A DNA stretch of 33,212 nucleotides, taken from contig JASJEH010000098.1 of the NCBI GenBank assembly GCA_030064755.1, positions 1 to 33,212 of the forward strand, in the 5' to 3' direction. The DNA comes from Methyloceanibacter sp. (lineage in GTDB: Bacteria; Pseudomonadota; Alphaproteobacteria; Rhizobiales; Methyloligellaceae). Positions 1 through 33,212 of this stretch are shown here, piece by piece. The position numbers and the translations under genes were made by a program. The notes beneath the pieces were generated by a model. It did not search any database. It saw only the letters and a list, made by a program, of their open reading frames with translations, and was not told the origin of the DNA. Positions within the stretch are counted from its first letter, which is position 1; every line of letters starts with the position of its first letter.

Positions 1-41
1 CGCCTCGGCAGAATGGTTCAATCTAGCCATGAAAGGCTCTA
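1..41. repeat. Left arm of a 41-bp perfect inverted repeat
   Basis: Bases 1-41 are the exact reverse complement of 27721-27761. Identity stops at base 42 (g here, t at 27720). Because this arm starts at base 1, the repeat may continue outside the window. It ends 22 bp before the start of the Crp/Fnr gene, so it occupies that gene's promoter region. It could be a dispersed repeat, a recombination site or a contig-end artefact; the sequence alone does not decide. Confidence 0.9.
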
Positions 42-63
42 GTCCCTGTTATCATCGAACCTC

Positions 64-765
64 ATGGGCAAGATTGGCGACATAAAGCTCTTCGCCTCGC
101 TTGGCGTGGCAAGCACCAAACGTTTCGCCCCGGCTCTCACCTGGCGCACCTACCCGGCGAACGAGCTGGTCATCGACATGGACGATCCCTCGACAGATGT
201 ACTCTTCGTCGTCAATGGCTCGGTGCGAGTCATCCACCGCGCCGACGACGGGAAGCAGGTCATACTCGGCGAACTGGGATCCGGAACCATGTTTGGGGAA
301 ATGGCAGCCATTGACGGGATCCCCCGCTCAGCAAGCGTCACCACATTGCAAACGTCCTTGATCTGCTCAATGCAGGCGGCGGCGTTCATGGACGTTCTCG
401 CGGACGAACCGGACGTGCGTCACACGGTCCTCAACATGCTGGTGGCACGCATCCGCGCCCTCAACCTGCAACTCTCCGAGCATGCCTACCTGACAGCCTC
501 CGAGCGGCTTTACGCCGAGCTCTTACGCCTGTCGCGTCCGCGCCCGGGCCATAGTGAGCAGCGCAGCATCTCGCCCCCACCGAACCAGCAGGACCTCGCC
601 GAGCGCATCGGCTCGCGCCGCGAGGTGGTCTCCCGCGCTATTCGCGCGCTAGAGAAGGACGGACTCGTTGAAAAGTCGCGCGGCGCACTGGTGTTGACCG
701 ACCCCGGCGCGCTCAACCGGCGCATTTCCCTCGAAGGTCTCTGGGTCAAACTCGACCAGTCGTAA
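64..765 (+). CDS. Crp/Fnr-family transcriptional regulator
   Basis: This 233-residue protein has the Crp/Fnr layout: an N-terminal cyclic-nucleotide-binding beta-roll (about 20-115), a dimerisation helix (about 118-145) and a C-terminal winged helix (about 172-212). The phosphate-binding-cassette signature is visible as FGEM at 77-80 followed by RSAS at 88-91, so it could bind a cyclic nucleotide. There is no N-terminal cysteine cluster, which argues against an oxygen-sensing Fnr with an iron-sulphur cluster. The recognition helix lies in the segment SRREVVSRAIRALEKDGLV. No clear Shine-Dalgarno sequence precedes the ATG. A TATCAT box at 50-55 would place transcription start very close to the ATG, but no good -35 is seen. 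It converges on pntB and its targets cannot be inferred. Confidence 0.93.
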   Translation: MGKIGDIKLFASLGVASTKRFAPALTWRTYPANELVIDMDDPSTDVLFVVNGSVRVIHRADDGKQVILGELGSGTMFGEMAAIDGIPRSASVTTLQTSLICSMQAAAFMDVLADEPDVRHTVLNMLVARIRALNLQLSEHAYLTASERLYAELLRLSRPRPGHSEQRSISPPPNQQDLAERIGSRREVVSRAIRALEKDGLVEKSRGALVLTDPGALNRRISLEGLWVKLDQS

Positions 766-784
766 CGCAATGTCACCGGCGCAT

Positions 785-809
785 GGGCGCCAAGCGAGCC
801 ACGGCGCCC
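785..809. terminator. Small hairpin between convergent genes, possible terminator
   Basis: A 7-bp perfect stem (GGGCGCC at 785-791, GGCGCCC at 803-809) with an 11-nt loop lies between the convergent ends of the Crp/Fnr gene and pntB. Neither side has a clear T-tract, so termination is only a suggestion. Confidence 0.3.
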
Positions 810-842
810 GCGCCACTAGAGCACCCTGTTAGAGGGAATATC

Positions 843-2237
843 CTAAAGTGCTTTGGCGATCTCTTCGGTCATCTTCTTGGCGTCGCCCAGCACCATCATC
901 GTGTTGTCTTTGTAGAAGACGGGATTATCGATACCGGCATAACCGGACGCCAAAGAGCGCTTGTTGAAGAGCACGGTTCCCGACTTCCAGACCTGCAGGA
1001 CGGGCATACCGTAAATGGGCGACGTGGGATCGTCTTCCGCCGCCGGATTGACCACGTCGTTCGCGCCAATGATGTAGACGACATCGGTCTGCGCGAATTC
1101 CGAGTTGATATCCTCAAGCTCGAACACCTCGTCATACGGCACATTGGCCTCGGCCAGCAGCACATTCATGTGCCCGGGCATACGGCCCGCGACCGGGTGG
1201 ATAGCGTATTTGACCTCCACACCTGCCTCTTTGAGGCCATCGGCCATTTCCCGCAAAGCATGCTGGGCTTGGGCCACGGCCATACCGTAGCCCGGCACGA
1301 TGATGACCTTCTCGGCGTTCTTCATCAGGAAGGCCGCATCGTCGGCGGAGCCCAACTTGACCGGCTTCTGTTCGCCGCCCCCAGCGGGCCCGGCGGTCTC
1401 GCCGCCAAAGCCTCCGAGAATGACGCTAATGAAGGACCGGTTCATGCCCTTACACATGATGTAGGACAGGATCGCACCGGACGAGCCAACGAGGGCGCCT
1501 GTAATGATCAGCGCCGTATTGCCCAAGGTGAAACCGATGCCGGCGGCTGCCCAGCCCGAGTACGAGTTCAGCATCGAGATCACGACGGGCATGTCGGCAC
1601 CGCCGATGGGGATGATGATCAGCACGCCGAGCAGCAACGACAGCGCGACAATGGCCCAGAAGTAGAACGCCGTCTGCTGCTGGCAGAAAAGCACAACGCA
1701 AACCACCAGCGCGATGCCAAGCGCGATGTTGATCAGATGCCGCGCCGGCAGCGTAATGGGCGCACCCGACATGCGGCCTGAAAGCTTGGCAAAAGCGATG
1801 ACCGACCCGGTGAAGGTGATCGCGCCAATCGCCGCGCCCAAAGACATCTCTATGAGACTGGCCACGCGTATATTGCCAGGCTCGCCGATATGAAACGCAT
1901 CCGGCGCGTAGTAAGCCGCCGCGGCCACGAGCACGGCGGCCATGCCGACCAGTGAATGGAAAGCGGCCACGAGTTCGGGCATGGCCGTCATCGGGATGCG
2001 GCGCGCGATGACCGCGCCAACGGTACCGCCAATGGCAATGCCGCCAACAATCATGACCCAGGAAAGGCCAGAGTCGGGACGCGCCACGGCCAGCGTGGTC
2101 ACAACGGCAATGGCCATACCGGCCATGCCCATGTAGTTGCCTCGGCGAGAAGTCTCGGGCGAGGACAAGCCGCGAAGCGCCAGGATGAAGAGGACGCCCG
2201 AGATCAGATAGAGCAGAACAACGAGTTCGGAGGACAT
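843..2237 (-). CDS. pntB: NAD(P) transhydrogenase subunit beta (PntB)
   Basis: Membrane and NADP(H)-binding subunit of the proton-translocating transhydrogenase, which uses the proton-motive force to reduce NADP+ with NADH at the inner membrane. At 464 residues it has the usual length. The first half (about 5-270) is a series of hydrophobic helices (domain II). The C-terminal third is the soluble NADP-binding domain III, with GYGMAVAQAQ from 316, HPVAGRMPGHMNVLLAEA, a GAND motif and NKRSLASGYAG. A strong Shine-Dalgarno (AGGGGGG) lies about 9 nt before the ATG. It is the last gene of the leftward pntAA-pntAB-pntB operon, 14 bp after pntAB. Confidence 0.98.
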   Translation of the reverse strand: MSSELVVLLYLISGVLFILALRGLSSPETSRRGNYMGMAGMAIAVVTTLAVARPDSGLSWVMIVGGIAIGGTVGAVIARRIPMTAMPELVAAFHSLVGMAAVLVAAAAYYAPDAFHIGEPGNIRVASLIEMSLGAAIGAITFTGSVIAFAKLSGRMSGAPITLPARHLINIALGIALVVCVVLFCQQQTAFYFWAIVALSLLLGVLIIIPIGGADMPVVISMLNSYSGWAAAGIGFTLGNTALIITGALVGSSGAILSYIMCKGMNRSFISVILGGFGGETAGPAGGGEQKPVKLGSADDAAFLMKNAEKVIIVPGYGMAVAQAQHALREMADGLKEAGVEVKYAIHPVAGRMPGHMNVLLAEANVPYDEVFELEDINSEFAQTDVVYIIGANDVVNPAAEDDPTSPIYGMPVLQVWKSGTVLFNKRSLASGYAGIDNPVFYKDNTMMVLGDAKKMTEEIAKAL

Positions 2238-2251
2238 AATCTGCGGCCCCC

Positions 2252-2668
2252 CTAGCGGTCTTTACGCCGGTACATGGCGAGCATGCGCTGCGTCACCAAG
2301 AACCCGCCGAAGATATTGACCGAGGCCAGAACGAGAGCAACGAAGCCCAAAATCTTCGCCAACCAGTTGCCGGAGGACGCCACTGCGTCGCCGGCCTCGA
2401 TAGCGACGGCCAACAGCGCACCGACAACAATCACCGAGGAGACCGCGTTCGTCACCGACATGAGCGGCGTGTGTAGCGCGGGCGTTACGCTCCAAACCAC
2501 GTAGTAGCCGACGAAGACCGCCAGCACGAAAATCGAGAAGTGAGACATGAAGTCGTGGCCGCCCTCTTGCGAGGTGTCCGCCGCAAATGCGGCGCCCATC
2601 CAAAGCGCATCGGAGGCAAGCGCCACTAGGGCAACGATGATCCCCGTCAGAAGGGTCCTGGTCGTCAT
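2252..2668 (-). CDS. pntAB: NAD(P) transhydrogenase subunit alpha part 2 (PntAB)
   Basis: This small membrane subunit corresponds to the C-terminal transmembrane part of E. coli PntA, split off as in Rhodospirillum and most alphaproteobacteria. Residues about 42-138 hold the conserved helices, including [20 protein letters not shown] and [16 protein letters not shown]. The first 40 residues are an extra segment that looks like a signal peptide (hydrophobic helix ending AFAAD). An internal ATG at 2548 (MSHFSIF) would give a more typical start but has a poorer ribosome site. The ATG at 2668 overlaps the pntAA stop as ATGA, favouring the long form and translational coupling. Confidence 0.95.
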
Positions 2669-3807
2669 GATGTTTTCCCTCCTGAAACCTGCTCGTTGAC
2701 AATGGCACCATCACGGGCAATCGCCGTACCGGTGGCCACTTCGTCGTCCCAATCGATGGCGAGCTCTTTGGTTTCCTTGTCGATGAAAGGCTCGATAAAC
2801 GCCTGAAGGTTACGCGCATAGAGGCTGGACGCGTTGACCGGCACCTGCCCAGGCAGATTGAGCTGACCGAAAATGCGCACACCTTTATGTTCGGCGATCT
2901 CGCCCGGCTTCGTCAGTTCGGCGTTTCCACCGCGCTCCGCCGCGAGATCCATGATGATGGAACCGGGCCGCATGCTTTCGATCATTGCGGTGGAAATCAG
3001 CTTGGGCGCCGGACGGCCCGGAATCAGCGCCGTCGTGATGACGATGTCCTGGTTCTTGACATGGTCGGCGACCAGCTCAGCCTGCTTCTTCTTGTACTCG
3101 TCGGACATTTCCTTCGCGTAGCCGCCAGAGGTTTCGGCCTGCTTGAACTCCTCGTCCTCAACGGCGATGAATTTCGCGCCCAGAGACTCAACCTGTTCCT
3201 TAGCGGCCGGACGCACGTCCGTGGCGGAGACAATCGCACCCAGACGGCGCGCCGTGGCGATCGCCTGAAGCCCGGCCACGCCCGCGCCCATAACGAAGAC
3301 ACGCGCGGCAGGAACCGTACCCGCCGCCGTCATCATCATGGGAAGCGCACGCTCGAAGGCGGCCGATGCGTCGACGACAGCCTTGTAGCCCGCAAGGTTC
3401 GACTGCGAGGACAAGACGTCCATGCTTTGGGCGCGTGTGATACGCGGCATCAGCTCCATGGAGAAAAGCGACACCCCAGTCTTGGCAAGCGCCTCAAGAC
3501 CGGCCGTATCCGAAAACGGATCCAGCATACCGATCAGGGCCGCGCCCTTCTTCATGGCCTTGGCCACTTCAACAGGAGGACGCCGGACCGTGAAAACCAC
3601 ATCCGCGTCGGCAACCGCATCCTCGTCGCTCTTCGCGATGGAGGCGCCGGCTTCCTTGTAGTCCTCGTCGCTAAAATGAGATCGAAGTCCCGCGCCAGAC
3701 CGTACCGAGATCTTGGCGCCGGCTTTGACCAGCTTCTTGACCGTCTCGGGGGTTATTCCGATCCGAGGCTCGTCCGAGCCCTCCGCAGGTACGCCAATTG
3801 CAATCAT
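2665..3807 (-). CDS. pntAA: NAD(P) transhydrogenase subunit alpha part 1 (PntAA)
   Basis: Soluble NAD(H)-binding subunit (domain I) of the transhydrogenase, related to alanine dehydrogenase. Its 380 residues show the N-terminal AlaDH/PNT domain ([18 protein letters not shown] at the start), the RITRAQSMD segment at 122-130 and the Rossmann dinucleotide motif GAGVAG at 174-179. [17 protein letters not shown] lies in the second half. A good ribosome site (AAGGGAG) lies about 6 nt before the ATG. Its stop overlaps the pntAB start by 4 nt. The 112-bp gap to the upstream cox4-like gene contains an intrinsic terminator, so this operon may have its own promoter at about 3808-3876. Confidence 0.98.
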
Positions 3808-3876
3808 CTTGGCTCCCTTTGCTGCGAGCGCGCCAAGCCATCAGGGGCGGTCCGCCGAGCGTTACCGGGTTCTAGG

Positions 3877-3898
3877 AAAAAGAGAGGCCAAGCCTCCC
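3877..3898 (-). terminator. Intrinsic terminator between cox4-like gene and pntAA
   Basis: On the minus strand a 7-bp stem (one G-U pair) with a 3-nt loop (arms 3892-3898 and 3882-3888) is followed at once by five T (3877-3881). It lies 22 bp past the stop of the 47-residue oxidase-subunit gene and 70 bp before pntAA. It should end that short transcript or partly attenuate read-through into pnt. Confidence 0.65.
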
Positions 3899-3919
3899 AG
3901 AAAATCGCCTGCCCAAATC

Positions 3920-4063
3920 TCAAGTGAGGAACAAAGCCATGCCGGCGACGATCGCCAGACAGGCGACGGTGCCCCACAAGAATAGGCCACAGAAGAGCTT
4001 GTACGTGCCGACATGCTCGGCGTAGTCCATATCCGGGTGGCCCTCTTTAGGATCGATTTGCAT
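3920..4063 (-). CDS. aa3-type cytochrome c oxidase subunit IV-like small protein
   Basis: This 47-residue ORF begins MQIDPKEGHPDMDYAEHV and ends in one hydrophobic helix (about 24-46). The DYAEHxxTYxxF segment followed by a single transmembrane helix is the signature of the bacterial aa3-type cytochrome c oxidase subunit IV family (Pfam COX4_pro_2), a very small accessory subunit of the terminal oxidase. A Shine-Dalgarno (AGGGGGA) lies about 8 nt before the ATG. It stands directly upstream of the pnt operon on the same strand, but a terminator-like hairpin separates them. The other oxidase genes are not in the window. Confidence 0.85.
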   Translation of the reverse strand: MQIDPKEGHPDMDYAEHVGTYKLFCGLFLWGTVACLAIVAGMALFLT

Positions 4064-4095
4064 TTGGCTATCCCCCTAAAACTTCTGTCTTGTTG

Positions 4096-4129
4096 GCGAC
4101 GGTTTCGCGCCACTTCGCGACCGCGTCGC
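4096..4129. other. Imperfect hairpin between VOC gene and cox4-like gene
   Basis: Two paired blocks (GCGACG 4096-4101 with CGTCGC 4124-4129; TCGCG 4105-4109 with CGCGA 4116-4120) are separated by a 3x3 internal loop and a 6-nt apical loop. There is no T-tract. It lies after the VOC operon and in the upstream region of the cox4-like gene, so it could be a weak terminator or a leader structure. Confidence 0.35.
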
Positions 4130-4197
4130 ATCCCGGGAAATAGCAGACTAGAGGGCCTGCCGCAATAATTCCTCAGAACGAGGCGGGGCGCTGGAAA

Positions 4198-5115
4198 CTA
4201 ATCCAATAGTACAATCATGTGCCCGTCCGGGTCCCGGATCGCCGCCCCCTGGCGCCCCTCCCCCAGCCCGATGGTGCCATCCGAGACGAACCGGGTTCCG
4301 GCCGCGTTGAGGCGTTGGACCAGCATCGGCAGATCGTCGACCTGATGCACTTGCCGAACCGAAGCCACGTCGTTGGCGCACAGGGGTGCACGGGACGGAG
4401 CCCCTTGTGGCGTCCGGTAGTGAAGCAACTCCACATGGGGCGTCGGCTGATTGAGGGGTTGGAGCGCCACCACATCGACGAGACATCCGCTAAGTCCATC
4501 TAGGTGATCTTGCTCAGGCCCTTGATTGAGAGAATGCCCACCGACGCGCATGCCGAGGAGTTCGGTGTAAAACGCGAGGCTCCGGTCGAGGTCAGATACG
4601 ACGATAGCGGTATGGTCGAAGCCCCGGATCCCAGCGTCACCGCGTTGCCAACGCGTGTCGCCCACGCCCACTGGGAACGAAATCAGTTCAAGGGGGTGTC
4701 CCTCGGGATCGCGAAACTTGAATGCGGTTACGCTGCCCGTGTTGGGCGGCAAGAGGACCGGCCCGCCTGCCGTGACGGTCTCGGGCGCGTGCTGTTCCAG
4801 TCGGGACCACACCACGCCGATATCACCAGCGACCAGGGCCACATGCTCGAACCAGAGATCGTTCGATGCCCGCGGCCTCGGATAAGGGCTCCCGGCCGGA
4901 TCGAACGCGGCGAGTTTCAGGGTTTCTCCTGCAAAGCTGACGTCCGCGGTCCGCATTTTGGTTACGGCGCTGAGTCCAAGCAGCGCATTCCAGCGGGCAT
5001 CCCGAAAGCTCTTTGCCGGCCCCACCTCCAATCCCAACCCCTCGCGAAAAAAGCTTGTCGCGCACTCAAGGTCGGCGACGGTAATGACGACCCTGAGAAG
5101 CCTGGTGACCGGCAT
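4198..5115 (-). CDS. Two-domain VOC/glyoxalase-fold protein
   Basis: The 305-residue protein holds two vicinal-oxygen-chelate repeats: residues about 3-150 (TRLLRVVITVADLECATSFF to HPLELISFPVG) and about 165-305 (FDHTAIVVSDLDRSLAFYTE to DPDGHMIVLLD). The second repeat keeps plausible metal positions (H of FDHTA, E of HVELLH); the first lacks the leading histidine. Such tandem folds occur in extradiol dioxygenases, glyoxalases and resistance proteins, and I cannot name the substrate. It is last in the leftward doxX-cupin-VOC operon, 15 bp after the cupin gene, with a GGGAG ribosome site. Association with DoxX and a cupin suggests oxidative handling of a small or electrophilic metabolite (inference). 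Confidence 0.85.
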   Translation of the reverse strand: MPVTRLLRVVITVADLECATSFFREGLGLEVGPAKSFRDARWNALLGLSAVTKMRTADVSFAGETLKLAAFDPAGSPYPRPRASNDLWFEHVALVAGDIGVVWSRLEQHAPETVTAGGPVLLPPNTGSVTAFKFRDPEGHPLELISFPVGVGDTRWQRGDAGIRGFDHTAIVVSDLDRSLAFYTELLGMRVGGHSLNQGPEQDHLDGLSGCLVDVVALQPLNQPTPHVELLHYRTPQGAPSRAPLCANDVASVRQVHQVDDLPMLVQRLNAAGTRFVSDGTIGLGEGRQGAAIRDPDGHMIVLLD

Positions 5116-5130
5116 GGGAGGCTCCCGCGG

Positions 5131-5622
5131 CTACTCGAATGCGCCGGGCTTGAGGCCGAGCCACTCATCGCCTTCGAGCTGGAACGCCATCAGCGACAGA
5201 AGCTCGTCGCCCACCGTTCCTGAGCGATGCCCGAACCGCCCTTGAGCGTCAGGTTTGGTGGTCTGGTCGCCCCCGAACGATACCTCGCCGGGCCCCATGA
5301 CAACCCGCGTCCCGTCCATGGTCTCAACGAACCATTGGCCGGACAGCGTCACGATCCATTGAGGCTTTGGGTTGGGGTGCCAGTCACCAATCCAGCCAAC
5401 CGGCTGCACAAAGAAGACAATGTTGGCTTTGGCTCTCAACAAGGTCGCAATCCATTCCGGTGCTGCCCTACCGCCGACACTCTGCTCTTTGAACCCGGAA
5501 AACACCGACCGGGTTTGATGCGTAACGCCTTTGTCGTCCGCCCAAACATGCCAATAGGACAGCTGCGGCGGTCCCGCGCCGTCCAGGGAAATCTTGTTGC
5601 CGATCGGATTCACCCCACTCAC
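5131..5622 (-). CDS. Cupin-domain protein
   Basis: A 163-residue single-cupin protein with no signal peptide. The cupin core is seen in residues about 70-150: WIGDWHPNPKPQWIVTLSGQ gives the first motif (the usual metal histidine region, here DWHPNPKPQW), and GPGEVSFGGD followed by FGHRS gives the second, with a histidine. It may bind a metal as an oxygenase, isomerase or sensor, but no specific family is recognised. Its start overlaps the DoxX stop by 4 nt (ATGA), so the two are probably translationally coupled. The VOC gene follows after 15 bp. Confidence 0.82.
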   Translation of the reverse strand: MSGVNPIGNKISLDGAGPPQLSYWHVWADDKGVTHQTRSVFSGFKEQSVGGRAAPEWIATLLRAKANIVFFVQPVGWIGDWHPNPKPQWIVTLSGQWFVETMDGTRVVMGPGEVSFGGDQTTKPDAQGRFGHRSGTVGDELLSLMAFQLEGDEWLGLKPGAFE

Positions 5623-6095
5623 TCCCGATTGAGGCTTGCATGCAAAGAAACACTCTGCCCGCCCATCGTCACCTTCTCGATCTCCTCCTCGGCAGATTGG
5701 AACAATCCGCTAGCGAGCATCACGAAGATCAAGCCGCCAGCCAGCCCGAAGTTCTTGAAGAAGTCCCAAACATGGGGATACCCCTCGCTGTCCGATGACC
5801 AGAACCGCGGATAAGCCCAGAAGTTATGGAACAGGATTGCGGTAACGGCGCAATACCCCGCAAGGACGAAAGCAGCAACTCCGTCGTAAATGCCGAACAC
5901 GATCATTGGCGGCGTCAGCAGTTCGACCGCCATGGCGGGATAGAGCAATGCCGCCCCACCGGGCAACCAGCTCGAGGAAGCCTGCTTCACCGCCGCCGTG
6001 TGATTGATGATCTTGTCGATGAAACTGAGCGGGAAAATCCAGACAAGGAAAATGCGCGCCAACATGGGCAGCGCGTCGTTGATCAGCCAATCCAT
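5619..6095 (-). CDS. DoxX-family membrane protein
   Basis: The 158-residue inner-membrane protein has about four hydrophobic segments (about 8-28, 47-70, 72-92, 115-135) in the DoxX/DoxD arrangement. It shows an early charged motif (FPLSFIDKIINH), GYCAVTAILFHNFWAYP in the third helix region, and an aromatic-rich linker before the last helix (FFKNFGLAGGLIFVML). DoxX-like proteins often sit with oxidoreductases and with redox or thiol metabolism, but their exact chemistry is unsettled. A strong ribosome site (GGAGGGG) precedes the ATG. It is first in the doxX-cupin-VOC operon, and a perfect palindrome lies 24-41 bp upstream. Confidence 0.88.
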   Translation of the reverse strand: MDWLINDALPMLARIFLVWIFPLSFIDKIINHTAAVKQASSSWLPGGAALLYPAMAVELLTPPMIVFGIYDGVAAFVLAGYCAVTAILFHNFWAYPRFWSSDSEGYPHVWDFFKNFGLAGGLIFVMLASGLFQSAEEEIEKVTMGGQSVSLHASLNRE

Positions 6096-6119
6096 CGCCA
6101 GCCCCTCCTTCCGATGAAT

Positions 6120-6136
6120 TTCGCGAGCCTCGCGAA
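6120..6136. promoter_or_regulatory. Palindromic candidate operator upstream of doxX operon
   Basis: TTCGCGAG and CTCGCGAA (6120-6127, 6129-6136) form a perfect 8-bp inverted repeat around a single central base. It sits 25 bp upstream of the doxX ATG, within the 86-bp gap to the ABC1 kinase gene. Size and position suit a dimeric repressor site. No regulator gene is adjacent. Confidence 0.45.
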
Positions 6137-6181
6137 TCCTCAGACATAAGAGAGGGGATCACAACCCTTGTCGGCGATTTG

Positions 6182-7621
6182 TCAGGAACTTGTCGTAACC
6201 GCCTCGGCCTCAGGAAGCGGCACACCGGCTTGGGTGAAGGCGTCCTGCTGACGCCGCGCGATGACGGCCACATCCACGCCACCGAGCGCCTCGTTAAAGA
6301 GGTCGTGGAAGTTCAGCTCCGCACCAAGATGCAAGAACACACCACCAAGGCCAATCGCGGCGCGATCCATAAAGACGAACTCGCGTGGGATGGTAACGGG
6401 GCCCTTGTCTCGCAGGGCCTGGTGAACCCGGAAGGCCTCCTTGCGCCCATACATGCCGGGATCGACATCATCCGCAATCGTACGTACGCGATCGTCGAGC
6501 ATCGGACCGTAAATGAACCTGGCCCAGATGTTCAGGACGTCGATGAGCTCGTCCGACAGGCCCGCAAAGCCCCACGTCTCGTAGGCATGGACGACCAGCG
6601 CCCGATCGTCGTGAAGCAAACCATTGTAAAGATCGACGACGCCTTGAATGAACTTCGGCGCGAAAGTCCGCATACAACCGTAATCGAGAAGGTTGATGCC
6701 GCTCGCTCTGCCTTCGCCGTCCTCAAAGACCGTGTAGTTGCCAAGATGCGGATCACCATGGATGACGCCATAATGGCTGAACGGATACCACCAGGCGCGG
6801 AACATCGCGCGCGCTATGGCGTTGCGATCCGCAAGCGGATGTTTCTTGTACTCAAGTAGCTTCTTGCCCTCGAGCCATGTCATCGTCAGCAAGCGGTCCG
6901 TGGATAGCTCCGGCAGCACCTCGGGGACGCGCACGCGAAGATCGTCGGCGAAGATGCCCCCGTAGAGGCGCGTCATGCACGCTTCCCGGTGGTAATCGAG
7001 CTCCTCGCGAAGACGTTCAGAGAGTTCCTTCAGTGCTTCCGATGTTTCGACCGCGGGCCGCATACGCCGGTGGACCGAGAAGAGCATGCCGAGCTGAACG
7101 AGATCGGCCTCCACCGCCGAGCGCATATCTGGGTATTGCAGCTTGACCGCAAGCGACCGCCCGTCGTGGGCAATGGCCCGGTGTACCTGTCCGAGGGAGG
7201 CAGATGCGGCGGCTTCGTACTCAAAGCTCGCAAACTTGCTCTCCCAATCGGGGCCGAGTTCAGCGGCCATGCGCCGTCTGACGAAGCCCCGGCCCATAGG
7301 CGGTGCATGACTTTGCAGCTTGCCGAGCGCCTCGGCGTATTCAGGCGGCAGCGCGTCCGGGATGGTGGCGAGAAGCTGGGCCACCTTCATAATGGGGCCC
7401 TTAAGACCGCCCAATGCCATGGCGAGGGCGGCGGCCTCCTTTTCGGCCTCCGAGTCCAGCCCGAACAGGCGGCGCCCGGCCATGCGCGCAGCAACACCGC
7501 CAACATTCGCACCGACACGGCCATAGCGCATGGCGCGCGCGCTGAAGCGGTTTTTCTCGGGATCCGTCGTGTCGGACGCGGCCTTAAGCGCATCCCCCGA
7601 CCGGTCGGACAAGTCGTTCAT
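6182..7621 (-). CDS. ABC1/AarF (UbiB-like) atypical kinase
   Basis: A 479-residue member of the ABC1/UbiB/Coq8 protein-kinase-like family, which supports ubiquinone synthesis and lipid-linked functions through ATPase activity. The family-specific KxxQ motif is seen as MKVAQ (K79, Q82), the alanine-rich loop as AAAS (137-140) in place of a glycine-rich loop, and the ATP lysine in LAVK (K160). The catalytic loop is HGDPHLGN (288-295) and the metal motif is DYG (313-315) instead of DFG. It has no C-terminal transmembrane helices of the UbiB type, so it is closer to the soluble ABC1 group. Its start faces the EEP gene across 106 bp. Confidence 0.93.
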   Translation of the reverse strand: MNDLSDRSGDALKAASDTTDPEKNRFSARAMRYGRVGANVGGVAARMAGRRLFGLDSEAEKEAAALAMALGGLKGPIMKVAQLLATIPDALPPEYAEALGKLQSHAPPMGRGFVRRRMAAELGPDWESKFASFEYEAAASASLGQVHRAIAHDGRSLAVKLQYPDMRSAVEADLVQLGMLFSVHRRMRPAVETSEALKELSERLREELDYHREACMTRLYGGIFADDLRVRVPEVLPELSTDRLLTMTWLEGKKLLEYKKHPLADRNAIARAMFRAWWYPFSHYGVIHGDPHLGNYTVFEDGEGRASGINLLDYGCMRTFAPKFIQGVVDLYNGLLHDDRALVVHAYETWGFAGLSDELIDVLNIWARFIYGPMLDDRVRTIADDVDPGMYGRKEAFRVHQALRDKGPVTIPREFVFMDRAAIGLGGVFLHLGAELNFHDLFNEALGGVDVAVIARRQQDAFTQAGVPLPEAEAVTTSS

Positions 7622-7727
7622 GAACTCCGCAGCCCTTCATCTAACGATGGGACACCCCACATATAGGGCGCGAATTCGCTCACGCGATACCCGATCCTCC
7701 GAATATCCTTTCCAGAACAAGATTTTC

Positions 7728-8669
7728 ATGCCGATGAGAACCCTGCTCAACGCCGCGATCATTGGCGGATGCCTTTTCGCAGCCGTGGCACTGGTTGCTG
7801 GCGTTATGGCGGATGCGTACCCGGCCCTCGACATCGTCAACAACGGCCTGCCTTTTCTTGTGGCAGGCCTTGTCGTCCTGTTTGCCCTGAGCCTGGCGTT
7901 GCGCAGCCGCATGCTGATCGTCACGACAGCCGCCCTCCTGGCCATCGCCGGGATGGTCTTGATTCCAAAGCTCTCAGGGGCAGCCCCGCAGGCCCCTGGG
8001 CATACCGAACGGTTCATGCGCGTGGCGACATTCAACATGTGGGGCAAGGGCGACGTTCACGCTGAGAAGGTCCAGACGTTTCTTGTCGAGACCGACGCCG
8101 ATGTCGTCGTCTTGGAAGAGATTCGCTGGCAGCACGAAGACTTCTTACAGCAAATGCAGAAGGCTTATCCGTACCAATCAGGTAAGCACGGCCTTGTGAT
8201 ACTCTCAAAGCACCCCATCCTCGACAAGGGACGCTTGGATCGGCCGGACGAACCCTACTGGCGATCCTTGATCGTGAACTGGGCGCGGCTCAACGTGAAT
8301 GGACACGACGTGGAAGTGGTGGGCGTCCACTTGGCTCGGCCGTTCTATCCGCATCGGCAGCAGACCGATTTCGAGAACCTCACCTGGTTCCTACGCTCTC
8401 GTACGGGACCCGTAATCGTCGCGGGCGATTTCAACGCAGCGCCATGGACCCAGAAGTTTCACGGGCTCACCGCAGCAACCGGCCTTAAGCGGCTCAACAC
8501 GCTCACGCCCACCTGGCCAGTACGCTGGAGGAACCTGCCGCTCCTGCCACTCCTGCCGATCGACAACATCCTCATTTCGTCGGAACTGGCGATGATCGAT
8601 CTAACCGTGGCCGGACGGCTAGAATCCGACCATCTACCTGTAGTTGCCGATCTTGCACTGAACCAGTAG
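7728..8669 (+). CDS. Membrane-anchored endonuclease/exonuclease/phosphatase (EEP) protein, copy 1
   Basis: The 313-residue protein has two or three N-terminal hydrophobic helices (about 5-27, 40-58, 62-80), then a complete EEP (DNase I-like) domain at about 97-313. Catalytic positions are visible: N103 (TFNMW), E131 (VLEEI), H201 (GVHL), D234/N236 (AGDFN) and D301/H302 (SDHLP). Such domains cleave phosphodiesters in nucleic acids, lipids or phosphoinositides, and the substrate is unknown. The ATG at 7728 was chosen because an in-frame extension upstream would run into the divergent kinase gene. An ATG at 7734 is also possible. A paralogue follows 44 bp downstream. Confidence 0.88.
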   Translation: MPMRTLLNAAIIGGCLFAAVALVAGVMADAYPALDIVNNGLPFLVAGLVVLFALSLALRSRMLIVTTAALLAIAGMVLIPKLSGAAPQAPGHTERFMRVATFNMWGKGDVHAEKVQTFLVETDADVVVLEEIRWQHEDFLQQMQKAYPYQSGKHGLVILSKHPILDKGRLDRPDEPYWRSLIVNWARLNVNGHDVEVVGVHLARPFYPHRQQTDFENLTWFLRSRTGPVIVAGDFNAAPWTQKFHGLTAATGLKRLNTLTPTWPVRWRNLPLLPLLPIDNILISSELAMIDLTVAGRLESDHLPVVADLALNQ

Positions 8670-8713
8670 CGTCCAATGCAGAATCACAAGACGGAACAAA
8701 AAAAGACCCGACT

Positions 8714-9634
8714 ATGTTGTACGCGCTCTTCCGCTTGACCCTTTGGGCCAGCGTTCTTGCCGTAACTGCCGTCACTCTGTTCGGGCTCCTCGCGGGATGG
8801 TTCCCGCTCCTCGAACTCCTCAATCACTTCCGTCCGTTTTGGCTTGCAGGCGCGCTCGCGCTGGTCCTTGCGGCTTTGCCGATGCGGGACCGCGGGCTGA
8901 TTGCCGCGAGCGCGGCTGTCGCGATTCTCAATATCGCCCTGTTTGTATTTGCGCTCGCCGGAGGTGCACGAAGCGCTGATGCCAACGTGGCGACATTTCT
9001 GCGCGTTCTGGCGTTCAACATTCAGTGGTCCAACAATCAGATAGCCGACATAGCCAGAGAGCTACAAACATCTGGCGCCGATGTCTTAGTTCTCGCGGAA
9101 GTAAGTGGCGTCAACCGCGATAGCCTGGAAAAGCTACGCGGTGACTACCCATTCCACACAGAATCACTCGGCCTCGCCATCTTCTCGAAACATCCTATCC
9201 TACAAACCGAAGATATCGGCTGGACATTCCGTCCTCCCTATAGCGGGTTCGCCCGCTGGGTTCGGTTGGACGTCAAGGGAAAGCCGGTCGAAGTGGTTGG
9301 AGTGCATTTGTCCGATCCATTCTTACCCAAGAAACAAGCGGAGGAAATGCAGACTTTGACCGCCCTCGCACAAGAGCGGACGTCTCCATTGATCGTCGCG
9401 GGCGACTTCAATCTGACGCCCTGGTCCGCGAAACTCCAGAGATTTAGTCGCGAAGCGGGTATGCGGCGCACAAACACATTCATGTTGACTTGGCCGGTGC
9501 GAGAGCTGCCTGCGTTTGTCGCTATCGACAATATTTACGTTTCTCCGCAATTCTCCGTCATCGACATTAAGACCGGTCCCAGCCTCGGTGCTGACCACCT
9601 TCCTCTGATCGTGGACCTTGCACTTGAAGAATAG
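8714..9634 (+). CDS. Membrane-anchored endonuclease/exonuclease/phosphatase (EEP) protein, copy 2
   Basis: A 306-residue tandem paralogue of the preceding gene with the same plan: hydrophobic helices in residues about 5-85, then an EEP domain. Shared blocks include FSKHPIL, VEVVGVHL, IVAGDFN, TWPVR and DHLPL. The catalytic residues are kept (FN, LAEV, GVHL, GDFN, D294/H295), but the last motif is ADH rather than SDH and the metal-site glutamate sits in LAEV rather than LEEI. The pair probably arose by old duplication followed by divergence, perhaps in substrate. The ribosome site is weak. The stop codon lies inside a hairpin shared with the convergent gene. Confidence 0.88.
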   Translation: MLYALFRLTLWASVLAVTAVTLFGLLAGWFPLLELLNHFRPFWLAGALALVLAALPMRDRGLIAASAAVAILNIALFVFALAGGARSADANVATFLRVLAFNIQWSNNQIADIARELQTSGADVLVLAEVSGVNRDSLEKLRGDYPFHTESLGLAIFSKHPILQTEDIGWTFRPPYSGFARWVRLDVKGKPVEVVGVHLSDPFLPKKQAEEMQTLTALAQERTSPLIVAGDFNLTPWSAKLQRFSREAGMRRTNTFMLTWPVRELPAFVAIDNIYVSPQFSVIDIKTGPSLGADHLPLIVDLALEE

Positions 9635-9657
9635 GGTGCAGAGGGCCAGACACCCTA
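9632..9657. terminator. Bidirectional hairpin containing both stop codons
   Basis: TAGGGTG (9632-9638) and CACCCTA (9651-9657) form a perfect 7-bp stem with a 12-nt loop. The left arm begins with the TAG of EEP copy 2, and the right arm ends with the TAG, on the other strand, of the convergent membrane protein. No T-tract follows on either side, so its efficiency is doubtful. Confidence 0.4.
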
Positions 9658-10248
9658 GCCCTTGACGAACCGGTCCAGAGCCTCGCGATAGGAGCGCATG
9701 GCATCACGTGCCACTTCAATCTCTGCGTCGAGAGCGTCGGTGTCTGGCGACCGCGGCCGTTGCTTGGGCCGCCGCGCGGAAGCGATCAAGAGGACCAGCA
9801 CGGCCATGGGCGTCAGGAAGTCCGTCACGAGGATCGGCCCGGCATTGCCCGGCGTGAGGTTGCCGTAAGCCATAATGTCATGGACGTGGCCGATCCCGGC
9901 GCCGACCAGGAAACACGACGCGGCGATCGCCACCGCGACCCGTGCATAGAATGTGGTGAACGCCGCGTACAAACTCGCTAAGCCGATTCCCAAATTGGCG
10001 TAGCCCACCTCGAATTGGAAAGGGCTCGGCGGCCAGCCGATCGCTTCCGCTGCGCGGACCGGGAACATGACGTGACCCACAAAAGCCCACAGCCCGAGTA
10101 GTCCAAGCGGAAAAATGAAGACGTAACGCAGCGCCCGATCGAGAACAAACCAACGTGAAAGAGGACGCGGGCCACGCAGCAGCGCGATGCCCCAACAGGC
10201 TAACGCGGCGACCCATACAAGCAGGGGTACCAGCGCAACCTGACTCAT
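9655..10248 (-). CDS. Small polytopic membrane protein (DUF6790-like)
   Basis: The 197-residue protein has about five hydrophobic segments in residues 4-155 (for example YVFIFPLGLLGLWAFVGHV and AVAIAASCFLVGAGIGHVHD), followed by a charged, probably cytoplasmic helical tail (about 160-197). The pattern, with GHVMFP and NLGIGLASLYAA, resembles the uncharacterised DUF6790 family; that assignment is from memory of the family, not a search. Its ATG is 6 bp after the oligoendopeptidase stop, so the two are almost certainly cotranscribed. A GGGGGG run lies unusually close to the ATG. No enzymatic motif is visible. Confidence 0.75.
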   Translation of the reverse strand: MSQVALVPLLVWVAALACWGIALLRGPRPLSRWFVLDRALRYVFIFPLGLLGLWAFVGHVMFPVRAAEAIGWPPSPFQFEVGYANLGIGLASLYAAFTTFYARVAVAIAASCFLVGAGIGHVHDIMAYGNLTPGNAGPILVTDFLTPMAVLVLLIASARRPKQRPRSPDTDALDAEIEVARDAMRSYREALDRFVKG

Positions 10249-10254
10249 GCCCCC

Positions 10255-12156
10255 CTAAGCCTCCGCGTTCGCCGCCCGGTCCATCTCTTCGAGCTCATCG
10301 ATAAAGCCCTCGATGACTTTGAGCCCCATGGACCAGAAGTGAGGCTCCGATGCATCAAGACCGAAGGGCTTCAAAAGTTCCCTGTGATGCTGGGTTCCGC
10401 CTGCGGACAGCATTTCCAAATAGCGTTCGGCGAAACCAGCGTCCGCTCTTTCGTACACAGCGTAGAGCGAGTTGACTAGACAATCGCCGAAAGCGTAAGC
10501 GTAGACATAGAAGGGCGCGTGAATGAAGTGCGGAATGTAGGACCAGAAGGTTGCGTATTCAGCCTTCAATTCGATGGCTGGCCCCAAGCTCTCGCGTTGT
10601 ACGTCCATCCAGATCTCGCCCAGCCGGTCACTCGTGAGCTCGCCGTCGCGCCGCTCGGTGTGCACATGCCGCTCAAAACAGTAGAAGGCGATCTGCCGCA
10701 CGACCGTATTGAGCATGTCCTCGACCTTCGCGGCGAGCAGCGCCTTGCGCTCACGGGCACTGGGCGCCTGGTCGAGCAGCTTGCGGAAGGTGAGCATCTC
10801 GCCAAACACGCTCGCGGTTTCGGCCAAGGTCAGCGGCGTTGGCGCCATAAGCGCACCCTGCTTGCCCGCAAGCACCTGATGCACGCCATGGCCCAGCTCA
10901 TGGGCCAAGGTCATCACGTCGCGCGGCTTTCCCTGATAATTCAGCAGAACGTAGGGATGCGCGCTTGGCACGGTGGGATGGGAGAAGGCGCCCTGCTGCT
11001 TGCCCTCGCGGACCGGTGCATCGATCCAGCCATCGGTGAAGAAGCGCCCGGCGATCTCCGCCATGCGCGGTGAGAAATCGCCATAGGCGGTGAGTACCGT
11101 GTCGCGAGCATCGCCCCACCCGATGACTTGCTTCGGTTCTTCGGGCAGTGGCGCGTTGCGGTCCCAGTACTTCAGGGTGTCCTTGCCGAGCCACTTTGCC
11201 TTCATCGCGTAATAGCGATGCGACAGCTTCGGGTAGGCATCGCGCACGGCGGCAACCAGCGCATCGACCACGTCCCGCTCGACGCGATTGGACAAGTGAC
11301 GGCTGTCGGCCACATCATCGAAACCGCGCCAACGGTCGGAGATCTCTTTGTCCTTGGCCAGCGTATTGGTGATCAGCGTAAAGAGCCGGACGTTATCCTG
11401 GAAGACCTTCGCCAGCGCCTTGGCGGCATGCTTCCGGTTCTTCTCCTTCGGATCGAGGAGGAGATTGAGCGTGGGTTCAAGGCTTAGCTCCTCGCCGTCC
11501 ACGTCGAACCGCAGATTCGCCATGGTCTCGTTGAACAGCCGGTCCCAAGCGCCCCGGCCCGTGACCGCCTTTTCGTGAAAGAGCTGCTCCAGCTTGTCCT
11601 CAAGCTGATAGGGCTTTTCTTTTCTTAGATCCTCCACCCAGGGCCGGTAATGCCCAAAGGCCGGCGCCGCAAACGCAGTCTCGATTGCCGTATCGTCGAG
11701 ACGGTTCAACTCCAGAGGGAAGAACAAGAGTTTCGACGAAATCGCCGTAATCTTCTCTTGGATGTCGCCATAGAATTTCTGCCGGCGTGGATCGGTGGTA
11801 TCGGCCGCATAGAGCAAGCTCGCATAAGAAGCGATGCGGCCAAGCACGTCGTTCAGCGCCTCGAAGCTGCGCAAGGCCTCGGCAAGCGCCTCGCCTCCCG
11901 CACCGCCATCGAGAACCGCCGCAAGCTTCCCAGCGTAGCGCTGATGCATGGCCTCGGCGTCGCTCATTGCCTTTTCCAAATCGGCCTTGAGTGCTGGCGC
12001 CTCGGGCGCGTCGTAGAGATCGCCCAAATCCCACTCTGGGAGATCGCCTAGCGCGGGCCCCTCGCCTGATTTGGCGTCAGCCTTTTCGAGCGCCTCGGGC
12101 GCGCTGGTTAACGAAGAACGGTGAAGCACACTTGGAGCGAAGCAACGGGGCAGCAT
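10255..12156 (-). CDS. pepF: M3-family oligoendopeptidase (PepF-like)
   Basis: A 633-residue zinc metallopeptidase of family M3, which cleaves short peptides in the cytoplasm. The catalytic motif AHELGHGVHQ places the zinc ligands at H419 and H423 with the general base E420. The third ligand is E446 in LAETASVFGEM. The N-terminal helical part (PEWDLGDLY at about 40) and the late FHAP-like segment (HFIHAPFYVYAYAFG) match PepF-type enzymes. The first 35 residues are not conserved-looking, and the start could lie somewhat downstream. It leads an operon with the small membrane protein. A dyad lies 29-53 bp upstream in the divergent promoter region. Confidence 0.93.
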   Translation of the reverse strand: MLPRCFAPSVLHRSSLTSAPEALEKADAKSGEGPALGDLPEWDLGDLYDAPEAPALKADLEKAMSDAEAMHQRYAGKLAAVLDGGAGGEALAEALRSFEALNDVLGRIASYASLLYAADTTDPRRQKFYGDIQEKITAISSKLLFFPLELNRLDDTAIETAFAAPAFGHYRPWVEDLRKEKPYQLEDKLEQLFHEKAVTGRGAWDRLFNETMANLRFDVDGEELSLEPTLNLLLDPKEKNRKHAAKALAKVFQDNVRLFTLITNTLAKDKEISDRWRGFDDVADSRHLSNRVERDVVDALVAAVRDAYPKLSHRYYAMKAKWLGKDTLKYWDRNAPLPEEPKQVIGWGDARDTVLTAYGDFSPRMAEIAGRFFTDGWIDAPVREGKQQGAFSHPTVPSAHPYVLLNYQGKPRDVMTLAHELGHGVHQVLAGKQGALMAPTPLTLAETASVFGEMLTFRKLLDQAPSARERKALLAAKVEDMLNTVVRQIAFYCFERHVHTERRDGELTSDRLGEIWMDVQRESLGPAIELKAEYATFWSYIPHFIHAPFYVYAYAFGDCLVNSLYAVYERADAGFAERYLEMLSAGGTQHHRELLKPFGLDASEPHFWSMGLKVIEGFIDELEEMDRAANAEA

Positions 12157-12466
12157 CAGTCTGTGGGGTCCTCTCTGGCGGGGTGCGAATCATGCCGAAA
12201 CTGATTCGCTCACTCCCGAATACGTCTCTTCCTCACGAATAGATTGGTGGGCTCCGCCCTTCCCCGCAAGGGCCAAAAACCGCTTTGTTGTGGCACGCAA
12301 AATTACGCATTCGCAACAGTTTCCCCAAAATCGAACTGCGATAAAGGACATGTTTACCCTTCGAGCGCACTGTTTTGGCACAGCAGGGTTCACGAAGTCC
12401 CCAAGTGTATCAGCTGAAGTGACACCTGCTCCTGTAGTTGTTTGCGTAACCAGTGAGTCTTGCGTC
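12157..12466. promoter_or_regulatory. Divergent intergenic region between pepF and the response regulator
   Basis: This 310-bp gap holds the control regions of two divergent genes. Features seen are the 25-bp dyad at 12185-12209 and several CGAAT/ATTCG pentamers at 12186, 12205, 12217, 12236 and 12309. A short GCCCTT...AAGGGC stem lies near 12256-12275. I found no convincing sigma-54 promoter (GG-N10-GC) and no confident -35/-10 pair. In-frame codons upstream of the response-regulator ATG show no protein-family signal, so I treat them as non-coding. Confidence 0.5.
12185..12209. promoter_or_regulatory. Dyad with two GANTC sites upstream of pepF
   Basis: GCGAATCA (12185-12192) and TGATTCGC (12202-12209) form a perfect 8-bp inverted repeat with a 9-bp spacer, centred 41 bp upstream of pepF. 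Each arm carries a GANTC sequence (GAATC/GATTC), the target of CcrM-type methylation in alphaproteobacteria. It is a candidate operator that methylation could influence. Confidence 0.4.
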
Positions 12467-13975
12467 ATGCCTAAGTGCGTTTTGATCGTCGATGACGATC
12501 CTACCCATCGCCGTATACTTGAAGAGATTACGAAGCGTTTCGGATACGAGGTTCAATCCGCCGATGGCGGTGAGGCGGCACTCGCTGCCCTACAGGCCGG
12601 CAACGCCGGCGATATCGCCCTTGTTCTCCTAGACCTTGTCATGCCCGGCACGGACGGCATGGCCGTCCTCAGCGCCATGCGCTCCCTACCGAGGAAACCG
12701 CCCGTTATCGTGCAAACGGCCAATGGCAGCATCGACGCCGCGATCGGCGCCATGCGCGCGGGCGCCGTCGACTTTGTCGTGAAGCCTGTGAGCCCCGAAC
12801 GGCTCGAAGTCTCCATCAAAAACGCACTCAAGATTGAAGCGCTCGCCGGTGAGATCAATCGCATGAAGGCGACTGCCGATGGCAGGCTTGGTTTCTCGGA
12901 TCTCATCGCCGGTAGCGAGGCGATGGCGCGGGTCATCGAGGTTGGGCGACGCGCCGCTTCGTCAAACATTCCCGTTCTCATTGAAGGCGAGTCAGGTGTT
13001 GGCAAGGAACTGATCGCTCGCGCCATCCAGGGCGAAGGCTCCCGCAGAGCCAAGCCCTTCGTGACCGTGAACTGCGGGGCCATTCCCGAGAACCTCGTCG
13101 AGAGCATTCTATTCGGGCACGAGCGTGGTTCGTTCACCGGAGCCACCGAAAAGCGTATCGGCAAATTCACCGAGGCCGATGGCGGCACGTTGTTTCTAGA
13201 CGAGATTGGCGAACTGCCGCTCAACGCGCAAGTAAAGCTCCTTCGCGCGCTTCAGGACGGCGAGATCGATCCCGTTGGCGCCAAGCAGCCAGTGAAGGTC
13301 GACATCCGGCTGATCTCGGCCACCAATCAGGATCTGATCAAACTGGTGCAGGAAGGACGCTTCCGCGAAGACCTCTACTACCGCCTGAATGTCTTCCCCA
13401 TTTGGGTGCCGCCGCTGCGCGAGCGGCTAACGGACGTCCCCGAACTCATCCGCCACTTCGCGGCGCGTTTCGCAGCCGAAGAAGGCAAGCATATCGACGG
13501 CGTCGATGCGGAAGCCGGGGCAATGCTGCAACGCTACAGTTGGCCCGGGAATATTCGCCAGCTTGAGAACACGGTTTTTCGCGCGGTTGTGCTCGCCGAT
13601 ACGCCGATGCTGACGCTCAGCGAGTTCCCGCAGATCGCGGCGCACGTGGAGGGCTACGCTGTGACCGTGCCGCCAGCGCCGGCGCCGAAAGATCCGATGC
13701 CGCGTATCGAGGGGCCTGTCGTCCTTGGTCAGTCCACGGACACGCCGAAGACAATCCACGTCCCAACACGCAACGGCAAGGACTCGGTCGGCATTCCAGC
13801 ACTTGGTGCGAACGGCGACATTCGCTCTCTCGAGGCTGTCGAGGCCGACATGATCCGGCTTGCCTTCGGCCGCTATCGCGGACGCATGACTGAAATCGCC
13901 AAGCGGCTCGGCATCGGGCGGTCCACGCTCTACCGCAAGATGCGAGAGATCGGACTCGAAGCGCGCGCCAACTAA
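12467..13975 (+). CDS. Orphan sigma-54-type response regulator (NtrC family)
   Basis: The 502-residue protein has receiver, AAA+ and Fis-type HTH domains. The receiver (1-122) has D9-D11, phospho-acceptor D56 and K106. The AAA+ domain (about 148-385) has Walker A GESGVGKE (174-181), Walker B LFLDEIGE (242-249) and the arginine region GRFREDLYYRL (297-307). The sigma-54-contact loop reads GSFTGA (221-226) instead of the usual GAFTGA. The HTH (about 457-502) ends GRSTLYRKMREIG. The ATG at 12467 fits the receiver start exactly. No histidine kinase is adjacent. The L,D-transpeptidase gene starts 20 bp downstream, suggesting cotranscription and perhaps envelope control (inference). Confidence 0.93.
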   Translation: MPKCVLIVDDDPTHRRILEEITKRFGYEVQSADGGEAALAALQAGNAGDIALVLLDLVMPGTDGMAVLSAMRSLPRKPPVIVQTANGSIDAAIGAMRAGAVDFVVKPVSPERLEVSIKNALKIEALAGEINRMKATADGRLGFSDLIAGSEAMARVIEVGRRAASSNIPVLIEGESGVGKELIARAIQGEGSRRAKPFVTVNCGAIPENLVESILFGHERGSFTGATEKRIGKFTEADGGTLFLDEIGELPLNAQVKLLRALQDGEIDPVGAKQPVKVDIRLISATNQDLIKLVQEGRFREDLYYRLNVFPIWVPPLRERLTDVPELIRHFAARFAAEEGKHIDGVDAEAGAMLQRYSWPGNIRQLENTVFRAVVLADTPMLTLSEFPQIAAHVEGYAVTVPPAPAPKDPMPRIEGPVVLGQSTDTPKTIHVPTRNGKDSVGIPALGANGDIRSLEAVEADMIRLAFGRYRGRMTEIAKRLGIGRSTLYRKMREIGLEARAN

Positions 13976-13995
13976 GCCTGAAGGGAACGGGTGCC

Positions 13996-15957
13996 ATGAA
14001 GCCCACATTCACGAAGCCAGTTCACGGAGTCGCGCTTGCGCTCCTTTGCGCGGCACTACCGGGTCTGCCCGCTGCCGCCGCGAACGAAGCGACGGCCAGC
14101 ACCGCAATGCTCGGGGAAGAGCCGGCTAACACGGAGTTTGTGCGCCTGCAGCTGCTCGACCGCAACGCGGGTGTCGCGGCGGACGAGACGGCAATTCTCC
14201 CGCCAGCAAGCGAGGCGCGGACAGGCCAGGATACAGAGAAGGCCAGTCCCTCGGAGATCGCCGAACCGGCTGAGCCCGCCGATCCCCTTCGCGAGGCGGT
14301 CAAGGCTCAGCTATCCGGCGGCTCCCCAGCGGCAGCCAAGCTCGGCACCGCCGAGAGAGCGGCGCTCTCCGAGTATTATGCCGATCCGGATCGGCCTCTC
14401 TTGTGGGTCGGCGCCAATGGGCTAACCGCACGCGGCCAGTCCGCGGTTAAGGAGATCCAGCGCGCGGATGATTACGGCCTTGACGCTGGGGATTACAAAC
14501 TGCCGGACCTGAGCGGCTTCGACGCGGCTGCAACCGAGGCGGCGGAAACGCTTGCCATCGCGGAGATTCAAGTCAGCCACGCCGTGCTTCAATATGCCCG
14601 CGACGCCCGAGGCGGCCGGATCGACCCGCGTCGCATTTCCCGCAACCTCGACCCGACGCTCGCACTGCCCAAACCTGCGGAAGTGATTCAATCGATCGCT
14701 TTCCGATCAGACGCGGGGGCCTACCTGCGCAGCTTCCAGCCGCAGCATCCCCAGTTTGAAGCCTTGCGGAACAAGCTGATCGCTTTGCGCGGCGGAAACG
14801 AGGACGCAGAGGCCGACAAGCCGGAGATCCATATTCCGCGCGGGCCCCTACTCCGTGTTGGCGACACCGACCCGCAAGTCACCCTGCTCCGGACGCGGCT
14901 TGGTGTACCGCAAGGGAGCGACCCCGAACTCTTTGACACGGTCCTTGGCGAAGCGGTGAAGCGTTTTCAGAAGGCGCACAACACCACGGCAGACGCCGTC
15001 GTGGGGCCTGGCACACGGCGGCTGTTGAACAATCCGCAGCTACGCCATGCGGGCAGCTCTGCGGACATCAAGAAGATCTTGTTGAACATGGAGCGGTGGC
15101 GGTGGCTGCCGCAGGATAAGGGTCAGCTCTACGTCACCGTGAATGTGCCGGAGTTCATGCTCCGCGTGGTCAAGGACGATGAAACCGTCCACACAACCCG
15201 CGTCGTCGTTGGGAAAACCAAGACGCCCACGCCAGTCTTCTCGAACGACATGACACATGTTGTGTTCGGCCCATACTGGAACGTGCCGAACTCAATCAAG
15301 ACCGGCGAGATTCGGCCCTATATCCGCCCCTATGGCGGGGGCTGGTATGGGCGCCGCTGGGATACCCGCGTGCTGGCGGAACACGATTTGCGCATCAAAT
15401 ACAACGGGCAACACGTCAATCCCCAGGCGATCGACTGGGCCCGCGTGGATATCCGCAAGCTCCACTTCTACCAGCCGCCAAGCCCGAAGAACGTGCTGGG
15501 CCGCGTCAAATTCATGTTCCCCAACAAGCATTCCGTCTACATGCACGACACGAACGAGAAGCACTATTTCAAGAATACCGTGCGTGCCGAGAGCCATGGC
15601 TGCATGCGGGTGCAGAACCCGGACGAACTTGCCGCCATCATCTTGAAGTACGACCGGAGTTGGAGTGCGAACAAGACGCAACACGCCTTCAGAACCGCCT
15701 ACGACAAGCGGGTCGCGCTGAACAACGCCGTGCCGGTCTACATCACTTACTTTACGCTCTGGGTGAATGACGACGGCTCAATCACGACCTTTGGCGACCT
15801 CTACGGCCATGACCGGCGCATGAGTACAGCCCTACTCAAGACCGGTCGGGACTACGCGGCGGTGAAACGCCCTGCCGTGTCGTCGAAGAAGGAACGTCAG
15901 GCGGTCCAGCGGTCACATCGCAAGAATGGGACGCGCTTCGCAAACACCGCTCACTAA
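13996..15957 (+). CDS. YcbB-like L,D-transpeptidase
   Basis: This 653-residue periplasmic enzyme is predicted to form 3-3 peptidoglycan crosslinks (LdtD/YcbB type). It has an N-terminal signal peptide (about 1-28, ending PAAAA) and an acidic, proline-rich linker to about 105. A helical scaffold domain with a peptidoglycan-binding repeat follows (about 285-345, LLRVGDTDPQVTLLRTRLG). The YkuD catalytic domain occupies about 370-560. The active-site motif SHGCMRVQ gives catalytic C536 with H534. A substrate-capping segment between strands (PYIRPYGGGWYGRRWDTRV) is typical of the large YcbB group. The C-terminus is basic. A good ribosome site (GAAGGGAACGG) precedes the ATG. Confidence 0.94.
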   Translation: MKPTFTKPVHGVALALLCAALPGLPAAAANEATASTAMLGEEPANTEFVRLQLLDRNAGVAADETAILPPASEARTGQDTEKASPSEIAEPAEPADPLREAVKAQLSGGSPAAAKLGTAERAALSEYYADPDRPLLWVGANGLTARGQSAVKEIQRADDYGLDAGDYKLPDLSGFDAAATEAAETLAIAEIQVSHAVLQYARDARGGRIDPRRISRNLDPTLALPKPAEVIQSIAFRSDAGAYLRSFQPQHPQFEALRNKLIALRGGNEDAEADKPEIHIPRGPLLRVGDTDPQVTLLRTRLGVPQGSDPELFDTVLGEAVKRFQKAHNTTADAVVGPGTRRLLNNPQLRHAGSSADIKKILLNMERWRWLPQDKGQLYVTVNVPEFMLRVVKDDETVHTTRVVVGKTKTPTPVFSNDMTHVVFGPYWNVPNSIKTGEIRPYIRPYGGGWYGRRWDTRVLAEHDLRIKYNGQHVNPQAIDWARVDIRKLHFYQPPSPKNVLGRVKFMFPNKHSVYMHDTNEKHYFKNTVRAESHGCMRVQNPDELAAIILKYDRSWSANKTQHAFRTAYDKRVALNNAVPVYITYFTLWVNDDGSITTFGDLYGHDRRMSTALLKTGRDYAAVKRPAVSSKKERQAVQRSHRKNGTRFANTAH

Positions 15958-16271
15958 GGAAAAAGTTCTGCCCCGTCTTTAAGACTCTCTCCGCTTGCCA
16001 CGGCGGGGCACGCATGTCCGGCATAGCCCGACGAACATGCAACCATAAGAAAACTCACAGCGTTTAGCCGGTGAGAAACCGTTAACTACGCGCGAAAGTG
16101 CGGGGTTACGGTTAAGGGCTTCGCCTTGTTTTTCGCTCATTTTGTCTGGATACTGTTGCTTATAGGTCGCAGTGGGGCACACGCGACCAAGGCACGGATT
16201 AGCCTTAAGGGCTTGGTGTCATTGGGGAAAGTCGGCTGAAAGCGCCGGCGAGGGAATACGGAAAGACGGGG
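15958..16271 (+). promoter_or_regulatory. Intergenic region upstream of the DUF882 gene
   Basis: In this 314-bp gap no credible gene is seen. GCCCCG near 15970 can pair with CGGGGC near 16004-16009 over a long loop and could act as a weak terminator. TTGTTT at 16126-16131 and GATACT at 16149-16154 (17-bp spacing) form a plausible promoter with a leader of about 110 nt. GTTAAC/GGTTAAG half-sites at about 16081 and 16110 recall CtrA half-sites but lack TTAA-N7-TTAA spacing. ACCAAG and CTTGGT (about 16188-16220) can form a stem in the leader. Confidence 0.4.
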
Positions 16272-17624
16272 ATGCGTTTTCGGGGGTTTCTTGTACAGCG
16301 CGCGCTGCTGCGCGCAGCAATCCTGACGCTGGGCGTCATTGGCCTCATCGGCCAGACTTCGGTCTCATCCGCCGAAGACCGCACCCTTTCCTTCTACAAT
16401 GTGAACACCAAAGAATCGACGTCCGTCACCTACAAGCGAAATGGCGAGTGGGACGATGAAGGAGTCAAGAAGCTCAACTGGGTCATGCGCGATTGGCGCG
16501 CCGATGAGGAAATCGAAATAGACCGCGAGCTGATCGATCTCGTTTGGACCTTGCACAAGCGGCTTGGCTCCAAAGAACCAATCCATCTGATTTCAGCTTA
16601 TCGCAGCAAAAAAACCAACGACATGCTTCGCCGGACGCGCGGTGGCCAGGCGCGGCGCAGCCAGCACACGCTCGGTAAAGCCGCTGATATCCACTTCCCA
16701 GACGTCCCGGTCTCGAAGCTTCGGGGATCCGCACTTATTCAAGAGATCGGCGGCGTGGGCTATTACCCCCGGTCTGGCATTCCCTTTGTGCACGTCGATG
16801 TCGGCCGCGTCAGAACATGGCCACGCATGCCCCGTCTCGAGCTCGCCGCGCTGTTCCCCGAGGGAAAGACTGGTTACCTGCCAAGAGACGGACGGCGTAT
16901 CACCAAGAAAGATCACGAGCGTGCCAAGGCCAAAGGCATGGTCGACGACGTCCTGATCGCCCAGGCCAAGGGCCTCGTGCCAACAACCATGGTGGCAAGC
17001 GCCACGCCGGCGCCTGCACCGAATCCCGATCGTGCCATGACAGTACTGCCCAACCAGCCTGCTGCGATGCCGGTTGTCGCCTCAGCGGCGGACACGCAAA
17101 TGCAGCCGATGGCACTGGCGCCGGCCAACGCCGAAATTCCAGAGCAGGACAAGCCGTCGGGCCAATTCTCACTCGCAAGCCTTGGCGGGGCGCTGCCCTG
17201 GGCGCGACAGACGCTCCAGACGACGGAGGCACGCCAGCCAGTTCCACTGCAAACACCGCAGCCGAGCACGGTCCCCGTGTCGGCCCAGGCCAAAACGCCC
17301 ACTTATGAACTCGCCAAAGCTGTCGACGCACCCGCCTTTGACGACGATCACCCGGGCGAACTCACGTATGTTCCGGTCGAAACCGCGCGTCTCATGGCCG
17401 TGCCGTCTATGGCGCATGACCGTGACGTAGCCCCGCTCTCACATCCGGAGCAGCGCAATATCGACTACATGTTCCGCGATATGGACCAGCCCGCGCGCTT
17501 TGCGCTGCGCCCAAGCTCTGGCTATCTCGGTCTTGCGAGCATTCGCACGATGACGGGGCCAGCCGTTCGCAGCCTCTATGCGGCTGCGCCGAAAAAAGGC
17601 CCCACACGTCTAGCCTCGCGTTAG
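16272..17624 (+). CDS. DUF882/YcbK-like M15-type murein-processing protein
   Basis: The 450-residue exported protein starts with a hydrophobic signal segment (about 8-33). Residues about 35-185 form a DUF882 domain of the M15 (D-Ala-D-Ala carboxypeptidase-like) superfamily. The zinc ligand pattern is SQHTLGKAADIHF (H132, D139) and FVHVDVGRVRTW (H174), with the substrate arginine segment SAYRSKKTND (108-117). The rest (about 230-450) is low-complexity, rich in Ala, Pro and Gln, probably disordered. It follows the L,D-transpeptidase and likely works on peptidoglycan in the periplasm. The 314-bp gap suggests a separate promoter. Confidence 0.9.
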   Translation: MRFRGFLVQRALLRAAILTLGVIGLIGQTSVSSAEDRTLSFYNVNTKESTSVTYKRNGEWDDEGVKKLNWVMRDWRADEEIEIDRELIDLVWTLHKRLGSKEPIHLISAYRSKKTNDMLRRTRGGQARRSQHTLGKAADIHFPDVPVSKLRGSALIQEIGGVGYYPRSGIPFVHVDVGRVRTWPRMPRLELAALFPEGKTGYLPRDGRRITKKDHERAKAKGMVDDVLIAQAKGLVPTTMVASATPAPAPNPDRAMTVLPNQPAAMPVVASAADTQMQPMALAPANAEIPEQDKPSGQFSLASLGGALPWARQTLQTTEARQPVPLQTPQPSTVPVSAQAKTPTYELAKAVDAPAFDDDHPGELTYVPVETARLMAVPSMAHDRDVAPLSHPEQRNIDYMFRDMDQPARFALRPSSGYLGLASIRTMTGPAVRSLYAAAPKKGPTRLASR

Positions 17625-17673
17625 GGAGAGTTGCGCGGAGGGGCGACCTCTTGCCAGCGCCGCAAGCCCTGGA

Positions 17674-17937
17674 TCACGCCGCCTCTGACGCCTCCTCATC
17701 CATGCCGAGAGCATGAAGATAGGTCGCGAGGATCATTTCCTCTTCCCGGCGCTTGTTGTCGTCCTGCTTCCGGAGACTGATCAACTTGCGAAGCGCCTTT
17801 ACGTCGAATCCATTGCCCTTGGCTTCCGCGTAGACCTCTTTCAGATCCGCGGAAAGCGCCGCCTTTTCTTCCTCCAGCCGCTCGATACGCGATACGAAGG
17901 CACGAAGCTGATCTTTGGCCGATGTCTGAAGCTGCAC
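17674..17937 (-). CDS. gapR: GapR / DUF2312 nucleoid-associated protein
   Basis: The 87-residue protein matches the DUF2312 family, whose Caulobacter member GapR binds AT-rich, overtwisted DNA and assists topoisomerases during replication. The conserved core [13 protein letters not shown] (33-45) and the following K/R-rich helix ([20 protein letters not shown]) are clear, after an N-terminal coiled coil ([16 protein letters not shown]). I chose the GTG at 17937 because GAGGAA lies 6-7 nt upstream and residue 1 then matches the family length. A longer in-frame reading to 18231 would overlap the DUF1244 gene and adds no family-like sequence. It is last in a leftward group after DUF1244, with a 193-bp gap. 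Confidence 0.92.
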
Positions 17938-18130
17938 GTTTGGTTCCTCGAGGCTTTTGTGATGGTTCGATGAAGACGCGAGCTTGGAGCCGAATCGGAA
18001 CGGCCGACAAGGTGCAAGACCCAGCTTTTCCCGCTTATCCAAAGCCGTGCCCGGCGCGCAGAGCCGCCGAACCGTCAGAGTATTCAAGCCGGTCGCTTTT
18101 CTTTTAGCCGGATCTCGGAACGAAGCGGAC

Positions 18131-18385
18131 CTAGGAACGCTCGGTCTGATACTTCGACTTCCACTCGTCATACGGCATGCCGTAGACAATCTCCCGGGCT
18201 TCGTCCTTGCTGATTGGGACGCCCCGCTCATCGGCCGCTTCCATGTACCAGCGGGATAGGCAATTCCGGCAAAAGCCCGCGAGCTCCATTAGGTCGATAT
18301 TCTGAACGTCGGTTCTCTCCTGGAGGTGATCCACCAGCCGCTCGAAGGCCGCGGCCTCGATTTCAGTTTTCTTTGTCTCATCCAT
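18131..18385 (-). CDS. DUF1244 family protein
   Basis: The 84-residue cytoplasmic protein belongs to DUF1244, a small, widespread proteobacterial family of unknown function. The hallmark is [19 protein letters not shown] (36-54), with a CxxC pair (C39, C42), followed by [20 protein letters not shown]. The cysteines suggest metal or thiol chemistry, but this is unproven. The ATG at 18385 gives the normal family length. GAGAGG lies about 10 nt upstream, while the in-frame upstream part overlaps the amidohydrolase gene. It follows that gene by 14 bp, so both are probably one transcript. Confidence 0.88.
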
Positions 18386-18399
18386 TTCAGACACGCCTC

Positions 18400-19245
18400 T
18401 CAATTGCCCGTGTGCGATCCATGATTCTCGATATGGTGGAGCCCGTCCGCAGATTGAAGAACATCGGAAAGGACGCGCGCCAAATGGGCAGCCCACTCCG
18501 CCTGTCCTTCTTCGCCTAAGATCAGGTCCTGACGCACCTCGATCAACGCATGGGCAAGCCCGCGGGCCGTCGCATGCCGGTAGAGCGTATCGCCCTTGAG
18601 CTGGCCTGAATACGGCACGTTGTCGCCGATGACCGCATCGGGGATTGTCGCGAGCTTCTCAAGCAATGGCTTCGGCAAACGCGGGTCCTTGTCCCAAAGC
18701 ACCGAGGCGTGCCAGGGCCTAGGATGACCCTTCCAAGCCTGGGTGAAACTATGGATCGACACGATCACCGGCGGCTTGCCGGCGTCGATCCCCGCATCGA
18801 TGGCACGTGTAATGGCTGCATCATAGGGACGGTAAAACCTATCAAGCCGCTCCTCACGCGCCTCCGCGCTTAACCTGACATTGCCCGGGACCACGAGCCC
18901 GTCGGCGACCTCCATGATCAGCGTCGGATCGTCGAGGCCCCGGTTCGGGTCGATGAGAAGCCGTGAGAACTGGCTAATGACGGCAGGCACGCCGAGCATC
19001 TTGGCCAGGAACTGTGTCACGCCTTCCGCCCCAAGATCGAACGCGATATGACGGTGGAGGTCCTCCGACCGCATCCCCAGCGTATGAAAGTCCTCCGGGA
19101 CCCAGTTCTGGGCATGGTCGCAAAGGAGTAAAAGTCCAAGCTTTACATCCCCTTCGATGGTCCGGTATGGCTTCTCGATCAAATCTTCTTGCAACAAAGT
19201 ATCCAGACTTAACTCCCAATGCGGTAGGGCCCAAAGACGCGACAA
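18400..19245 (-). CDS. N-formylglutamate amidohydrolase family protein
   Basis: A member of the FGase family (HutG-type N-formylglutamate amidohydrolase), which releases glutamate from formylglutamate in histidine breakdown. Family motifs include LLLCDHAQNWVPEDF near the start, HIAFDLGAEGVT, RLLIDPNRG, a VSIHSFTQAW segment with the conserved histidine, and LAHALIEVRQDLI. No other hut genes are nearby, so the true substrate is uncertain. The start is unclear: 19245 is a TTG, and TTG codons at 19197 and 19194 are also in frame before the first conserved residues. No ATG fits. It heads the leftward DUF1244-gapR group and diverges from DUF1036. Confidence 0.87.
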   Translation of the reverse strand: MSRLWALPHWELSLDTLLQEDLIEKPYRTIEGDVKLGLLLLCDHAQNWVPEDFHTLGMRSEDLHRHIAFDLGAEGVTQFLAKMLGVPAVISQFSRLLIDPNRGLDDPTLIMEVADGLVVPGNVRLSAEAREERLDRFYRPYDAAITRAIDAGIDAGKPPVIVSIHSFTQAWKGHPRPWHASVLWDKDPRLPKPLLEKLATIPDAVIGDNVPYSGQLKGDTLYRHATARGLAHALIEVRQDLILGEEGQAEWAAHLARVLSDVLQSADGLHHIENHGSHTGN

Positions 19246-19396
19246 TAGGGCCGCGACACATTTACCTCAAAGTCGGTCGGTGTTTTATAGGCGCGGGCCC
19301 CGTCTTATAGTCGAGCCCTGCCAGTCAGAGAAATGCAACCTATTCGACACTACTGTTCGGAGTTGGTTAAGCGCCACTTCAGACCACGAGATACCA
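19246..19396. promoter_or_regulatory. Divergent promoter region of amidohydrolase and DUF1036-pyk
   Basis: This 151-bp divergent gap contains two TTATAG elements about 25 bp apart (near 19285 and 19310). They read CTATAAA and CTATAAG on the minus strand and could serve as -10 boxes for leftward transcription. No convincing -35 box pairs with them on either strand. Confidence 0.35.
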
Positions 19397-19894
19397 ATGC
19401 TTGCCTGTAACGCGAACCAAAATGCCGCGCCCGTGTGGGCCGCCCTACGCCGCTGGTCCGCCACCGCCGTCATGGCGGCCGGCATGACGGCGCTTGGCAT
19501 CGTCGCGGGGCCTGCAGTCTCGACGGCCAAAGCCGACCTGAAACTGTGCAACACAACGGCGAGCCGCGTAGGCGTCGCGATCGGCTACAAGGACACCGAG
19601 GGATGGGCCAGCGAGGGATGGTGGAACATTGCCTCCCACACTTGCGAGACTTTGCTGAAAGGTGTGCTGATAGGCCGCTATTACTACATCCATGCGGTGG
19701 ACTATGACCGGGGCGGCGAATGGGCGGGCGGCCTCTACATGTGCACGGACGACAAATCCTTCACCATCCGCGGGACAGCAGACTGCGAGAAGCGCGGGCA
19801 CAAGCGCACGGGCTTCTTCGAGGTCGATACAGGTGAAGAGAGGGATTGGACCGTGCGTCTTACGGACCCAGAAGGCGAAGCAAAGAACCCATGA
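19397..19894 (+). CDS. DUF1036 family exported protein
   Basis: The 165-residue protein has a signal peptide (about 25-50, ending AVSTAKA) and a DUF1036 domain. The domain starts DLKLCNTTASRVGVAIGYKD and continues with GWWNIASHTCETLL, a YYYIHAVDYDRGGEW segment, LYMCTD and DCEKRGHKRTGFFEVDTG. Four cysteines in the mature part probably form disulphides. Function is unknown; such proteins are small, beta-rich and periplasmic. The ATG at 19397 is the first in a sensible position, and 19472 is an alternative. Its stop overlaps the pyruvate kinase start by 4 nt, so an exported protein is translationally coupled to a glycolytic enzyme. Confidence 0.87.
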   Translation: MLACNANQNAAPVWAALRRWSATAVMAAGMTALGIVAGPAVSTAKADLKLCNTTASRVGVAIGYKDTEGWASEGWWNIASHTCETLLKGVLIGRYYYIHAVDYDRGGEWAGGLYMCTDDKSFTIRGTADCEKRGHKRTGFFEVDTGEERDWTVRLTDPEGEAKNP

Positions 19895-21330
19895 GGCGCA
19901 ACCGACGGGTCAAGATCGTCGCAACGCTCGGTCCTGCCTCCACCAATGAAGAGACGATGCGGCGCCTGTTCGATGCGGGCGCAGACGTCTTTCGCGTGAA
20001 CATGAGCCACGCAACTCATGACGTCTTGCGCGAAGTTCACGGCATTATCCGCAAGCTCGAGTCCGAGTTCTCTCGCCCCATCGGAATCCTCGTGGACTTG
20101 CAAGGACCTAAGCTCCGGATCGGCAAGATCGAATCCGGGACGATGCGTCTGACGAAGGGCGATATCGTCAGTTTTGTCCGCCGCGAGGATGTGGGCGGTT
20201 TGGGTCGCATCCACCTGCCCCATCCCGAGATATTCGAGTCGGTTGAGGCGGGTCACACAATGCTGCTCGACGACGGCAAGCTAAAGCTGCGCGTGGTTGA
20301 GGCCTCGGATGTACGCATTGACGCCGAGGTGTTGAATTCCGGTCTGCTCGGCAGCCGCAAGGGTATCAGCTTGCCCGACACGATGCTGCCGTTCGGGGCT
20401 TTGACTGAAAAGGACCGCGAAGACATCGAAGCGGCCAATGCCATTGGCGTCTCCTGGTTGGCGCTTTCTTTCGTGCAGCGCCCGGGCGACATCGAAGAAG
20501 CACGCAAGCTGAGCAAGAACCGCACGGCGATCATGGCGAAGATCGAGAAGCCCACGGCAATCCACCATCTGAAGGAAATCGTCGATCTGGCCGACGGAAT
20601 CATGGTGGCGCGTGGCGATCTCGGTGTCGAAATGCCGGTTGAAAAAGTGCCCGGGCTCCAGAAGCAAATCAGCCGAGCGGCACGAAACGCCGGCAAGCCC
20701 GTGGTGGTCGCGACGCAAATGCTTGAGTCGATGATCTACGCGCCCGTTCCGACCCGTGCCGAAGTCTCCGACGTCGCCACCGCCGTTTTCGAAGGCGCCG
20801 ACGCCGTCATGCTCTCGGCTGAGTCGGCAGTCGGCAAGTATCCGGTCGATGCGGTGGCCACGATGGACCGCATCGCCATCGAAGTGGAACACGACCCGCT
20901 ACACGCAGCGATCATTCATGCGCAGCGCGTTGACCCCGAAGCGACAGGTGCTGACGCGATTTCCGCCGCAGCTCGAACGGTCGCGGAGACGCTCGATCTG
21001 GTTGCGATCGTCTGTTACACGGCGTCGGGCGCCACGGCGTTGCGCGCCGCGCGCGAGCGTCCGCAACAGCCGATCCTGGCGTTGACACCGATTCCCCGCA
21101 CCGCACGGAAACTGACCATCGTCTGGGGCCAGCACTGTGTGCTTGCGGACGATCCAATCAATCTCGACGATATGGTCGCCAAGGCTTGCCGCATCGCCTA
21201 CCAAGAGGGCTTTGCGAAGGCCGGTGAGCAAGTGATCGTTACTGCCGGTGTTCCACTTGGGAAATCAGGCTCGACGAACCTTTTGCGCATTGCCGAGGTC
21301 GATCCCAACGACGACGTCGATATCCTGTAG
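19891..21330 (+). CDS. pyk: Pyruvate kinase
   Basis: The 479-residue enzyme converts phosphoenolpyruvate and ADP to pyruvate and ATP, the last step of glycolysis. It starts RRVKIVATLGPASTNEE and has the substrate segment FRVNMSH (R35, N37). The catalytic motif IMAKIEK gives K217 with metal ligand E219, and MVARGDLGVEMP gives metal ligand D243. Further family blocks are ATQMLESMI and PTRAEVSDVA. The C-terminal alpha/beta allosteric domain is complete (about 345-479). The ATG at 19891 overlaps the DUF1036 stop (ATGA). In-frame codons further upstream lie inside DUF1036 and are not family-like. Confidence 0.98.
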   Translation: MRRNRRVKIVATLGPASTNEETMRRLFDAGADVFRVNMSHATHDVLREVHGIIRKLESEFSRPIGILVDLQGPKLRIGKIESGTMRLTKGDIVSFVRREDVGGLGRIHLPHPEIFESVEAGHTMLLDDGKLKLRVVEASDVRIDAEVLNSGLLGSRKGISLPDTMLPFGALTEKDREDIEAANAIGVSWLALSFVQRPGDIEEARKLSKNRTAIMAKIEKPTAIHHLKEIVDLADGIMVARGDLGVEMPVEKVPGLQKQISRAARNAGKPVVVATQMLESMIYAPVPTRAEVSDVATAVFEGADAVMLSAESAVGKYPVDAVATMDRIAIEVEHDPLHAAIIHAQRVDPEATGADAISAAARTVAETLDLVAIVCYTASGATALRAARERPQQPILALTPIPRTARKLTIVWGQHCVLADDPINLDDMVAKACRIAYQEGFAKAGEQVIVTAGVPLGKSGSTNLLRIAEVDPNDDVDIL

Positions 21331-21443
21331 CCAGGACCAATGGCGTTAGCCTCCTCAAGCCCAAAAGCAGATAGATCGCACAAAACGCTATCGCCCTTGG
21401 CCATGCTGGGCGCGGGCCTCGAAGCTTGGTCTAGAAGCCTGGC

Positions 21444-22244
21444 TTAGATGTCTTGGCCTTCGACTTCGCGAGACAGCGCATCAACACCCGCCTGCGCGTC
21501 GTCCATATAGGGGTTGACCGCCAGCGCCTGGCGATATGCCTTCAGCGCTTCCTTCTTGGCGCCAAGCTGTTCCAGCAACAGTCCGAGATCGGCAATTGCG
21601 CGATAGTGCTTCTCATCCAAACTCAGCGCACGGCGCAAATCCACCAAGGCCTGCTCTGGCTTTCCAGCAAGGACCTTGACCTTGGCCCGCAAATACCAAG
21701 CTTCCGCCTCGTCGGGCGCGATATCCACGACGGCATCTAACACCGCAAGCGAGAGATCGACATCCGCCTCGTTGGCAAAACGCGCTGCCCGGCTCATGAG
21801 TAGGTCCACCGTATCGCTGCCGGACATGGACCACAGTTGCTCAATAGCCTCGGTGATGGGTGCGGCTTCGTTCGAACTCTTCGCTTGAGCCAGACGCTCG
21901 TAAAGCCCTGCCAGAAGTTCTGGGCGTTCGGCAGGATCGAACTCCGGCATGATCCCACCAGCAATGTCCTGCTCCGCCGTGCCGGGCGCTTCGCCCGATG
22001 CCCAGCCCGGCATTGGGTTTGGCGTTCCGCCTGGCTCACGCTCAACGAATCCATCAAGGTCAAGGCCGTCGAGACCAGGGTTTTCCGCAGCGGGGAGCTC
22101 TTGTTCAGGCGGCGGCGCCGGCTCTTCGTCGAGATGCTCGAAGAACTGGGCCAGCACCATCGGTGGCGCGGCCAGAGCCGGCGCTGGCGCCACCAGCGCC
22201 ATGCTCAACACGCACATAGCAGTCTTTGGGTCTAATAGTCTCAT
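21444..22244 (-). CDS. Exported TPR-repeat protein
   Basis: The 266-residue protein has an N-terminal signal peptide (about 1-26, ending APALA) and an acidic, proline-rich stretch to about 100. A helical C-terminal half carries tetratricopeptide repeats, at about 155-190 (LDAVVDIAPDEAEAWYLRAK), 190-222 (PEQALVDLRRALSLDEKHYR) and 224-256 (GAKKEALKAYRQALAVNPY). It is probably a periplasmic scaffold; no partner is visible. There is no Shine-Dalgarno: the rpmJ terminator ends only 6 nt before the ATG, and a promoter overlapping that hairpin would start RNA at or next to the ATG. It converges with pyk. Confidence 0.88.
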   Translation of the reverse strand: MRLLDPKTAMCVLSMALVAPAPALAAPPMVLAQFFEHLDEEPAPPPEQELPAAENPGLDGLDLDGFVEREPGGTPNPMPGWASGEAPGTAEQDIAGGIMPEFDPAERPELLAGLYERLAQAKSSNEAAPITEAIEQLWSMSGSDTVDLLMSRAARFANEADVDLSLAVLDAVVDIAPDEAEAWYLRAKVKVLAGKPEQALVDLRRALSLDEKHYRAIADLGLLLEQLGAKKEALKAYRQALAVNPYMDDAQAGVDALSREVEGQDI

Positions 22245-22249
22245 GGCCG

Positions 22250-22278
22250 AAAAAATACGGGGCCCGATAGGGCCCCGT
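22250..22278 (-). terminator. Strong intrinsic terminator downstream of rpmJ
   Basis: On the minus strand a 9-bp perfect GC-rich stem (arms 22270-22278 and 22257-22265) with a 4-nt loop is followed by A and six T (22250-22256). It lies 70 bp past the L36 stop and 6 bp before the ATG of the TPR gene on the same strand. Confidence 0.9.
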
Positions 22279-22281
22279 CAA
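22252..22281 (-). promoter_or_regulatory. Candidate promoter of the TPR gene, overlapping the terminator
   Basis: Minus-strand TTGACG (22281-22276) and TATTTT (22257-22252) are spaced 18 bp and together match 9 of 12 consensus positions. The predicted start is about 22245, at the TPR ATG (22244), so the mRNA would be leaderless. The rpmJ terminator hairpin lies within the spacer and box edges. Confidence 0.45.
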
Positions 22282-22348
22282 AGCATTTCCGCAATGGCGC
22301 TCCAACCCATAGGGACAGGAACGAATTCTTCGAGGGCGCAGCCGAGCC

Positions 22349-22474
22349 TTAGCCCTGGCGCGCCTTGAAGCGGCGGTTGGTCTTGTTGATGACGTAGAGC
22401 CGGCCGCGGCGGCGAACCACCCGGTTATCCCGATGGCGCTTTACCAGGGCCTTCAGAGAGTTCTTGATCTTCAT
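22349..22474 (-). CDS. rpmJ: 50S ribosomal protein L36 (cysteine-free form)
   Basis: The 41-residue ribosomal protein begins [18 protein letters not shown] and ends [12 protein letters not shown], the typical alphaproteobacterial L36. It has no cysteine, so it is the zinc-independent type related to E. coli YkgO. It binds 23S rRNA in the large subunit. It forms its own transcription unit: a promoter at 22548-22576, a leader of about 65 nt with a stable hairpin, and a strong terminator at 22250-22278. Confidence 0.96.
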
Positions 22475-22506
22475 GTCGCGCCATCCATTTCGGCTGAAAA
22501 ACAATC

Positions 22507-22534
22507 CGGGCGGCCTTCGAACAAAGGCCGCCCG
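22507..22534 (-). promoter_or_regulatory. Leader hairpin of rpmJ, possible attenuator
   Basis: An 11-bp perfect stem (22507-22517 with 22524-22534) and a 6-nt loop are followed on the minus strand by GATTGTTTTT. It lies downstream of the rpmJ promoter and 33 nt before the rpmJ start. It resembles an intrinsic terminator with an imperfect T-tract and could attenuate L36 transcription. Confidence 0.55.
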
Positions 22535-22547
22535 TGAATTTGGCCGG

Positions 22548-22576
22548 ACCATAAGTAGACAGCGTCTTGCTGTCAA
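22548..22576 (-). promoter_or_regulatory. Candidate sigma-70-type promoter of rpmJ
   Basis: Minus-strand TTGACA (22576-22571) and TATGGT (22553-22548) are separated by exactly 17 bp. The predicted start is near 22541. The upstream gene's terminator ends 16 bp before the -35 box, so rpmJ is a separate unit. Confidence 0.6.
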
Positions 22577-22591
22577 CTTGGCGAACAGGCC

Positions 22592-22627
22592 AAAAAAACG
22601 CCCCGGCGCATGCCGCGCCGGGGCGTT
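22592..22627 (-). terminator. Strong intrinsic terminator of the small exported protein gene
   Basis: A 13-bp perfect stem (22597-22609 with 22615-22627) with a 5-nt loop is followed on the minus strand by a run of seven T on the 22592-22598 side (two overlap the stem). It lies 22 bp after the stop at 22650. Confidence 0.93.
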
Positions 22628-22649
22628 GTTGCACAAATTGCTTTGATGA

Positions 22650-22910
22650 CTAGTCTTCCAAGACCTTCTTGATGATCTTGAAATCCTTGTCGAGGTAGAT
22701 GTCATACTGCTTTCTATCCTCGCAGATGGCATCCTCCGCCTCGTAGCCACTCTTTTCGGCTTCGATTTCACGATCGGCGACCGTGCAACCGGCTGCCTGT
22801 ACGGCCTTCTGCACGCCCTCGATTTCCTCCTCGGTGAGCGCCCGGTCGCCCGCAAATGACGCGGTCGCCGAAGCGAAGAAAAGAGCCATAGCTGCTGCAA
22901 GCATCTTCAT
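22650..22910 (-). CDS. Small exported PepSY-like protein
   Basis: The 86-residue protein has a clear signal peptide ([20 protein letters not shown]) and a mature part of about 66 residues, acidic, with two cysteines (in AGCTV and AICED). The helix [18 protein letters not shown] followed by a strand-rich end ([17 protein letters not shown]) resembles PepSY-type domains, which bind or inhibit periplasmic proteins; this link is tentative. The ATG at 22910 was chosen because GGAGGA lies 7 nt upstream and the signal peptide starts there. It is monocistronic, with a strong terminator after it, and is divergent from arsR. Confidence 0.8.
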
Positions 22911-23039
22911 GTTCTGGTCCTCCATTAACACGCTCCGGATATGGGCAGCCGGGGTCGGACTTAGAAGGTTCAAAAGCTCAGATTACAGAACATTAAGCAT
23001 CGACCAGGGCTGAGGGCGCGAGGCCGTTCGCCATCGGCA

Positions 23040-23069
23040 TTGACAACCGACGTCTCGTACCATTACTTT
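23040..23069 (+). promoter_or_regulatory. Candidate promoter of the arsR operon (leaderless)
   Basis: TTGACA at 23040-23045 and TACTTT at 23064-23069 are 18 bp apart. RNA would start at about 23075, the arsR ATG. No ribosome-binding site precedes the ATG, which agrees with a leaderless message. Confidence 0.5.
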
Positions 23070-23097
23070 ACCTTATGGTTAAGTATTCAGACGAGAC
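23052..23097. promoter_or_regulatory. 46-bp dyad over the arsR start, candidate ArsR operator
   Basis: GTCTCGT (23052-23058) pairs with ACGAGAC (23091-23097), and TACTTTACC (23064-23072) pairs with GGTTAAGTA (23077-23085) with one mismatch. Both pairs share the centre 23074.5, at the first base of the start codon; 17 of 23 positions are symmetric. It covers the -10 box, as expected for autorepression by an ArsR-type protein. Confidence 0.55.
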
Positions 23098-23515
23098 CCT
23101 TGATCGCACGTTCGCGGCCCTGGCCGACCCAACAAGGAGAGCGCTGCTCGCCCGCCTTGAGACGGAAGCGGATGGCGTGCCGGTGAGCATCCTCGCGCAA
23201 CCGTTTTCGATGTCATTGCCGGCAATACTGAAACACCTGAAGGTGCTCTCGGATGCCGGCCTCGTCAGCCGAAAGAAGACCGGCCGCACCGTCACGTGTC
23301 GTCTGAATGCCGACCCCATGGAGCATGCCATGGACTGGCTCGAACACTACCAGCGCTTCTGGACCGAGCGGCTCGACCGTCTCGCAAACTTTGTGGAGGA
23401 AGACCCATGTCCGCAGTCTCGGAACTCACAACAAAACCAAGCCTCTCACTCAAGCGGCGCTTCAACGCGACGCCCGAAAAGGTCTACGCGGCATGGACGG
23501 ACCCCGCGCAGATAG
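23075..23515 (+). CDS. ArsR-family transcriptional regulator
   Basis: The protein is a winged-helix ArsR/SmtB-type repressor: ALADPTRRALLARL (about 15-28), then the recognition region SMSLPAILKHLKVLSDAGLV (45-64) and a wing (RKKTGRTVTCRL). The segment HAMDWLEHYQRFWTERLDRL is typical of ArsR regulators that precede SRPBCC/AHSA1 genes; no metal-binding cysteines are present. The C-terminal 35 or so residues (after about 111) overlap the SRPBCC gene in another frame and look like unselected sequence, so the family-like part ends near EEDP. It is first in the arsR-SRPBCC-VOC-DUF1579 operon, with a dyad over its start codon. Confidence 0.92.
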   Translation: MVKYSDETLDRTFAALADPTRRALLARLETEADGVPVSILAQPFSMSLPAILKHLKVLSDAGLVSRKKTGRTVTCRLNADPMEHAMDWLEHYQRFWTERLDRLANFVEEDPCPQSRNSQQNQASHSSGASTRRPKRSTRHGRTPRR

Positions 23516-23853
23516 CCCAGTGGTTCGGACCGCCCCATGTAGACTATGTCGAGGCCCAGGCCGACGCGCGAGAAGGCGGCCACTACCGCATCTTCATGCG
23601 CGACAAAGACGGCGATGAGCACGACGTCAGTGGCGTCTATCGCAAAGTGATCCCCAACCAAGAGCTGGTTTTCACCTGGGCCTGGAAATCGACGCCGGAG
23701 CGAGAGTCCCTTGTCACCATACTGATCAGGCCGGACGGCGACGGGACACTCTTCACGCTGACTCACGAACAGTTCTTTGACGAGGTTGCTCGGGACAATC
23801 ACAACAAGGGTTGGACGGCTTGTCTCGACGCGCTCGAAGAGTTCTTTGGGTAG
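23407..23853 (+). CDS. SRPBCC (AHSA1-like) protein
   Basis: The 148-residue protein has the START/SRPBCC fold of the AHSA1 group: SLKRRFNATPEKVYAAWTDP (13-32), the QWFGPPH segment, a central GGHYRIFMRDKDG and SGVYRKVIPNQELVFTW. The ending is NHNKGWTACLDALEEFFG. These proteins form a hydrophobic pocket that binds small ligands, and the ligand is unknown. It starts inside the arsR reading frame (109-nt overlap) with GGAGGAAG about 6 nt upstream of the ATG. Genes of this type linked to ArsR regulators are common and often lie near VOC and DUF1579 genes. Confidence 0.92.
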   Translation: MSAVSELTTKPSLSLKRRFNATPEKVYAAWTDPAQIAQWFGPPHVDYVEAQADAREGGHYRIFMRDKDGDEHDVSGVYRKVIPNQELVFTWAWKSTPERESLVTILIRPDGDGTLFTLTHEQFFDEVARDNHNKGWTACLDALEEFFG

Positions 23854-23914
23854 TCCACGTGCGGACAGCGTCAACACATGGAACGGCAAAAGCCCCCCGC
23901 GGAATGAGGTCACG

Positions 23915-24331
23915 ATGAAACTGAACCCCTATCTGAACTTCGATGGCACATGCGAAGAGGCCATGAAGCGCTACGCCGAGGTCCTCGGCGGTGAGATTGT
24001 CGCCATGATGCACTTCGACGAAATGCCAGGGGAGCGGGACTTCCCACCCGAAATGGCCAAGAAGGTCGCCCATGCGCGGCTTCGGATTGGCCAATCCGTG
24101 CTCATGGCGTCAGACGCACAAGGTCCATACGCGCCCATGCAAGGTGCTTCGATCACCCTCAACATTACCGAGCCTGACAAGGCCGAGGCCGTCTACAACG
24201 CCTTACTCGAAGGCGGTACTTCGCTGATGCCGCTCGACGAAACGTTCTGGGCGCACAAATTCGGTATGCTCGTCGATCGCTTTGGCACGCGTTGGATGGT
24301 CAACTGCGAGAAACCCGGGGACTGGTCCTAG
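23915..24331 (+). CDS. PhnB/YjdN-like VOC protein
   Basis: The 138-residue single-domain VOC protein is of the PhnB/YjdN type: KLNPYLNFDGTCEEAMKRYA at the start, GGEIVAMMHFDEMPG, then LMASDA and a C-terminal MLVDRFGTRWMVNCEKP. This group lacks the usual metal ligands of glyoxalases and has no confirmed activity. The ATG at 23915 has GAGG 6 nt upstream; the longer reading overlaps the SRPBCC gene. It is third in the ArsR operon, 61 bp after SRPBCC. Confidence 0.9.
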   Translation: MKLNPYLNFDGTCEEAMKRYAEVLGGEIVAMMHFDEMPGERDFPPEMAKKVAHARLRIGQSVLMASDAQGPYAPMQGASITLNITEPDKAEAVYNALLEGGTSLMPLDETFWAHKFGMLVDRFGTRWMVNCEKPGDWS

Positions 24332-24405
24332 ACAACACGGGCTACTGACAGTTACGCGCCAGTCCGGCATAGTTGACCCTCATCCAGGTAAGGCGGATAG
24401 GGACC

Positions 24406-24933
24406 ATGGCCGAGGCGACAGCGCCCGAAAGCAAACCCGACGAAGCGAGCATGTCGGCCAAGCCCCAGGAAGAGCATGATTGGCTGCATCGGCTAATCGG
24501 CGACTGGGGCTTTGAAGGTGAGTGCATCATGGACCCGAGCGAGCCCCCGACGAAGAGCGTTGGCGAGGCCACGGTTCGGTCACTCGATGGTTTGTGGATC
24601 TTGTGTGAAGGAGTCGGCGATGCGCCAGACGGCGTACCCGTCAACAGTCTAATTACATTGGGCTACGATCCTCAGAAGAAGCGGTTTGTCGGCAGTTTCA
24701 TCGCGGGGTGCATGACGCATTTGTGGACGTATGAGGGCACGCTGGACCAAACGGGCAAAGTGCTGACACTCGACACGGAAGGACCGGGCTTTTCAGACGA
24801 CGGAGCCTTAGTCCCCTATCAGGACGTGATCGAAATCGAGAGCAACGATCACTGGACGATGAAGTCGCGAATGCGCGGCGAGGACGGTCAGTGGTTTCAA
24901 TTCGTGACGGCCCATTACCGGCGCAAGACGTAA
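24406..24933 (+). CDS. DUF1579 family protein
   Basis: The 175-residue cytoplasmic protein of the DUF1579 family has, after a short charged N-terminus, HDWLHRLIGDWGFEGECIMD (about 25-44). It then shows DGLWILCEGVG, TLGYDPQKKRFVGSFI, HLWTYEGTLDQTGKVLTLD and a C-terminal MRGEDGQWFQFVTAHYRR. The fold is probably a lipocalin-like beta-barrel; function is unknown. The ATG at 24406 has GGATAGGG upstream, and 24451 is an alternative. It ends the ArsR operon. Its stop is 2 bp from the stop of the convergent AsmA-like gene. Confidence 0.88.
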   Translation: MAEATAPESKPDEASMSAKPQEEHDWLHRLIGDWGFEGECIMDPSEPPTKSVGEATVRSLDGLWILCEGVGDAPDGVPVNSLITLGYDPQKKRFVGSFIAGCMTHLWTYEGTLDQTGKVLTLDTEGPGFSDDGALVPYQDVIEIESNDHWTMKSRMRGEDGQWFQFVTAHYRRKT

Positions 24934-24935
24934 GC

Positions 24936-27683
24936 TCAGCGCCGCCGCTCGCGCTCCTGTTCGCCGTCCAAGATACCGAGACCGAGGGGACCTCTGGAGC
25001 GCCGTTCCCGTTCCGCCTCACGCTCCTGCACACGCCCGTCCTCGCGGGTCGTCGTGCGGATCACGTGGCACGGCCGGTGCCGTACTTCGCCCTGCCTCGG
25101 CTGAATGATGTGATCGAGGGCATTGAACGGAAAGGCAAGCGATCCGGCCAGCGCGTTCAGCACCGGCGCGCCTTCCAGGTGAAGCTTGGGATGGTAGAGA
25201 TTTCCCTGAATGGCAAATGGCTGTGTGACCTTGATGAGTTCCTGGCGCAAGGGCTGCGGCTTAAATCGCATGTCGATGGTCTCGCGCCGCAAGTTCACAT
25301 AGCCGACACCGGCGATCTGGACTTCGCGGGTCTCGAAGACAAGACCACGGGTAGTGCCACGCCCCTCGCGAAATCCGAATGGCGCGACCACGCAAACGAG
25401 TTCGGCACCGCCTTGCCTGCGCGACAGAAGCCAAGCCGGCAAACTCATACCTGTCAGGTTGATCAAATCAGTTCCGATCCAACCATCGCGTAACGACGAG
25501 TTGACCGAGCCATTGAGCGTTCGCGGTATCTCCGCCAGGCTGTCGCCAGCTCCCGAAAGGTCGTAGTCCACATTGAGCGTGCCCCGGACCGGCAAGCTCT
25601 CCTCCATCTCTTTGAGTATCGCGCCAATACGAAGCCGATCTACCCGCCCCTTAAGGGCGAAACTCGTCGGCTTCTTGCGCGTGTCGATTTTACCCGACGC
25701 TGTAGCGCGCCCCCCAAGATAGGTGAGAGAAAGCGGGTCGAACCCTACAAGACCCGCAAGATAGGTCACGCGGCCCTTGATGTGGCTCGCGTCGGTTCCC
25801 CCTCCCGCTATTTTGGCTACATCGACTTCGAGGTCTACGGGTAGGTCCTTCCACATATCCCCATAATTGACGACATCGAGGTCCTTCTCGTTGACATTCG
25901 CCACATATGTCGTGCCGACAGCATGGAGTTTCTTCATGTCGGACAAGTGCAACAAGGGGGACGAGAGGCTGCCGGTCAACGCAGGCTTCCCATTGGTGAC
26001 GGCGCCGCTGAGCACACCCTTGATCGTGGTCTCGCCGGCTAATGCGGTCCCGGAAAGATCGATCCTGTTCTTGCCACCAGAGACGTCGCCGTCGAACTTG
26101 ATCTGACCGGTATCGTCAACCTTGGTGCCGAGAGCGGCAGCCAGGGCCTCGAAGTCCGGAATGTCTAGCTTCGTCGAAAGCTTGAAGTCGTCGCCCGCCC
26201 TCACATCATCGAAGGATAAATCGAGAGCAAGCGCGAGCAATTTGCTGCCTGTGACCTTGGCCGAGAGCTTTTCTAGTCCAAGTGATCCGTCGGAGTCCGA
26301 CACCGCAAAGTCGCCTGCGAAGCGGCCGAGCCCGGCGACTTCCTCATTGACGGCAAGATCGAGAAACTCAGTAGTCGGAATATCGACGACGCCCTTAAGG
26401 TCCACACCCTGAAAGTCAATGATGTCCTTCACGTCTCCGGCAATACGCACGCCCGGCCTGTTTGCATCGCCAGCCAATATCACCAAGTCATAAAGCCCAA
26501 GCTGGCCGTCTTTGTCCTTGTACAGCCGCTCCGCCGTTATCGGTCCCAGCGTGCTAAGCGTTGTGTCGAGCGCTGTCGTATCGATGGTGAGGTCGCGCAC
26601 CAAGACACCATCATGAGAACCTCTTAGCTTCCCCGAGAGCCCCGTAATCCCAATTCGCAAGAATGGCCAAACCTGGCTGTCAGGATTGTCATGGGGCTTG
26701 AGCTTGCCATCGAGGTCGAGCTGTAGCCCTGTCATCGCGGACAGGTCCTCAATCCCGCCGGATACCGTGTATACATCGCCCGACTCGAAGGCGACCTTGA
26801 GCATGAGATCCGAGAGCTTCAGCGCTTCCATCGGGCCGGAAACGCGCGCCGAGAGATCGCCGGTGCCGTCTAGCTCCCCCTTGATTTCATAGATCTTCAG
26901 GATGTTCTCTAGTGAAGGAGACTTGGCGGTCACCTTCAAGTCGACCACGTCGCCAACCGAGCCGAATTTGTAGTCTCCGGCAAACACCGCCGCGACGCCA
27001 GCATGATCGATCGAAAAATCGAAGGTCCGTGTGCCGTCGCCTGCACGCGGCTTCACATCGCCAGCCAACTTCCAGGGTTCGTCGTTGAGGTGCCCCTTGG
27101 CATCGACCCTGATCGATCCGTCGTCCTTGGCCTTGCTCACCACGGCGTCGAAGCCGTAGCGCAACGTGAAACCACTCTCTTGGTCGACGAGGTCGAAGGT
27201 CGTGTCGTGCAGCTCGAAATTGCTGGACACCGCCGAGTGCACGACATTGCTGACGAACTCCGCGATCGCTTCAACGCCCTCGTACTCCGTCTCTCGGCCA
27301 GGCGGGATGTCGATGACAACCTTGAGTCCGTCGATCTCTAGCCCCTTGAGATCGACATGGCCTGTCAGAATCGGCAGCAGCGGAATTTCCAAGGAGACGG
27401 CCTTGATCGACAGGTCCTTCATATCGGACGGCAGGCGGCTCTCTGCGGCGGCGATGTCCTGCAAGGACACGGTTGGCTCAAGACCGAAGCCAATCTCAAC
27501 CGGTCCCTTTATCTCAACAGGCACATCGATCGCGTCGCTCAGGAAGTGCTCGGCCGCCTTGCGCCGCACGTCCTCGAATGGGCCGGCAGAGATCAGCAAC
27601 AGCGCCGCGAGCGGGATCGCCAGGATCACGGCGCAGACAAAGAGGATGCGGACGATCAAACGGCGTGGCGATGAGTGACGCAT
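24936..27683 (-). CDS. AsmA-like large envelope protein
   Basis: The 915-residue protein has one N-terminal transmembrane helix (about 10-33) and a long periplasmic beta-rich region. It starts as an AsmA family member (AAEHFLSDAIDVPVEIKGPV) and carries the AsmA C-terminal domain at about 690-860 (VRGTLNVDYDLSGAGDSLAE, then ETREVQIAGVGYVNLRRETID). AsmA-like proteins are related to chorein-type lipid-transfer bridges and affect outer-membrane lipid balance. The last 60 or so residues are very rich in Arg and Glu and look disordered. The ribosome site is weak. A 365-bp gap with unusual repeats lies upstream, and the gene converges with DUF1579. Confidence 0.9.
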   Translation of the reverse strand: MRHSSPRRLIVRILFVCAVILAIPLAALLLISAGPFEDVRRKAAEHFLSDAIDVPVEIKGPVEIGFGLEPTVSLQDIAAAESRLPSDMKDLSIKAVSLEIPLLPILTGHVDLKGLEIDGLKVVIDIPPGRETEYEGVEAIAEFVSNVVHSAVSSNFELHDTTFDLVDQESGFTLRYGFDAVVSKAKDDGSIRVDAKGHLNDEPWKLAGDVKPRAGDGTRTFDFSIDHAGVAAVFAGDYKFGSVGDVVDLKVTAKSPSLENILKIYEIKGELDGTGDLSARVSGPMEALKLSDLMLKVAFESGDVYTVSGGIEDLSAMTGLQLDLDGKLKPHDNPDSQVWPFLRIGITGLSGKLRGSHDGVLVRDLTIDTTALDTTLSTLGPITAERLYKDKDGQLGLYDLVILAGDANRPGVRIAGDVKDIIDFQGVDLKGVVDIPTTEFLDLAVNEEVAGLGRFAGDFAVSDSDGSLGLEKLSAKVTGSKLLALALDLSFDDVRAGDDFKLSTKLDIPDFEALAAALGTKVDDTGQIKFDGDVSGGKNRIDLSGTALAGETTIKGVLSGAVTNGKPALTGSLSSPLLHLSDMKKLHAVGTTYVANVNEKDLDVVNYGDMWKDLPVDLEVDVAKIAGGGTDASHIKGRVTYLAGLVGFDPLSLTYLGGRATASGKIDTRKKPTSFALKGRVDRLRIGAILKEMEESLPVRGTLNVDYDLSGAGDSLAEIPRTLNGSVNSSLRDGWIGTDLINLTGMSLPAWLLSRRQGGAELVCVVAPFGFREGRGTTRGLVFETREVQIAGVGYVNLRRETIDMRFKPQPLRQELIKVTQPFAIQGNLYHPKLHLEGAPVLNALAGSLAFPFNALDHIIQPRQGEVRHRPCHVIRTTTREDGRVQEREAERERRSRGPLGLGILDGEQERERRR

Positions 27684-27720
27684 AAGGGAGCTAGCTACCT
27701 TTGTTGAAGTCCCGCGAGCT

Positions 27721-27761
27721 TAGAGCCTTTCATGGCTAGATTGAACCATTCTGCCGAGGCG
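27721..27761. repeat. Right arm of the 41-bp perfect inverted repeat
   Basis: This arm is the exact reverse complement of bases 1-41. It lies 38 bp upstream of the AsmA-like ATG. Its outer end (27758-27761) overlaps the first arm of the adjacent double hairpin. Confidence 0.92.
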
Positions 27762-27848
27762 TTTTGGGTTCAGGATCAAGGAAAAATTCGTGAGCATATC
27801 TGGCGATACGGTCGAGAATTTTTCCGGCGATAATGAGCCCAAAACGCC
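27758..27848. repeat. Nested double hairpin
   Basis: The outer arms are 27758-27771 and 27835-27848 (13 of 14 paired, the odd one a G-U). The inner arms GGAAAAATTC (27780-27789) and GAATTTTTCC (27816-27825) are perfect. Spacers of 8 and 9 nt separate the two stems and the apical loop is 26 nt. The outer motif recurs at 27951-27964 as GCGTTTTCGGGCTC. Confidence 0.75.
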
Positions 27849-27921
27849 CGGTCTCGAAGGGAATGCGCCCTGATGGCGGTACGTCGCGATCGGAATCCGC
27901 GCCGTGGATCAATCCCGTCTA

Positions 27922-27936
27922 TTAACACCTCATTAA
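27922..27936. promoter_or_regulatory. Candidate CtrA box (TTAA-N7-TTAA)
   Basis: TTAA at 27922-27925 and TTAA at 27933-27936 are spaced by 7 bp, the core of the CtrA consensus in alphaproteobacteria. It lies about 240 bp upstream of the AsmA-like start; a single GTTAAC follows at 27980. Confidence 0.45.
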
Positions 27937-27999
27937 GAATTGTGGGGCTAGCGTTTTCGGGCTCAAAACCGAACGGGAAGTTAACAAACAAGGCGTTTC

Positions 28000-28031
28000 G
28001 GCCCGGACAGGAATGGGCTCCTGGCCGGGCC
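28000..28031 (-). terminator. Hairpin downstream of the DASS transporter
   Basis: GGCCCGG (28000-28006) pairs with CCGGGCC (28025-28031), and CAGGA (28008-28012) with TCCTG (28019-28023), with one mismatched pair between them and a 6-nt loop. It lies 18 bp past the transporter stop on the minus strand. The T-rich stretch after it is broken and starts about 8 nt away, so it may act as a weak terminator or an RNA-stabilising hairpin. Confidence 0.55.
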
Positions 28032-28048
28032 ACTTCCCACCTCGACGC

Positions 28049-29509
28049 CTAAAGGAACCGCGCTACGGCCGTGATGGCCGCGGCGATGATTGCGGCTCCA
28101 AACACATTCAGCAGTACGCCGGCCCGCATCATTTGAGGCAGGGTCACATAGCCCGTACCGAAGACAAGTGTGTTGGGCGGCGTGGCGACCGGCAACATAA
28201 AGGCTGCTGACGCCGCGAGCGCAATCGGCATCACGAACAAGAGAGGCGAGACATCTGTCCCTAGGGCCAGGCTGCCTGCAATGGGCAGGAAGGCTGCGAC
28301 CGTCGCCGTGTTGCTCATCAGCTCAGTCAGCAGAACTACAAGCAACGTCAAACTGAAGATCAGCACCAGCAGCGGCATCGCCTCCAGGAAGGACAGGCCG
28401 TCACCGATCCAGACCGCGAGCCCGGTCGTGTCGATTGCTTTCGCGAGGCTAAGTCCGCCGCCGAAGAGAATCAGGACTTCCCAGGGAACCCGGCGCACCG
28501 CGGTGCCGTCCAACAGGAAGGTCCGTTCTGACCAGTTTGCAGGGATCGTGAACAGCGCGACGGCGCCGATGAGCGCGATGCCCGTGTCTGAGATATCGAA
28601 CTCAAGCCAGTCCTCCACCAGGGGCGAGAACATCCAGCACAGCGCGACCGCGACAAAGACGGCGCAAACTCGTTTCTCCGGCCTCGTCATCGGCCCCATC
28701 TCCCGCAGCAACCCTTCCACCAGGCCGGGATCGACAGAACCGACCTTGTTGCTCACGGGAAAGGCGATTCGGGTGAGAACGACATAGGCGCACACCAAAA
28801 GGACGACAGAGATGGGAAGCGCAAGCAGCATCCAGTACGCGAAGGTCATCTCGATCCCGGAGACCTCCTCGAGATAGCTGGCTGCGAGGAGATTGGTCGG
28901 CGAGCCAACCAACGAGGCCATGCCGCCTATTGAGGCGGCGTAGGCGATGCCGAGCATCATCGCGGTGCCAAAATTGGCCGCCTCACCGTGAGCCTGCTTG
29001 CCGTCCGGCGCGACGACAGCGATGAGGGACATGGCGATCGGCAGCACCATGATGGTCGTGGCGGTGTTGGTGATCCACATGCTCAGGAAGGCGGTGGCGA
29101 GCATCTTGCCGGCGATGAGATTGAGCGGACGGCTCCCGACGGCCAGGATGATATGAAAAGCGATGCGTCGGTGCAGATTCCACTTCTCAAGGGCGAGCCC
29201 AATGAGAAAGCCGCCGAGCAGCAAGAAGACGACCGGGTGCGCGTAAGGCGCCGCTGTGCCGGCAATTTTCTCGACGCCCAGAAGCGGCAAAGTGGCGAGT
29301 GGCAAGAGCGCCGTTACGAAGAGCGGAACTGCTTCGGTTGCCCACCAGATTGCCATCCATAAAGCGAGCGCCGCGACGGACCAGGCAACGACCGACAGCC
29401 CTTCCGGTGGCGAACTAAGAAGGCAGGCCGCGAAGACGGCTGGCCCGAGAACCAAGCCAACCAGTTGATGCGGTTTGCGTCCCGCCCCGCTTTCATCAGG
29501 CTCAAGCAT
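28049..29509 (-). CDS. DASS/SLC13-family sodium:dicarboxylate (or sulfate) transporter
   Basis: The 486-residue inner-membrane transporter of the divalent anion:sodium symporter family has about eleven hydrophobic helices and two hairpin repeats with the signature SNT-type motifs. The first is WITNTATTIMVLPIA in the N-terminal half, and the second is TELMSNTATVAAFLPIA in the C-terminal half. Other family blocks are WWATEAVPLFVTALLPL near residue 56, SIGGMASLVGSPTN and FMLPVATPPNTLVFG. The substrate is probably a C4 dicarboxylate or related anion (family knowledge); it cannot be fixed from sequence. It starts at ATG 29509 and seems monocistronic. Confidence 0.93.
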   Translation of the reverse strand: MLEPDESGAGRKPHQLVGLVLGPAVFAACLLSSPPEGLSVVAWSVAALALWMAIWWATEAVPLFVTALLPLATLPLLGVEKIAGTAAPYAHPVVFLLLGGFLIGLALEKWNLHRRIAFHIILAVGSRPLNLIAGKMLATAFLSMWITNTATTIMVLPIAMSLIAVVAPDGKQAHGEAANFGTAMMLGIAYAASIGGMASLVGSPTNLLAASYLEEVSGIEMTFAYWMLLALPISVVLLVCAYVVLTRIAFPVSNKVGSVDPGLVEGLLREMGPMTRPEKRVCAVFVAVALCWMFSPLVEDWLEFDISDTGIALIGAVALFTIPANWSERTFLLDGTAVRRVPWEVLILFGGGLSLAKAIDTTGLAVWIGDGLSFLEAMPLLVLIFSLTLLVVLLTELMSNTATVAAFLPIAGSLALGTDVSPLLFVMPIALAASAAFMLPVATPPNTLVFGTGYVTLPQMMRAGVLLNVFGAAIIAAAITAVARFL

Positions 29510-29631
29510 CGATCGCGACTGCCTTCCGCTCAGGTGCCGCGAATCATCTTCCGGGCCACAGCTGACATCGTCCGCCCCGCTTTGGGCACGGTTCGCGACC
29601 CGATGTCAATTTGAGATACTTGTCCTAGCCC

Positions 29632-30258
29632 TTAGTCCTCGTCGTAAATGTCGCCCGCTTCGACGCGCTTCGAGAACGCCGTTTTGCGGCCTTCGGCAAG
29701 CAGCTTGGCCTGCTCAACCCAGTTGTCGCGCGTGACACGCCCTTTGAAGCCTTCGAGATTGGCGTCGACCCAGGCCACTTCGTCATCGGTCCAATTGGCG
29801 ATCTGGTCGAAGTGCCAGAAACCCAAACGGTTGCAGAGCTGCTCCAGCTTTGGCCCAACGCCTTTGATCTTCTTGAGATTGTCGGCCTTTCCTTCGAGCG
29901 GGGCATCGAGCGTCCTGGGTTTGACTCCTTCGTTTGCACCGGCGCGATCGAGGTCTGGATTAGGGGTCTTCTCTACCAGCGCCGCTCGCGACGCGGCCAA
30001 ACCCGGCTTTGGAGCGGAATCGGCTCCGCGCCCTTCGAGCCGTGCTTCGAGACGGCCGATCAAGTCGTCCTTCTCCTTACAGGCACCCCGACAGTCTTCG
30101 AGTTGCGCACGAAGATCCCTGATCTCAGCACGAGAACCATCCGAGACAGTTTGGCGGCGTCCGCCCCAGATAAGCCAGCCCGCGAACAGCCCCAAGAGCG
30201 CCGCAAGCAGGACCAGGAACCAGATTTCTCCGAGCAGGAAGCCCCAATTCTTGAACAT
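29632..30258 (-). CDS. Membrane-anchored helix-hairpin-helix protein
   Basis: The 208-residue protein has one N-terminal transmembrane helix (about 8-31, FLLGEIWFLVLLAALLGLFA) and a short coiled coil (about 43-75). A variable linker leads to a C-terminal helix-hairpin-helix domain (about 126-190) with DNLKKIKGVGPKLEQLCNRL and FDQIANWTDDEVAWVDANLE. The domain matches the group labelled as flap-endonuclease-like (COG3743), but no nuclease residues are seen, so a DNA- or protein-binding role is safer. The ATG at 30258 was chosen over a GTG one codon upstream because AGGGGA is 6 nt before it. It follows the OmpA-like gene by 32 bp. Confidence 0.85.
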   Translation of the reverse strand: MFKNWGFLLGEIWFLVLLAALLGLFAGWLIWGGRRQTVSDGSRAEIRDLRAQLEDCRGACKEKDDLIGRLEARLEGRGADSAPKPGLAASRAALVEKTPNPDLDRAGANEGVKPRTLDAPLEGKADNLKKIKGVGPKLEQLCNRLGFWHFDQIANWTDDEVAWVDANLEGFKGRVTRDNWVEQAKLLAEGRKTAFSKRVEAGDIYDED

Positions 30259-30290
30259 CACTAATCCCCTTTGTGTGCCATTCGGGCCCG

Positions 30291-31775
30291 TTACTGGGAG
30301 AACGCCAAAGTCACGCGTCTGTTCGCCGCCCGCCCGTCTTCCGTTTCGTTGTCGGCCACCGGTTTAGTATCCCCATAGCCCGCCGCCGTGATTGCATCTG
30401 CCGGAATACCGCGCGCCGTGAGGGCTTCGACCACCGCGTCCGCCCGTTTTTGGCTCAGATCCATGTTGAATGCGCTATCGCCCTGGCTGTCTGTGTGGCC
30501 GCCGACTTCCACGCGGAGACCAGTCGACTGAGTGCAGTTCTTAACAAGCGCAGTGATCGCGTTGATGACCCTTAAGGACGTTGCGTCCAGACGCGCGGAG
30601 CCGGTCACAAAATTCACGTCGCGCTTGGACAGGAGCGCGTTGGCCTTGTCGCGGCATTGCCCATAGCCTGCCACAAAGTCCATCTGGGGCAGCCAATAGC
30701 CGGCCGTCAGCACCTCTGTCTCGCCGGTCGCCACATTCACGCGGCTTGTGCCCTCGGGCGGCAAATCGCTGGCAGCCTGAACCGACACGGTAACTGCGTC
30801 GCCGAGATCAGCCGACACTCGCTTCTCGAGAAGTTCAATATCCGCGCCTGGCGCCGCCATACCGACAAAGGGAAACCCGTCATCGCCTCCGGCCATTGGA
30901 GCGGCATCAGAATCCCCCAGTGTCAGGTCGACCGACTCGAACTCCGGCAGCCAAGGACCGAGCTTCTTCAAAATGCCAAGCGATGGGCCGGGATCGCCTG
31001 AGATTGCGGTGGAAGGATCACCGGAAACAGACTCAAGACCGAGCGCGGTAGCAATCTTGTCGAGGGTCAGCCGAGCCGGAAGCTTGCCGCTCACAGAAGC
31101 CCCGTCCGAGGCAGAATAGTCGAGATTGAACTGCGCGGGGGTGCCGTCGTCCAGATAGTCGAATTCAACCTTCACGACGTAGCCAGGAGGCACGTCCTTG
31201 AGTTCCCCCAACGCTGCCTCCCCGTCGGCAGGCATCGTGGCCTCGCCGGAAAGCACGAGCGTCTTGTCAGTCATGGTCAGCTTTCCCGAATTCAGCTTGG
31301 CGAGCGCGCTTAGTCCATCCTGTGCAACGATGGTCCATCCCCCCGGGGACCCCGACGCCAGCTTCAGCGCAGAGGCATCGCTGTCGAGAACCACGGCTAT
31401 CCCCGCGCGCGCTTCCTCGGTCGGCACATGCCCTGAGATCGTAATGCCACTGTCCGTCTTCTCAGCCGAGAATGTATACGGAGAGACCGACTCCAGCACC
31501 TTGATCCGGCCGCGGACAACACGGCGTCCCTCGACGATATCGAGAGTTTCGAGAATCCGGTCACGCTCCGCCGCGCTATCCGCGAGGCCGCTCACCTCGA
31601 TATCGCGTCCCTTGACGGACGTCTGTAGGCCGTGCACGGAGCCCGCAACGGCGCCACTAGCGCCATCCGCGACGGCTTGTTCGATCCACTTGGCATGATG
31701 CTTGGAACCGTACGCGCACAACACCGTGACGCCCAAGATGAACACCAAGATTCCGAAGACCTTTCGCACCGGCAT
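30291..31775 (-). CDS. BON-like/OmpA-domain envelope protein
   Basis: The 494-residue protein has an N-terminal hydrophobic anchor (about 5-23). A long middle part contains repeated BON-like segments (for example GLQTSVKGRDIEVSGLADSAAERDRIL, quoted here only as its first 20 residues GLQTSVKGRDIEVSGLADSA, and ITISGHVPTEEARAG). The C-terminal OmpA domain (about 385-494) has peptidoglycan-binding residues D429 in GGHTDS and R486/R487 in ANRRV. The layout recalls mycobacterial ArfA (OmpATb), in which BON and OmpA domains are combined; whether it forms a channel is unknown. The ATG at 31775 is preceded by purine-rich sequence. A GTG at 31769 has better spacing to GGGAGG. The HhH gene follows in the same operon. 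Confidence 0.87.
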   Translation of the reverse strand: MPVRKVFGILVFILGVTVLCAYGSKHHAKWIEQAVADGASGAVAGSVHGLQTSVKGRDIEVSGLADSAAERDRILETLDIVEGRRVVRGRIKVLESVSPYTFSAEKTDSGITISGHVPTEEARAGIAVVLDSDASALKLASGSPGGWTIVAQDGLSALAKLNSGKLTMTDKTLVLSGEATMPADGEAALGELKDVPPGYVVKVEFDYLDDGTPAQFNLDYSASDGASVSGKLPARLTLDKIATALGLESVSGDPSTAISGDPGPSLGILKKLGPWLPEFESVDLTLGDSDAAPMAGGDDGFPFVGMAAPGADIELLEKRVSADLGDAVTVSVQAASDLPPEGTSRVNVATGETEVLTAGYWLPQMDFVAGYGQCRDKANALLSKRDVNFVTGSARLDATSLRVINAITALVKNCTQSTGLRVEVGGHTDSQGDSAFNMDLSQKRADAVVEALTARGIPADAITAAGYGDTKPVADNETEDGRAANRRVTLAFSQ

Positions 31776-31927
31776 CCTCCCTCGTCTCCCCAGGGTCAAT
31801 GCAAGGAAGCCGACGCGCCAACGCGAGACCTCACAATACGATCGACACCATGACGCCTAGAGCTTGTGTGGCGCAACCTCCGAATGGAGAGACGCCTTCA
31901 ATGTGGAGACTGAACGCACCGCGATCG

Positions 31928-31982
31928 TCTTGGCTAGGCCGTGAGTCGCAGAGATCACGGCCAGTGTCAGGAAAGTCCAAGA
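31928..31982. other. Nested stem-loop between idi and the OmpA-like gene
   Basis: GGCCGTGA (31937-31944) and TCACGGCC (31955-31962) form a perfect 8-bp stem with a 10-nt loop. It is enclosed by TCTTGG (31928-31933) and CCAAGA (31977-31982). It lies in a 269-bp gap with no gene, after idi and before the OmpA-like start. It has no T-tract, so it could be a regulator site or structured RNA. Confidence 0.4.
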
Positions 31983-32044
31983 AGCCATACCGCTAATCAT
32001 CGGCACCGCAATCCGCCGCATGGCCACGCTGCGGGCAGTAGCTG

Positions 32045-32608
32045 CTAACCAGAACTCTCAGGCAAGGCACGCCGGACGGGCCACCCCGCCTTCAAGTACT
32101 TGCGGAACCAGGCGGTAAAGCGCTCGGGCGACGCCAAGGCCTCGGCCTGTACATCGTCAACATGTGCCCAGCGATAAGCCTGCGCCTCCTCCGGGTCGGG
32201 CACAATGATGCCTTCATGGACCCCGTGAAACACATGGACAATCTCATGCTCGATCATGTCTTGATCAAGTTCGGCGCGGTAGCGGATTGTCCCGAGACCA
32301 TCGAGCGGGCAATCGAAACCCATTTCCTGCCGCAACCGGCGGCGCGCGGCCACACGACACTCCTCGTCAGGACGCGGGTGCCCACAGCAGGCATTCGTCC
32401 ATAGCCCGCCTGAGTGGTACTTGTTGGTGCTGCGCTGTTGCAGCAGCATCCGACCGGCATCGTCCCAAATGATCACCGAGAACGCACGATGGAGAAGACC
32501 CTGCCGGTGCACCTCGTGCTTTTCGCCGGAGCCGATCTGGCGATCGGAATCATCAACGAGAACGACTCGCTCTAGGGTCTCCATCGCGTCAACGTCTTGA
32601 ATCGCCAC
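32045..32608 (-). CDS. idi: Isopentenyl-diphosphate delta-isomerase, type 1
   Basis: The 187-residue Nudix-fold enzyme interconverts isopentenyl and dimethylallyl diphosphate for isoprenoid synthesis. It has the metal histidines H34 and H40 (HEVHRQGLLHRAFS) and the catalytic cysteine C75 in WTNACCGHPRP. The Nudix-like helix is RVAARRRLRQEMG, and the catalytic glutamate region is MIEHEIVHVFHG (E120, E122). It ends AWFRKYLKAGWP. The start is a GTG at 32608; an ATG at 32584 is the alternative and keeps all catalytic parts. It lies 51 bp after the squalene/phytoene synthase gene on the same strand, so a joint isoprenoid operon is likely. Confidence 0.95.
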   Translation of the reverse strand: MAIQDVDAMETLERVVLVDDSDRQIGSGEKHEVHRQGLLHRAFSVIIWDDAGRMLLQQRSTNKYHSGGLWTNACCGHPRPDEECRVAARRRLRQEMGFDCPLDGLGTIRYRAELDQDMIEHEIVHVFHGVHEGIIVPDPEEAQAYRWAHVDDVQAEALASPERFTAWFRKYLKAGWPVRRALPESSG

Positions 32609-32659
32609 CCCACTGTCAAGGGGCGGAGGATCGTTCCGCTGATGTGTTTGGTAGCCGGG

Positions 32660-33212
32660 TCACGGCTGTCGAATGGCGTTGGCATGGCACATATTGGCCA
32701 TGCTCGACATTGTCCAACGCGTCAGCGAATCGCTTCGGCAGATCACCGGCGCAGCGAGCATGACGCTCTTTACCGTGGAGCGCGAAATCTTGGGCCGATA
32801 CTCCGGCGAAAACTGAGACACCTGGACGATGCGGTTAAGCGTGGCATAGGCCATCCCAATAGCGAGCAGGCAGAATTGGCGTATCCCTGTATGCCGCCGC
32901 GGGATCGTCAGCGTATAGTCGACAGCGTTTCCGAGGTGATCGAGCGCGATCGCCGCAAGGCGGTGGATGGTCGGACGGAAAGCGGGCTTGCGTGACGCAC
33001 CATCGAGATCCCGCAAGTCGAGACTGGCGGAACAAAAGAGGCTCTGCGGCAGATAACACCGCCCCTGACGCCGATCATCCCAAATATCTTTCAGGATGTT
33101 CGTCATCTGCAGCCCTTGGCCAAAGCTGGCGGCAAGCCTCTCAAGCTTCTCCCGACGCTGGTCGATGTCCGCGGCATGGTCACAAAACAACTCGGTGAGC
33201 ATCTCGCCGACC
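32660..33212 (-). CDS. Squalene/phytoene synthase family protein (5' part missing)
   Basis: The reading frame runs off the right edge of the window. The visible 184 codons are the C-terminal half of a trans-isoprenyl diphosphate head-to-head synthase. It begins VGEMLTELFCDH, then ASFGQGLQMTNILKDIWDD (the second Asp-rich motif, which binds diphosphate through magnesium) and RRQGRCYLPQ. The first Asp-rich motif lies outside the window. It could be a squalene synthase (hopanoid route) or a phytoene synthase (carotenoids); the QMTNILKD form leans to squalene-type enzymes, but this is not decisive. It is followed by idi in the same direction. Confidence 0.88.
   Translation of the reverse strand, partial: VGEMLTELFCDHAADIDQRREKLERLAASFGQGLQMTNILKDIWDDRRQGRCYLPQSLFCSASLDLRDLDGASRKPAFRPTIHRLAAIALDHLGNAVDYTLTIPRRHTGIRQFCLLAIGMAYATLNRIVQVSQFSPEYRPKISRSTVKSVMLAAPVICRSDSLTRWTMSSMANMCHANAIRQP

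Follow-up and report, generated by a model that had tools for sequence, protein, structure and literature searches.

A putative ArsR operator centred on the predicted leaderless start codon of its own gene in Methyloceanibacter and its relatives

The arsR Locus

The DNA analysed here, referred to as the window, is a stretch of 33,212 bases from a Methyloceanibacter sp. genome (3.0-Mb assembly, 157 contigs, 90.6% complete). It carries an arsR-like gene at the head of a probable operon of four genes, with a long inverted repeat laid across the arsR start codon. The features are as follows.

23040..23045, plus strand: -35 element TTGACA (sequence; TTGAC spacing in homologues)
23052..23097, no strand: whole 46-bp dyad (outer arms 23052-23058 / 23091-23097 not conserved)
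23062..23067, plus strand: probable -10 element ATTACT (register of relatives; weak match in the window)
23066..23072, plus strand: left putative operator half-site CTTTACC, -9 to -3, in the upstream arm (co-variation with the coding arm)
23075..23077, plus strand: start codon ATG, predicted transcription start and operator axis (-35 spacing; no Shine-Dalgarno motif)
23077..23083, plus strand: right putative operator half-site GGTTAAG, +3 to +9 (co-variation; codon bias at Val2)
23075..23515, plus strand: arsR-like gene for a predicted autorepressor of 146 aa (HTH_20 and HTH_metalloreg profiles)
23410..23853, plus strand: SRPBCC (AHSA1-like) gene, same probable operon (AHSA1 profile, 3.7e-33)
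23915..24331, plus strand: VOC / 3-dmu-9_3-mt (YjdN-like) gene, probable third gene of the operon (open reading frame and profile matches)
24406..24933, plus strand: DUF1579 gene, probable fourth gene of the operon (open reading frame and profile match)

Profile comparison places the window ArsR among the ArsR/SmtB-type winged-helix regulators, with 40.4 bits against HTH_20 (cut-off 27) and 70.1 bits against HTH_metalloreg NF033788 (cut-off 55); HTH_5 scores 20.7 bits, slightly under its cut-off of 22. The best-matching curated autorepressor subfamily is the SdpR type NF033789 (3e-15), and membership in it was rejected because the 55.9 bits obtained compare with an NCBI cut-off of 100. A cysteine motif of the ELCxCxL type forms the metal site of ArsR/SmtB regulators. 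In the recognition region of the window ArsR, where the residues around the helix-turn-helix read VSILAQPFSMSLPAILKHL, no metal-site cysteines were found, and because this region is free of cysteine we do not propose metal sensing. Among the named genomes of the collection, the closest relative is Methyloceanibacter methanicus (L021), whose protein is 80% identical to the window ArsR; its arsR frame stops after 51 codons, and the region matching the window shifts frame in the contig.

With an SRPBCC/AHSA1 gene directly downstream on the same strand, the locus is an ArsR-SRPBCC two-gene module. The two genes overlap by 106 nt out of frame (23410-23515). Among the MVK/MVN-type relatives listed, 31 of 37 have arsR frames of 136-160 aa, the remaining ones being 111-128 aa long, which suggests that the overlapping tail is conserved. 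Upstream of arsR, the minus strand holds a strong terminator-like hairpin of 14 bp followed by T's (22597-22627).

Geometry of the Dyad and Its Chance Expectation

The arms of the inverted repeat (23052-23072 and 23077-23097) are 21 nt long, 76% complementary and 4 nt apart. Its axis falls between 23074 and 23075, that is between -1 and +1 of the arsR ATG, and the ATG at 23075 is the earliest possible start in the arsR frame. The right half-site GGTTAAG is made of the G of the ATG and codons 2-3 (Val-Lys), and the left half-site carries one mismatch in the window, CTTTACC against CTTAACC.

Over positions ±3 to ±23 the arms pair at 16 of 21 positions, a level attained at 2 of 33,166 centres in the window (the second at 27803) and, at any centre, in 1 of 2,000 dinucleotide shuffles of 22901-23250. 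The centre at 27803 is a second strong dyad in its own right, with 17 of 21 pairs at ±3 to ±23 and all seven outer pairs. The inner part (±3 to ±11) pairs at 8 of 9 positions, as do 7 of 33,190 centres and 61 of the 2,000 shuffles, so that in this single sequence alone the inner dyad is only moderately unusual. We judge it real because it is conserved across homologues.

The Straddling Layout Among Homologues

In total, 204 homologous loci (203 distinct proteins) were collected from named genomes, the window's own genome, its order, its phylum and further fetched stretches. Among places without a locus, 60 at the order level were fetched mostly from the top of the list and not in strict rank order, and 60 outside the order, from the phylum search, nearly by rank, with at least one (in G524) skipped. 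Of 30 phylum-search loci, L121, L122, L123 and L127 were omitted as repeats of earlier places; also unscored are L001 (identical in position to L002), L004 (with an E value of only 0.001) and the pattern hits L211-L213. Two loci whose reading frames break early, L021 and L026, were dropped after the TTGAC-spacing analysis, leaving 201 scored. Homologues were picked by query similarity among the matches listed, and the fractions given below are therefore not population frequencies.

We call a locus straddling when at least 7 of 12 positions pair at the ATG axis together with at least 4 of 7 at ±3 to ±9, or when a motif hit lies at the axis. Among the matches listed, 99 of the 201 scored homologues straddle (51 of 111 representatives) and 102 do not. 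On a tree of the 111 representatives the straddling label requires at least 17 changes, 4 of them forced by well-supported branches, compared with 37 for shuffled labels; as judged from this tree, the layout is clustered by descent yet repeatedly gained or lost. An SRPBCC relative lies downstream in all 99 straddling loci, and in 92 of the 100 non-straddling homologues having at least 600 bp of sequence (2 of the 102 are shorter). The preliminary description of this DNA had supposed that other ArsR-SRPBCC modules may share the arrangement, and these 99 loci, together with 14 of 18 haloarchaeal loci described below, bear this out.

The symmetry also emerges when loci are chosen by promoter spacing. 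The 106 loci selected by TTGAC at -38 to -33 alone pair on average at 8.0 of 12 positions at the ATG axis, against a background median of 3.06 over centres -60 to +20; 84 of them reach 7/12 and the ATG is the best centre in 75. For the 97 loci lacking this spacing the axis mean is 4.05, and 13 reach 7/12. As a control we took 879 open reading frames on either strand of the same DNA, each running from the first ATG behind a stop codon and no shorter than 120 aa. Many of these are surely not genes; 19 (2.2%) reach 7/12 at the ATG. Ten control frames have TTGAC at -38 to -33, and the only one reaching 7/12 (L115) is an in-frame upstream ATG of an arsR gene. At L189, the best dyad lies at an ATG 15 nt downstream of the assigned start. 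Given these two start choices, the non-straddling class is over-counted.

The same comparison separates the inner from the outer arms. The outer arms GTCTCGT/ACGAGAC (±17 to ±23) pair at 7 of 7 positions in the window; in the 98 other straddling loci the mean is 1.73 of 7 with a maximum of 4, and the Methyloceanibacter-group loci L021, L032 and L033 show 1, 2 and 4 pairs. The outer 7-bp arms, conserved in none of the 98 other straddling loci, were rejected as part of the operator and are probably a chance or local feature. Judged by its homologues, the conserved element is about 18-24 bp long, not 46 bp. Of the 46-bp coaxial dyad first described, the axis thus stands exactly and the inner arms (about ±3 to ±9) recur in 99 of 201 homologues; the outer arms drop out.

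Promoter and Leaderless Start

The initial proposal was a TTGACA/TACTTT promoter with RNA starting at the ATG. TTGACA is present at 23040-23045, and its leaderless spacing is common: across 203 homologues, 89 TTGAC hits begin at -36/-35 relative to the ATG, and 106 of the 203 loci carry TTGAC at -38 to -33. Among representatives, TTG(A/C)(C/A) at -38 to -33 marks 46 of 51 straddling loci vs. 15 of 60 others. The -10 element has to be shifted. In Bradyrhizobium-type orthologues it is TATACT, with 7 nt between it and the ATG (TATACT-aaaccat/ATG), and the register of these relatives maps to ATTACT (23062-23067) in the window rather than to TACTTT (23064-23069), both being weak matches. A simple sigma-70 scan of the window did not list the arsR promoter.

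Upstream of the window arsR we found neither a Shine-Dalgarno-like motif, as the earlier claim of a missing ribosome site had it, nor favourable anti-Shine-Dalgarno pairing, and initiation of this type was rejected for the gene on both counts. Such motifs occur in 4 of 51 straddling vs. 10 of 60 other representatives, and anti-Shine-Dalgarno pairing in straddling loci is no better than in shuffled sequence. Because of the TTGAC spacing and the missing Shine-Dalgarno motif, we read arsR as leaderless, and the homologues support an RNA starting at the A of the ATG.

Co-variation Between the Upstream and Coding Arms

Co-variation was measured in 60 nonredundant (75% identity) TTGAC-selected loci. 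Positions ±4, 5, 6, 7, 8 and 9 pair in 48, 48, 47, 41, 50 and 37 of the 60, at each position more than the highest count among 1,000 shuffles. At ±10 to ±12 these loci show no co-variation above shuffles, because the upstream side there resembles a -10 box. Over ±3 to ±12, 404 of 600 cells pair in register vs. 102-208 with the centre slid by 1-3 positions. In sister contrasts the odds ratio reaches 5.1 in register vs. 2.4-3.7 when slid; the slid contrasts are also significant, more weakly, and therefore shared ancestry and divergence account for part of the co-variation signal. On a tree of 83 loci built on residues 13-108, with the N-terminus excluded, exact compensatory events number 11 in register vs. 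0-5 slid.

Codon usage points in the same direction, with Val2 encoded by GTT in 32 of 34 straddling representatives vs. 22 of 287 other Val codons (p = 3e-27). The arms are clade-specific and internally matched, as in MVK (GTTAAG), MVE (GTTGAA), MLN (CTTAAC), MPY/MPN (CCTTAC, CCTAAC) and MAN (GCTAAC) proteins, and each of the diverse N-termini (MVK, MVE, MLN, MPN, MAN, MVQ, MVY) is mirrored in the upstream arm of its own locus. The coding and upstream arms thus appear to co-evolve.

Operators Placed Elsewhere

Two homologues that are 68% identical to the window ArsR, L019 and L020, retain the same half-sites ACTTAACC-N4-AGTTAAGT at 33 and 30 bp upstream of the ATG, and their N-terminus reads MAT..., not MVKY. 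The distance from TTGAC to the operator centre is 35/36 in 67 of 85 pairs at straddling loci; at other loci the largest peak is at 34 (20 of 66 pairs) and the rest are spread. Promoter and operator seem to form a single module whose centre is near the predicted start of transcription; the layouts seem to differ in where the start codon stands, either at the module centre or after a leader.

Further placements were seen. In L003 (a paralogue in the window's own genome), L080, L089, L101, L109, L164, L171 and L210 the operator is centred at -6, and its right half-site ends with the A and T of the ATG (ATAACCAT ATGGTT/ATG). A clade with upstream operators (L046, L047, L056, L133, L192 and similar loci) often has two overlapping operators 16 bp apart, which mostly share TTAATTAA (not in L056). 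Many bacterial MVE-type loci carry a second operator at -39/-40, the right half of which is the -35 box GGTTGAC; by motif score, the window holds no second operator.

Straddling Loci in Haloarchaea and Other Phyla

Six plasmid loci were read after a protein search. Four reach at least 7/12 at the ATG, from Caballeronia (7), Azospirillum (11), Shinella (9) and the archaeon Haladaptatus (8); the remaining two, from Sinorhizobium meliloti (L215) and Nostoc (L219), have dyads upstream of the start. Since its dyads lie upstream, the L215 homologue on pSymB of S. meliloti 1021 cannot serve to test the leaderless reading.

Of 32 haloarchaeal rows listed, 18 were read (L218, L220-L236), and these loci are interrelated and were found with a straddling query. 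At least 7/12 pairs form at the ATG axis in 14 of the 18, and the mean of 7.06 is the highest of all centres from -60 to +20, followed by -2 (5.78) and -35 (5.61); only 6 of the 18 have the ATG as their single best centre. Val2 is GTT in 16 of 16 cases vs. 23 of 120 Val codons elsewhere (L235 and L236 excluded from the count). Positions -31 to -25 are A or T in 14 to 18 of the 18 loci, resembling a TATA box, and such a stretch is about where the haloarchaeal TATA box usually lies. A dyad at -35/-36 is among the best two in 12 of the 18, and its right half extends into the TATA-like stretch. Judged by position, a second putative operator in haloarchaea is often over the TATA box instead of the -35 box.

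Single loci from two further groups straddle as well, Nocardia farcinica L237 (10/12, half-site GTTCAG) and Gemmatirosa L238 (11/12, half-site GTTTAC), their starts having been chosen among in-frame ones as the records are unannotated there.

Which Protein Reads the Operator?

The half-site class tracks the recognition helix: GTTAAG goes with SLPA(I/V)MKHLD, GTTGAA with SLAAASKHIK and CCTTAY with MALPSF(A/T)QH, an association that is, across these clades, confounded with descent. At the level of single residues, 39 of 51 straddling representatives combine K53 (window numbering) with G at +4 and the matching upstream base, and 7 combine Q53 with C and the matching upstream base, so that 46 of 51 follow a rule between residue 53 and base +4 with both arms agreeing; two have Q53 and C with an upstream G, and three show other combinations. 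Only 1-2 independent switches underlie the rule on the tree. Outside the discovery set, Q53 goes with C at +4 in the archaeal L236, and the 21 further straddling-type loci in which residue 53 could be read, many of them closely related, combine K53 with G; the L235 protein is too short for residue 53 to be read. The rule is suggestive, a lead and not a proof.

A 20-bp motif search allowing up to 3 mismatches returned, in the 90.6% complete assembly, the site itself and two 3-mismatch hits, and the reversed-pattern control returned 12-13 hits. A wider regulon was rejected, the motif occurring once in the assembly and the two 3-mismatch hits being fewer than those of the control. The preliminary idea that ArsR could cover its own -10 region and start codon at once is borne out as far as comparison goes, through arm co-variation and the helix/half-site association, both of which point to ArsR as the probable reader.

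Proposed Mechanism and Alternatives

We hold it highly probable, on comparative grounds, that arsR is leaderless and that the dyad is the operator of its own ArsR, centred on a transcription start that coincides with the start codon. From this layout we infer where the RNA begins, that ArsR binds the DNA and represses, that the four genes are co-transcribed and that an inducer exists, in the following way. Transcription from TTGACA and the -10 element (about 23062-23067) would start at the A of the ATG. A repressor dimer would recognise CTTTACC-N4-GGTTAAG centred on this start site, with the left half-site over the -10 region and the right one formed by the G of the ATG and codons 2-3. Once bound, it would cover -10/+1 and leave RNA polymerase unable to open the promoter, the two excluding each other. 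The arsR-SRPBCC-VOC-DUF1579 genes would thus stay off until a signal or ligand frees the repressor; that the ligand is related to SRPBCC or VOC proteins is a guess only. The first codons would serve double duty, encoding Met-Val-Lys and forming half an operator.

A by-product of protein constraint could imitate this picture, if Met-Val-Lys/Glu-Tyr were kept at the N-terminus for the sake of the protein and the upstream arm were simply an A+T-rich -10 region. The N-terminus is indeed conserved within clades, and -12 to -10 resembles a -10 box that pairs with the Tyr codon TAT without co-variation (±10 to ±12). However, amino acid conservation leaves unexplained the GTT codon at Val2 (32 of 34), the compensatory changes at ±4 to ±9, the many different N-termini that mirror their own upstream arms, and L019/L020, which at 68% identity keep the operator upstream and do without MVKY; we regard this explanation as very unlikely. 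Still less credible is that the dyad works in RNA, as a hairpin in a longer transcript masking the start codon for translational control. The arms could pair if the transcript began upstream of about 23052, but the -35 spacing sets the predicted RNA start at the axis, so that only one arm would be transcribed, and many upstream operators keep a distance of about 34 from TTGAC (the largest peak, 20 of 66 pairs) while their distance to the ATG varies. With an RNA beginning at the axis and holding one arm only, the dyad would therefore act in DNA and not as an RNA hairpin.

Two more alternatives accept an operator in DNA and differ in its reader or its extent. Binding of ArsR to the dyad is a prediction, which leaves room for another regulator; against this speak the half-site classes that go with the ArsR recognition helix across clades, the G/C at +4 that tracks K/Q at residue 53 in 46 of 51 representatives and in the archaeal L236 (suggestive, given few independent switches), and the motif being essentially unique in the genome and located on arsR itself. 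We give a foreign regulator a very small chance. The entire 46-bp element might also be functional, for example with the outer arms as a second dimer site flanking the core, and the coaxial 7/7 outer match is indeed rare, only 5 of 33,166 window centres having one. This match is nevertheless absent in L021, L032 and L033 and at background level in the 98 other straddling loci, making a functional 46-bp element unlikely, if a little less so than the foregoing. We thus retain the short, start-centred operator read by its own ArsR.

A Portable Regulatory Cassette?

The spread of this layout can be put into a broader, more speculative proposal, to which we lean only slightly more than to its opposite. 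The module may be a portable cassette, in which the repressor carries half its operator in its first codons, the G of the ATG included, and any promoter that leaves the gene leaderless would set the operator at the transcription start, so that the gene could pass from host to host, even across the divide between Bacteria and Archaea, with its control intact. A second operator would be built on the core promoter element of the host (the -35 box GGTTGAC at -39/-40, or a haloarchaeal TATA GGTTTAATAT-like element at -35/-36), and the N-terminus would be dictated by DNA recognition, not by protein function.

Here, the opening codons of a protein hold a regulatory half-site of which the same protein is the probable reader. 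As the arms appear to co-evolve in step with the recognition helix, the family would lend itself to working out, from natural variation, the DNA code of ArsR proteins, such as residue 53 vs. base +4. If transcription regulators are often leaderless, this layout suggests one concrete reason for it, and its easily seen dyad signature could help to annotate true starts and operators across a large module family. The layout returns in haloarchaea, where the core promoter element is a different one, and we see in this a test case for regulation that travels with its gene.

Relation to Known Systems

The nearest described case within the ArsR-like proteins is the autorepressor Rv2034 of Mycobacterium tuberculosis, with a footprinted 8-4-8 palindrome close to its own start codon and protected regions at -30 to +3 and -26 to +8 (PMC3338718). 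Like the window operator, it consists of two arms with a 4-bp spacer near the start of an ArsR-like gene; unlike it, the palindrome is not described, in the available text, as centred on the start codon, its half-site is CCGTAAGT, and the word "leaderless" does not occur there (PMC3338718). Brucella ArsR6 is likewise autoregulated (PMC8509827). The leaderless side is best matched by NreA of Mesorhizobium, a CsoR/RcnR-family repressor of its own operon whose leaderless transcript was mapped to the A of AUG (PMC12724321). Predicted window arsR and NreA are alike as leaderless autorepressors with the promoter directly upstream of the start codon, but NreA belongs to another protein family and its operator occupies the spacer between the -35 and -10 boxes (-30 to -12) and does not reach into the coding sequence (PMC12724321).

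Leaderless mRNAs of regulators are also known from lambda cI, Tn1721 tetR and CvkR (PMC9938897), from cI/cro of PY54 (PMC4488713) and from restriction C proteins (PMC4824078). Several of these have operators in or near their own promoters; in the portions of these papers available, however, none is described with a start-codon-centred operator and a co-evolving coding half-site. Leaderless mRNAs are common in alphaproteobacteria, with 375 in Caulobacter and 171 in S. meliloti according to accessible parts of the published start-site papers, the main texts of which do not contain "ArsR"; nor does the main text of the leaderless-gene paper of Zheng 2011 (PMC3160421). In Cupriavidus, the available text reports leaderless mRNAs as enriched among transcription genes, including one arsR. 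In the open-licence literature, as far as its accessible text goes, we found no description of an operator in which a coding half-site co-evolves with the upstream one throughout a protein family. Autorepression and leaderless mRNAs are each well known; in the layout proposed here the two are fused.
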